The notes under the pieces were generated by a model, which saw only the letters and a list, made by a program, of their open reading frames with translations, had not been told where the DNA came from and did no database searches. Positions 1-64,000 of a stretch of 64,000 nt of DNA are shown here, piece by piece (position 1 is the first letter of the stretch; each line of letters opens with the position of its first letter). Location of the stretch: NCBI GenBank assembly GCA_951799425.1, contig OX637395.1:40229173-40293172 (forward strand), in the 5' to 3' direction. The stretch is from Ilex aquifolium. Its lineage: Eukaryota > Streptophyta > Magnoliopsida > Aquifoliales > Aquifoliaceae. The translations under genes and the position numbers were made by a program.

Positions 1-269
1 AAATACATCTACGTTACTTATCTAAATTTTTAATCAAACATCATGTTCAAAAAGGAAAAAATCAAACATGATTTTGCTTTTGTAATACTTTTAAAATAGT
101 AAAAAAAAAAACAAATCAAGTTTAAAAATGGTAAAAAAAATAGAATGAAAATGAAGTAGAAGAAGTAAAACATGTCTTCCTTCTCCTTGGAAGTAGAAGG
201 AAACTTCTGGCCTGTGGTAGCTGACTCTTAAAAAGGCATCCATATCCATCTCGTACCTTTTGAAAGACA

Positions 270-498
270 TGACGTCACATAGTCTCACCGCGTCATCAAA
301 AAACCCCGTGTGAACACGCCCCTTCACACTAACATTCCTGCCAGCTCATCAAATGTTGGGCCATGAGCCCCGCCTGTCCAACCTGAACCCAGCACAAATC
401 CCACATGCCGCCAAAGCTATCTTCAAACACCGTGTTTGAACAGTGTGTAAAACACTATCATCCACGTAGACCTTTCCCTCCATATATATCCTTTGACC
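270..498 (+). promoter_or_regulatory. Promoter elements upstream of the ERF gene
   Basis: The palindrome TGACGTCA (bZIP/CRE type) lies at 270-277, a GCC-box core GCCGCC at 407-412, a TATATAT stretch at 483-489 and a W-box core TTGACC at 493-498. The TATA stretch is about 195 bp before the ATG at 683, which leaves a plausible long, pyrimidine-rich 5' leader. The GCC core is the kind of site ERF proteins bind, so feedback is possible, but that is inference. Confidence 0.45.
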
Positions 499-682
499 TC
501 GCTCTCTCCCTCGCCTCAATGTTACAAACCAAACTGATCAGATAACTAAAAAACATCTGAACTCGAAATTCCACACCACAGTTTTACTTCATCTCAACTT
601 CTCGTTTTAAGCCTCAATTTATCTCAAGTCAAAGATTTTAGTCCATAAATTATCTGGAGTTGACCTGCTAACATAATTCAGT

Positions 683-1471
683 ATGCAGAGGTCTAAGAAA
701 CCCAAATACGAACCTGTTTCTCCGATAAACCAACCACCGTCATCGTCGCTGCCACCACGGCTCACCCGAGAGCAGGAGGATTCTGTTATGGTAGCTGCCT
801 TGACAAATATAGTAACAGGCGGTGGTGGTGCCACCATGGACACCACCACCAACCATGAATTCCGACTGTTTCCGCCATTTGAAAGCGCAACCACATCTTA
901 TGTCTCCGAACCAGACACTTGTCAGTTCTGCAAGATTAGTGGGTGTTTGGGTTGCAACTTCTTCGCGCCACCAACTATGGATGATAAGGACTCGAAAAAC
1001 ACTGTGATCAAGAAGAAGAAGAAGAATTATAGAGGCGTTCGTCAGCGGCCGTGGGGGAAATGGGCGGCGGAGATTCGAGACCCACGCAAGGCGGCGCGTG
1101 TTTGGCTCGGTACATTTGATACGGCGGAGGACGCGGCGCGGGCTTATGACCGGGCCGCTATTAATTTCAGAGGGCCAAGAGCTAAACTCAATTTTGCATT
1201 TTCTGATTACACCGTCAACACTCAACAAAGCACACAGCTATCTCACCCGCCGCCACTACCACCACTACCGCCACCGCCACCGCCACAAACACAACTCCGG
1301 CAAGAATTTCCAGGAAAGAATGAGATTCCGGCGGGAACTGAAATAGGAACTAGCAAAGAAAAAGAATTCTGGGAAGTTATTGGGGAAGATGAAATGCAAG
1401 AATGGATGATGATGATGGATTTCAATGGCGATTCATCGGATTCTGGTAATGGAATTGTTCACAGTGCCTAA
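683..1471 (+). CDS. AP2/ERF transcription factor, group X (ABR1/ERF109-like)
   Basis: This single-exon gene encodes 262 aa. Residues about 115-172 form one complete AP2 domain, beginning [20 protein letters not shown] and containing [16 protein letters not shown], with the Ala and Asp typical of ERF rather than DREB proteins. A lysine run just before the domain is a likely nuclear localisation signal. Residues 80-91 hold C-x2-C-x4-C-x2-C, a putative metal-binding motif known in group X ERFs. Near the N-terminus [14 protein letters not shown] resembles the conserved N-terminal motif of the same group. After the domain come a proline run (about 190-205) and an acidic, Met-rich tail. Such factors are nuclear regulators of stress, wounding and regeneration responses. 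The exact orthologue cannot be fixed without a tree. The polyadenylation-like AATAAA lies at 1522-1527. Confidence 0.93.
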
Positions 1472-2192
1472 GTATAGCAAGTAGCCACCAATTTTTTCTG
1501 ATTCTTCTGGGTTTTTTGTAGAATAAATTAGTTACATAGCTAGTTATGATTTTCCATGTAACTAGTTATAAAACTACTCACCATTTTAAAGAATTCTTGT
1601 AATTTTTTGTATTCTTTTTAGCATAGCTAGCTCTTAATTTGTATTTTTCAAGAGAATTTTTTTTATTTTTTATTCTTTGGTTGAACAAACTGACATCAAA
1701 ATTGTCTGGTTACAAATTCATTGTATTTGATGGTTGAATAATAAAAGGGTTACCTACAAATTTTTCATCCTAAAGTTTTTCTATTAGTAATGACTATGAT
1801 ACCCAATTATGTGTCGTATCGGAAATTATTGTACCAAAAAGTTTAATTACTACAAAAAAATTAATATTGATTATAAAATATCAGAAACGAACTTAATATG
1901 TTAAAATACATTCAAAACGATATCATTATGTCGTATCATCATCAAATTAATCTATAATTTCACATTTATTTCTTAATAATTTTCTATAAGATTTTGATAA
2001 ATAATCATTTTGTAAGGTAGCATTTCCCTTTCAATATTGGATGACATTAAAAAAGATTAACCTTCAACCTTACATATCATTCATGAGTCATGCTCACTGG
2101 GGAGAGAAGTTCTTTTGAGAAGATTGAAGGCAATGATCTCACAACAACACGTGCAATGGTTAATTAAAAACTTGCTTACCAGCTACGTTTGG

Positions 2193-2505
2193 GCTGTTAA
2201 TCAAACTGAACTACTCGAGTTCGGCTCAGGTTCGACTCGTTCAGGTTCGATTTGTTTTCTAAACGAGTTCAAATTTGAACAAGTTTTTAGGTTCGTTTAA
2301 AAAATAAGTCCTACAAGCTCGACTCAAACTCGACAGACTCGACTGGTTTATGTACAAATATTCGGGTTCGGCTTGAACTCGACTTGTTTTTGACTCGTTT
2401 TTTAAACGAGCCGAACTTGAACATTTTTTTAGGCTTGATTAAGAAACAAGTTTTTTAAGTTCGTCTCAAATTCGAATCAGACTCATTCGACTAACAGCTC
2501 TACCT
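2193..2505. repeat. Degenerate GAGCTCG-rich dispersed repeat, copy 1
   Basis: The segment is dominated by variants of CTCGAGTTCGGCTCG and AAACGAGCCGAAC, with imperfect inverted ends (GGCTGTTAATC at left, GACTAACAGC at right). It looks like a non-autonomous TIR element, but no clear target duplication is visible. Related copies occur at 3280-3540 and 11736-11945. Confidence 0.5.
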
Positions 2506-3038
2506 ACATCTAGCCAACAGAGATCCTCACATTAACCAACTAAGCTATGCCATTGCCCAATATTCGATATAATCGTCCGAATTTTTTTTTAGCTTAATAA
2601 TTAAGAATATTCGAACTAATTTAAGTATATATTTCGATTAATTTTTTCTCGGGTCGATTAAAGACCAATGATGCATGCCCAACGTCATGATATTGTCAGC
2701 TGCGAAAGTGGTGCACGTGGGGTCGGGGTGATCTCACCTGAGATGTTGACAGCGCAATCATATTAAAGCTTATACTTTTGCCACCTTCCAATTGATATGT
2801 GCTTTTTTTTTTTTTTGGTTTTTGTGTTTATAGATAATGGCATGTGCTTAATTAGACTAAACAAATTGGATTTCCCTTTTCACAAGCACACGCCCACGTG
2901 TGGAATTTGAGTTTTTTTTTTAATCTCAGGTGTCCAAGACCTCTTATTTTAGAGAGAGAAAGAGATGTTGTATCTACTGTATGACACCCAAATACATACA
3001 TATATACACCCACGTGTGGAATTGGAGTTCTTCTCTCA

Positions 3039-3065
3039 GGAGAGAGAGAGAGAGAGAGAGAGAGA
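3039..3065. repeat. (GA)n microsatellite
   Basis: This is an uninterrupted GA dinucleotide run. The rest of 1472-5206 is AT-rich intergenic DNA in which I see no further gene. Confidence 0.9.
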
Positions 3066-3279
3066 TGTTGGTTCTAGACTTCTAGTCGTATCCTTTGAAT
3101 GACCCACATTAGCATCAGGACATTGGTGGGTATCATCTGGGCAGAGTCGAGAGCACTCACTGGGTTTACTCGGTTTACTTCTTCACAGCAACGCGTGCAG
3201 TCAAAAGTTTTGTTTTTTTTCTTAATCTCATACTTATACTGTTAGTTCAACAGTTACATGTGTTAATCTAGCATAATTT

Positions 3280-3540
3280 TATGAGCTTGAGTCCGAGCTT
3301 ATTGAGCTCATTTTTTAAAATGAGCCTAAAAAATTATTTAAGTTCGACTTATTTAGAAAATAAATGTAAAATTTTATATAAATAAGAGGTAGCTTGACTA
3401 TTTTATATATAAAAAGTAAAATTTTACGAATTCGAGCCGAGCCTTTTAGACTCGTTTTTTCAAACGAGCTTACAAAATTACTCAAATTCAACTCATTTAA
3501 AACAGGAGTCGAGCTCAAGTCGAATCTTATCCGAACTGAA
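3280..3540. repeat. Degenerate GAGCTCG-rich dispersed repeat, copy 2
   Basis: It shares the GAGCTTGAG, GAGCCGAGCC and AAACGAGCT motifs of the copy at 2193-2505 but is more decayed. The ends are approximate. Confidence 0.4.
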
Positions 3541-5206
3541 CCCGAATAACTTGTCTATATTAACACCCACAATCAACTATTTTTAGTAATTTCAACACAT
3601 GTTTTAACTGTTAATTAACAGCTCACAACCCACTATTTTTACTAATTGCAACACGTTTTAGAACTGTTAATTACTACTAGGCTCAACCATCATGTAATGG
3701 GAATCTTTGTTAGTTGCGATGTCGGCTAGTTCAACACACCTTTTTTAGAAAATTCGATTCATGCACATGATATCTAACTCCTAGGTGTAAATTTAAGTTG
3801 AAAGAGATGATTGGATCAAATTTATCGAATTTTAATATATTCAAATTTAATTTGATTCTGAAAGACTAAAGTCAAGCTTAAACCGACTTCAATTCTTAGA
3901 ATTAAATTTTTTTATATCCAATTTAATAAGAAGCTTAAAAAAATTTGAGCCGAATTCAAACTGAAATCAAGGTCAACTTCTAAAAAAACACTTTACCCTT
4001 AGAAGTCAATAATCATTCCTAAATAAATTCATTTCTCAGCAAAAAAAAAAAAAAAATCTAAAATATGTAATTAGCCATCAAATAAAACTTTTAAATTTAG
4101 ATGTCCCAAAAGTCGAAAGATATATAAATGTGGCCTACAACTATTAGGTACAAACTTTATTCGTTCATCTTTCGAATAAGAATTATTTGATAATAAAATT
4201 AAAAATATTTATAAATAAGAACCTATGCCAACCCAACTACATGCTGCTAAAATTCAACTCATGTATAATACGATGAAATCTAATCAGATTCAATATTTAA
4301 AAAAAAAAAATTAATCGAACTTGAAAAAGGTAGACCAAGCCAAACTTGAATCATTTAACAACCCTCTGTATCTGGATCTCCCAAACTGTGGTTCACTTAG
4401 TCATGATTCAGTAATCCAATACCTTAAGCAAATTCTCAGGAATCATCCTGATTGAAACATGATACATGCTTACAGAGATACAAATACAGTAGCACATGAG
4501 GTCGCAAGATGGGAATTAGCCCTGAAGTAGACGGCCGTTCTTCCTAATCACCAACTTCCAAACTTAGTGAGTGAAGCAATGCTCAGCGAGACACCCACTT
4601 AGTATAGGAATTAGCTAGCTTAATTTTTTTTTCTCTTGTTCCTTTACTCTGTACTAAACCTTTTCCCAGCAAAAACAAAAACAAAAAACAGCCCTCTGTT
4701 CGCGGCTCCCCATGGGTTGATCTACCTTGGTGGTGGTAACCATAAAACTTTACCCCCTAAGATGTGAAAATGAAGGCAACAAGCCCCTTTGGAAACATCT
4801 CATTTTGAAGGGGCATACTAGAAATCTTGGATCAAATCTTCTTGTGGAACCTAGCTGTTGTCCCCATATCAAAAGAGAATCTCTCAAAAAAATTTAAAAT
4901 GAAATTAGAGGGAAGGCCAACAATTTTCACTCATGCATAAATTCTAAGACAGTACTAGAAATGATAACTTCAACGAGATTTCCTTGGAACAAATTACATA
5001 ATTTTGAGAGTAGTACTAGAATGGATAACCCTTTGGAAAGTTCTCGTGTTGCACTTTTTTTACTTTCCAGAAAAAAATACATAATTGAGAATTTTAAATA
5101 TCAACTACAGCTTCTACCTCAACCTAAACAGAGGAAAGTACTGGAGGAGAGAAATTAATATGCGAAAATTACAAGATAAAATAGAATCCACCAACTTTCT
5201 CCCCCC

Positions 5207-7871
5207 TTACAGAGCATCACGGGCAGCAATCCGGCAAACTATAGCATCAGCAATTGATGATATCCCTAGTTCCACGTTAGATATTTTGTAGTGCTGAAGT
5301 AGATGAAATCATCAATTTAAGAAATAACAGTAAAAGTAGCATAAGTTAGTTGAGAACTAATAATAGCCTATTGGAGTATTGTCGTTGTGTGTATGTGTGT
5401 GAGAGAGAGAGAGAAGACCCACAAACCTTTTGTATCTGGGTTTGATTTGCCCGCTCTTCCAATTCATCTAAATCGATCTCCTTACCTTTGATAAGTTTCT
5501 CTACAGCCATCATCTAGTCATGTAAATAATGTACATGTAACTTCCCCCATTAAACAAGTGCAAAATCAAGGATCACGGAACTCTGCAAAACAGCACCGAA
5601 TGACACGATGGTCTAACCTCATCAGTAGAAGCACCAAAACGAGCCACGAGGATGTAATGTGAGTTGTCCAAGATGCCACATCTTTTCAAAGATTCCGAGA
5701 TCTGGAAAGTATAAATCCCAGCAATGAATGGATCCGTGAATGAAAAAGCATAAGGAAAAAATAGTAGTAGAAATATAGAATATATTCATACATGCTTAGA
5801 GCCAGAGTAGTTGTAAACAAGCTCAGAATGCAGAGTACGTGTTGTCAATGATTCCCTTGATTTGGATATAAGAGTCTTATGCGCAGCTGCTAGAAGAGGG
5901 AAAACATCTGGGATCTGTAGCAGTTGTTCACATAGATTAGTTTATAGAGCAAGGAAAGTTTTGAAGCATATATGGGACAGGTAAAACTATGCCTACAAGT
6001 GATGCATTGAGAAATGCGACTTCTGGTTCCAGCGTTCTAGCTTGCATTAAATCCAGAAGTTCTCTGCAAGACAAGAGTTTGTTAGGCACTTGATTTCTAG
6101 CAAAGATTTTCTTTGAACATACTACTACAGGAAAAAAATAAACAAAACACCCTTCCAGACATTCTTTGTTCATCTATTTTGATATAAAGCCCTTGCAGAC
6201 ATTTTAATATATGATTTCATCTTTAAATCTAAAGCTAGAAACCATAATATTGGAAATTGCTTTTGGATCCTTTAATTTTTTGCTAATATTCTTGCTTTTC
6301 ATATACTGGCCCCTTTTAGGGTATGTATCTTCTTATCCTTGCTCCTATCAATCTTCTAGTATATCTTGTTCCACTCTTGATTGGCCCCCGTTGTTTTGAA
6401 TGTCTGATTTCGCTCAGATGGCCAACTATTATGGGCAAAGGAAGATTACCTTCGAAGTGCCAATGAAGCAAGCTGTCTTTGTATTACACTACACACTCAT
6501 TATGAGGCATCCAGGCAACACAAGAAACAGACCTTCACTATGGGAAACCGTTAACAGACAATAACTCTGGGGAATTGCAAAAGCATCCAGGAAGATATGA
6601 CCTACAAATTCTGGCACTTCCAAATGAAATCCAACATGAATAATAACATAAATACATGATAAACTATAGATGACACCAAAATTATCCAGGTTTCTTTTCT
6701 AATCTGATGCACCTCTGTTTCAGAAAACAAGTTTCTTCTCCTCTATTTGATCAAATTGTATGGCTTACTACAGAGAACAAAATCATTTCTCAACTTGTAA
6801 ACCAATTTAACAGTCCTCCAGAGGTTCATGACTTGGGCAGCAAAAGCTTAGTTAATTTTACCTTTCGAAACCCATGTGCACATCCCCCGTGATATAAAGC
6901 ATGAAACGAGGAAAAAAGATAGTACATGCAATGATGCTAACAATAGGGAAATTTTATGACAATAAGCAATTCGACTGTACTATACATACCAAGGAAACAA
7001 TGCCCCCAACCTCCCAGCATATTACATGCAATCAAGGAAGCTAACAATAAGGAACTTGTATGAGGCTCAAAAAGCCATCCGGCGTCACTATACATACTAC
7101 TGACCCCCCCTCCAATGTCATAGGTATGAGGTATCGCATGGCATCAAGGATGCTAACACAACGGAATTTGGATGAAACTCAAAAGCAATTCAGCGTAACT
7201 ATGCATACCAACAAAAGGGTCTCTTTTTAAGACAAGTTTCAATGCCCTATTCGAACTCTTCTCAAGTATCGGCTATGGTTTGCATCCCGCGGCACTCAAA
7301 AAGAATTTGCTATATACTCTCGATATTATAAAAAAAAAATTCAACCCCTATCTGTGCAAATGTTGACTTATAGCAAGCACAGTCTTCGCAACAACCTCAA
7401 TATTTTGCATAATCTCACTTAACAACTTGGACCAAGTATTCTTCACATGCCCACAATAAAAACATCCATTCATACAAATATAAAAACTAAAAACTTTAGT
7501 CTGCCCCCAAATTAATTTTCATTCCAACTCACCTTTTTCAAAAACAAAGACAGAACAAGTCATTAAAAATAAGGAGCCACCCAATAATTTTATCGTCCAG
7601 TTATCCTTTTCTCAATAACTTGCAAATTGGTTTTTCATCAAATTAGAAACCTACAAATTCGCATCCCGTAATCAAGGATTCTCCACGCTGAGACGTAGTT
7701 GAACACAGAAAACAGCTATACATCGACACAGAATAGGCACATAAGTATGTACATGTAAGAAGAAAATCTGAAGTGTTTTCCACAGAGAGAGCGAGAGTAC
7801 CTGGAGTTAGTGACGTCAGTGAAGAGGGCAAGAGAGAGAGTGGTGGCTCCATCGACCTCGAAGACCTTCAT
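5207..7871 (-). CDS. KEOPS/EKC complex subunit CGI121/TPRKB-like
   Basis: Six exons join in frame into 172 aa: 7871-7801, 6063-5997, 5914-5792, 5701-5618, 5513-5427 and 5293-5207, all with GT/AG borders. The ATG at 7871 begins MKVFEVDGATTLSLALFTDV. Later exons give LLDLMQARTLEPEVAFLNAS, IPDVFPLLAAAHKTLISKS, LTTRTLHSELVYNYSGSKH and, at the C-terminus, ELGISSIADAIVCRIAARDA. The length, the TRTLHSELVYN block and the C-terminal helix match the CGI121/TPRKB family. That family binds the Bud32/PRPK kinase in the KEOPS complex, which makes the t6A modification of ANN-decoding tRNAs. Intron 1 (about 1.7 kb) holds nothing I recognise. No break is seen, so it is probably functional. Confidence 0.9.
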
Positions 7872-8088
7872 AGCTCTGCTAAATTCGAAGAAAGAAAGAC
7901 CAAAAAGATTGAATTTTTATTGAAATTGAGAAGTGTTTAGGGTTATTAGCTGTTGGAATAAGGGAACTAGGGTGAGTTCTTGTCCGAATTCAAGGAAAAA
8001 ACCGGAGGTGGTAGGGTTTTGACGAAATATGGGCCAAAACGTGTTAATGGGCAAAACGATGCCGTATGCTTTTATGAGTTAATACCAA

Positions 8089-8161
8089 CGCGCCAGGTAG
8101 GGGTCGAACCTACGACTTTCTGCTTAGGAAACAGACGCTCTATCCACTGAGCTACAGGCGC
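8089..8161 (-). tRNA. tRNA-Arg(CCU)
   Basis: Read on the minus strand this is a 73-nt cloverleaf: acceptor GCGCCTG against CTGGCGC plus discriminator G, a D-arm with AGCTCAGTGGATAGAGC, an anticodon stem TCTGT/GCAGA around the loop TTCCTAA (anticodon CCU), and a T-arm GTAGG-TTCGACC-CCTAC. There is no intron and no encoded CCA. A TTTT run lies about 35 nt downstream. It decodes AGG. Confidence 0.96.
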
Positions 8162-9231
8162 TCTTGTTTTGCCACCTGTCTGTATTTATAATATTTTGTA
8201 GGGCCATAATTTCTTTGTTTTCCAAATTGAATCTTTTGTTGAATTAAGTAAATAAAAATTTCACAAATTATATTTCGTTTAATAATAGAAAATAAACTAA
8301 CCGATAATCTTTTTTTTGGTCATTAATTTAAGAAATAATTGATTTATGTGGTTTGAATATATTTATAGAATACATAGTAATGCATACACACGTGAAAAAT
8401 AATAATTTCATATATATATATCAATGATAATGCAAGAGATAGCATAATTTTGAATAAAATAATATGATAAATTATGATTTAACAAAACAAGATGGCTTCT
8501 AATAGAGCACAACAGAAAAAAAGTTGGGATAGATGTTTTTGTTAAATAATCCAATTTCTACTTTATTGAAGCTCTATGTTTTTCAATCATGTATGATCAT
8601 TTAGGTAAGGGGCATTAAATTTATTTTAGAGGTTACATCAAACACTAAACCCTAGTAATAATCAAACAAAAGAAAAAAAACATAGGGATCTCAAAAGTTG
8701 GTCCACAAAATGCTAAAAATAATTATATATTTTTCTTCTTATTACGAATGTCTATTTTTTTTATCGTATGAGTTAAATATAGTTAGGTTAATCTCGAACC
8801 AAATCAACTACATAATGAGAATTGTGAAACTATAATTCAATCCATCGTCCATTCCAAAAATTACATAGGAGTTTGATTTCAAAATTTTAATGGATGATGT
8901 GATCAAATCTTAATCAGACGATTCTTGTTATGGAGATTGATGATGTTAAATTAAGCACGAGCTTGAGACGGGAACTCTACAGCTTGGCAGAGGAGCTCCA
9001 CGATTCGGAGTGGCACAGTCCCAGGCTCCCAGCTTACTAGCCCACCAAACCAGTATCCCCAACTCGGTAGAGTCCTAATTCAATACATTTTGATTAATTC
9101 AAACCAAACTAAGATTCTTATGCTGCAACGAATTTTTACTCACTCTAACTCTGATATTGCCTTTATTCAAATAAAGGATAAGAACCCTCCAACAAACTAA
9201 GGTTAAGTTGGAGATCATCCAAAGGGAGTAA

Positions 9232-9599
9232 GAGCATCTCTAACTCACTCTCTATTTCTTCTCTTTTAGCTATTTTAACTAGCCAAACACAAAAAATTCT
9301 CTCCAACCCACTCTCTATTCCACTCTCTATTTCCTAGTTAACCCAAATGGCTCACCAAATGTGGTGAGCCATTTGAGCTCTCTAAATTCTCTCTCTACCT
9401 TTTTTTCTCTTTATCTCTCTCTATAAATATGTTTTACTTTTTTTAAATTATTGAAAGTTAGTGAAAGTTGGGTGTAGTAGTTAGCTAAAATAGAGAGTGT
9501 GGTTGAAGTGAATTTTAAAAAGTTGCTAGCTAAAATTGTGAATTGAATATTTAAATATATTTTGAGTAACTATTTTGTTGAGTGTAGTTGGAGATACTC
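9232..9599. mobile_element. Harbinger/Tourist-like MITE
   Basis: The 368-bp AT-rich element has terminal inverted repeats, GAGCATCTCTAAC at the left and the complement of GAGTATCTCCAAC at the right, flanked by a TAA/TAA target duplication (9229-9231, 9600-9602). It has no coding capacity. TIRs of this type with a TAA target are typical of PIF/Harbinger MITEs. The rest of 8162-10021 is AT-rich and shows no gene. Confidence 0.78.
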
Positions 9600-10021
9600 T
9601 AAGTCTCATTTCCAACTATATACGATCACTCTTCATGACTTAAATATTAAAGGATCGACCACCAAAACCTGTCCGATCCACGACTTTTCTTGTAGGAACT
9701 TTCACAAGGCGGGCAAGGCTCAATTCCGGCTCGGTGGACAGTTTCTGGCATCAACATGGATGGATTGGATTGATCAATTCCCAATTTAGTTCCGATCCAA
9801 ATTCACATTGATCCAAACCCGGTTTGCTTCACATCATAAACTCCGAACCCAATAATTGTGATCCGGTCAATCTAAAGGCTGCCTGCCTCTATCTTCATGC
9901 ACTGCCTTTGATGCGTCCACCCTCTCAACCATGTCCAACGTTGCCCTCTCATTTCCCTCCCCCTCTCTCTCTCTCTCCAAACAAACTCCCCAATCCATCA
10001 TCTCTGGCCCCCTACTCTAAA

Positions 10022-13000
10022 ATGTCCGTCTCCATCTTCCTCCTATGGCTTGTCAGCATCCCCTTCATCATCGTCCACGCCATCCCTGAACCAAGAGGTA
10101 ACAACCATCCCACCATTCCAGTACTTTGATGCATATATATGTACACATGAATACACACTTAGATTTATTTGCCTCTCTCTCTGATTGCCACATTCCTGTC
10201 AGGTTTCCTCCTAAACTGCGGTGCGACGGTTGATATAGAAGAAGGTAGCCTGAAGTACATCACCGACGAGGGTTTCATATCGGTCGGAAACCGATCAGTC
10301 CTCAAACAAACCGATCTACTACCAATACTATCCACATTAAGGTACTTTCCAGACACTTCTGCTCGGAAATATTGCTACGTTTTTCCGGTGATCAAAGGAG
10401 GGAAGTTTCTCGTAAGAACAACGTATTTCTATGGAAGTTTCGACGGAGGAAAGGAACCGCCGGTGTTCGATCAGATCATCGACGGCACGAAATGGAGCAC
10501 CGTCAATACGACGGCGGATTTCGCCGAGGGTTTGAGCTCGTACTTTGAGATCATTGTTACGGCTCATGCGAAGACGTTGAGCGTGTGCCTTGCGAGGAAT
10601 GAGCTCACGGTCTCGAGTCCGTTTATTTCGGCTCTTGAATTGCAGTTTCTTGATGGTTCACTCTATAATGCTACAGATTTTGGGAATTATGCATTGTCTA
10701 CTGTTGCTCGCCATAGCTTTGGGACTGGTGGAGATATCCTTAGGTATGAAAATTGAAAATCACCCCATCTCTTTTCTAATCTTTTGTTTGTGCAAATGTT
10801 ATTTCGATATGATCTAATTTATTCATCTAATCAATACTTGTTGTCGACTTGATAGTAAATCCAATATTTAATTAGAACATAACATGCTATCAATCTGATG
10901 GCACAAATTATATCTGTAAAATATGTTCAACTAATATTATTGTTATTTGTAATTTTTCATGCAAAAGCATACTCAAATGTCAAATTTTGGATGAGGAAGG
11001 AGGAAGGAAGATGGGATTTGTTTTGTTGGTCTGATGCTTTCAGATGATTCTATTTGAATCTAAAAAAATAAAACAATTATAATGACAACAATGTTACCAA
11101 ATCATAGCAATTGTCACATCTTAAATTAGATTTTTAGTTTCAAATAGTATTATTCCAATATTTAAATTCTCTAAGAAGTTTGATTGACCTCTGATATGTG
11201 AATATTGAACATGTCAAATCCAACTAGTTTTCCAGATGACCAGTTCAATCGATTCTGGCAACCATTCACCGACAACAACCCTGTGGTAACAAGCCGCTCC
11301 AATGTCACTCCTTCAGAATTTTGGAACATTCCACCAAAGCAAGCCTTCACTACAGCAATCACAACAAGCAGAGAAAAAAGTCTCACAGTCAAGTGGCCAC
11401 CATTTCCACTCCCCAGCAGCCGTTACTACATTGCGCTTTACTTCCAAGACAACCGGACTCCGAGCCCATATAGCTGGAGAGTTTTCGGTGTCAGTGTGAA
11501 TGATGAAAGCTTCTACACCAACCTCAATGTCACCAGCAGTGGTGTGTCTGTTTATGGCGCGGCATGGCCTCTTTCCGGGCAGACTGAGATTGTGATGACT
11601 CCCCGGACTGATATGCCAGTTGGGCCAGTGATCAATGCCGGGGAGGTGTTTCAGATTCTGCCTCTTGGAGGAAGGACTCTCACTAATGATGGTAGCCCCT
11701 TTTGGTTTCTTATGCACTGCAAATGAACCGAGTTTCATTCAAGTTTATGCTTGGTTCCTTTAATCAAATGAGCCTAAGCCGAGCTCTAGTTAGGTTTGTT
11801 TATTCAAACGAGCCGGGCCTGATTTTGACAAAAAAGGGGCAAGCTTGAATATAATATTTGAAACTCATGACGAGTCCATGAACATTCTTCAACAACAATC
11901 GAGGCGAGCTTGGATAGTCTGGCGCCCAGCTTAGCTCGATTCATTTGCAACCCTGTATGCTTCCAGATCATCAATGTTTCTTGATGAATTAATTATGTTT
12001 GGGCATTTTGCAGTGATGGTAATGGAAGATTTGGCAAGAAGCTTCGACAACCCGCCTAGGGATTGGTATGGAGATCCATGCCTACCTAAACAGAACTCGT
12101 GGACTGGAGTTACATGTTCCGAAGGAAAGAGAAACCGGGTTGTCTCTCTGTAAGTCACAACATGTTAGTAACATTAACCAGGGCACTTTGGCATAATCAT
12201 CTGTTTCTGCAAATCATATCACAGTGAGCACCTCTAAGACAAATTGTTCTCTCAAGGAACTCTATCGTTTGGTTATTTTAGTTTGATTTGTTTTGATTTT
12301 GCACCAACTTTTTCTTTCCTCATTACATGAAGGAATTTAACAAGCTTCAAAATGTCCGGGTCGCTGTCTGGAAGCATAACTAAGTTAACTGCTCTTACCA
12401 ATCTGTAAGTAGTTTAACCCTATTGATCTTACTAGCATACCCAAATTTTCCATTGTTATTCATTTGACAAATTACATTACTTTGAATGATGTCTATGCAG
12501 TTGGCTAGGAGATAATAAACTCTCAGGACCAATTCCAGACCTGAGCCCTTTGAAGACTCTGCAAACTCTGTAAGTTCCCAGACAATGGTGTCATTTTTTG
12601 TTTTTCTTCATTCTTTTATCTTCAGCTTACTAAAATTTTATTCGCAACACCTTGATTTAGACTTTGTTCTTGATGTGAAAAAAGGCATTTGCAGAACAAC
12701 CAATTCGAGGGACCGATCCCAAAATCATTGGGCCAACTTCCAAAACTTCATGAAATGTATGGTTCTGCCACTGGAAAGTTTGTCCAGTAATATAATATAG
12801 CTGCTCAAAGGTTAGCTTATGTGTTTGATGTTATGCTTTGTCTAACAGATTCCTCCAAAATAACAAACTCAATGGTAGCATTCCAGGGACCCTGATGAAC
12901 AGAAATGGCATAAACATTCAGTAAGACCAGATCTCCACTTTGCTTTCGGAATCTATTCTGTATTGTGACTCTTAGTGATCAATTCAACATCAGAAATATC

Positions 13001-13324
13001 TTGGTTTCGGTGGAAAATGAAATGAATCATTAATGCAAAATTGAATTTTCATACTTTATGTCAAAATATTTCAACTAATGTTTCAAAATCAAATTTCAAA
13101 TTCTTTTCCTCTCTCTCAATCATTTCAGAAACGTTTTTTTTTTTTTTTTGTTTCCAAACTAATAATTGCTCTTAAGATTTTTCTCTTACATAAACCTGAA
13201 GTACAATGCTTCTATAACCAACCTTATATGGGTTCCTCATCTACTTATCAAAGCATACAAGACTGTTATTTAATAATGGTGGTTTTGATTCAGGGTTTCT
13301 CCTGGAAATCTTCTGTTGAAGTAA
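10022..13324 (+). CDS. Secreted malectin-like/LRR protein (no kinase)
   Basis: Nine exons join into 510 aa: 10022-10097, 10203-10743, 11228-11691, 12014-12149, 12333-12404, 12501-12569, 12685-12756, 12849-12920 and 13294-13324. Residues 1-20 are a signal peptide (SVSIFLLWLVSIPFIIVHA). The malectin-like region (about 26-360) starts GFLLNCGA and includes YCYVFP, FDQIIDGTKW and RFWQPFTDNN. It is followed by the WYGDPC..WTGVTC cap and LRRs carried on 69-72-nt exons in a single phase, with WLGDNKLSGPIPDLS and LQNNKLNGSIP. The protein ends NLLLK with no transmembrane segment or kinase, unlike malectin-LRR receptor kinases. It is therefore probably an apoplastic receptor-like or carbohydrate-binding protein of the LRR/di-glucose-binding type. 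The border of exon 3 could alternatively fall a few bases later. Confidence 0.9.
11736..11945. repeat. GAGCTCG-rich repeat inside intron 3 of the malectin-like/LRR gene
   Basis: It carries AATGAGCCTAAGCCGAGCTC, AAACGAGCCGGGCC and CAGCTTAGCTCG motifs related to the repeats near 2.2 and 3.3 kb. It ends about 70 bp before the exon 4 acceptor, and the splice sites are intact. Confidence 0.4.
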
Positions 13325-14414
13325 CAATGGAATTTCTACTGTGCCATATCAGGATATGATTGGGAAGTTTTTGGCCTACATATACCAGAATGATGAGGGG
13401 GTTGCCATGGAGTAATGGCACTTCAGCTGTTGGAAAGAGGCTATGTTCCACATGTTTATACTTCTTTTCTTATAATTTTTAGCCAAAAAAAAGTTCCTTA
13501 ACTGATCTTAACTCCAGTTGTTCTTTTAGACTGCACTGGCCTTCCTTTAATCTAAAGACCAGCCTTAACTGGCTTAAGTAAGAGTTGGACATTATCTCAC
13601 AGGACTATGTAAATAACAGCACATTCTAGCATGAATATTGAATCACTATCGAATAGTAACTATTCGATTTCAACATGACAAACCCTGAAAAGTACTTGAC
13701 TTTTAAAATTTTCTTGAACTGATACTATACGAATTTATAGAATTAGAGGTTTTTTTTTTTTCACTTGATTGCATTATTATCTAGACTAAGTGCAATTTAG
13801 TTTATAGGAGCACATGATTGGTGGTTTTTATAGAGAGAAGAGATGATAGGATTTAATTTTTATGTTCACCTATTATACGTGTTGATTCGAACATGACAAG
13901 GTTAGTAAATATATTGAGTGATTGTTAGATAATTTGAATTGTTTTAAACAAAAGATCTTGAAATTGTATTGACTTCTAATTTTTACAATTTAGGGATATT
14001 TGTGGGCCTGTACACTTTTAATAACTTATTTGTCAAAAAGTCCAATCACCAAATTATTTTGTTAGGAAGTACATTTCAGGTTTAAATGACTCTAATACCC
14101 TTAATTATCTATTTACTGAATTAGCTAAACCGAATTAAGAAACAAAATCAAATCATTAACTGAGTTGTTATTTCAATAGAGTTTCATTCAAACACGAAAT
14201 GTTCGTGCAAGATTTGAGGGGAAATTTTTTAAATTTATGCAATCCTTCTATTAAAATGGGCAACTGAATTTCTTTCCATGAAAAAAAGGCAACTATTTAG
14301 ATTTCAAGAGCAACTATTTTCTTATATTAAAATGTTATGATTTTCCTAAAAAGTTCTGACTTATTAACCCCCAAATCCCTAAAAAATTCAAAAACCTCAT
14401 GAATTTGGGTTCGT

Positions 14415-14690
14415 AAACAAAACAGTGACATAATTAAGAAATAGCATGACATCAAAAAAAGACATCAAATAGTAAATTCACACATTAAAGAGTGACATAA
14501 TTAAAAAATAGTGTGACATACTTAAAAAAATAATGTGACATCAAAGAATTATATAATTTTTAAAATAATGTGACACCAAAGGGTAAGATAATTTTAAAAA
14601 TAGTCTGTCATAATTAAAAAAATAACGTGACATCAAAAAGTGACATAATTTTAAAAATAGTGTGACATCAAATACTAAAAAATTGATAAC
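14415..14690. repeat. Degenerate tandem repeat of an AGTGACATAATT-type unit
   Basis: Five to six imperfect units built from AGTGACATAATTTTAAAAAT followed by AGTGTGACATCAAA, mostly about 45 bp apart, can be followed by eye. They are noncoding and AT-rich. Between 13325 and 16689 I see no gene. Confidence 0.6.
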
Positions 14691-15514
14691 CCATCTTGTA
14701 GAAGACCGATAATGGGTATCGGTGGCTGTTTGAAAAAGATGAATATGAAAAATGAAGATATGAAAAATAATGATTACAATTTGAATCAATATACAGCAAA
14801 AACGTTAATTGTCAAATATATTTTTATAATTTTTTTAAAATTCAAACGATTAATTGCCAATTAAAATAACAAACCACTCAATAAAAACATAATCCAAAAA
14901 GAAGAAGAAGGAAACTACTAGATATTACATAAAATAAGTAAGGGCATTTAAGTACTACTAAAATATGAAAATTTGAAAATATGTACTTAGTCACCAAATA
15001 TTTTATAAAAAATATACTTACTAACTTAAAAATTTTGACGATAGACTTTTCCAATAATATTTTAAAAAATATGTTCCTCCTCACAAATTTTCCTAAATTT
15101 TATAATCTACGACATGACTCAAATAAGAGCAAGGTGCTAGTGACCCAATTTACCAACCAAAAAAAAAATTTGGGCCTTTAACTGGGCCAACGCTGTGAAT
15201 TTAAAAGTGAAAATTGGACTGAACTATCCTTTCTAAATCTCCTCAAAAAATGGACAACTCAAAACTATTTTATTTTAGAGCAAATCTTACATAAAACTTT
15301 GGGTTGCTAATAATACCATTTAATGCTTAAAATTGAATACTTTAAATATTTAATAAATTAAATTCATTTGATAACCTAAAACTCATACTACTTAATATTT
15401 TAAATATTTCTTAAAAATATATTAAAATTTTAAGTAGTAAGTCACATACTTATCACTTAATGCTAAAAATGTTAGTTAATAAGGATTTTATCAATTTCTC
15501 ATAATAGACAACTA

Positions 15515-15975
15515 TATCATCACTACCATTGTGTCATTGCTACCACCATCGCCACCACCACCATTGTGTTATTGTCGCCATCACCACCACCATCGTTGTC
15601 GCCACAACTACGATTGTATCATCGTCACCAGTACCACCACTATTGTCATCACCACCACCATCAATATCAACACCATTGTCGCCACTATCTCCACCACCAT
15701 CACCATCGTCATCACTATTGTATCACCGTTACCACCACTACCATTATGTTGCCGCCACCAGCATCATTGTGCCACCTCTACCACTGTCATTGTCACCACC
15801 ACCACCATCACCATTGTGTCGTCGTCGCCACCATCATCATCACCATTGTTGTTGTCACCATTACCATTATATCATCGCCACCACCACTACCATTATTGTT
15901 ATCGCCGCCACCATTATGTCACCACCACCACCACCATCGCCGCCACCACTATCACTACCACCATCATTTGTGATG
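15515..15975. repeat. Compound trinucleotide (CAC/CAT/CCA) microsatellite
   Basis: About 460 bp of ACC, ATC and GCC triplets, with almost no departures, leaves several plus-strand frames open. The apparent His/Thr/Pro-rich peptides are by-products of the repeat. Confidence 0.9.
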
Positions 15976-16586
15976 GTGGTGATATGAATAAGACAGTTAT
16001 GGAGAGATATTTAAAAAGAAAGGACAAAATTAAAATAATAATAATTTTCAGACATCAACTATTTATATTTGTCAAACAGTTTAATTAAATTCAATACTTG
16101 AATTTCAGTTAATATCAAACAGTCCACGAATTAAAAAATTTAGCATTCAATACTTAAAATTCAGTATTCAATTTTTAGTTTTCAGCTTTCAATTTTATCA
16201 AATACGACCTTAAATGCTGTCATATTTGTCATTTATTTAATTGTGGTTCTTAGTATTTATTATGATCCATTACCTATTTAATGATAGTGATTCATCAAAT
16301 TAAAATTTTAAATCAATTTTTTAAATCTATTTAAATTTTTTTTTTTTTTTAAGCAGTCAAAAAGTATCCTGACTAATTTACGTCAAATAAATCCCTAAGC
16401 TAACTTTAAACAATTGCAAAAATTCAAAGCTGTTTGTAACTCGTGCCTATTAACTTTAAGCTATCTCCTGGTTTACCACCCAAAATCACTTTCCTTTTCA
16501 GTAAATGTGCACACGGCGCATCTTATAAATCCTCACTGATGATCTCCACGTTCCTCGCAAATGCACTGTCCAAATCTCAGCCACTG

Positions 16587-16614
16587 CTCTCTCTCTCTCT
16601 CTCTCTCTCTCTCT
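16587..16614. repeat. (CT)n microsatellite in a 5' leader
   Basis: A pure CT run lies about 75 bp before the start codon of the zinc-finger gene at 16690, probably in its 5' UTR or core promoter. Confidence 0.8.
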
Positions 16615-16689
16615 AACTCTAACACACGCACTCGGTGATATACATGAAACAGTTTTTTTTTGGACAAATGATACAGTTTAATTCCTCGA

Positions 16690-18747
16690 ATGTTGCCTAT
16701 AAACCCTAGTTCAATCTTATCCGCCTCAAAACCCCCCTTCCTCTCCCTCAGCATTCTCTCTCCTCCGCCTTCCACCACCACCATCCTCTGTCGAGCCGCG
16801 GCGGATCCTCCAGTGGGCCCCTCATTTCCGCGTTGGTGGTTCAGCTTCCCGGCAGCCGCGGACGCCGCCTCTAGCAGCGGCTCAATCGGCCAAACCTCCG
16901 ACGGTTCCGCCGCGGCTGAGAGGCGAATTGCGAGTAACAAGAACACTAAGATCAATGCGAGAGAGAAGAGGTGGTCACGTGACCGTGAGAGCTACTTGGG
17001 TGACGATGCTGACGCTCTTCCACTTCCCATGACTTACCCAGACTCATCTCCGGTGTCGCCTGACGAGATTGACCGGCGCTTCCGTTGTGACCCCAAAATT
17101 GAGGTTTAATTTTTTTTTTCTATTTTGTAATCTCCTGTTTGGCTGCCGAGAAAATTTGAGAAAAAAACATAGTCGATTTTTTTTTTTTTTCTTTCTAATT
17201 TGTTATCACCTGTTTGGTTTTTGACTTTCTGTTGTGCTTAATGATGAGAATTGCAGGATTGTTACGACGTTGTGTATGAATGGACTGGAAAGTGTCGGAG
17301 TTGCCAAGGGTCAGGATTTGTCAGTTACTATAATAAAAGAGGGAAGGAAATTACGTGCAAATGCATACCCTGCCTTGGAATTGGTACTCTTTTCCTCCTT
17401 TTATTGTATGTTAATAACATGTGTGTACTATGATTCAATAATTCATAGTTCTATTTTTCATTATCTGCGTATGTATTTTTCATTCCCAGCGTTGGTATCT
17501 TTATCTGTATGTCATGAACTAATAGTGTGTAAGGAAGGAAGCATCTTACCAAGTACGGAGTTATTAACTGGTATTTTTCGTATGGAGGGCTTAAAAAAAT
17601 TGAGACGAAATGACAAACTATTGATGAGTGAGTTAGGTCAAGGGAGTTGAAAATGCAAAACTCGGATAATCAAGTGAATGGTTAATCAATTTCACTTTAT
17701 CCTATTTTATTCTGGTGCAAAAGGAGAAGAAATGATATCCAATTTTCATATGACTATGTGTGATGGTATTTTTTTAAAAAGTTGAGTAAATAATGTGGCC
17801 AATGGCAGTCTAATCAATCATACTTAAGGGAAAAATAAAAAGTTGAGTAAATAATGTGGCGAATCTGAGATTAAATTGATACTCAATCTTCATTGTGGAG
17901 TTTTTAGCTTCCCCAGACCTATTGTACTTTGTAAGCATTTTTTTTATGTGGTTGTGTTATATCGACCTGTGAACCTTTAAGATCGAAGGCCTGAAACCAC
18001 ATTTCATAGTTCAGTATTGTGATTTGCAGTTTAAGTTTTAATGCACCCAACTGAAGAGTGTCTGGAAGCTTGTGAGAATTTATTTGCAAAGTTTTGAATT
18101 TGACCATTACTTGCTTTGGAAGGGAACTTATGGAGGTCGATGAAGTTGAAACCTAAAAGTCTGCTCGTGTTGAATTTCTTTGAAATGTGTCTTTCTACAG
18201 GATTTTGGTTATTGGGATAGAAAGCTTTGGTTTATGTTGTTTGGAGAGCTTTTAGACAGTTTATTTGATCCATTTATTTGGAATTGTCAAGTTCAAGCAA
18301 ACACATAAATATGTATTTGATCAAATTCAGACATACCTTGCATAATTTTCCAATAGGTGTCTTTGTGCCCTCTGACCGAATAAACCAAATACTCCTTCCA
18401 CTTGCATAGCATATTTGCATTAGATTAAGCAAGCAACATGTGCCTGGCTAGTCATCTTGTTTATGAGGAAAGAGGAAGTGATGCGAGCATAAGAGCACAA
18501 GTGTTTCTTCTTTAAGCCTGGTAAAAGTGATTTTGAATACTCAATAACTAAATGCTTTAGGAGTAGTTTCCATTGTTTGAGAAATCATACCTCCACAGAT
18601 AAATAATTGTAATACCCCTTTTATTGTAATTTAGTCTCTGTTGATTTCACACTTGATATTCTCATCATTCCAGGATATGTGCAGAAGATAACAACACGCG
18701 GGGATGTTGATGTCATGGAGGATTTGGATAATGGGAAACCACCTTGA
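16690..18747 (+). CDS. Chloroplast-type DnaJ-like zinc-finger protein (BSD2/LQY1-like family)
   Basis: Three exons (16690-17103, 17257-17383, 18674-18747) join into 204 aa. Residues 1 to about 60 are rich in Ser, Pro and Thr and poor in acidic residues, as in a plastid transit peptide. Exon 2 encodes [18 protein letters not shown] and [10 protein letters not shown], two CxxCxGxG motifs at about 151-158 and 174-181. That is half of the four-repeat cysteine-rich domain of DnaJ, with no J domain. The tail reads [17 protein letters not shown]. Small plastid proteins of this family act as Rubisco or photosystem assembly factors or as thiol isomerases. Which role applies here is unknown. A spliced end in exon 3 completes the second motif (G/Y junction). 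Confidence 0.85.
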
Positions 18748-20039
18748 CACAAGTAACCATGAATATTTTTTCCAACCCGGGAATATTATTGTTACAACTT
18801 CGATGAGCTCATCTGCGTATTAATACATGCAGAATTGTTGTAATTCTTAAGCAACCCTTCGTTGCATTTTTTTTTACCTAATTTTGTTGAGCTTAAACAA
18901 AAGGATGAGTCTCTTATATTTTTGTTTTGTTGTTGATGAGTGACAACAAAAGGAGATGTTGGAGGATAGAATCAAGGGAATTCGTTGTTCCCCGTAGGAC
19001 TCAAGAATATATTACTTTTCATGTCTGCCATAATCCTCGCCTTTCTTCGAACGTTGGTTGCATAGAGGTGTTCAGTTGTTGAGGAATAATATTATTCTGG
19101 TTTATCCTTATGCTTTCAGGGTAATATATCTTTTATGCTTGCTTTCATGGTGATAAATCTCATTCCACCATGCTAATAATCAAGGGTTGATATACTTTTA
19201 AATCTCGTTCTTGTAAGTTTTTGCTGTCTTCACAAAGTCCTAGCAGATGATGTCAAATTTGAATTTTCTTGCTATCCATTGAAACTGTCAAAGAGGAAGC
19301 TCCTGCAGAAACCATCCCGATTGTTTTCATCCCGAAACGCTCGGAACTCTAGCTTATTGCCTTTTTTTTTTTTTTGGGTAATGTGATAAATAATGTCTGG
19401 ACTAATTTACGCGCATTTTAACTAATTTTTTCTCCAATCCGGTAAAAAAAATACCATTCATGTGGAAACTAAGAAATTTATGAGAAATAAATTTCTTATA
19501 GTTTGGTCTCGAAAGAGTTATCAAATTTTGAACTCATGACGTTTGAATTTATAGTTTGTTCTGTCTCTATTATTAAATCAATATGACCTCTACAAGTACA
19601 CTAAAAGAAAAAAACAAAAATAAATCTGAGGTGTATATGTCAATCTAAAATTGATACCCAAGACCAGACTTTTCCATTAAATAGAAAAGCCAACCTGTTT
19701 AATCAGATCAAATCACTAATGACTAAATATTATGTAAAACTGCTATAGAAGGAAAAGGAAATGGGAATTAAAAAAAAAAAAACTACCTCGCCAGTAAATG
19801 ACGTGTCTAATCAGACAACAAAATAATATTGCGGAGCCGACTACGGTACAGCCATTTGACTTTCGGTAGGGTACCGAAATCCACTGTGCACCGTAGATCT
19901 GTCTAACAAGAAAACTGAGCCGTTGATTTTATTTTTTAAAAGAGTTACCGGTTACCGGTTGCTAGACATGTCAGATAGTACATATGAGGACTAGGAGATT
20001 GTGTAACGTAATGAAGGAAGGAATATTTACAAGTTGAAT

Positions 20040-20950
20040 GGATTGTATACCAAATTTTTGGGTATATTTACAACTTCAATGGAAATATTTACAACTTTCA
20101 TGGATTATTTACCACTTTTATGAGAATATTTACAACTTTAATGGATCAATTACCACTTCAATGGATCATTTACCACTTTTATAGAAAAATTTACAACTTC
20201 AATGGATCGTTTACGACAGTAATGAATTTTTTACGATATATAATACTCCATGATCGATCATTAAATATGATAGATCGATCATAGTTTAACGTAATATATG
20301 AGTAACCCAAGAAGATATACAACTTCAATGGATGATTTTACCACTTTTAAAGCAATATTTACAACTTTCATGGATTATTGACCACTTTTAATGGAATATT
20401 TACAAATTTAATAGATCAATACCACTTTTATGGGAATATTTACAACTTCAATTGATCATTTACTACTTTTATAGTAATATTTACAACTTCAATGGATATT
20501 TTACCACTTCAATGGATCATTTACCACTTTTATAGGAAATTTCCAACTTCAATGGACCGTTTATAACAGTAATGGATTTTTTACGATATTTAATACTCCA
20601 TGATCGATCGATCATATTTTTAACGTAATATATGAGTAACCGAAGAAGATATACAACTTCAATGGATCATTTTACCACTTTTAAAGAAATATTTACAACT
20701 TTCATGGATTATTGACCACTTTTAATGGAATATTTACAAATTTAATGGATCAATACCACTTTTATGTGAATATTTACAACTTCAATAGATCATTTACTAC
20801 TTTTATAGTAATATTTACAACTTCAATGGATAATTTAACACTTTAATGTATCATTTACCACTTTTATAGGCAAATTTCCAACTTGAATGGCTCATTTACC
20901 ACTTTTATGGGAATATTTACAACTAATGGGGGGAAGCATTTGCTAAACGA
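20040..20950. repeat. Higher-order tandem repeat (about 40-bp subunits in a 334-bp unit)
   Basis: Short subunits of the type TTTACCACTTTTATGGGAAT plus TTTACAACTTCAATGGATCA are arranged in a longer unit. The marker AACGTAATATATGAGTAACC recurs at 20288 and 20622, giving a period of 334 bp. Each long unit contains one ATGATCGATC-type block. The segment 18748-20039 between the last gene and this array shows no gene. Confidence 0.85.
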
Positions 20951-21910
20951 ATGATATTTTTTTACAATTTTTAATGGTCCATGATCGATCATATTATATG
21001 TTCGATCGATCATGGGACTCAGGTGTGTTCGTAAGTAATGGATATCCAATAATATATACAACTTTAATGGATCATTTACCATTTTTATGGGAATATTTAC
21101 AACTAATGGGGGGAAGCATTTACTAAAGGAATGATATTTTTTTACGATTTTTTATGGTCCATGATCGATCATATTATATGTTCGATCGATCATGACACTC
21201 ATGTGTGTTCGTAAGTAATGGATATCCAATAATATATACAACTTTAATGGATCATTTACCACTTTTATGGGAATATTTACAACTAATGGGGGGAAGCATT
21301 TACTAAAGGAATGGTATTTTTTTACGATTTTTGATGGTCCATGATCGATCATTGAATATGTTCGATCGATCTTGAAAGTCATGTGTGTTCGTAAGTAATG
21401 GATATCCAATAATATATACAAGTTTAATGAATCATTTACCACTTTTATGGGAATATTTACAACAAATGGCGGAATAATTTACTAAAGGAATGATATTTTT
21501 TTACAAGTTTTAATAGTCCATGATCGATTATATTATATGTTCGATCGATCATGACAGTGATGTGTGTTCGTAAGTAATGGATATCCAATAATATATACAA
21601 CTTTAATGGATCATTTACCATTTTTATGGGAATATTTACAACTAATGGGGAACCATTTACTAAAGGAATGGTATTTTTTTACCATTTTTGATGATCCATG
21701 ATCGATCAGATTAAATGTTCGATCGATCATGTAAGTCATGTGTGTTCGTAAGTAATGGATATCCAATAATATATACAACTTTAATGGATCATTTACCACT
21801 TTTATGGGAATATTTACAACCAAAGGGGGGAAGCATTTACTAAAGGAATGGTATTTTTTTACGATTTTTGATGGTCCATGATCGATCAATTTATAAGTTA
21901 GATCGATCAA
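20950..21910. repeat. 180-bp satellite-like tandem repeat
   Basis: The marker GGATATCCAATAATATATAC recurs at about 21040, 21220, 21400, 21579 and 21757, so the period is 178-180 bp over at least five copies. Each copy holds CATGATCGATCA and TTCGATCGATCATG palindromes. Because 180 is divisible by three, minus-strand frames stay open across units and give repeated peptides (LYILLDIHYLRTH) that I do not regard as genes. Confidence 0.92.
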
Positions 21911-22640
21911 TATACTTTCTGTGAAGTAGCAAAATCGATTTATATGAATTAGATTGATCAAACATAAATTATGATCGATCAGAATGTCACAGTTGTTTCA
22001 ATCAGAGATTAAAAGTACTGTGGCGGTCTGATCGATCGTATAAAAAAATGATTGATCAAATATGTACAAAACTCGAATTTGATCCATCACAGAATACTTA
22101 TTTGATCTATCATTTTATGAAAACGATCGATCAGAAAGCCACAGTACTTTAAAAACTCTGATTGAAACAACTGTGACAATATGATCGATCATTATTTATT
22201 TGTGATCGATCTATTTCATGTAATTAAATTTTTTAATTAATTCATGTAAATTAATTTTATTAAAATATTAAATTTAATATAAACTACAATTTGATCGATC
22301 ATATATTTATTAGGTCGATCTATTATTGTAATGGATTATTCGATCACTGAATAATGATCGATCGTGTACATATGAACAAGTTAACGACCGATCAAATTGT
22401 AGTGATCGATCAGTTAGATAGATCTAAATTGGTCAAATTCTGAAAGTTAGTGATCGATCACTTAGTTATTCGATCTATCATTAACCTTTTGCCACTACAT
22501 GATCGATCAGTTATTTTGCGATAGATCAATGTAGAGGTGTTGTAGCAGAAGAATGGTGTTTCAGTCCCCTCATATTAGCGGGTTAAATGTGGTAGGCTGA
22601 AACTATCCGATCGATCGTATATTAGTTTGATCGATCGGAA
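21910..22640. repeat. TGATCGATCA-rich region with a 40-bp inverted repeat
   Basis: More than a dozen copies or one-base variants of GATCGATC occur at irregular 20-60-bp spacing. Within it, 21985-22024 and 22138-22178 are near-perfect inverted copies, starting TGTCACAGTTGTTTCAATCA and its complement, about 113 bp apart. The region ends just before the promoter of the HMG/Ulp1 gene. Confidence 0.85.
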
Positions 22641-22661
22641 GTTAATTTTTTTCCAAGGCTG

Positions 22662-22920
22662 AACGACGTCGTTTAGTGTTTATTTAAATACCAACCAATC
22701 AGGTTGTGACAACTAGCTACAGCAGTTCCCTCCTATTTCCTCCATAATCCCGCCAAAAACCACTACCCAGCTCCCTCCATCCTCTAAACATTGAGCTCAC
22801 TGGTCTCCTCTTTCTATCTTCCAAAAAATCACCACTCCCCTATTCATCCGACTCCATCTTCTTTGTTCCGAATTCTGTGCCTCCCTCTGCATCACAAGCT
22901 TTTTATTCCTTGCAATATGG
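22662..22920 (+). promoter_or_regulatory. Putative promoter and 5' leader of the HMG/Ulp1 gene
   Basis: A perfect 12-bp palindrome AACGACGTCGTT (bZIP-like ACGT core) lies at 22662-22673, followed by TTTATTTAAATA near 22680 as a TATA-like element and then a strongly pyrimidine-rich leader. It lies directly inside the GATCGATCA array. Confidence 0.4.
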
Positions 22921-23012
22921 ATTTGAGGTCATAAGTATCCCCTTTCAGTATTTCAAAAAAGGTTTGTATTGGTCTACGTAGAAGTGTGTACACTCCTCCT
23001 CATTTGTCTTAG

Positions 23013-26000
23013 TTTCGGCTTGTTGTGATTAACGAGCAGGAGGAGATACATAATAAGGTATCATGAAATTATTAGTGAATATATGAAATGTTATTTTTTA
23101 TAAATGGTATGTTTTCAGTGTTTGACATCTCTGTGTGTGTCATAATTGGAAACATTTACGTACTGGTAATGATGTTATAGTTGTGAATGAATGTGTTGGT
23201 GAGTGAGTGTGTTTTAGAAGGATATCTGACTGGTTTAGAGAAGTGTATGTGTAGCATATACTTATTTATATGACCTATATACCATGTGTTATTTGCAGGG
23301 TAGTAGCAAGGCAATAGACTTGGGAAGTCCAATTTGGCGATTTTTGTAATGTAAGATATGATTATATTGTTGAAAATATTTCAGAATCATCACATTTCAG
23401 ACTTCATATTATGGTACATATTCCAGGGGGAAGAAGAGGTCACAGGAGTCAAAGGCTGAAGGCTTGAAAGCACAACGTCCACCCACTGCATGGCTATTTT
23501 TCTAGTATGAAACATTTGTGAATTGTAGTGTAAAATTATTTTGTGGTTAATGTATATTTGATAATGTACGTATTTGTTGTACTTCCATTACAGTAAGGAA
23601 CAAATGCAGAATATCAAAGGAAACGCTGATCAAAAAGTGACACGCGAGGTATAATTTTTGTTACAACAAGCGAGTATTGGTTGGAATAGTGAAATTAATA
23701 ATGTCTTCCAATTGAACTTGTATTCATAAGGTGATTAAACAACTGGGTGACCAATGGAGGAAGATGGCAGATTGTGAGAAAGAGAAATACAAAGAACTGT
23801 CTATACATGCGAAGAGTGAATATGATCGTGTGAAAGATAATTCGGGGAAAATAACAGAACGGGTAATTATATAATTTCGATGCTAATTTTCACAATCCAT
23901 CGTTTACATTTACTGCACCTCTCCAACTGACATTTCTGTCTATGTTTTGACAAATAATCAAAGGGGACGCTTGGTACAAGGTGTTCGCCTGGGAAAATTG
24001 TAAAAATGATACAACTTTTATGTGATGAGCAGAAAGCTGCAATAAAAGAACTTGGTTTTGGAGGGATGTTGAGCCTTAAATGTGGGGAACTGAAGCGGGG
24101 TTTATGTGCATGGTTGATTGAACGGTTTGACACTGTGTCAATGACATTAAATGTGTACGGTGAAGCTATTCAGTTATCAACCATGGATGTTGAATGTGTC
24201 ATGGGTTTGAGAAACGAAGGCTTGGACGTGGAGACTACTGGGCCCAGTGAAAGGATTAATGACATTTGGAATTCATTATTCAATGGCGTTAAGGATATCC
24301 CGTTGAGACATGTGAGTGAGAGACTTTGTGTACTTAAAGTGGCTTCGGATGAGTTTAGGATATATTTTGTGCTATTTCTTATTGGACATCTTCTATACCC
24401 AACCATGCGTACTTCAATTAGCAGCGGGTATCTTCACAGTGTTGTAGACGTTCCTTCTATAGGAAAGAGAAATTGGGCGAAATTTGTATTTGATGGTATG
24501 GTTGAAGGGGTACGAAAATATCAAACTCGTCATCATAAAAATGTTAGTGGATGTTTACTTGTTCTTATGGTAAGGTATCAGTTTTTTTTGTTTAGTAATT
24601 TTATGTTGTGCTTGTTTCACACAACTTTTACTGAATGACCTCGTTTATTTTTTTAATGTAGATAGTATATCTAGAGCGGTTCACACCCAAAGCGGTGTTT
24701 GTTAAACAACCGCCATGTAGGAGCATCCCTCGAATTGCTGCATGGGGGGATGAGGAAATTAAGAAACATGTAAGAATGTTGAAGAAGTCCAAATGACTAG
24801 CATGTCAAGAAGTTACTTGCAAAGTTTTGGACGACACCATGAATAAACCCCAACCAGTCGCTACAGTCAGCCTTAGTAAACGATCCACCCATGAAGTGAA
24901 GCAACCTATTTTGACATCAGATGAAAAACCACCAGTACGTATATACCATGATACTGAAATCAGAACTAATTTATATATAGTTTAGGACACGTGATTAATT
25001 GTGTAAATGTGTAGGAATGGGAGGCCAGAATGGTTAAGATGGAGAATGCGATTGTTAACCTTACTGGCATGGTGGGGTCAATGGTTAACATGATGCAAAT
25101 GTTCATGGGTGGATCGTTTCCTAAACCATCAAATTACCAAGACATAGAGAATGCTGCTGCTGTCGGAGAAGTTGATGAGAAAAAAATTAAAATTGACTTG
25201 AATGAAGGTGTAAATGCCAATTCCCGGAATGAAGTGGATGTGGACTACCGGATTTGGACACCCATTGCCGCTATCCACACCCCACCACCAAAACCATTCC
25301 AGGAGGCACGGCGACGGCCAGTGAATACTGACAATGACGGTTACAAACATAATGACGTTGGTGACCTGCAAGAGGCTTCTTACTCATGCACACAAACATC
25401 GTTCCCACCAATGCAGCTAAGAAGAGATTCTAAACGGAGGCCAAGCAAATATGTGATGTCACCATATGAACAACCAAAGGTATAACATACATCAAACTTA
25501 CTGTATTAATTAAGTACATTATACGTTATCCTCACTTATATTTTACTCCCTTTAACCACAGAATCGTTGGGTGAAGAAGGATGATAACAAAGAGGGCAAG
25601 GGGGAGGTGAATAATCCCCCTGATCACATTCAAGAAATGGACAATTCCATTCATAAACAAATAATGCCCAAGGTTCTGACAGCAGTTATTATTATTATCC
25701 AAGGTTTTGTATATCTTTATGTTCAAATTATCTGTCCACAAGGCGGTTACAACATGAATTGTTATGACAACAAGGCATCGATCGATGTGTACAAGACTCC
25801 ACACAAATCTGCTAACAAACTGAAAGTGTCTTGTACAAGTGCATCAGTTGCTGAAATTCATAAGGTATGTTTTTTTACATTGTTGATTACGTGACAAACT
25901 TGAATGGTAGTTTAATGACACAGATTGGGGAAACAGATTTCAGAATCTACTTTGGGTATTCCACAGCACGTTGAGGAATATGCAAATGTAGACATACTGT

Positions 26001-27356
26001 ATCCTGAAGATAAGCAATTGATTCTGAATTACATATTTGACAAGAATCTTGACATGAGGTATCTTTATTTTTTAATGTCCCAATTGATACAATTTAAAAA
26101 ATTATTTACTATGTGAGCGAAAGTATTTGTATGCTTACCGGATTTTTGTGTAATATTAAATTTTTTTATTTCAAACAGAGAGGATTTAATTAGGTTTGAA
26201 CATGACCATGCTGGACGCCACTGTCTCATGACACTATTACCAAAGCAGTGGTTACTTGATTCGGTTGGAAAATTAGGAACAATCTTTTATTAACTTTTTA
26301 AAGATTTATCCATATGTCGGTACCATAACTTAAACCACTGCCAATTTACTTTTTTATTTTTCCAATGACTGTCACAGGTTGTGGATTTGGCGCACAATTT
26401 GTTATCTAATGAAGATAAGACAAATCCAAAAACTGGGTTAGAGAGGTGGTATCTACCCACGTGGTTCTCGGTAATAAACTTGTGTTTATTTGTAGGACCT
26501 AATTATTTTATTTTTAAAAAAAAAATAATACATACAATATGTTGATTATAAATTTGTTTGTTGTATTTAGCAACAGGCACTGGCTCGTGCTGGAACGGCT
26601 GACAGTGCAAGTAAAAAAGCTTTTCTTCAATCCTTGTGTGCTGCGAATGGGAAGTACATAAAAGATTTTACATACTGTGACAAGGTCTGTATTGACCATA
26701 TAATTAATCCTTTTGATTTCAAAAGTTTAACATTACTTACATTGATCCACGCTTATTAACAACGTATTGCTGTGTAAACAAATTTAGATATACATCCCGA
26801 TCAACAAGAACAACTCCCATTGGTATCTATGCGTCATTGACGTAACTGAACAGAAAGCTCTTTTGTTGGACCCGCTTCCTGGTGACGATATTTCAACTCG
26901 GCTGAATGTTGTGCATAATGTGGTCTTTGAATTAGATGATGTCCTTGAAGCTACACAGCATAAGTACCAACCTTATTTGGGAACATTCACTTTGTCCGCA
27001 CCGTCTTGGGCCCCACGTCAGGGGAATGCATATGATTGTGGAATGTTTGTTGTGAAGATGATCCTGGCTCCAGTGCTTTGTCCAGGCTTTAGCATTAAGG
27101 TGAAATATATAACATAGGCAACCTACGACATGTCGGGATCTGTGATCTATAATTTGTTTATATCCCTCTTTTAATCGAATTTTGTTAACAAGGTGGTATC
27201 ATGTTGTCGCAGGAAGATTCGAATGAAATGCGGATGAACTTTGCGTTTTCATTAGCTACTCACCCTGACAACAAAGTTCACAACAAACTCATACATAAGG
27301 CGCGAGAACGAGGGATAGAAACGGGGAAATGTAGAAGTATATTAGCAGGAATGTGA
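23013..27356 (+). CDS. Transposon-type HMG-box/Ulp1-like cysteine protease (Kaonashi-like)
   Basis: This is a many-exon gene. Exons 23013-23057, 23299-23345, 23427-23504, 23594-23648, 23731-23862 and 23964-24569 join in frame; the start codon upstream is unresolved. Exons 3-5 give QRPPTAWLFFYKEQMQ and VIKQLGDQWRKMADCEKEKY, a recognisable HMG box. The 606-nt exon gives the helical region found before Ulp1 domains in MULE-borne genes ([28 protein letters not shown]). After a spacer with KMENAIVNLTGMVGSMVN (possible coiled coil) come YIPINKNNSHWYLCVID, LLLDPLPG and APRQGNAYDCGMFVVKM, the His, Asp, Gln and Cys of a C48 peptidase. The last exon ends SILAGM, stop at 27354. Ulp1-like genes of this sort ride in Kaonashi-type MULEs. 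All catalytic residues are present. Exon borders between 24770 and 26900 are approximate. Confidence 0.75.
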
Positions 27357-28236
27357 GAATGGGTTCGGTATGTATATAGTGGAATACAATGTGCTTTGTT
27401 AGACGGGATGTATATATTGGAATACAAAGTTGCCTGATAGCTGGAATGTGCTTTGATAGGCATGATATATTTATTGGAATACAATGTTTATTGGTGAATG
27501 AAATCTGCTTATGTAGTCGATATTTATATATTTGAATACAATGTGTACAGTTTTAAGGAAGAAGAGGTTCTCACTATTTTCTTGCTCTTATTTTTTGATC
27601 TTCTTTCGTTACTTGCCATTTTATTTGGTTGTTGAGAAACCAAAGGAAAATGAAAGGAAAAGAGAAAAGAAAGGGAATATGCCTCCAGTTACTTGTGTTC
27701 CTTTGGTTTTTCACGTTAATTGAAAAACAAGTCCAATTCTTGGGTCTAATACCGTTGTCTGATTTCATTTCCTCTGGTTGTAGTTAGATGTTTTGACATC
27801 CAAACGGGTTAGGTGAAATTTTGTATTGCAATAACCTTAGAATGCAAGTTATTACTGCAAGTTTCCAGTGCAAGATTGGCAGGTGTTTGTCAAACAATGC
27901 CACATGTTTGTGAAATGTACTGAGTGGCTTGTAGTTCTATATGTGTAGTGGAACAACTTTACATTGCCCACTTCTTTTTGGTAAATGTGATATTTATTTT
28001 GAATTAATTATGGATACCTACAAATACCTTGGGTGTTGTCTGTTCATTGGGTCTGGTGTTTCCTGAACATAAACCAAAACAAGCCTTATGTCCCAATCAT
28101 TTGGGGTCGGCTATATGAGTCCGTTTTTGCCATTCATGTCGGTGTTTCCTGAAGATCATAAATACTATTATTGAACTTTAGTCCTGTGGCTATGATTTGG
28201 CAAGTGAAAAGAATATACACTTTGATATTCATGCAG

Positions 28237-28308
28237 AAAGTAATTGCTGGGTTAAGACGTATCAATCTTGAAGGGCTGCGATGGAGAGTGTTCGATGGCA
28301 AAGGCCAG
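28237..28308 (+). pseudogene. Isolated exon of a mitochondrial ribosomal protein L13-like gene
   Basis: A 72-nt exon bounded by ATGCAG and GGTTAG encodes AGLRRINLEGLRWRVFDGKG. This resembles the N-terminal exon of plant mitochondrial L13 (uL13m). No preceding start exon and no following exon of the family are seen nearby, so it looks like a captured gene fragment. Between 27357 and 28236 I see no gene. Confidence 0.6.
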
Positions 28309-28439
28309 GTTAGACTGCACCATTCCTTTTCCCCAGCTCCGACCAAAACTATCCACGCCCACATAATTTGCCTTAACAACACTATTGTTGTACACCAACA
28401 AAGTGGTAAGATTACCATCGGGATAATTAGGAATGCAAT

Positions 28440-30160
28440 CTTTTTTTTTTTTTTTTTGTAAACGAGGAATTTTATTCCAAAATGGAAGAATTTACAAGAA
28501 ACAACCACCAAATTTGTTCTAAAGTATGAAAGTTGGCTTTAACCCTTCAATGGGTTAAAACAATCTTAACTAAAATTTGAAAACTCAAAGCAAAATCAAA
28601 TTCTGCCTACAACATTAAAGTCCTAGCTATAAACCGAAAACCAACCCTTGAAAGACAGCATGGGACATCGGGAAGCTGAGCTACGAGAATTGATAGGCAG
28701 ATCAGAGCTCTTGGCTTGACTGAATTTGAGCTGAAGGAGCAGTCCATAGTATCTGCTGAGAAAGAAGAATTCCTGAAACAGCCGAAAAGTCTTGGATAAA
28801 ACCAACCCTTGGTATCTTCTTGGACAACCAACAGACAGCCTGCCATTAAGGCAGACATCCTCTCTTGCAGCACATTCCTTGAACTGGGGAAGATAGAAGA
28901 GCCATTTCAATAATCGAAGTACTAAAGTTCTCACTATAAAAGAGAACCAAACCTCTTCAATCCAATTCACTCCATCCTTCACCATGAAACGAAAATCAGA
29001 ATACCCACTGGACAAGGGCCGTAGAGCAAAGTTCCCAAAAAAATTCATGAATGAGGTACCAGAAAGAAATCTGATATATCATCGTCGAGTACAATACTCA
29101 AGAGAAGAATTTAGCGAAGAGGCAGCTGACCACGTTTCAGCATTTTTAAAAAAGCTTCTAAAGTCACAGGAAGATGACAATCCACCACCAGGAAAGGCAG
29201 GCAATGCAGTAGTAAAAGAACCCCAAGGAGGCCCATCCACCAGTCAGTAGATCAGATCTTCACATCTTCCTTAAACCATCCTTCTCCACAACACATACCC
29301 ACAGAAACCTCCAGAACCAGATAAGAAGCAATGAACACCATACAGAACTCCAAATTCCAGTTAGAATAACTGTACTTTGTCTTTTGAATGGATTTAAGAC
29401 ACTTCTCCATGCATTTGATATAAAGTGTTGTGTTATTCTGTATACCTCCATGGAGTTAATGAAATTCAAAGCACATCCCTTTGATTTTCACACTTGTATG
29501 CAATAGCTATCCAATCCCCTGTTTTTGGTCAGAAACCATCATCCTTCATCCTGCTGTAACAAAGTTCGAACAGACAAAGGCAAAATATCAGCTATAGACA
29601 AAACAGTGTATCTTCCAGTTTGTACTGCATAACGTGCCAAGTCAGCAATGCCATTTGCGTTCCTGTATATATGTTTTATCTGTACACTAGAAATAACCCG
29701 TGCCTGAAGACAAAGTGTAACTAAAAAAATTGATTATTAAATTTGAACGCAAAATAATCAAACACTGAACTCGAATACGTACTTATCTGAAAGCCTAAAC
29801 TCGTCCTATATCACGTGTCTAAAGTCACTATAAACACGAAATAATCAAACCACACTCAAACAATTTCAGAATTAGCATCCAACAAAACACCTTAGACACA
29901 GCGGTTTGTGCAACTAATCTAAGGGCAGTAGCTGGTAGTCCTTCATTCTCTCTCTTGTCTGAGTGCCAGTTCCACACAATTATACTAACTTACTAAGGAT
30001 GAAACCCAATATGGTCAAATTTTTTTTTTTTTTTTTAATTAAAACCCATTGTGGGTTCTAGTATAGAAAAAACACCAAGATTACAAGAAGCAAAAGGCAG
30101 AGCCTAAACAAAAGAAAGGGGGAAGAAGCCAAAGTTGGCTTTAACCCTTCAATAAGAAAA
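28440..30160 (-). mobile_element. Antisense LINE-type debris
   Basis: T-runs at 28440-28458 and 30020-30037 are each followed by sequence containing GTTGGCTTTAACCCTTCAAT, as expected for poly(A) ends of minus-strand retroposons. At 29711-29539 the minus strand encodes QIKHIYRNANGIADLARYA, the C-terminal RNase H motif of plant LINE pol proteins, ending in TGA at 29541-29539. The element is fragmentary and I see no reverse transcriptase region. The interval 30160-32265 has no gene I recognise. Confidence 0.55.
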
Positions 30161-31771
30161 AGGAAACAAAATCTTTGAATGGTCAGATGAAAGGCGCCAA
30201 GTCAGCTGAAAAGTCAGCTGGAAAACCAATAAAACCAGCTGAGAGTCCAGCTGAGGGCATGATCAGAAGAAACTGGATCCAAGAGAAAGCCAAGAAACCA
30301 GCTGGGAGCTTCAAAAAAGGCGTAGCTGCTTGGTCAAAATGGAACAAGAATCCAAAAAAATGCCCAAGCCGTAGGAAAGCACTGAGCTGAGGGCGAGCTG
30401 TGAGAGTCTCCATGCTGTAGTGAGCTGCGAGCAAGGCAGTAAAGGAGGAAAAAATGAGCCTCCTTTAAGACAAGGATCCAGGGAATCCAAAATCCAAATC
30501 AGAAGGAGAACCCAAGACTGCGGGGAGCTGGGAGAGTCATCCATCTAAAGTGTGTTGTGGTCAGGGCAGTTAAGGGGAACAAAGAGCCTCCATAAAAAAT
30601 AGGAAAATGCAAACCAGAGGTGCACTGAACTGCCATCAGAACCGAGGAGTGACATGTACCGAAGACAAAAGGGCATATGCAGCGTACAGCAGAGCATTAA
30701 AGAGATGCACTGTACAGAGTCCAAGGGCAATGCATCCAGCAGGTATAAAGATCCAACGACTGAGACAGAAGAAAAAAGAGGAAGCTTCTCCAGAAAATCT
30801 GAACCTCTGCAAATCATAAAACGAAACTTCAAACATCTCCCAAATCCTCAATGAAGCGTACAGCAGAGCAGCCAGAGAAAGGCGATCAACTTCCCGTAAA
30901 AATTCCCAAAACATGTCCAGAGGAGGTTCCAGAAAAAGGTCAGGAAAAGCAAGAGATCCCAGGAGATGAGAAGACCAGTGGCAACGACATATGGAGAATA
31001 GCAGCAGAGCTTATAGGTCGTCTATACATTGAGGACCCAATGGATATTGAGAAGGAGGGATATCAACTGGGGAAGCCACTCCCAAGAGGTGCATCAAGAA
31101 CAGAGCATCCGAAGAGTCCCTTGAGCAAAGAACAGTAGAAAACCAGGAGACCACACACTGCACACAACCACAGTCAGACGAATCCCCCAAAGGAAGACCA
31201 CAAAATTAAAATGAAGCTCTTCTTTCCCAAACAAACTCCAAATGAAAATCTGTAGAAATGAGAGAATGTGAAAACTTGAAAATATAAAGGAATATGAATT
31301 TTGGATGGATGAATCTGTGTTTTTTCCTTGTGCTTGAAACATAAAGAATGATCTGAATAAACGATACTGCCCAGAACACCAAGCAGCAAATGCACCATTA
31401 CTCCAATCTTGTTATTACCCAAAAGATGAGCATGGACACACCTCTGATTAAAGCATGACTAAGAGAGAGGCCTTTGAAGCATCTGCATATTCTCAAGAAT
31501 CTACAAAACGCATCATCAACAAATCCAATGATCTCCCTTTCTTTGTTCTTGTCTCTCTCTTTGAATGATGGAATGTGAAAGGCAACATGGTTCTCGCAGA
31601 AAGATCAACGAGAAAGGAACTTGAGGAAGTCTCCAAAAGGGGAAGGACCTCAGACAGCCTTGTTTCATGAGCCCCCAAAAAACAAAAGCTTGCTATAAAG
31701 AACAACAGAAGCAAAAAAAGCACAGTGTAACAGAAACAGCTTGTCTGCAACTGTCAATTATATATATACAT

Positions 31772-31802
<31 letters not shown>

Positions 31803-32265
31803 CAAATATTAAGGGAGTGAAAGGAAAAAGATGAAAACAAAAACCCATCAAAGTAATAGACACAATATTTAAAAACACTACAGCCATTCAACACATATAC
31901 GCATTCACGTAGATATGCATATACACTCCCATATATGTACCTTAAATGGGTGTTAATAAAGCACTGGTTCAAAAAGGATTTCAAAGTTAAAAAATACACC
32001 TATAGTTCAAAATGGACTTGGTAATGGAGGTGAGCGCGTTCTTGGAGGCGCTTGAACTCATCGGCTACTTAACAAACCAAGCTAGTGTAAACAATGATCA
32101 AAACAAAGTTGAGGCCATTGATTAGGATTTATGGAATCATTTAAATTGAATCTTCTAATTACCCAACCACTTAATTTCTAAGTTAAGGATATCAGCTATG
32201 ATTTACAGGAAACTTATAATAACAGGAGAAGGGGGGGGGGGGGAGTAGAAAATAGCAGAATGAAC

Positions 32266-32406
32266 CTCAATGCCCTCAATTTTAATGTTAACTTTTTCTC
32301 CCCCTTTCACAGTGAACTCAGAAGCTGGTTTTGGTAGTCCATTGTCTAAATCAATGGGTCGATTCAGTCCACCATACTGAACTGGAACATCCTCTGGCCT
32401 AATAAA
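32266..32406 (-). pseudogene. Isolated patellin-like exon (Sec14/GOLD family)
   Basis: A 141-nt segment with acceptor CAAG and donor GAG/GTTC encodes FIRPEDVPVQYGGLNRP followed by ASEFTVKGGEKVNIKIEGIE. That is the CRAL-TRIO to GOLD junction of plant patellins. The flanking exons of the lipid-binding and GOLD domains are not found. A second host-gene fragment in the same interval suggests capture by a transposon. Confidence 0.6.
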
Positions 32407-32849
32407 CTTGATCAAAGAACCAAACCCACTTTAAATAAAGGACCTAGAATAGTAAAATGTGAAGATGATCAATAATTATACAAAACAGGATACAGGAAAT
32501 AGGCGAACAGAAGAACAAAAACCCAAAAAATCATAAGAGCATTTAACAAATGAAAACTAAACAATCCTAGAATGGAAAATTGAACAGAACGCAAAACGCT
32601 TTTTCTATAAACAGAAAACACTGATACAACCGAACAAAAAAGGCATTAAAGATGATCTATCACGAGCAAAATAGGAGCAAATCAAAGGGTGAACATAAAA
32701 AAACCTTTAAATCAAAAAAAAAAAGAACAAAATGAGCCAAGGTACTTTCTTAGCAACGGTAGGCGAGAGGTGAATAAATTGTCGAAATCCCATCCATTAA
32801 TGACATGCACTCTGCATTCATCTTAGTACCTTGCCCATAATAATTAGCA

Positions 32850-33005
32850 GCAGCAACAGCAGATTGCTATGTGAAACAAACTCAGAATAAGTTGTACATT
32901 GAACATCAAAATGACACAATAAATCTGCCAATGCATTGGCCTCTATATACACATGCCTAAACTCATACTGCATACCTCCAAGCATCCCCCATATCTGTTG
33001 ATGTA
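32850..33005 (-). mobile_element. Second LINE RNase H remnant
   Basis: The minus strand encodes YEFRHVYIEANALADLLCHF, the same RNase H motif as at 29.6 kb but a different sequence, so it derives from another LINE insertion. Only the C-terminal part is visible. Confidence 0.5.
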
Positions 33006-33510
33006 ATCAGGTGTGTCAAAGCTTGCTATAGCAGGTTTCAGGCTCAATTTGGAGATCATATACACTTTACCAAACTCCATCTGGTGGTATAATTGGTAGG
33101 CCACATCATTAAAACTGCTACCTTATGTTTTCCCCTGTAAACAACCAAGACAAAAAAAACACATCAGGACCACTGCTACCCAGGGACAGCAACCATGTCA
33201 CCAGACCTACTATAGCTGATTATTTATCATCAAAACAAACAATCATATGAGCATGATCTCAAACTCTTAAACATTTTCCCTACTGCATCACCACAGGTAG
33301 TATATTTCATTTGATATAAATGCATCTGCCTACATACAGATCCACCGTTACAAATTCAATTCAATATTGATTAAAATGTTCAAAACTGTATATTCATCGG
33401 TCTAAAACTGTAACTGTACATATGAAAGAAAACAAATCATGTAATCAGTTTGTCCACCACCAGCAGATACACGGTGTCTTCCTCGATTCTCCAATGAAAC
33501 AATACACACG

Positions 33511-36500
33511 TCAAGGTGTGTGTAGTGCCATATGTATGATCCTATCTCTGACAATGTTCTCGTCAGCAGTGACCAAGTTAATAGCGATTTCCGTTCGAAT
33601 GTCTTTACTCCTACCCTGCATTTAACATATTGAAACCATTAAACATAACACTTGAATTTTTTTTTTTTTTTATTTGTACGGTTACAGATATGCGGCAATG
33701 TCATCACGGAAGATTTATTGTTATTCACCTTTACTGTAAAACCTTGCCCCAAATGTGCTGATTGCATCATCTTCACAACGAAAATTCCGCAATCATTTCC
33801 ATTGTCTTGTACGGGCATCCATGCTGGTTTAACAACCTGGAACGTGCGCAAATTGTGTTTAAAATCGGCCGCCCTACTTGCAAGAATGTTGTCCAACACC
33901 TCAATCTACAAAACAAGTTTGGAATGTAATTGGCCAAATTAAAAAAATTTGTTGACAAGTATCATATGCTAAATGAAAACATTAAGTATCTTACAACTCT
34001 ATTCGCATTTGTGCGGCGAACATTGTTTCTTTTTGGATTTGGCAGAGGGTCGAGTATGAATGTTTGTTTCTCCTCTATATCCACAAAAAGTAGATACCAA
34101 TGTGATTTTTCATCGTTCATTGGGATATAAATCTACATACAGACAAACAATTATTCATAATATACACTAACTTACAAACAATTAGAAAACGAATTAAAGC
34201 AGTATAGACTACCTTTGTAGTTGATGAAAAATCAGGAAGTTGAAGGCGACTAAACTTCTTTTTTTTCTTAGTTACCCTTGCACCTTCACTGCGGGTGCGG
34301 CGGCGTGACGTTGGTTGTTCCTCCATTCCCATGGCTTGTTGTTGCATACAGTCACAAGCTTACACACATTAATTTGTTTGTCACATGACCCGAACTGTGT
34401 ATTGCATAATGCAACTAAAAATTGTGCATAACTGATGACAACATATACTTACAGAGAAGACTGTAGGTAAGTACCATCGTCCCCTTTGCGGAGCGATGCA
34501 GGCACACATATCAATTACCTAAAAACATTGTTTACACGATATTTTAGTTTCATTCTCATAACGTAACAACAATAACAGTCAAGAAATTAACTTTCACGAA
34601 CAATTCCACTAAGCCATTTGTTCGGGGCAAGGGTCTGTAACACCTCCCTCGTTCCTGCATCATGGTCACCAACTGATACCATTCGCTCACTACACGTAAA
34701 CAAAACCAATAAATTTTATGCACAGGTGCTGTATTGGAAAACGATAAAACTAGCACCCGTTACAAATAATGCCATGGACAAACATAAAAAGTACAACAGC
34801 ACATACTCAGCTGGCAAGTGTTTGTCAAATATGTAAAGGTAGATTGCGCGTTCGACATCATCATCGATATGGGTTATTCTTGGGAACACCACATCTGCCA
34901 TCTACAAAGCAAATTAGCGTATAATTCATTCAGCTTCACACTCACCTGAAAATACATGTTGATTTTTTAATAAACCATATCAATATAGCATACTTCATAT
35001 GGTTGGTCTCCCTCTACAGCATCTGGATCATCCAAATCAACCTAAAATATAAAGTTCGCAATTGTCAGTTCACGTCAACAAGTAAGCAGTAATGGATGTC
35101 GTTAAACAATGAACAACACATTTTAAGGTTGCACCAGTACAACGGAGTTAATACACACCTTCGTCAGATCAATTTCATCTTCTTCTTTATTTCCCCCCAT
35201 TTCATGTATGACATCCTTCGCATTCCCCGATTTATCAAGAAATTTTGACATCAGCTGTCCTATATCACCCAGTCGTTTATCCATCACAGACAAAGTAGTT
35301 GTGTAGTTTGATGCAAAAGTATCAAACTTTTTTTCCATGCGCTCTGCAAGAACCTCAAGTCTTCCAACTCTTATCCGCAAATCCTAAAAAAAACATACGT
35401 AATAATTCACAGTACAGTCAAAGATTTGCAGATAAATATTATGTTTATTATGAAAATTTATAGATTAGACATGGTATATGTACATACGTCAGCAACTGCT
35501 TGCTGGGATGCAGAACCAAGTGCATCATCAATGATCTCCTCCTCCACAAAAACATCCAACTACAACAAGTAAAACGAATGTAATCACATGCTTGTCAAAT
35601 ACTATGTAAGACTATACCATACAACAGTGCATATGGAAAAATTGTCTTCTCTGGAGAAAATTTATACCTCCTCCAGATGGAACCCGTCATAAGTGAAGAT
35701 ATCATTCATTCTTTTATTGACCTCGCTGTCACCCCACTCTACAATCCGGGGTACCTCACGAAAAACCATAGGAATGATGGTTTGCCCTCTCGGTGTAACT
35801 CGTTCAAGATAAAAGACCTGCATACAAAAGAAACTGAAGACAATAAAACACTATTTACCATTGGTATACAATGATTAGCACTCAAAAGTAGCATATTGTT
35901 ACGCTCTTTTTGGACTAATTATACTTTGATGGAGTTTAAATGATGATATTTTAGGTTCTAAAGTGAAGGAAAGTCCAAAGGCATCCAAGAAATACATTTG
36001 AGGGACAAATGCCGAATTAACGCAAGACCAAGGGAGCAATATCAGGAGAATGCAAAGAATGAAGGACAAAGTGTAATAAAAGCATTTGAAAAATCAGCAT
36101 GCATGCAACCACCGTCCATTTGCCCACTTGCCCACTTGCCCACTTGCCCACTTGCATTCTTAAGCTTATAAATAGGCTGCTCCTTCTGCATTTCAAGGGG
36201 GATCGGAGGGTGGAATTGGTGGAAAAACCAAGAGAGGAACTAAGAGTTAGGAGAGATTTTAGAAGAGTTTTTAGAGAGCAAATTTTCTTTCATCTTTTGT
36301 AGCTTCCATTTCAATTCATGTATTGAAGATTTTATGCTTATGTTCTTATGGTAAGAGTTCTTTCTTCTAATTGTCATTTCTTTATAGCTTTTATATTTAC
36401 TTGCTTGTATAAATATAATGGAAGGCTGAGCCTCCTCTTCTAATTGTCATTTCTTTATAGCTTTTATTATTTTCTTTTTATTATATCTTGGTTGTGAATT

Positions 36501-39500
36501 AAACACCAAGTAGTTATTGTTTTCTTTTATGTATTTTTATTTCTTGGTTGTGAATTAAACACCAAGTAGTTATTGTTTTCTTTTATGTATTTTTATCTCT
36601 TGGTTGTGAATTAAACACCAAGTATTTATTGCTTTCTTTTAATTTAAGTATTGTTTTCTTTTACTTCCATTGTTGGAGCTTCCTTCTTCCCCTTAGAGGA
36701 GTGAAACTCTTCCACTTTTCTAGAGCTTTACCAAAGCCGTGAAGGGTGGAACGTGATTCACTCATTCTTTGTCGAAGATCGGCTCCTTGTTTAGCTAATT
36801 TACTTTAAAGCATTTTACTTCTAGTGCTTGAGCATTTTACTTTGTAACACCTTTTTGGGGATGAGTACCATTCATCATTCTAGCTTTACCATAGCTATGA
36901 AGGGTGAGTAGTCCTCATTCACTCTTTGGGAAGGGATGATAGATATGTAAAAGATTAATCCGGACATTATGTTTGTGTATCACCTTTATGCTTAAATGTT
37001 CTATACTCCACTTGATTTTTGGGTGATTGAATGCACCTAGCAAAGTAAAGGTACTTTGTATAATCAACGGATCTTTCTATGATAAATGGATGACTCCTAC
37101 ATGGAAAGATCCATTGATTCAAGGCAAGTACCCTAACTAACTCTTCATGACAAACTTTCAATGTCCACAATTATTGCACTTCATTCCTATCTTCCGATTA
37201 ATTTGCCGTTGACACGGGAGTTAATTGAGTTATAAAACATAAACATAATGCACCGGATAATCAACTACATATTCTGATTCCCGAACCAAAGAGTGTTTGT
37301 TACATTTGATCATCTTATATTTTGTCTAGAAAAAATACCCATTGGAAAGAATCTTACATTCTATCCAAAACTTCCCACAACTTCAAAATCATAATATTTC
37401 CAGTTACAAGTTTTTCTCACTATTTACTTCAAAGAACACCAACCATAGTTCCCTGAGGATTCGACTCTGGACTCAAACCGGATTATTACTACAGCTTGAC
37501 CGCCTGCACTTGGGTGTACACATTTCGGATCAAGTCATACAACATACACATTAACAAACACGTCCTGTATAAGTGCTTTACCATCAGAACAACAAGACAA
37601 CCACCCAGTGATCCCCGCCCGGATGCTTGAAATTTTGTAATGCCTTCAAGGACTCCATCAAATACGAACTTGCACCAATTTGTATGTCGTAATGAAGGCA
37701 CATCAACAACAGAGTGTAATGAAGCAACACTTAGCGTTAGTCTCATTGTTGGACGAAGCATACAAGCAATAATATATAAAACAGACAGCCTTATAAAATC
37801 GTCAGAGACATCTGTGATTGAACTAAGGCGCTCCGACAAATGTTTCACAGATACCTCCGGTTGTCCGTTAAATATAGACGTACAAAGGTCCTGAATCCTG
37901 TCCTTTGTACCCGTGGTGACCACATTTGTCTCAGAAAATTGCAAACCTAGTATGTAGATCATGTGAGAGAGGGGGAAGTACCCAACATTCGAACATTGCG
38001 AGATTACTTACATCCCACAAGGAATAGTGTCCCCTCTTGTTTTATTTTTCCTGAAAATGCTCCCCTCTTTACTGTAAAGCCGGGGACAGTGCAGTTATTG
38101 CCCGTGTTTCATGGATTGGATGCAGAAAATCCGTATCTGCATATCAAAGACTTCGAAGAAGTGTGTGGAACATTTCAAGACAATTCTGAATTGACAAAAA
38201 TGAAATTGTTTTCTTTCTCTTTGAGGGATAAAGCCAAACAATGGTTACATTCTTTAAAATCTCTTTCAATCCCTAATTGGCAGGCTCTACAGAATGAATT
38301 TTTCAGAAAATTCTTTCCTCTGCACCGCACTAATACACTCAAAAGACAAATCATGAATTTTTCGGTCAAAGAAGGGGAAACTTTTTATCAAAGCTGGGAG
38401 AGATTCAAAGATCTTCTCCAATCTTGTCCACACCATGCTTTTGAAAATTGGACTTTGGCAGGTTTTTTCTATGATTCCTTGCCCACTAGGTTACGACAGT
38501 TTGTCGAAATGATGGCTCAAGGAGAGTTCATGGGAAAAAGTCCGGAGGAGGCATTCAATTTTTTTGATACCATATCTGACAGTTCTCAAATGTGGGACTC
38601 AGCATCTCCTACCACTGTAGAAGCCAAACCACCTACTTTCCAAGGGGGTAAGTATGTCTTGAGAGAAGATGATGATCTTAGAGCAAAAATGTCCACTTTG
38701 TCTCGAAAGCTTGAAGCTTTAGAGATGAAAAAGGTCCATCAAGTTGATGTTGTCCCTCCCACAGAACAAGTGTGTGGGATTTGTGCGCTAACAGGGCATC
38801 CTACTGGGGAATGCCCGACCATTCCGGCATTCAAAGAAGTTTTGTTGGAACAAACAAATGCCATTTCCAATTTCAACAAGCCTTACTCCAACCCATACTC
38901 TGAAACATACAATCCAGGGTGGCGGAACCACCCAAATTTCAGTTGGAGAAACACACAACCAACCCCCATGAATCAGCAACAAGGTCCACAACAACCACCT
39001 CAAGGACCTCCACAATATCCTCATCAACAAGGGCCACCACATCCACCTCAAGTACCTCCACAATATCCTCCATATCAACCACCACACAAAAGGAGCCTTG
39101 AAGATACATTGAATCAATTCATGCAAACCCAAATGAGCTATAACAATAGTTCTACTCAGGCTTTTATTGATTTCAAGGCCCAGACCACACAATCTTTTGA
39201 GGATCTCAAAGGCCACATTCAAAAGCTGACCCAGTCCATGAGCACACATGAGAAAGGAAAATTTCCTGCCCAACCAAAGCCTTCACAAGGCCAATTTCAG
39301 GTGGGAAATCCATCAACTATGGAAACTCCACAAGACCAAGCCAAAACTGTCACCACATTGAGAAGTGGCAAAAAGATTGACAAGTCCATCAGAAACATGC
39401 TAATTCCAGACCCAAAACCAGACTCAATTCCAGCCAACCCATTAAGTGAGCCAGAACTTGCAACAAAAAATGACTGTGATCCCATGATTGAACAAGAACC

Positions 39501-42500
39501 AGAGCCATCAAGGGAAGAAGAACCCTCGTGTTCTATTCCTGCTCCTTTCCCTCATAGACTCAAGAGCATACAGAAAGCAAACAATCAGTCTGAAATTTAC
39601 GAGCTTTTCAAGCAAGTAAAAATCAACATCCCACTTCTGGATGCAATCCAACAGGTTCCAGCTTATGCCAAGTTTCTAAAAGACTTGTGCACAATCAAAA
39701 GAAGCCAAAATGTTCAAAAAAGAGCCTTCCTCACAGAGCAAGCCAGTGCCCTACTTCAACACAAAATCCCTCCAAAGTGCGAAGATCCAGGGTGTCCCAC
39801 TGTGTCATGTGTCATTGGAAATTTCAAAATTGAGCAAGCATTGTTAGACCTTGGAGCTAGTGTCAACTTGCTTCCTTTCTCTGTCTACCAGCAGTTGGGT
39901 TTAGGTGAACTGAAACCCACTTGCACCACACTCCAATTGGCAGATAGATCTGTAAAAATTCCTAGGGGTATTGTTGAAGATGTACTTGTTCAAGTGGATA
40001 ATTTTGTCTTCCCTGTAGACTTCATTGTTCTAGATACTCATCCAGAAGTTCATTCAGAAACTCCAATTCCTGTCATTCTTGGTCGACCTTTTCTAGCAAC
40101 CTCCAATGCACTAATCAATTGCAGGAATGGTATTATGAAATTGACTTTTGGGGATATGACTCTCGAAATGAACGTCTTTGACATTGCAAAACACCCAAAA
40201 GAGTACGAGGAGGTAGGAGAAATAAATTCCATTGAGTCATTGATACAAGCACATCTGAATGACTCATTCTGTGAGGATCTTAGTGAATCAACTTTGTCAA
40301 AATCTGACTCATCTGACTCTCTGGAACAAAACTCCATTGAGTGCCCTACCTTCAATGTGGGGACATGGGCTCCTAAATTTGAAGAAATTTCATCAAGTGG
40401 TACAAAACCACTATCTTCAAGTGACAGGCCACCAAAGCCTGAACTGAAACCGCTCCCATCTGATCTCAAGTATGCATTTTTAGGTGAGGATAAATCTTAC
40501 CCAGTGGTAATTTCTTCAAAAATCACAGACTTGCAAGAAGTTCAATTAATTGAAGTTCTTAAAAGTCACAAAAGCACCATTGGGTGGACCATCGCTGATT
40601 TGAAAGGTATTAGCCCGTTAATTTGTAATCATGCCATATACCTTGAAGAGGACTCAAAACCCTCTCGTCAAATGCAGCGACGATTGAATCCTCACATGAA
40701 AGAGGTTGTGAGACTGGAAGTGCTCAAACTCCTGGATGCAGGGATAATTTTTCCTATCTCCGATAGCAAATGGGTTAGTCCAACCCAAGTTGTACCAAAG
40801 AAATCTGGAGTCACAGTAGTCAAAAATGATGCAAATGAACTCGTGCCAACACGAGTTGTCACAGGATGGCGAATGTGCATTGACTATCGAAAACTCAATC
40901 TGGTGACTAGAAAAGACCATTTTCCTCTTCCCTTCCTTGACCAAGTCCTCGAGAGAATAGCAGGCCATGAATTTTACTGTTTCCTGGATGGGTATTCCGG
41001 ATACAATCAAATTGAGATAGCTCTGAATGACCAAGAAAAGACCACATTCACATGTCCATTTGGCACCTTTGCATTCAAAAGGATGCCATTTGGACTTTGT
41101 AACGCTCCTGCAACATTTCAAAGATGTATGCTGAGCTTGTTCAGTGACATGGTCGAAAAATTTTTGGAAATCTTCATGGATGATTTCTCGGTATATGGTG
41201 ACTCATTTGATTTGTGTCTAGCTAACCTAGAAAAAGTTTTGATGAGATGCAAAGAGGCAAATCTGGTGCTTAACTGGGAGAAATGTCATTTCATGGTGAA
41301 TCAAGGCATTGTCTTGGGTCACATTGTGTCGTCTGAAGGCATGAAAGTTGATAAAGCAAAAATTGATTTGATAAGGAATCTTCCTGCTCCTAGGGTTGTG
41401 AAGGATGTTCGATCATTCTTAGGACATGCAGGATTCTACAGAAGGTTCATAAAAGACTTCAGCACCATAGCAAAACCTATGTGTCATCTTTTGAGTCAGG
41501 ATGTCATTTTCGACTGGAATGAAGCGTGCCAAAAATCCTTTGACAAACTCAAAGGCATGTTAATTTCTGCCCCAATAATGCAACCTCCTGACTGGACTCT
41601 ACCCTTTGAATTGATGTGTGATGCTAGTGACTATGTTGTAGGTGCTGTTTTGGGACAAAGAAAAGATAAGAAGGCACATGTGATTTACTATGCAAGTAAA
41701 ACTTTAAATGATGCCCAAATGAATTACTCAACAACTGAAAAGGAATTACTTGCTGTAGTATTTGCATTGGAAAAATTTCGATCTTATCTTGTTGGTTCTT
41801 CTGTTACTGTATTTACTGACCATGCAGCACTGAAATTTTTGCTTACAAAAAAAGATGCCAAACCAAGGCTCTTGAGATGGATCCTCTTGCTCCAAAAATT
41901 TGATTTAGTCATTAAGGACAAAAAGGGTGTGGAAAATGTGGTGGCAGATCATCTGTCGAGATTAACTTATGAATTTCATGAGGATGGACTGCCAATCAAT
42001 GAAAAATTCCCCGATGAACAACTATTCAGGATTGATGAGACCCCATGGTATGCTGATATTGCTAATTTCCTTGCTACCGGAACACTTCCTCCATTTTTCA
42101 CTCCCATGGACAAAAAGAAGTTTCTGAGGGAGGTCCGCAATTTCTTTTGGGAAGATCCCTACGTATTCAAGTACTGTAAGGATCAGATCATAAGACGTTG
42201 CATCCCCGCTCAGGAAAGTAGACAGGTAATAACATTTTGTCATTCAGAAGCATGTGGTGGTCATTTTTCATCTCGAAAAACCGCTGCAAAAATCTTGCAG
42301 TGTGGATTTTACTGGCCCACACTTTTCAAAGATGTCCATGCTTTTTGCGTAACTTGCGATAGATGTCAAAGGTTGGGAAACATTTCAAAAAGAAACATGA
42401 TGCCCTTAAACCCAATTTTGGTGATCGAAATTTTTGACTGTTGGGGTATCGATTTTATGGGACCATTTCCCCCCTCCTTTGGCTATCTATACATTTTAGT

Positions 42501-45500
42501 AGCCGTAGACTATGTATCCAAATGGGTTGAAGCAATTCCATGCCGAAATAATGATCATCAAACAGTGATCAAGTTTTTAAAAGAAAATATTTTATCTCGG
42601 TTTGGAATTCCAAAATCCATTATAAGTGATGGGGGTGCTCATTTTTGCAATCGTCCCTTCTGGAATTTAATGAAAAAATACTTGATTTTTCACAAAATTG
42701 CAACCCCTTATCATCCACAGACCAATGGACAAGCTGAGTTAGCTAATCGGGAGATCAAATTAATTTTGGAAAAAACGGTGAACCCAGATCGCAAAGATTG
42801 GTCATTAAGACTAACTGATGCGCTCTGGGCATACCGAACTGCTTTTAAAACAATTTTGGGCATGTCTCCCTATCGATTAGTCTATGGAAAACCATGTCAC
42901 TTGCCTGTGGAATTGGAACATAGGGCATACTGGGCTATTAAAGCAATGAATTTTGACTTAGACAAGGCTGGACTGTCACGGAAGCTTCAGATTAATGAAT
43001 TGGAGGAATTGAGAAATGAAGCATATGAAAATGCTAAGATTGCAAAAACCAGGATGAAAATTTTTCATGACAAGAACATAGTGCGAAAATCTTTTGAACC
43101 TGATCAAAAGGTTCTACTTTTCAATTCGAGACTTCGCCTATTTCCTGGTAAGTTGAAATCAAGATGGACTGGACCATACATTGTTAAAAAGGTATTTGAA
43201 CATGGGGCAGTGGAAGTGGAGAACCCATCAAACGATAACATTTTTACCGTCAATGGTCAGCGATTAAAACCCTTTGTGGAGAATTTTGTCCAAAATGTGG
43301 AGACCATTTTTTTTATGGATCCAGAAAGTATCTCCGGAAATCACTCCGGAGATTACGCTTACCGACACAAAAAAGGGTCGGGTCAATCAGACACCCGACA
43401 CGATGGACTGCCTTTATAAGGCCCCCATCGTTTTTTTTTTTTCTTTTTTCTTTTCCCCACCGCCTTTACTCTTTTCTTTTCTTTTTCTTCTTCTTTTTCT
43501 TCTCTTTTCTTCTTCTTCTCCACTGCATCTGGTCTTCTCTACCACGATCCAACCCATAACAGTACCATGTCTGCATTTTTCGATGACCCTATCCTCCTTC
43601 TCATGATCTACATTTGTTTGTATTATTTACTTATGGCTGTTCTTCTTCGGGCCGCACTGATGATCAAGGGTTTTTGTCCCAATGAAAACCCAGACCACCC
43701 CAAAAATGCTTAATCTCTGTTTTTTTTTGGTATAGGTCATCGGCGATTGAACAGATCTCCACAGTTAACTGCGTATTCAAGCTCTACAAACCGAAAAACT
43801 CGAAACATTGGGGACAATGTTCAGTCTAGGTTGGGGGGTGAGATCTACAGTTTACAGTAGTTGATCTGCAGTTTACAGTAGTTGATCTGCGCAGGTTGAA
43901 CCCGTAAAATTTTCTGTAAATTTTTTTGTTTTTATTGTTGTATCTGTTCAGATTATGTACCTTGTATTAATGATAATATCTGTGGGTCAGTTTTGATCGT
44001 CTTTGTGACTGGAAGACGTAAAAGAACCAGATAATGGGTCATAGAGTAGCAATCATGGATGTAAATCTTTTTTGGTTTAGTCTAGGAGTCCTACGTACTT
44101 TTCCATCTGATGTACATACCATGATCATGAGAAAAGCAAGATTAGTAAGGAAGGCTGAAATCAAAGAAAAACAAGCGAAACCCCTCTGTGGCCGAAGCAG
44201 TTATTCTAAACGTCGTCGTGCTACACGACTTGGTGCCTGTAAACAGTGTGGCAGATACTTTCATGAGAAAAGATACAACAAATGTTCTGAACCAATTTCC
44301 GGTCGAGCAACCGATCGATTAAACTGGATAGTGAATGGGCTGAGTAAGGATTACCCTGATACGCCATGCTATTCCGGTACTGTGCTTAACCGATTTGTGA
44401 GAGAGGAAGTTGGGAGAGTTACTGGTTGTCCATTTTACACAGATACGGAGGGGGAATCGGATTGACCTCTGTGGAAAAGTGTACTGAGGTTGGGAATGAA
44501 AGCTGAAGGTCCGAGTCTGTAAAAATTTTTGATTCGACGTTCGAACGTTACAACACGTTTGAACGTTTTTGCTAAAATCCTTCTACAATAGTGTACAGTT
44601 GCTTTTATTTATTAATGTTATTTTTAATGCATGTCACTTTCTTTTGTTGTATAATTTTGTTGTTCCTAGTTTCAGATATCGGTGCATGGGTCAAAGCTCA
44701 AGTGCGAGGTGTTCTCTTACCCTACTCATTTTTATTACTATGCACCATTATTGCGCCTGCTGCTATTATTGCGCCTGCCGACACTGCCGAAAGTAAAGTT
44801 AGAAAAAAAAAAAAAGGGGGGCCTCCCATTCTTTTTCTTCTTCTTTTTTCTTTTCTTATGCCAACTCCTGCCGACACTTTTTTAAAAAAAAAAAAAAAAG
44901 TCTGAGGAATGCCTTTATTAGGCCTTCCACCTTTTTCTTTTTCTTCCACCATCACCGGTGTTGGTTTCCCCCTTTCTCTTTCCCTTCTCTTCTTCTCTTT
45001 CTTCTTCTTCTCTTCTTCTTCGTCGTCGTTCTTTCTGTTCTCTGTAAAAACAACTCACCCCCTGTAAATCCATGACCATATACGCCGACGATCCAGTCTT
45101 TTGTTTAATAATTTGTCTTATATGTTTGTATGTGTACCTGGGTGCTCTTTGTGTTCTCACACTTAGGATGAGGAGTTTCCAGAGAAACCCAGATATTCCT
45201 TGAGTTGAGTAATTGTTGTATTTTGTTTGTAGGTTTCGGCAGATGAACATATCTGTACCTTACAACCTTATCTCCACTAGCCCACTAGTGCTAGTGTTGT
45301 AAGTATTGCTTGTTTGTAATTTCATTTATATATATATTTGAAATTTGATATCTACAGCTTGTGATTCTCATGGCTATTTGTCTTTATAAAATTCCTTGTG
45401 AATTTGCTATGCCCTCCAATGACTATGTTGTAATTGCTGTTAGAGTAAGATCTGATAATTTGCCAAATAATCCTCCTCAATCCTATGTATTCTGGGTTTA

Positions 45501-48500
45501 TTCCTTCTTCGTTAATTTGTTTGTTTCATCCTAAATCTTCTTCCTTCCGCTTGTATTTTGGTATACTTTCTCTAGTTTCATATTTGTAATTTTAGTTTTA
45601 GATCTGAAAAAAAAAAAAAAAAAAAAAAAAAAATTTATTTTTTCTGGATCGCGTTTTTTTTAGTATTTGTACCTGTATTTCATGATCACATCGGATGCAG
45701 CTTCAACTGTCTTTGTGACTGGCAGACGTTAAAGAACCAGATAGAATGTCTTTAGTCTTAGCAAGCATGGATCCTAAACTTTTTTGGTTTAGTCTAGGAG
45801 TTCTATGCATTTTCCCATCTGATGTGCATGCTGTGATAATGAGAAAAGCAAGGGATGTGAGAAAAATTGAGATCCGAGAGAAACAACAACAACCATTGTG
45901 TGGCAGAAGCAATTTTGCTAAACGTCGTCGTTCCAAACGACTGGGTGCTTGTTACCATTGTGGCAGGATATTTCATATGAAAAAACATAATCAGTGTTCT
46001 GAACCAATTTCGGGTCGTGCAACCGATCGATTAAACTGGATAGTGTATGGGCTGAGTAAGGATTATCCTGACACGCCATCTTATGCCAGTCCGGGACTTA
46101 CAAGTTATGTGCGACAAGAAGTTGGAAGGGTCACTGATAATGACATAGATCCAAGCGATGACTCGGATTAGATTTTGACTATAAAGACAAAGCTGTGGAA
46201 AAATGTGTTTTGGAATGAAGGTTAAGGGTCTGAACTCTTTTGTAAAATATTTTTGTACAAAGTCTGGTTGTTGAAATAAAAATATGGGCCGAGTAAGGAA
46301 CGTCCCGAACTACCAACTAACAGTGTAGGTAGGGATTTGATCCTGAGACGCCATAAATTTCCAAGTTCAATTTGTGCATTTTATCTTCTTTCAATTTTCA
46401 TAGATAAATGAGTATGTGGGCTGAGTAAGGAATGTCCTAAAATGCCAACCTGTAGTGTGGGTAGGGACTTATCCTGAGACGTCATAGTTTTTCAAGTTTA
46501 ATTGGTGCATCTAGTCTTCTTTCAATTTTCATAGATAAATGAGTATGTTTATAATTTTGAATTTTATTTCTTTTTAAAAAAAAAAAAAAAAAAAACTCAC
46601 TTCTTTGAAAAATGGTATTTTCTCTATGCTTAAATGTCAAATGTATATTGCTATTTGTTATTCTTAAGGTACAGAATGACCAGACTCAAAAATAGAATCG
46701 GTATATAACCGACATTCCATGAAAAACCTGACATTACCAGTAGAGATGATAAAGAATACCATGATAAGTTTTGAGCCTTACCATACTTTTGAGAGATAAT
46801 TAACATTTATTCAAGTAAGGTCTTTCATTCTCTATTTTTGAATAATCTCATTAAATTTGCTTTGATTGACGCAACTAAGGTAATCTGTTGACATATCCCC
46901 AAGAAATCTGTTCATACGACACATACATGTTCACATACTTGAGAAAGGATTTTAGGCCATCTTTGATTTGATATTGAGCCTTAGCCATTTTTTCTGCAAA
47001 ATTATTTCCCTAGTCAGCCATGTTTGAGCCCTCAATGTATGATTTCTTCTTTGATAAACCCAAATTTTTACCAAGCCACAAGAAAACATACTGGACACAC
47101 CATTGCTATCTAATTTTCTTGCACACTCTTATTAATCAATATGACACAGAAATGCAAAGAAATGGGAAAACTCTGGAGATTACTTTTCGATGATAAGGAG
47201 AATCAATGGGAACAAATGAAAAAAAAAAAAAAAATCATTTCTGGGCAAAATGTCGAAAAGCTAGAAAGAAGTGTGCTACATTACAGAATGAAAAGATAGC
47301 TTTTGAAAACCTCTGACGTCATTTCATTAGCCACTGACCTCTGGCCACGCTACAACCTATGAAAAGCCCTAATTGATCTCAAGTCTGTTACATGTGTGTG
47401 TTGTTAATCAAAATTGGGGTATGGTAAATAGTATTTCTTTAAATTGCATCAATATTCTTTCATGAGATTATGCCAAACATGATTAGTTTGTTTCCTTAAA
47501 CTTCACTCCCTTCCTAAATTGTGCATGTGATTTTTCGATTGGCCACCTTCTGATCACATGCCCCTTGAGAGACAAGTCACTATAATCAGAGTGAACTTTT
47601 GCTGAGAGCATTCTACGAGAGGTTTGTGAAATCGAAGCTATCCATGGAAGGTAGTAAAATGGAGTGTTTGTTATATAACAATTCTTGTTGCTAGAATGAT
47701 CATTCTTACTACATAGGGAATTTCAAATACCAATATAACAAGTGTTTATTTTTGCATATATTACGTACCAATGACAGAGAAGTGTTTTATTCTGTTAAAA
47801 AAAAAAAAAAAAAAATTCGGCGTCTCAGCTATCATGGTGCTAATGCATATACACATTTTTTCAAATGGAGTTTGTAGGTAGCTTCACTGAAAACCTTCAC
47901 GAGACAAAACTCGTCCACTAGGAATCACCTAGGGGTTTAACGGCTTATTGCATATGCTAAATGCAATCGTGTTATCTACGAAAGTGATTTTGTTATGCTG
48001 TTATTTATTACTAGGGACTAGTAATGTTTAGGTTGGGGGGTGTGATTAGCACTCAAAAGTAGCATATTGTTACGCTCTTTTTGGACTAATTATACTTTGA
48101 TGGAGTTTAAATGATGATATTTTAGGTTCTAAAGTGAAGGAAAGTCCAAAGGCATCCAAGAAATACATTTGAGGGACAAATGCCGAATTAACGCAAGACC
48201 AAGGGAGCAATATCAGGAGAATACAAAGAATGAAGGACAAAGTGTAATAAAAGCATTTGAAAAATCAGCATGCATGCAACCACCGTCCATTTGCCCACTT
48301 GCCCACTTGCCCACTTGCATTCTTAAGCTTATAAATAGGCTGCTCCTTCTGCATTTCAAGGGGGATCGGAGGGTGGAATTGGTGGAAAAACCAAGAGAGG
48401 AACTAAGAGTTAGGAGAGATTTTAGAAGAGTTTTTAGAGAGCAAATTTTCTTTCATCTTTTGTAGCTTCCATTTCAATTCATGTATTGAAGATTTTATGC

Positions 48501-50344
48501 TTATGTTCTTATGGTAAGAGTTCTTTCTTCTAATTGTCATTTCTTTATAGCTTTTATATTTACTTGCTTGTATAAATATAATGGAAGGCTGAGCCTCCTC
48601 TTCTAATTGTCATTTCTTTATAGCTTTTATTATTTTCTTTTTATTATATCTTGGTTGTGAATTAAACACCAAGTAGTTATTGTTTTCTTTTATGTATTTT
48701 TATTTCTTGGTTGTGAATTAAACACCAAGTAGTTATTGTTTTCTTTTATGTATTTTTATCTCTTGGTTGTGAATTAAACACCAAGTATTTATTGCTTTCT
48801 TTTAATTTAAGTATTGTTTTCTTTTACTTCCATTGTTGGAGCTTCCTTCTTCCCCTTAGAGGAGTGAAACTCTTCCACTTTTCTAGAGCTTTACCAAAGC
48901 CGTGAAGGGTGGAACGTGATTCACTCATTCTTTGTCGAAGATCGGCTCCTTGTTTAGCTAATTTACTTTAAAGCATTTTACTTCTAGTGCTTGAGCATTT
49001 TACTTTGTAACACCTTTTTGGGGATGAGTACCATTCATCATTCTAGCTTTACCATAGCTATGAAGGGTGAGTAGTCCTCATTCACTCTTTGGGAAGGGAT
49101 GATAGATATGTAAAAGATTAATCCGGACATTATGTTTGTGTATCACCTTTATGCTTAAATGTTCTATACTCCACTTGATTTTTGGGTGATTGAATGCACC
49201 TAGCAAAGTAAAGGTACTTTGTATAATCAACGGATCTTTCTATGATAAATGGATGACTCCTACATGGAAAGATCCATTGATTCAAGGCAAGTACCATAAC
49301 TAACTCTTCATGACAAACTTTCAATGTCCACAATTATTGCACTTCATTCCTATCTTCCGATTAATTTGCCGTTGACACGGGAGTTAATTGAGTTATAAAA
49401 CATAAACATAATGCACCGGATAATCAACTACATATTCTGATTCCCGAACCAAAGAGTGTTTGTTACATTTGATCATCTTATATTTTGTCTAGAAAAAATA
49501 CCCATTGGAAAGAATCTTACATTCTATCCAAAACTTCCCACAACTTCAAAATCATAATATTTCCAGTTACAAGTTTTTCTCACTATTTACTTCAAAGAAC
49601 ACCAACCATAGTTCCCTGAGGATTCGACTCTGGACTCAAACCGGATTATTACTACAGCTTGACCGCCTGCACTTGGGTGTACACATTTCGGATCAAGTCA
49701 TACAACATACACATTAACAAACACGTCCTGTATAAGTGCTTTACCATCAGAACAACAAGACAACCACCCAGTGATCCCCGCCCGGATGCTTGAAATTTTG
49801 TAATGCCTTCAAGGACTCCATCAAATACGAACTTGCACCAATTTGTATGTCGTAATGAAGGCACATCAACAACAGAGTGTAATGAAGCAACACTTAGCGT
49901 TAGTCTCATTGTTGGACGAAGCATACAAGCAATAATATATAAAACAGACAGCCTTATAAAATCGTCAGAGGCATCTGTGATTGAACTAAGGCGCTCCGAC
50001 AAATGTTTCACAGATACCTCCGGTTGTCCGTTAAATATAGACGTACAAAGGTCCTGAATCCTGTCCTTTGTACCCGTGGTGACCACATTTGTCTCAGAAA
50101 ATTGCAAACCTAGTATGTAGGTTACATCTTGTGGGCTGAACTTCGCCCATTTGCCATACAAATTGAAAGCACAACGCTGGGGATCAAATCGTCCAGCCAA
50201 CCATGCACACAAATCATGCCTGATATATGTGCATGCTATGTTCAGCAATCCTCCCAAGCCAATTTCGATGATGGCTTGTTTTTGTGCGGCATTTATATTT
50301 GATGCGAATTTTTTGAGTCTTTTTGGTGAACATCTGGTCCCCAC
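33511..50344 (-). CDS. Second Ulp1-like protease gene, split by an intronic LTR retrotransposon
   Basis: The first recognisable exon is 50344-49745 ([52 protein letters not shown]). Next come 35817-35668 ([23 protein letters not shown]), 35559-35488, 35383-35159 (coiled-coil-like [16 protein letters not shown]), 35041-34994 and 34901-34807, then several exons to a stop at 33513-33511. The Ulp1 part reads [27 protein letters not shown] and [17 protein letters not shown], so His, Asp, Gln and Cys are kept. It is a diverged paralogue of the plus-strand gene at 23.0-27.4 kb. An upstream minus-strand exon near 50560-50470 (RPKKKQVV, GKRQRRR; NLS-like) may belong to it, but the join lacks a clear acceptor. 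The 13.8-kb retroelement lies 40 bp inside intron 1. No HMG box was found. The exons look intact; expression through the insertion is unknown. Confidence 0.65.
35867..35871 (+). other. Target site duplication TACAA, left copy
   Basis: TACAA immediately precedes the TG of the 5' LTR and recurs immediately after the CA of the 3' LTR at 49701-49705. A third copy follows the 5' LTR at 37538-37542. Confidence 0.92.
35872..37537 (+). repeat. 5' LTR
   Basis: The LTR is 1666 bp, TGATTAGCAC to ATCAAGTCA. It contains four TGCCCACT-type 8-bp units (about 36120), a TATAAATAG box at 36177-36185, and three 56-bp tandem units from 36487 that each carry CTTGGTTGTGAATTAAACAC followed by CAAG, a potential hairpin. 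The first 14 or so nt after a normal LTR should be a primer-binding site; here they are target-site sequence. Confidence 0.93.
37538..37957 (+). other. Copied target duplication plus right flank between 5' LTR and gag
   Basis: This segment matches 49701-50120 with one difference seen (A/G at about 37808). It begins with TACAA and holds intron 1 and part of the first exon of the minus-strand Ulp1-like gene (minus-strand peptide [15 protein letters not shown], where the flank has ITDASDDF). The match stops at 37957 (TATGTAG), two bases before the gag start region. It replaces the primer-binding site and leader that a gypsy element needs here. Confidence 0.92.
37963..43419 (+). CDS. Gag-pol polyprotein
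   Basis: One uninterrupted 1818-aa frame. Gag occupies about 1-300 ([45 protein letters not shown]), with a CCHC knuckle C-x2-C-x4-H-x4-C at 271-284 and a Pro/Gln-rich linker. The protease has [12 protein letters not shown] near 627. RT has [11 protein letters not shown] and [11 protein letters not shown] (near 1071), RNase H has [14 protein letters not shown] and [18 protein letters not shown], and the integrase has a zinc domain [17 protein letters not shown] followed by a DDE core ([27 protein letters not shown]). The C-terminus reads [18 protein letters not shown]. No stop or frameshift is present, so coding function looks intact. The ATG at 37963 lies two codons inside the flank junction, so the native start may have been lost upstream. 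The stop codon overlaps the TATA-like box of the downstream cassette. Confidence 0.93.
43408..43535 (+). promoter_or_regulatory. Cassette A: TATA-like box and pyrimidine-rich leader
   Basis: GCCTTTATAAGGCC spans the pol stop codon (43417-43419). It is followed by about 100 nt that is almost only C and T. The same arrangement precedes cassette B at 44907. A TATA box with a CT-rich leader suggests an internal promoter for the small ORFs. No transcript data are available. Confidence 0.45.
43567..43713 (+). CDS. Cassette A: small single-span membrane protein
   Basis: A 48-aa ORF starts at ATG 43567 (context GTACCATG). The N-terminus MSAFFDDP is followed by a hydrophobic stretch of about 24 residues ([19 protein letters not shown]), then RAALMIKGF and a short polar tail with ENPDHP. 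The parallel ORF in cassette B (45072-45203) has the same plan (DDP, membrane span, basic residue, NPD-x-P), which argues for selection on the protein. I do not recognise a family. Its size and single span recall small plant-virus membrane movement proteins, but no sequence link can be claimed. No ribosome-entry signal is visible. Confidence 0.55.
   Translation: MSAFFDDPILLLMIYICLYYLLMAVLLRAALMIKGFCPNENPDHPKNA
43805..43842 (+). other. Internal hairpin plus polypurine tract
   Basis: A perfect 6-bp hairpin, ACATTG-GGGA-CAATGT (43805-43820), precedes TAGGTTGGGGGGTG (43827-43840). The same G-rich tract lies directly before the 3' LTR, also preceded by a hairpin. It lies between the two ORFs of cassette A. 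Confidence 0.7.
44034..44465 (+). CDS. Cassette A: basic Cys/His-finger protein
   Basis: The 143-aa ORF contains [18 protein letters not shown], then [18 protein letters not shown], then [20 protein letters not shown] with a strongly basic patch immediately before C-x2-C-x4-H-x6-C ([10 protein letters not shown]). It continues [20 protein letters not shown] and KDYPDTP, with an acidic end (DTEGESD). The paralogue at 45746-46171 keeps all of these blocks. The order hydrophobic N-terminal block, arginine-rich patch, zinc-finger-like cysteines resembles the small cysteine-rich nucleic-acid-binding proteins of carlaviruses and relatives (Carla_C4 family). It also differs from a gag CCHC knuckle by two extra residues before the last Cys. 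Likely an RNA/DNA-binding accessory protein; function unproven. Confidence 0.7.
   Translation: MGHRVAIMDVNLFWFSLGVLRTFPSDVHTMIMRKARLVRKAEIKEKQAKPLCGRSSYSKRRRATRLGACKQCGRYFHEKRYNKCSEPISGRATDRLNWIVNGLSKDYPDTPCYSGTVLNRFVREEVGRVTGCPFYTDTEGESD
44895..45025 (+). promoter_or_regulatory. Cassette B: TATA-like box and pyrimidine-rich leader
   Basis: GGAATGCCTTTATTAGGCCT at about 44905-44925 matches the pol-end context of cassette A (GGACTGCCTTTATAAGGCCC). It is followed by a CT-rich leader. The duplication therefore began a few codons before the pol stop. The TATAAG core is changed to TATTAG here. Confidence 0.4.
45072..45203 (+). CDS. Cassette B: small single-span membrane protein
   Basis: A 43-aa ORF starts at ATG 45072 (AATCCATG). 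MTIYADDP is followed by a hydrophobic span of about 23 residues rich in Cys and Leu ([19 protein letters not shown]), then [15 protein letters not shown]. It is collinear with the 48-aa ORF of cassette A: the DDP, the span and the NPD-x-P end are kept while the rest diverges. Too short for family assignment. Confidence 0.52.
   Translation: MTIYADDPVFCLIICLICLYVYLGALCVLTLRMRSFQRNPDIP
45746..46171 (+). CDS. Cassette B: basic Cys/His-finger protein
   Basis: The 141-aa ORF is roughly two-thirds identical to the 44034-44465 product, including [40 protein letters not shown], the C-x2-C-x4-H-x6-C finger ([10 protein letters not shown]), [16 protein letters not shown] and [10 protein letters not shown]. 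Both end in an acidic tail (DPSDDSD here). Both are preceded, about 10 nt before the ATG, by a shared block GTCTTTGTGACTGG..AGACGT..AAAGAACCAGATA. Two open copies of the same protein at this divergence suggest that both are or were used. Confidence 0.7.
   Translation: MSLVLASMDPKLFWFSLGVLCIFPSDVHAVIMRKARDVRKIEIREKQQQPLCGRSNFAKRRRSKRLGACYHCGRIFHMKKHNQCSEPISGRATDRLNWIVYGLSKDYPDTPSYASPGLTSYVRQEVGRVTDNDIDPSDDSD
46286..46548 (+). repeat. Decayed partial duplicates of the finger-ORF 3' region
   Basis: Two degenerate units about 132-142 bp apart each start GGGCYGAGTAAGGA and contain ATCCTGAGACG. They resemble the DNA encoding [10 protein letters not shown] in the finger ORFs. The second half of each unit repeats TCTTCTTTCAATTTTCATAG. 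They are noncoding. From 46549 to 48006 I see only AT-rich sequence and A-runs. Confidence 0.55.
48007..48042 (+). other. Terminal hairpin and polypurine tract
   Basis: The inverted repeat ATTACTAG-GGA-CTAGTAAT (48007-48025) is followed by TTTAGGTTGGGGGGTG ending at 48042, immediately before the TG of the 3' LTR. This is the expected plus-strand primer site. Confidence 0.8.
48043..49700 (+). repeat. 3' LTR
   Basis: The LTR is 1658 bp and nearly identical to the 5' LTR, with three instead of four 8-bp TGCCCACT-type units and about two base differences seen. It ends ATCAAGTCA and is followed by TACAA (49701-49705) and then by the intron and first exon of the minus-strand Ulp1-like gene. Confidence 0.93.
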
Positions 50345-53300
50345 ATAATGTTGTACACATTAAGTAATTGAACAATTAATACGGAACGGCACATGTGAAG
50401 TTGAATAAACTAATGATGCATATGCTTAATTTTCTCCATAACTAACTGTAAGGATGTATAACATACTTCTACATCTGTATGGCCTAAACTATCCGCACGT
50501 CGTCTTCTTTGTCTCTTCCCGGACGTGGAGGTATCAACCACTTGTTTTTTCTTTGGCCTGGCGCAATTTTTTTGTCATATAATAAGAATACTGAAAAATA
50601 CCATTAACAAATATTCTAAGCCCAATCAAATGTGTTTACATTGTGTTTGATGCAGAGTTAATTACAGCTGTTTAACAACAATCTGGCTAATAATACGAAT
50701 CACCGGTACCTACAAAACACCAAAAATTTGATTAGATTTGATTATAAAAGTCATTTGGGCTATGTGGAGCATGGAGGGAATCATGACAGTTGTTAATCTT
50801 GTTTTTCATTTGCTACTTTCGCTTAGTGATGGCTTATCCATGAACTTCAAAATAATGATGTCAGACCAATCTAAACTTCTAGAGCTTCAAAACTCGTTGA
50901 CCTGCTTTTGTTAAGGTATTAATTTGGTTGAAATAAAATTAAGATGACCATTATCATGTGTGTTTGACGTTTACCAAATGGAATAATGACTCACATCCTT
51001 CAACCGACAATACAAAGGAAAAAAATATATTATTAGCCAATTTCCTGTTAAAGCAATATGCACTCGTATTCATATAAAATTATTTGAACCAACACACAAT
51101 TATACGAATAGATATACACAACACAAGGAATTGTGAACACCTTACAAGTATTTCGATTCCATATCTTGCTTCTCCCCATTGTGCACAGATGTACAGGATG
51201 AAAACATTAAAAAGCACAATATAATATTCATACTTTTAGAAAACTGATTTCATTTCCCATAGATGAATTTTTCAGATGAAGAAGTACTTTCTGAAAATAA
51301 TTTTGGGCTGCTTATTCACCTAATATCTAAGTCTGGTTTCTCATAAGATATGAAATTTTTATTAATAGGAAGAGAAGTAAAACAATGGCGGACAATGAAT
51401 CCAACTATTTAACAATAAAGAATAAATAAAAAAGTTACAATATTCCTCAATGAAGTCAAAGTTCGCAACATTCCTCCACCGTCTACACAAAAGGGCAGAC
51501 TAAACAGAAGAAACAAAAGACCCTGTTGAGCACTGTTTTTTTTTCTTTTTCACAATGAAAATATTGCAACAGAGTAAGAACTTAATGGTTACTGCACATA
51601 GGAAGATTAGATTGAAGGACTCTGAATAAAAATCACCAATAAAGTTTAAAGTTGTGCTCATTTGGAAAAGAACAATGACATAAGCACAGCACCTCTGATG
51701 TCACGATTTCGAAAATAAACCTTAATAACTGTTTGACAAGATTTAGGAATTCTGTAGACCTAACGAATTATGCTATTTGGATTCCTGGAAAGGAAAAAAA
51801 AACAATGTATAACAAATAAAAAAGAAACTACCAATATGGAAAAGACACTGATCCCATTAAAGAATTGAATTTGAAGTCAACATCTATCATTACCATCTTC
51901 CCTAACAATCCGTCACAACAAACCAACTCTAAGATTGTGTTAGAAATGTAGCAATGAGAAGGAAACTCTGCTAAGTCTTTATATTTTGCATTTTTTTCAT
52001 CTTACTATTTCATAGAATTGAATAACATCCCATACCTCAAAAGTAGATTTTGGTACCAACTACAAACTCTAAAAACAAGGAAAATAAAAACAAGTGCGTC
52101 AAATAATCTTATCAAGTAGATCAGCCTAACATCCTCCCCCCCCCCCCCCCCCCCCCCAAGAGACAAAAAAAAAACTATGTTTTTGACAGCACAGAATCAT
52201 TGAAATTAAAGCTGAAGACAATGTTACTTCAAACTTTGCGAGTTATTTTCTCCAATGCCACTTCCTAACATGGATTTTGAACTCCCTAGTGCAATATAGC
52301 ACAAGTCACAAGAATTGTCATGTAGAAGCAAGCAACCACATCTTAATCACTCAATCTAATATAAACCCATGGGTAGGGAGGCGTGCCAATGAATTTATAT
52401 CTAACCCATGCTTTGATGGGTAACATCCGAAACACCTACACCACAAGACAATTCTTGTGAAACATGATTCAGGCAAACAAATACTCAAAAGGGGAAAACA
52501 AACGCCAAAATCAATTACCCTTTTTTTTTTTAGGAGGTGCAACAACAATTTACCTTGATACGAGCATTTACACAAAAGCATAAGAACATCCTCTGAACTC
52601 TTCGCATCATTGTTGCACAGCAGAAAAAACCTTTAAATCAAATCTTGAAGCTCTCTGAAACAAGAAATATAGAAACCCAACTAAAATTAGACTGTAAAAT
52701 GCAGAATACCCAAAATATTATGTCAAAAAACCTTGTCGATACCTTTGGCAATAGATCAGATTCACTGCAACTCAATCACTGACTAACTTCAGTATAATAT
52801 CATATGTGCATATTCATCAGAATGTATGCAAGCAATTCAAAAAGAATCAAAGATGGGTTCGTTGGGAGATCGCCGTTGCCGGATTGGGGAAGCTACCGTC
52901 GAACTGATGCGTAGAGAGAGAGAGGACACTTATGAAGAGAGATAGAAGGAAAGAGAGAAAGGGTTTTGAAAGGAGTAAGAGAAAGAGAGAGAGAAAATAA
53001 GGGCAAATAATGGGAGGTTAACAATTGGGGGATTTGGGCGGGCAAATGGGCGGTTATATTTTTTGTTTTCAATTTCAATTTTGAATATGACATTATTTTT
53101 TCATATTCTGTTTTTTAAAATTTCATACATGGGGTTAAAAATCGAGCAATGGGAAAAAAAAAAAACATTTATAATTTAAAAATAAAAAAAGTTTTTTTAC
53201 TATATTCCAACTAACATAACATGTAATATAATGCATCCAAAAAAAATTATAATTTGAATTTAATTTAGCATAGTAATTGAGTATAATAGTAAAAAAAAAT

Positions 53301-54183
53301 TGGAAGCAGAGAAAAAATTTTTTTACAATTTTTCACAATCCAATCCAATCCAATGGGTACAATCCCCGTATCTAATTTGGTAACGGAATTACAATGATGT
53401 GCAACACATGTACGACACGATTAAACGACAAAAATCATACAAAATTAAATACCTTTTCGTATGATAGCAGTTCTCATTCGTGTGATAAACGGGTTAACCC
53501 GTCATACACGTTTATTAATTAATATATTTTCAGGTGATTCCTGTCAACCCTTTTAATACTCGTCTATCAATTTAATAGCATTAATACAATATATCGTAAT
53601 AATACCTATACAAATTTTATCCATAAATTTTATTTTTTAAATGTAAAAAAAATTAAATATATATTGTATTTAGGTACACCCATAGGATTTACAAATGTTC
53701 TGCGTATATTTGAACTCAATTGTAATAAAAGGCTTACAGTTTGTATGAAAAGTCATGCAATCTTAATTGTAATTTATTATTATATAACATTAACACCTTC
53801 CTGCCAGAGACAAGACTCCCATTTACTCATCCTCAACTACCAGTAATTACCATTTGGCTTGGCAAAAGGTATTGTAATACCCGTGAACCAACTCCATCAA
53901 AACAACCTTCCTTCAATATCTACATCTCTTCAGGGGGAGGAAGAGAGGAAATCAAACAGGTATGTCATCCAACCCAAATTATTTTGAATGTATTTTTTTT
54001 TGAATACATAAGAATAATGTTTGATTTTTTGTTCCTTACTATGATTCAATTATTTTCATAAATATATGTCAACACTGCATTTTTTTTCATTTACTTTTCC
54101 AATAATTATCAATTTTTGGAAATGTATTTGTATAATAATAATAATAAATACAAAAAATTGTCAATTTAGGTTTGCAGCATAAA
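50345..54183. other. AT-rich interval between the Ulp1-like and MULE genes
   Basis: The minus strand near 53060-52850 has a CT-rich stretch (CTCTCTCTACGCATCAGTTC and similar) like a plant 5' UTR, possibly of the minus-strand Ulp1-like gene. A 20-bp C-run lies at 52136-52157. No confident ORF is present. A plus-strand segment near 53930-53960 ending in CAG/GTATG could be a leader exon of the MULE gene. Confidence 0.3.
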
Positions 54184-55733
54184 ATGGCTCGTACTAGCTT
54201 AGAAAAGGGAAAACATGTCGTTATAGACTTGAATGAAACACCTGATGGTAGTGAAATATATGAGTTTGACACATGTAATGGTGAATATGGGCATCGTCAC
54301 GGGAAATCACATTCGGCCATGGCACAACCCCTTGAACTGGAAAAATCTTTACAAGACTTATCGGCTGAGGAAGTCTGTCAGATGAAGTTTAACTCGGAAG
54401 ATGAAGCAGGAAAATTTTATAACACCTACGCTAAGTTTGTAGGTTTCAGTGTCAGGAAAGATGACTTAAAATATGACAAAAATCACGTCCCGGTGTCAAG
54501 GAAGTGGGTATGTTCGCGACAAGGGTTTTGAGCTGCAAAATACTTGGACCGAGATGACAGGGCACGGGAACCAAGGGGAATAACGCGAGTTGGTTGTTTG
54601 GCGGGATTTCGCGTTAAGTATGACAGAAAGTCTGAAACTTGGGTAGTAAAGGAGTTCGTGAATGATCATAATCATCCGTTGGTTCCACCGACTGGAGTGT
54701 CGTTCCTTCGGTCCCACCGCCGCGTGAAAAGCCCAGACATAGAGCAAGCAACAGCACTTCGCAGTGTTGGAATACGCACTGCTCAAATACGAGATTTTAT
54801 GTTGTATCAAGCTGGAGGCTACCAAAATGTTGGTTTTGTGAAACCCCGGAAAATTTGAACTATTCACAAAGGGGCAAAACAATAACTTGCCACTATGAAC
54901 GGGTTGCGAACCTGAATTTTTCTAGAGCTCGGATGACGAAACGGACTTCGCCGTTAAATTCGTCTCGCGAAATCTAGTTACCCTGTAAAATTTCGTCGAA
55001 TTCCGAGATAGTCGGTTTTTTTTGCGTTTTACGAGGTGTACGGATCTCGGGTGACCCCAAAAACGAAATTTTTGTTAAAATATGGAGAATTTGAAAATAA
55101 TATAATTAAAGTTCATAGAAAATATTTTGAACTTGAACCGGGACGAAATTTAATCGTTTCGGAGTAAAAAAAAACGGAACCCGAACGAAAGGGGGTGTGT
55201 GGCCAATTATGGACCACACAACTTAAAATATAAAAAGGGGCTAATAATCTGAAAAATCAGATTATTCAACCCATTCTCTGCTGAACCGTGAGAAGTGAGA
55301 GAGAAAGAAAAGAAAAAAAGAAAAAAAAAACTCACATTCTCTCCACGATCTACGGAGGTCGGGTGCTCAAATCGACTCGGGCCAAGAACAAGAGTTGTTC
55401 TACGCGACGAGGGCTACGCGTGGGTACCAAAAACCACAAGTTTCACCGAAGGTGAACGGATGAGGGTATACGAAAATCAAGATTCGAGTTGTATTTTGTT
55501 GCTCGGATTCCGTCGAGCTAGAAGGGAGAAGTGATCACGTCGACGAAGGCTACGCGTGGGTACCAAAAACAACGAATTTCACCGAAGGTGAAATTTCGGG
55601 AGTTGGGAAAATCAAGCTTCGAGTTGGGTTTTCGGGTCTTGGGAGCTTCCTACGGGATTCTCACGCTACAAGAGGTAGGGGTTCTCCTACTTGGGTTGAT
55701 TTCTTACCTAGAAATGCCTATGATAAATGGGCT

Positions 55734-55734
<1 letters not shown>

Positions 55735-55784
<50 letters not shown>
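55735..55784. repeat. (TA)n microsatellite inside the LTR
   Basis: About 25 uninterrupted TA units. Confidence 0.9.
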
Positions 55785-55787
<3 letters not shown>

Positions 55788-57140
55788 GTATATACATATA
55801 TTGACCTCTATATATGTATATGGGTATTGAAAATGAAGGAAATGGGTAAAATGATTTTATCCTAATTTGTTAAGTAGAAATGGCCTATTGGAATTTCTAG
55901 AGTTATGAGAAAGTTGGCAAAATTGTGTGATCACATGTTGTTTGCCTTGAAGGTGTTTGATGAAATGCTTAAATAAATTGAAGTTGTTATTTGAATGAAT
56001 AACATGTTATGCCTTAGGTAGGAAATGAAAATCATATGTGTACGATATGATTTATGTTGAAATTATGAATTATTGATATATGGTTTTGATGTATCAAAGT
56101 TGAGATGAAGTATGAAATTTATATGGTTATGATGTAAATTGACATGGAATGGAATAGATTGTGTGAGATTAGTTCATATGACATTCATTATATATGAACA
56201 TGATATACAAGTGACAATTGTCCATTGCATTGCATATGCACGGGAACATCGCATACATGTACATTGTGTCATAGGGATGTTGTGCATGGGTGTTTATACC
56301 ACAATCTATGTGGTATTAAATGTATGTGGACATGGGCATCACATTCATGGGATGTTAGCATGGGTGTGGGCGTGTTTGTGCATGGGTATTGTATCACAAT
56401 CTATGTGGTATTAAATGCATGTGGACATGAAAAGAGTTGCTCATTGGCGGTCATAGCATATTGGACATAAGGTTGTGTCACATTCATGGGAGTCATTCAT
56501 GAGTGTGGTGGTATGGTTGCATTAATCAACACCATACTTGGTGTTTGATGGTGGGCTCGGGAAAGATGGATTGAATATTCATTTGAGTTGCACGATTACA
56601 TGCATAAAGGGAAAACTTGTGTCTGGGTATAGCAAGAAGGGATAGATCCCCCCTCGGGTGCAAGACCCGGTTACATGGTTCAGGCATTTGTCCGGCGGTG
56701 AAATTCCAGAAAAGTGCCATGGTTTACGGAACCGGCGGTTGAGATACCAAAATCCGTTGCCCAACAAAGACACAAGGGTTTTGATTTATCAATGGTCGTT
56801 GAGTGGATAACATCAACGGCGGATTTTACGACACATTGACATTTCATTGTGTGTGTGGGAGCCGGGGAGGCTCGGGGTGTGTTACATGATTGAGTCTCAT
56901 CTCACTCATGGCATGTCGTACACATTGGCATTTACATTGTGTTGTCGAGCCGGGAAGGGCTCGGGGTGAGTGCATAAATGAGTCACATCTCATTTCATGA
57001 TACATCAAACACGTTGGCATTAGCATTGTGTTGAGGAGCCAGGGAGGGCTCGGGTTGAGTACATGAGTCTCATCTCATTTCATGGGGCTTAGGTAGCCCG
57101 GTTTAACATACATGGCATTGACATGTAAAGGGAGTCAGAG

Positions 57141-57288
57141 TGGACTCGGGTTGAGTGCACATGGGTGGGTCTCACCTCATTCATGGCATGACATTATAGC
57201 ATTACATCATTTAGTGGACTCGGGTTGAGTGCACATGGGTGGGTCTCACCTCATTCATGGCATGACATTATAGCATTACATCATTTAA
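57141..57288. repeat. 74-bp tandem duplication inside the LTR
   Basis: Two near-identical 74-bp units start TGGACTCGGGTTGAGTGCAC at 57141 and 57215. More diverged units of about 100 bp (GAGCCGGGGAGGCTCGGGGT type) precede them from 56860. Confidence 0.88.
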
Positions 57289-60059
57289 TTGTATATTATT
57301 TGATGGAATGGTTACGGATTTATGGATGTTGCATGTGAACATTTCATATGCATATAGGTTGAGGAGTAGCCTCTGTAGGAAATACTCTACTGGGCGTTGG
57401 CTCACCCTATACGGGAACACATTTCAGGTGGAGAGATACACCAGCGGATGGCTCCATTTTGGACCCTCATGCTTGAAGAAAGCCGCATGTGGCTTTACTT
57501 AATGTTTTGTGTAATTACATGTTAGAAACTATATTTTGGGGCATGTAATGCGTAAAATAATTGTAATAGAACTTATAAAGACTATTGTTAGATTAGCCTT
57601 TCATGTTTTGATTTAAGTATGGTTAATTGGACCCAGTGTGGCCAATGTTTACTTATACATGGACCCGGTGCGGCCATTGCTTTATATTTGACCTCGGATG
57701 GGTCTGGTAATTTTGTATTGCACAGGTTGAGTATTGGGTAGAGCTCCCCATACAAAGGAGACTCTGCCCAAATTTCGTTAAGTTATGGAGCCCGGTAAAT
57801 GGGGCATAACAGTGTGATATCGAGATACTAGGTATCTACAGGTATTCCGCGGGTTGATGGGTAATCAACGGACCCCCGGATTTTGGGGCGTCACAGCCGA
57901 GCTGTGATCACCCGGGTACGGGTGTGACAGTATGGTATCAGAGCCAAACCCAACCCGACCGAGTGGGGTATATGGGGTGAGTATAACCTTGCAGGGGAGT
58001 GGCTTCAGCGCTCCATCCCACATCGGTTCGCTTGGGGGCGAGGAAGTGCTATATATGCACTTACCTGCCTACCTCTTTTAAGAGGCGGGTCAGGTAGCTG
58101 TGATCACCCGGGTACGGGTGTGACAGGTTTTACGCGAAAGGATTTGTACAACGCAGTTGCAAGCCAAAGAAGAGAGGAAATGATCGATGGGGATGCTGAA
58201 GGTGCACTAGCATACTTGACAGCAAAACAGGAGTTAGACCCATTATTTTACTTCAGGTACAGCGTTGAAGATGATAATTCATTGAATTGCCTCTTTTGGG
58301 CGGATTCAACTTCCCGTCTAGACTATTCATGTTTCGGTGATGTTTTGGTATTCGATACAACATACCGCACCAATGCGTACAAAAAACCATTTGTCATACT
58401 TGCAGGTGTAAACAACCACAATGCTACTTGCATTTTTGGATGTGCATTGCTTTCAAATGAGACAGTGGACACTTATGTGTGGGTGTTGCAGACATTTCTG
58501 GATGCAATGGATAATCAAAAGCCTATATCAGTTGTCACCGATGGGGACAAGGCCATGGCCGCCGCAATCGAAACAACTTTTCCAGATGCAAAGCACAGAC
58601 TATGCAGCTGGCATTTGGAGAGAAATGCGCTTCAAAATATTCATGCTGAAAATTTCCTTCGCGAGTTCAAGAACTGTATGTGCTGCCGATGTACACCTGA
58701 GGAATTTGACGTTATGTGGGAATCAATGGTACATTCATTTGGCCTAGAGGATAACAACTGGATAGCAGAAGTGTACACAAAGCGTTGTAAATGGGCTGAA
58801 GCATTCTTGCGGGGTCATTTCTTTGGCGGCATCAAAAGCACGCAACGCTCAGAAAGCTTGAATGGTTACTTGAATCGTTTCTTGAAAACAAGGCTACGTT
58901 TGTATGAATTTGTTAGACAGTATGATAGGGGTGTATCAAGAATCAGAGAGACCGAAGCCTATGCCACCCATTTTTCTGAGAACAGTACACCAGTGTTGAC
59001 CACTGCCCTTCGCTGCTTAGAGGAGCACGCTGCATCGCTGTATACCAGGTCAATTTTTTTTAAAGTGCGGGATCAGATAAAGGCCGAAGGACTCTTCTTC
59101 GTGGTCCAAAAAATACAGCACAGTAGTCATTGCAGTTATTATCTGTCGAAATACACAAAACCAACTTCCAGTTGGAATGTGATTTATGATTATCAGAATC
59201 ACACCATCCAATGCAATTGCCTGAAATTAGAATCTGTTGGAATTCCTTGCTCACACATCATTACAGTTTTGAAAACTGAACACATAACAGCGTTCCCTCC
59301 TAGTACTATTGTAAAGCGATGGACAATTACTGCAAAATCAGCTTTCCCACCGACCTCTGTGCCTCAAACATCAAGAACCATTTCAATTTCTTGCCGATAT
59401 GCTGGATTAATGTCAATGTGTAGCCGGATGTGTTACTACGCATCCCATTTGCATGAGGACACACAGGAGCTTCAAACAACGATAACTGCAGTAACCACCC
59501 GCATGAAACAACGGCATGACACACGGGATGCAAGACAGTTGTCATCGTCACATCAAGATTATAATGAGAATGTGTCGAACATTAAATTTGGTGTCGTCGA
59601 TCCCAAGACAGTCACAACTAAAGGGAATCCGGGCCGTGTAAGGAAGAACCTACCAATAACTCCGCGACGATGTAGTAAATGTCGTGGCACTGGACATACT
59701 ATTCGTAAGTGTCCGCAGCTTACGTGCAATGCGGACGACCCACATGATGACATGCCCTTCTCACAACCTGGTGGCTCCCAACAGCCCATGGCATCAACTC
59801 AAGAAGACATCCATTGGAATCCAACTTACAATTACAATGTCCTCTGATATAAGGTTTCATACATTATCACCTTTTACTTACTTTGGGAAATTCTGTACAT
59901 ACCAACAAGGTTTTGATTTCCATTTGTTAATTTTTTAAACATCAATTTATATACTGCATTTTTGCAGATATATGTGCATTATGCAATGAATTGAAACTTG
60001 TTTTCGCATATTGTTTGACTGGTTGCAGGTTTGAAATTTAATGTGCTTCATTGATTTTG

Positions 60060-60809
60060 GTGAATGCTGTTCTGGGTATTTTTGACTGTCCTTGGACATG
60101 TTTGAGCTAATTGAGACAGATCAGTGGCTTCTTGAGGGGTCTGGCTTATATATTGGTGCATTTTTTTCGTGACGCAAATGTTGTGGCTTATAGTCTTCAT
60201 GGGCATGCAGTAAAGAGTAGGAATTCGGGTTATTTTCCAATGGGTTTGACATTGCCTTGTGATGTTACATTGGATCTGTCATCTGATCAACAGAGTCTAC
60301 CTGTGTTGCAAAAAAGAAAGAGTGTGGTCTTCGATGATAAGGGGTAATAAGATCTGCTGATGGGGAGCTTTTTGTCTTGAATGATTAAGTGTTGATTTGT
60401 TTGAAACAAGGGAAAAATATAAAAAGCCTTGTGATGTTACATTGGATCTGTCATCTGATCAACAGAGTCTCCCTGTGTTGCAAAAAAGAAAGAGTCTGGT
60501 CTTCGATGATAAGGGGTAATAAGATCTGCTGATGGGGAGCTTTTTGTCTTGAATGATTAAGTGTTGATTTGTTTGAAACAAGGGAAAAATATAAAAAGCT
60601 CTTTATTGTTGATATGTGCTTATTGATTTGGACTGTGCTGGGGAGTTTTGCTGAAACTTTAGACTTTGCTGTTGTGTATTTTTGGCTTTGCATTGTTAGT
60701 TTTGGCTTATACTGCTTATGTATGGGCGTCTGTGCCTTTTCCTTTGTTTCTTGTAAATATTTTTGCATTATGAATAAATATAATTCCCTTTTGATAAAAA
60801 AAAAAAAAG
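60060..60809 (+). mobile_element. LINE 3' fragment with poly(A)
   Basis: The plus strand encodes VHFFRDANVVAYSLHGHAVK (LINE RNase H C-terminus), followed by a 3' UTR and an A-run at 60798-60809. Within it, a 172-bp unit starting CCTTGTGATGTTACATTGGA is tandemly duplicated (60255 and 60427). Confidence 0.6.
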
Positions 60810-61083
60810 ATCTCTGCTTTTGATTCATTTGTGCACGGGCAGTAGAGTACTACTTCTGTAAACATTTTTTAGGTGAGCACGACTACATGTGATTGTCTCA
60901 TTCCCTTCAGTTATTTGCTACACACTATTCCACGATTTCATATTTTGTGCACTGAATACTTTTTGCACTGTTTAACGTGTACACATATGTCCACTGAAAT
61001 ATTGTGGGACAATCACCCTATTGCTCTACGGCAGCTGACGCCACAATGCATCTTTCTTAAAGTTGCATGGAAGGTTCAACTTC

Positions 61084-61600
61084 TTTTTTTTTTTTTAAAT
61101 AGTGTAACTATTATTGATCGAATAAGTAAATTACAAGAAGCAAAGAACAAACAGTTCCTACAAATTTAAAAAAATGGCTTTAATCCTTCAACAATATTAA
61201 AACCATTGTAAACTACAAAATTGTGTCTTCTGATCTTCACTCCAGCTCCTGAACTTCCACACAACTCCTCATGCAGAATCCCCAGATCAGAAACAAACCA
61301 GTACAGCACCCATGCAGTCCCACCTACTTTGCTATGTACCCAAACTAAGCTTCTGCACCTTTGTTCACAGCCCATGTCACAGCAGACCAGCAGTCTATAA
61401 GAATATCATACAGCTACTGAAACAAAGCAATACAACAAACCAGTCCACCAGCCAAGCATAAAGACCAACTGCCCAGACATAAAAGTTGCCCAGACAGTCT
61501 GGCATAATATAGATCATGCCAAAAGTTGGCTTTAATCCTTCAACAGCAAAAGAGGCCAAAATATCAGCTACAACATGTCAACATTTCTAACAACAACCCA
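61084..61600 (-). mobile_element. Antisense retroposon tails
   Basis: The T-run at 61084-61097 is followed by TGGCTTTAATCCTTCAAC (61165), and a second copy AGTTGGCTTTAATCCTTCAA lies near 61518. The same motif occurs at 28.5 and 30.1 kb, so these are members of one retroposon family in antisense. No coding region. Confidence 0.4.
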
Positions 61601-61704
61601 ATATATTTAACAACCATCCACCCAACATCTACAACAACCTTTTCCAAAATGCCAAATATTACTATAAAACAAAAGATTCACCAAAACCCCCCAAAACCAA
61701 CGTG

Positions 61705-62799
61705 TCATTTGTTGATATACTCTTTAAAGTCCTTATAAAAACAATCTAATTTTGACTCCAGACGTTGTAACGACCCCTTCGTTTCATCCTCGAACTTTTC
61801 AAATCGGGCCTCCAACTTTTCAACCATTTGCTGAAGTGTTTGTTGCACCTCAGTAGTACCAACATCAGAACCACCTTGACTAGGCCCAGCTTCACTGCCC
61901 ACAACCTCAGACACCGCACGTGCCTGCTTCACACGCTTCCCCCTTTTCCCTTTACCCAAAATCGCTCCCACACTTTTATTAAGTGTACCAATACCCATTG
62001 AATTCATGGGGTACATAAAACTGTCATTATGCGTAAATTCAACCCCATTATGCTTCAAAATCTTGGTAATTAATATTGAAAATGGAAGACATGGCCTGCA
62101 ATCCTCGACGGTAGATGATTCGCGAACATGGTTGAATATGTAAAGGGGTAGATCAATAATAACCCGATTATCACCAATAGCATGTAATAGTTGGGCCGTA
62201 TCGTATCCAATCTCAGCAGTATGCCCCCTTGGATGAATATTACAAGCAACAATTCGGTTTATCATCCTAAACGTTAGATTAAGGTCAATGTGAGCAATTT
62301 TGCTTTTCTCATTCACCCAATTGACACTCCCAATACAAATATGTCGAATAACCGTCGACATTTCAGGAACTTGCTCCTTACTTGAGTATGGAAAGACAAT
62401 GGAATTCTCAGGAATGACTGGTCTATCAATTTTTATTATTTTTGAGATAACATCAGGCAAAACAGTTATGGCTTTCTTCCTAACCATTGTCTTAAATGTC
62501 AGCTCATTCTCTTTGTAGTCATGAATATTTGCATAAAAATACCTAACAAGATCAACAAATGCTTTATTTTGCACATTCACTTCAAACAAAGGATCCCATT
62601 TTCGTTCCCGGAGTATTTCTGGGCAATCCACACTTCCTATTAGCTCATCAAGGTGAACACCACGCTCAAGTATAAAAGGACGTTTAACAATTAATGTATC
62701 ATACCTCTTCTTCGCATCATTATCCACAAACTGTTTCGCATTGCCAGCACTGCCCCCCGTAGCCACCTTCTTCCGTTTCTTCGTCTGTTCACCCGACAT
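61705..62799 (-). CDS. Plant transposon-type protein (Transposase_32-like domain)
   Basis: A single exon of 364 aa starts at ATG 62799 (MSGEQTKKRKKVATGG, basic and NLS-like); longer reading frames upstream lack an ATG. The core (about 35-270) reads RYDTLIVKRPFILERGVHLD, RKWDPLFEVNVQNKAFVDLV, RYFYANI, IDLPLYIFNHV and LPFSILITKILKHNGVEF. It resembles the 'putative plant transposon protein' domain seen beside mobile elements. It is followed by GKGKRGKRVKQAR and a predicted coiled coil (LQQMVEKLEARFEKFEDETK). It lies head-inward to the right-hand GATCGATCA array. Its catalytic status is unknown; a DNA-binding or structural role is as likely. It has no frameshift. Confidence 0.65.
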   Translation of the reverse strand: MSGEQTKKRKKVATGGSAGNAKQFVDNDAKKRYDTLIVKRPFILERGVHLDELIGSVDCPEILRERKWDPLFEVNVQNKAFVDLVRYFYANIHDYKENELTFKTMVRKKAITVLPDVISKIIKIDRPVIPENSIVFPYSSKEQVPEMSTVIRHICIGSVNWVNEKSKIAHIDLNLTFRMINRIVACNIHPRGHTAEIGYDTAQLLHAIGDNRVIIDLPLYIFNHVRESSTVEDCRPCLPFSILITKILKHNGVEFTHNDSFMYPMNSMGIGTLNKSVGAILGKGKRGKRVKQARAVSEVVGSEAGPSQGGSDVGTTEVQQTLQQMVEKLEARFEKFEDETKGSLQRLESKLDCFYKDFKEYINK

Positions 62800-63229
62800 C
62801 AGCAAAGCTCCAAAGGGATTCACAACGAACAATGCAAGATTCACAATGGCAGATTCACAATGGAAGATTCAAAACGAACAATGGAAGATTCACAATGGAA
62901 GTAGTGTGTGTAGGCATCGCATTTCTGTACCCGATCTCATGAAAGGTATTTCGGGTGGTTGGCGATTTTGGGTTTATGGAATTCGGAGATTTTGATTGGG
63001 TTTTGTAGGATTTGGAATTGGTTTTTCAGTATTTGGAATGGGTTTTTCTTGGTGTACAGGATTTGGAAGGGATTTTTGAATGGCTTCGGTTGGTGCGAGT
63101 TGATTAGGGCTTATTTCCTACGATTTGGGGATTTATTTGTGGATACTGCGAGTTAATTTACTACAATACCCCCATTACAACGCTTCAATCAATTCCTCTT
63201 TGAGGGCATTTACGTAAATACATAATACC

Positions 63230-64000
63230 TGATCGGTCATATTTACTTTCGATCGATCAAAATTCCACTTCCCATTCAACTTCTACCTCAGTAACTCAAA
63301 TGATCGATCAGGCATCCCTTGTATGATCGATCAGATGTCCCCAGTCAATATGAATTCTGATCTGTAACATTTTTGATCGATCAATATAAATATTTGATCG
63401 ATCATATATCACAGTATTAAGATCTGCAACCAACTGATCGATCAAATACATATATCTGATCGATCAGATGTCCCCAGTTCTTCAGAGTTCTTATCTTCAA
63501 CAACTGCAACTATTTGATCGATCATAATAAATATATGATCGATCAGATGTCCCCAGTACTTATGAGTTATGGTCTGTAACATTTTGATCGATCAATATAA
63601 ATATTTGATCGATCATATATCACAGTATTAAGATCTGCAACCAACTGATCGATCAAATACATATATCTGATCGATCAGATGTCCCCAGTTCTTCAGAGTT
63701 CTTATCTTCAACAACTGCAACTATTTGATCGATCATAATAAATATATGATCGATCAGATGTCCCCAGTACTTATGAGTTATGGTCTGTAACATTTTGATC
63801 GATCAATATAAATATTTGATCGATCATATATCACAGTATTAAGATCTGCAACCAACTGATCGATCAAATACATATATCTGATCGATCAGATATCCCCAGT
63901 TCTTCAGAGTTCTTATCTTCAACAACTGCAACTATTTGATCGATCATAATAAATATATGATCGATCAGATGTCCCCAGTACTTATGAGTTATGGTCTGTA
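63230..64000. repeat. 211-bp TGATCGATCA tandem array, right edge
   Basis: The marker GGTCTGTAACATTTTGATCG recurs at about 63361 (one-base variant), 63571, 63782 and 63993, giving a 211-212-bp period to the end of the window. Each unit holds six TGATCGATCA-type palindromes spaced 20-55 bp apart, with separators such as GATGTCCCCAGTTCTTCAGA. Copies are nearly identical. Between 62800 and 63229 there are short repeats of GATTCACAATGGAA and no gene. Confidence 0.92.

Follow-up and report, generated by a model that had tools for sequence, protein, structure and literature searches.

A retrotransposon in a window of 64,000 nucleotides from Ilex aquifolium (the whole stretch of DNA that was analysed) carries, between pol and its 3' LTR, a cassette that is a tandem duplication of one module, and the larger ORF of each module is, judging from its sequence, homologous to the nucleic-acid-binding protein (NABP, cysteine-rich protein or p10) that plant RNA viruses encode. 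With slightly better than even confidence, we favour the explanation that this is a Ty3/gypsy element with two old tandem betaflexivirus-NABP-like genes, which would be used against small-RNA silencing. The chances appear to us evenly balanced that a silencing-suppressor gene was exchanged between plus-strand RNA viruses and a lineage of plant LTR retrotransposons, and that this lineage duplicated the gene and retains both copies, each paired with a membrane protein, as a cassette for movement or against silencing.

A duplicated module in a young Ty3/gypsy-type element

The element at 35872-50156 is a young LTR retrotransposon of the Ty3/gypsy type, with LTRs of the form TG..CA, a target-site duplication (TSD), a polypurine tract (PPT) and the domain order protease, reverse transcriptase (RT), RNase H, integrase. 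Its LTRs show 99.47% identity over 2086 aligned columns, with 3 mismatches and one 8-nt gap. The framework of the element is as follows:

35867..35871, no strand: left target-site duplication TACAA, adjoining the 5' LTR start and the same as 50157-50161
35872..37957, + strand: 5' LTR, without the last 36 nt of the 3' LTR, matched to 48043-50120
37951..43419, + strand: gag-pol open frame (Gag, protease, RT, RNase H, integrase), from Pfam and ORF reading
48031..48040, + strand: polypurine-tract-like GGTTGGGGGG, two bases before the 3' LTR start at 48043
48043..50156, + strand: 3' LTR, 2114 nt, TG...CA, from the LTR comparison
50157..50161, no strand: right target-site duplication TACAA, directly after the ...CA of the LTR

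The gag-pol frame is open from 37951, its first ATG being at 38200, and Pfam comparison of 38200-43416 identified Retrotrans_gag, Asp_protease_2, RVT_1, RT_RNaseH, RT_RNaseH_2, Integrase_H2C2 and rve, with no chromodomain match at E 0.01. The element may be Athila-like; no Athila env-like Pfam family matched the four cassette ORFs or five further ORFs between 43295 and 47190. This particular insertion is damaged at its 5' end, where the LTR lacks its final 36 nt, and the primer binding site seems to be deleted, because the 5' LTR has lost its end and, by reading, runs straight into gag coding sequence.

The original prediction of a duplicated accessory module downstream of pol was borne out, and the two modules, A and B, can be aligned from the TATA-like block to at least 44520 (A) and 46240 (B), near the ends of the compared stretches. 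Their components are:

43409..43423, + strand: module A TATA-like block TGCCTTTATAAGGCC, whose TAA is also the pol stop codon
43567..43713, + strand: module A small ORF, 48 aa, one hydrophobic span (maximum 19-residue hydropathy 2.75)
43999..44033, + strand: module A conserved leader block before NABP-like gene A, 33 of 35 nt the same as in 45709-45743
44055..44465, + strand: NABP-like gene A, 136 aa from the conserved ATG (ORF ATG 44034); Pfam Viral_NABP 2.5e-10, Carla_C4 7.4e-06
44910..44924, + strand: module B TATA-like block TGCCTTTATTAGGCC, from a sequence match
45072..45203, + strand: module B small ORF, 43 aa, one hydrophobic span (maximum 19-residue hydropathy 2.82)
45709..45743, + strand: module B conserved leader block before NABP-like gene B, pair of 43999-44033
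45767..46171, + strand: NABP-like gene B, 134 aa from the conserved ATG (ORF ATG 45746); Pfam Viral_NABP 3.4e-12, Carla_C4 1.8e-05

All four predicted ORFs were found, the small ones as listed and the larger ones spanning 44034-44465 (143 aa) and 45746-46171 (141 aa). Likewise, the TATA-like block, the CT-rich leader and both ORFs align between modules, and the spacers between the ORFs differ in sequence and length, as had been proposed. The TATA-like block has just two matches in the window (TGCCTTTATAAGGCC at 43409 and TGCCTTTATTAGGCC at 44910). A possible RNA hairpin within the leader block of 35 nt was discarded as weak, with copy A alone folding (z -1.27; 17 of 200 shuffles as good) and copy B not doing so. 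The larger ORF more probably begins at its second ATG (44055 and 45767), since conservation begins only there, and starts at 44034 and 45746 were rejected, as they add seven codons without conservation.

Viral relatives of the larger ORF

Both copies of the larger protein exceed the curated cut-offs of two Pfam families of viral proteins, Viral_NABP (PF05515; 41.1 and 47.2 bits against a cut-off of 23) and Carla_C4 (PF01623). In the alignment of its family (A1), 12 of 12 members match Viral_NABP and Carla_C4 at E 0.01 or better, these members being proteins from a database that favours open frames. Relatives elsewhere were retrieved by profile and protein database searches: among the 27 proteins listed, from 5.8 billion sequences, the family profile found the RNA-binding protein of Grapevine virus A (GVA) at E 2.3e-7 and the NABP of Carrot vitivirus 1 at E 0.014. 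The comparison of A1 with the GVA protein in hhalign covers 72 columns with 42% identity and a probability of 98, and pairwise BLASTP gave 44% (copy B) and 43% (copy A) over 63 columns, the match starting at the basic GRSTFAKRRR motif, spanning the finger and reaching the DRL..G..ETP region. In both window copies KRRR lies at residue 52, followed by CX2CX4HX6C at residue 62, and the proteins are basic (pI 9.3 and 9.7). The original description of a basic Cys/His-finger ORF thus holds for the finger and the basic character, and missed the homology to the plant RNA virus protein.

With vitivirus p10 (Grapevine virus A, PF05515) the element's protein has in common the GRSTFAKRRR motif, a C-C-H-C finger, the ISG..DRL..G..ETP region and a tail that looks acidic by eye. 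It differs in having 37 more residues before the basic motif and in finger spacing (CX2CX4HX6C versus CXCX4HX4C in GVA), and its gene is carried, twice, by a retrotransposon. Carlavirus cysteine-rich proteins (CRPs; PF01623) are alike in the basic motif adjoining a Cys finger, although their finger, given as CX2CX12CX4C in the available part of the source (PMC9559581), occurs in none of the 29 rows of the element family, window copies included and partial rows counted, with no carlavirus protein among the rows. As far as the excerpts of the sources go, the P10 of Grapevine virus A is listed among silencing suppressors, with siRNA as its target, binding of dsRNA and sequestration of siRNA are described for vitivirus P10 (PMC3712444), and the carlavirus CRP is described as a silencing suppressor (PMC9559581). 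The Viral_NABP and Carla_C4 matches, the GVA profile match and the listing of P10 as a suppressor together mean that a homologue of a betaflexivirus suppressor gene is present in the element as two diverged copies; we call it a homologue and not a viral gene because it sits between pol and the 3' LTR of a retrotransposon.

Outside the window, scans of IMG/VR (for A1, A5, A2, a piece of pol and the leader block) and of GTDB contigs, both using few short patterns, gave no confirmed relative, and tblastn against plasmids gave no relative.

Age of the duplication and selection on its ORFs

The NABP-like copies share 75.6% DNA identity, versus 99.5% between the LTRs, and in a tree rooted by choice on two vitivirus proteins and with poor resolution of the rows near copy B, copy A falls within a clade of 7 (support 99/100) that excludes copy B. 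Both observations indicate that the duplication is older than this insertion. The copies diverged under purifying selection: as predicted, dN/dS between the larger ORFs is well below 1 (NG86 omega 0.29, bootstrap interval 0.18-0.42), a single pairwise value that is not divisible between the copies. Their conservation exceeds chance, with 93 of 134 residues identical between the proteins, whereas neutral simulation, run 2000 times with 98 substitutions as in the real pair, gave a mean of 71.9 identical residues and a maximum of 85, and only 3.55% of simulated large ORFs remained stop-free.

The small ORF of module A also resembles its counterpart in B at the sequence level, with 14 identical columns and a tblastn match of A to copy B in the window at E 0.002. 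Of 20000 neutral simulations 3739 were free of stops, and none of these equalled the similarity score of the real pair, the observed alignment being optimised and gapped and the simulated ones neither. The dN/dS interval is 0.17-1.47 (248 usable of 300 bootstraps) and includes 1. The proposed selection on the cassette proteins stands for the larger protein and is only suggested for the membrane ORF. Sequence searches found no homologue of the small ORF, although proteins so short often go unpredicted; Pfam gave no family for A and, for B, DUF3481 (0.0083) and DUF4519 (1.1), both below cut-off, and neither ORF had an accepted match to a movement protein family of the double or triple gene block.

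Possible roles of the cassette

Small RNAs hold plant transposons down, and to our knowledge few of these transposons counter silencing with a protein of their own. In the favoured explanation, the gene would have crossed between a retroelement lineage and an RNA virus, the virus being the probable donor. Each copy lies downstream of a TATA-like block, a CT-rich leader and a small membrane-span ORF of its own. Expression may proceed from the module's own promoter or via a spliced RNA; the basic motif and the C-C-H-C finger would bind RNA or siRNA, and the two diverged copies may provide dose or different targets. By analogy with the viral proteins, the NABP-like protein would most likely weaken small-RNA silencing of the element, although being homologous to a suppressor is no proof of such activity. 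One case of an own anti-silencing protein is that of Vandal DNA transposons, according to the portion available of PMC11728184. If true, a retrotransposon would be armed with a viral counter-defence by which it may escape silencing, RNA viruses and LTR retrotransposons would have linked gene pools, and counter-defence by retroelements would become directly testable.

Extra ORFs in retrotransposons are already known, and Athila env-like, Retand, Grande and Tekay elements likewise carry an extra gene beside gag-pol. The env-like ORFs of plant LTR retrotransposons are described as sense and located between pol and the 3' LTR (PMC7264820, in part). In the available parts of the sources, extra ORFs of the four groups are env-like, transposase-like or of unknown kind, some being antisense or 5' of gag, and none is named an NABP. 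Orchid Ty3/gypsy elements with an AlkB m6A demethylase domain also have an RNA-acting domain found in betaflexiviruses (PMC9289625, in part), although of another protein family. A literature search of titles and abstract beginnings, covering few subscription journals, contained no report of an NABP gene in a retrotransposon among the matches listed. A systematic survey of extra ORFs counted, in the section available, those of at least 250 codons (PMC6317226), a minimum that the cassette ORFs would escape; if our explanation is true, this suggests that small extra ORFs slip past surveys counting long ones only.

The same protein features would also suit a nuclear or packaging nucleic-acid-binding factor, acting in transcription, RNA export, reverse transcription or encapsidation like retroviral accessory proteins and with no silencing suppression: the protein is basic and combines KRRR with a C-C-H-C finger, and similar nuclear signals occur in some carlavirus CRPs (PMC9559581, in part). 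We regard this as rather unlikely, as the nearest named relative comes from a virus whose P10 is, in the excerpt cited above, a listed silencing suppressor. The joint duplication of both ORFs would fit a cell-to-cell movement module, in which a small membrane protein and a small RNA-binding protein work as in the double gene block of plant viruses; yet the membrane ORFs have neither an accepted Pfam match nor a homologue found, and selection on them is not proven (0.17-1.47), which leaves this role distinctly improbable.

RNA virus sequences do enter plant genomes (PMC3136472, in part) and this insertion is damaged, so the cassette might be a passive passenger, a virus fragment caught by the element and free of selection, but an omega of 0.29 with an interval below 1, both copies being open, makes this very improbable, as does the match of all 12 A1 members to the viral family, even if database proteins are biased to open frames. 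We give least credence to convergence, by which a cellular protein of the zinc-ribbon or zinc-knuckle type, with a basic stretch, came to resemble a viral NABP. It would agree with the weak hits to ribosomal protein eL43/L37Ae among solved structures (best E 0.0047) and with one source that names a relative L37AE/L43A; nevertheless, the similarity to the GVA protein extends past the finger and Viral_NABP scores far better than eL43, and convergence on ribosomal eL43 was rejected because the viral NABP match is both stronger and longer.

The retrotransposon insertion and its duplicated module

Self-comparison of the window revealed two long direct repeats of 99.47% identity, with three mismatches and one 8-nt gap; the 3' repeat extends 36 nt beyond the aligned part, ends with ...TTTGCCA at 50156 and has TACAA directly behind it, a pentamer that also precedes the 5' repeat. 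Since the direct repeats are bordered on both sides by matching TACAA, 35872-50156 is a single LTR retrotransposon insertion with TG...CA ends and a 5-bp target duplication, and it is young, because its LTRs are nearly identical. Its relevant features are:

35872-37957, 5' LTR
43409, TATA-like block, module A
43567-43713, membrane ORF, module A (48 aa)
43999-44033, 35-nt block, module A
44055-44465, NABP-like gene, copy A (from the second ATG)
44910, TATA-like block, module B
45072-45203, membrane ORF, module B (43 aa)
45709-45743, 35-nt block, module B
45767-46171, NABP-like gene, copy B (from the second ATG)
48043-50120, 3' LTR, aligned part

The gag-pol frame contains gag, protease, RT, RNase H and integrase domains, which is the Ty3/gypsy order, and gave no match to a chromodomain; the element is putatively Athila-like, as originally predicted. 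A polypurine-tract-like motif (GGTTGGGGGG) adjoins the 3' LTR on its 5' side. The 5' LTR lacks its last 36 nt and continues straight into gag coding sequence, where the frame is open from 37951 and has its first ATG only at 38200. From this shortening and direct junction, we read the insertion as a copy from which the terminal part of the 5' LTR, the leader and the start of gag have probably been deleted. Both LTRs contain tandem repeats with a unit of ca. 56 nt (36422-36697 and 48585-48860). Self-comparison also detected tandem repeats elsewhere in the window, at 20067-21909 (offset ca. 180 nt in 20879-21909), 60254-60603 (172 nt) and 63322-64000 (212 nt). To the left of the element, the minus strand of 33639-34120 contains fragments of a Ulp1-type protease gene (PF02902, 1e-06 for 33962-34120), which are perhaps part of another decayed transposon.

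All four ORFs of the original prediction were found, and modules A and B, proposed to be tandem copies, could indeed be aligned from the TATA-like block to the 3' side of the larger ORF, which is about as far as the stretches compared reach. They share the order TATA-like block, CT-rich leader, membrane ORF, spacer, 35-nt block, larger ORF and a short stretch 3' of it. The TATA-like block has no third match within the window, and that of copy A overlaps the pol stop codon. The wide divergence claimed for the spacers was seen between the membrane ORF and the larger ORF, where AG dinucleotides behind pyrimidine runs, at corresponding spots in A and B, are candidate splice acceptors as judged by eye. 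The 35-nt block is identical at 33 of 35 positions, above the coding-region average, and is immediately preceded by diverged sequence; a translation signal, a small-RNA site or gene conversion may cause this conservation.

Module A also contains, at 43810-43838, GGGGACAATG followed by a second polypurine-tract-like motif, GGTTGGGGGG, resembling that at 48031 with the following bases included (76% over 37 nt). Degraded repeats (68% and 81%) of a 10-residue NABP-like coding segment occur at 46279-46315 and 46411-46447, inside a tandem duplication of ca. 131 nt, and are possible remains of further copies.

Homology of the larger ORF to viral NABPs

The larger ORF matched Pfam Viral_NABP (copy A, E 2.5e-10, 41.1 bits; copy B, 3.4e-12, 47.2 bits; cut-off 23) and Carla_C4 (7.4e-06 and 1.8e-05, respectively, both above cut-off). 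Using copy B as a query, we retrieved 10 relatives among 12 candidates from jgi and ena, with 64-89% identity. The resulting 12-row alignment, A1, has 58 invariant columns, none of them before the second ATG, and each of its 12 members reaches E 0.01 or better with both families.

A profile search with A1 yielded 27 proteins at E ≤1 from 577 candidates, including the RNA-binding proteins of Grapevine virus A (GVA; 2.3e-7) and Carrot vitivirus 1 (0.014). Identity with the GVA protein was 42% over 72 columns with hhalign against this protein alone, and 44% (copy B) and 43% (copy A) over 63 columns with BLASTP. As judged from these alignments, the match is more than a common zinc motif, because similarity continues beyond the finger. 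The best non-viral alternative, ribosomal eL43, gave a weak match over ca. 50 residues (best E 0.0047). At the sequence level, these comparisons demonstrate that the larger ORF is homologous to viral NABP.

Copies A and B contain the finger CX2CX4HX6C, and the looser CX1-2CX4HX4-6C also accommodates the GVA protein; the carlavirus finger, CX2CX12CX4C in excerpts of PMC9559581, was present in none of the 29 rows. By its finger, the element protein therefore resembles vitivirus p10 more than the carlavirus protein, the latter being represented by its published pattern. Unlike the GVA protein, it has 37 extra residues ahead of the basic motif, which fall inside the stretch matching the Pfam profile.

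The A1 profile also retrieved a second group, P0015-P0021, with 41-46% identity; with P0023-P0025 and P0027, this group may represent another retroelement or endogenous virus lineage carrying the same gene. Some members are apparently frame-shifted: P0024, P0025 and P0027 show, by reading, a shift within the finger, and look like decayed genomic copies.

Selection and age of the duplication

Coding DNA of the two copies is 75.6% identical, whereas the LTRs share 99.5%, which makes the duplication far older than the insertion. For the larger ORF (69% protein identity), NG86 yielded dN 0.208, dS 0.722 and omega 0.29 (0.18-0.42 in 300 bootstraps), a single pairwise value not divisible between A and B; LWL85 gave omega 0.39, and YN00 gave 0.09 with a dS of 2.1, too high for trust. 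Likewise, A and B have 93 of 134 residues in common, against a maximum of 85 in 2000 neutral simulations. These results demonstrate the duplication and selection on the larger ORF. Selection had been proposed for both proteins; for the membrane ORF it is only suggestive, with an omega of 0.48 and an interval of 0.17-1.47, which includes 1.

In a tree of 23 of the 29 rows (P0014, P0021, P0023, P0024, P0025 and P0027, short, truncated or frame-shifted, were excluded beforehand), copy A belongs to a clade of seven with support 99/100, and copy B lies outside; its nearest row is P0001 (89%), but the branching of the rows around it lacks support. P0009, which is of the A type, and the shortened relative P0014 share the source jgi and a longest contig of 2941 bases, a hint that they may form a pair on one contig.

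Possible roles of the module

Plant LTR elements are well known to carry extra ORFs, either env-like, transposase-like or of unknown kind, according to excerpts of PMC7264820, PMC11963269 and PMC11728184. The extra ORF of sunflower Tekay, of another kind than the NABP-like gene, has a suggested link with silencing (PMC11728184, in part), and an AlkB domain, which betaflexiviruses also have, is present in orchid elements (passages of PMC9289625). A systematic survey set 250 codons as the minimum length of the extra ORFs that it counted (extract of PMC6317226). Among the matches listed from the open-access literature, there was no report of an NABP in a retrotransposon; retrotransposons with an extra gene are known and, as far as this search reached, the NABP-like kind of gene is new there.

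GVA P10 is listed among silencing suppressors acting on siRNA (excerpt of PMC3712444), and PMC9559581 (in part) ascribes silencing suppression to the carlavirus CRP. In the simplest reading, the element protein would work as these viral suppressors do, against silencing of the element: an NABP-kind protein would be made from the module promoter or from spliced RNA and would bind RNA or small RNA, which would weaken silencing. We infer expression, RNA binding and suppression, and likewise the direction of gene transfer, probably from virus to element. Alternatively, the protein might be a packaging or regulatory RNA-binding factor, or both ORFs might act together in movement, as the double gene block of viruses does (excerpts of PMC7595835).

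The membrane ORF is likely real. Its copies share 14 columns, including DDP near the start and NPD.P near the end, and both show strong hydropathy. We found no accepted Pfam family for them, and the protein search yielded no candidate homologue. In local tblastn one retrieves the other (E 0.002), and the score of their alignment, which unlike the simulated ones was optimised, was matched by none of 3739 stop-free neutral simulations.
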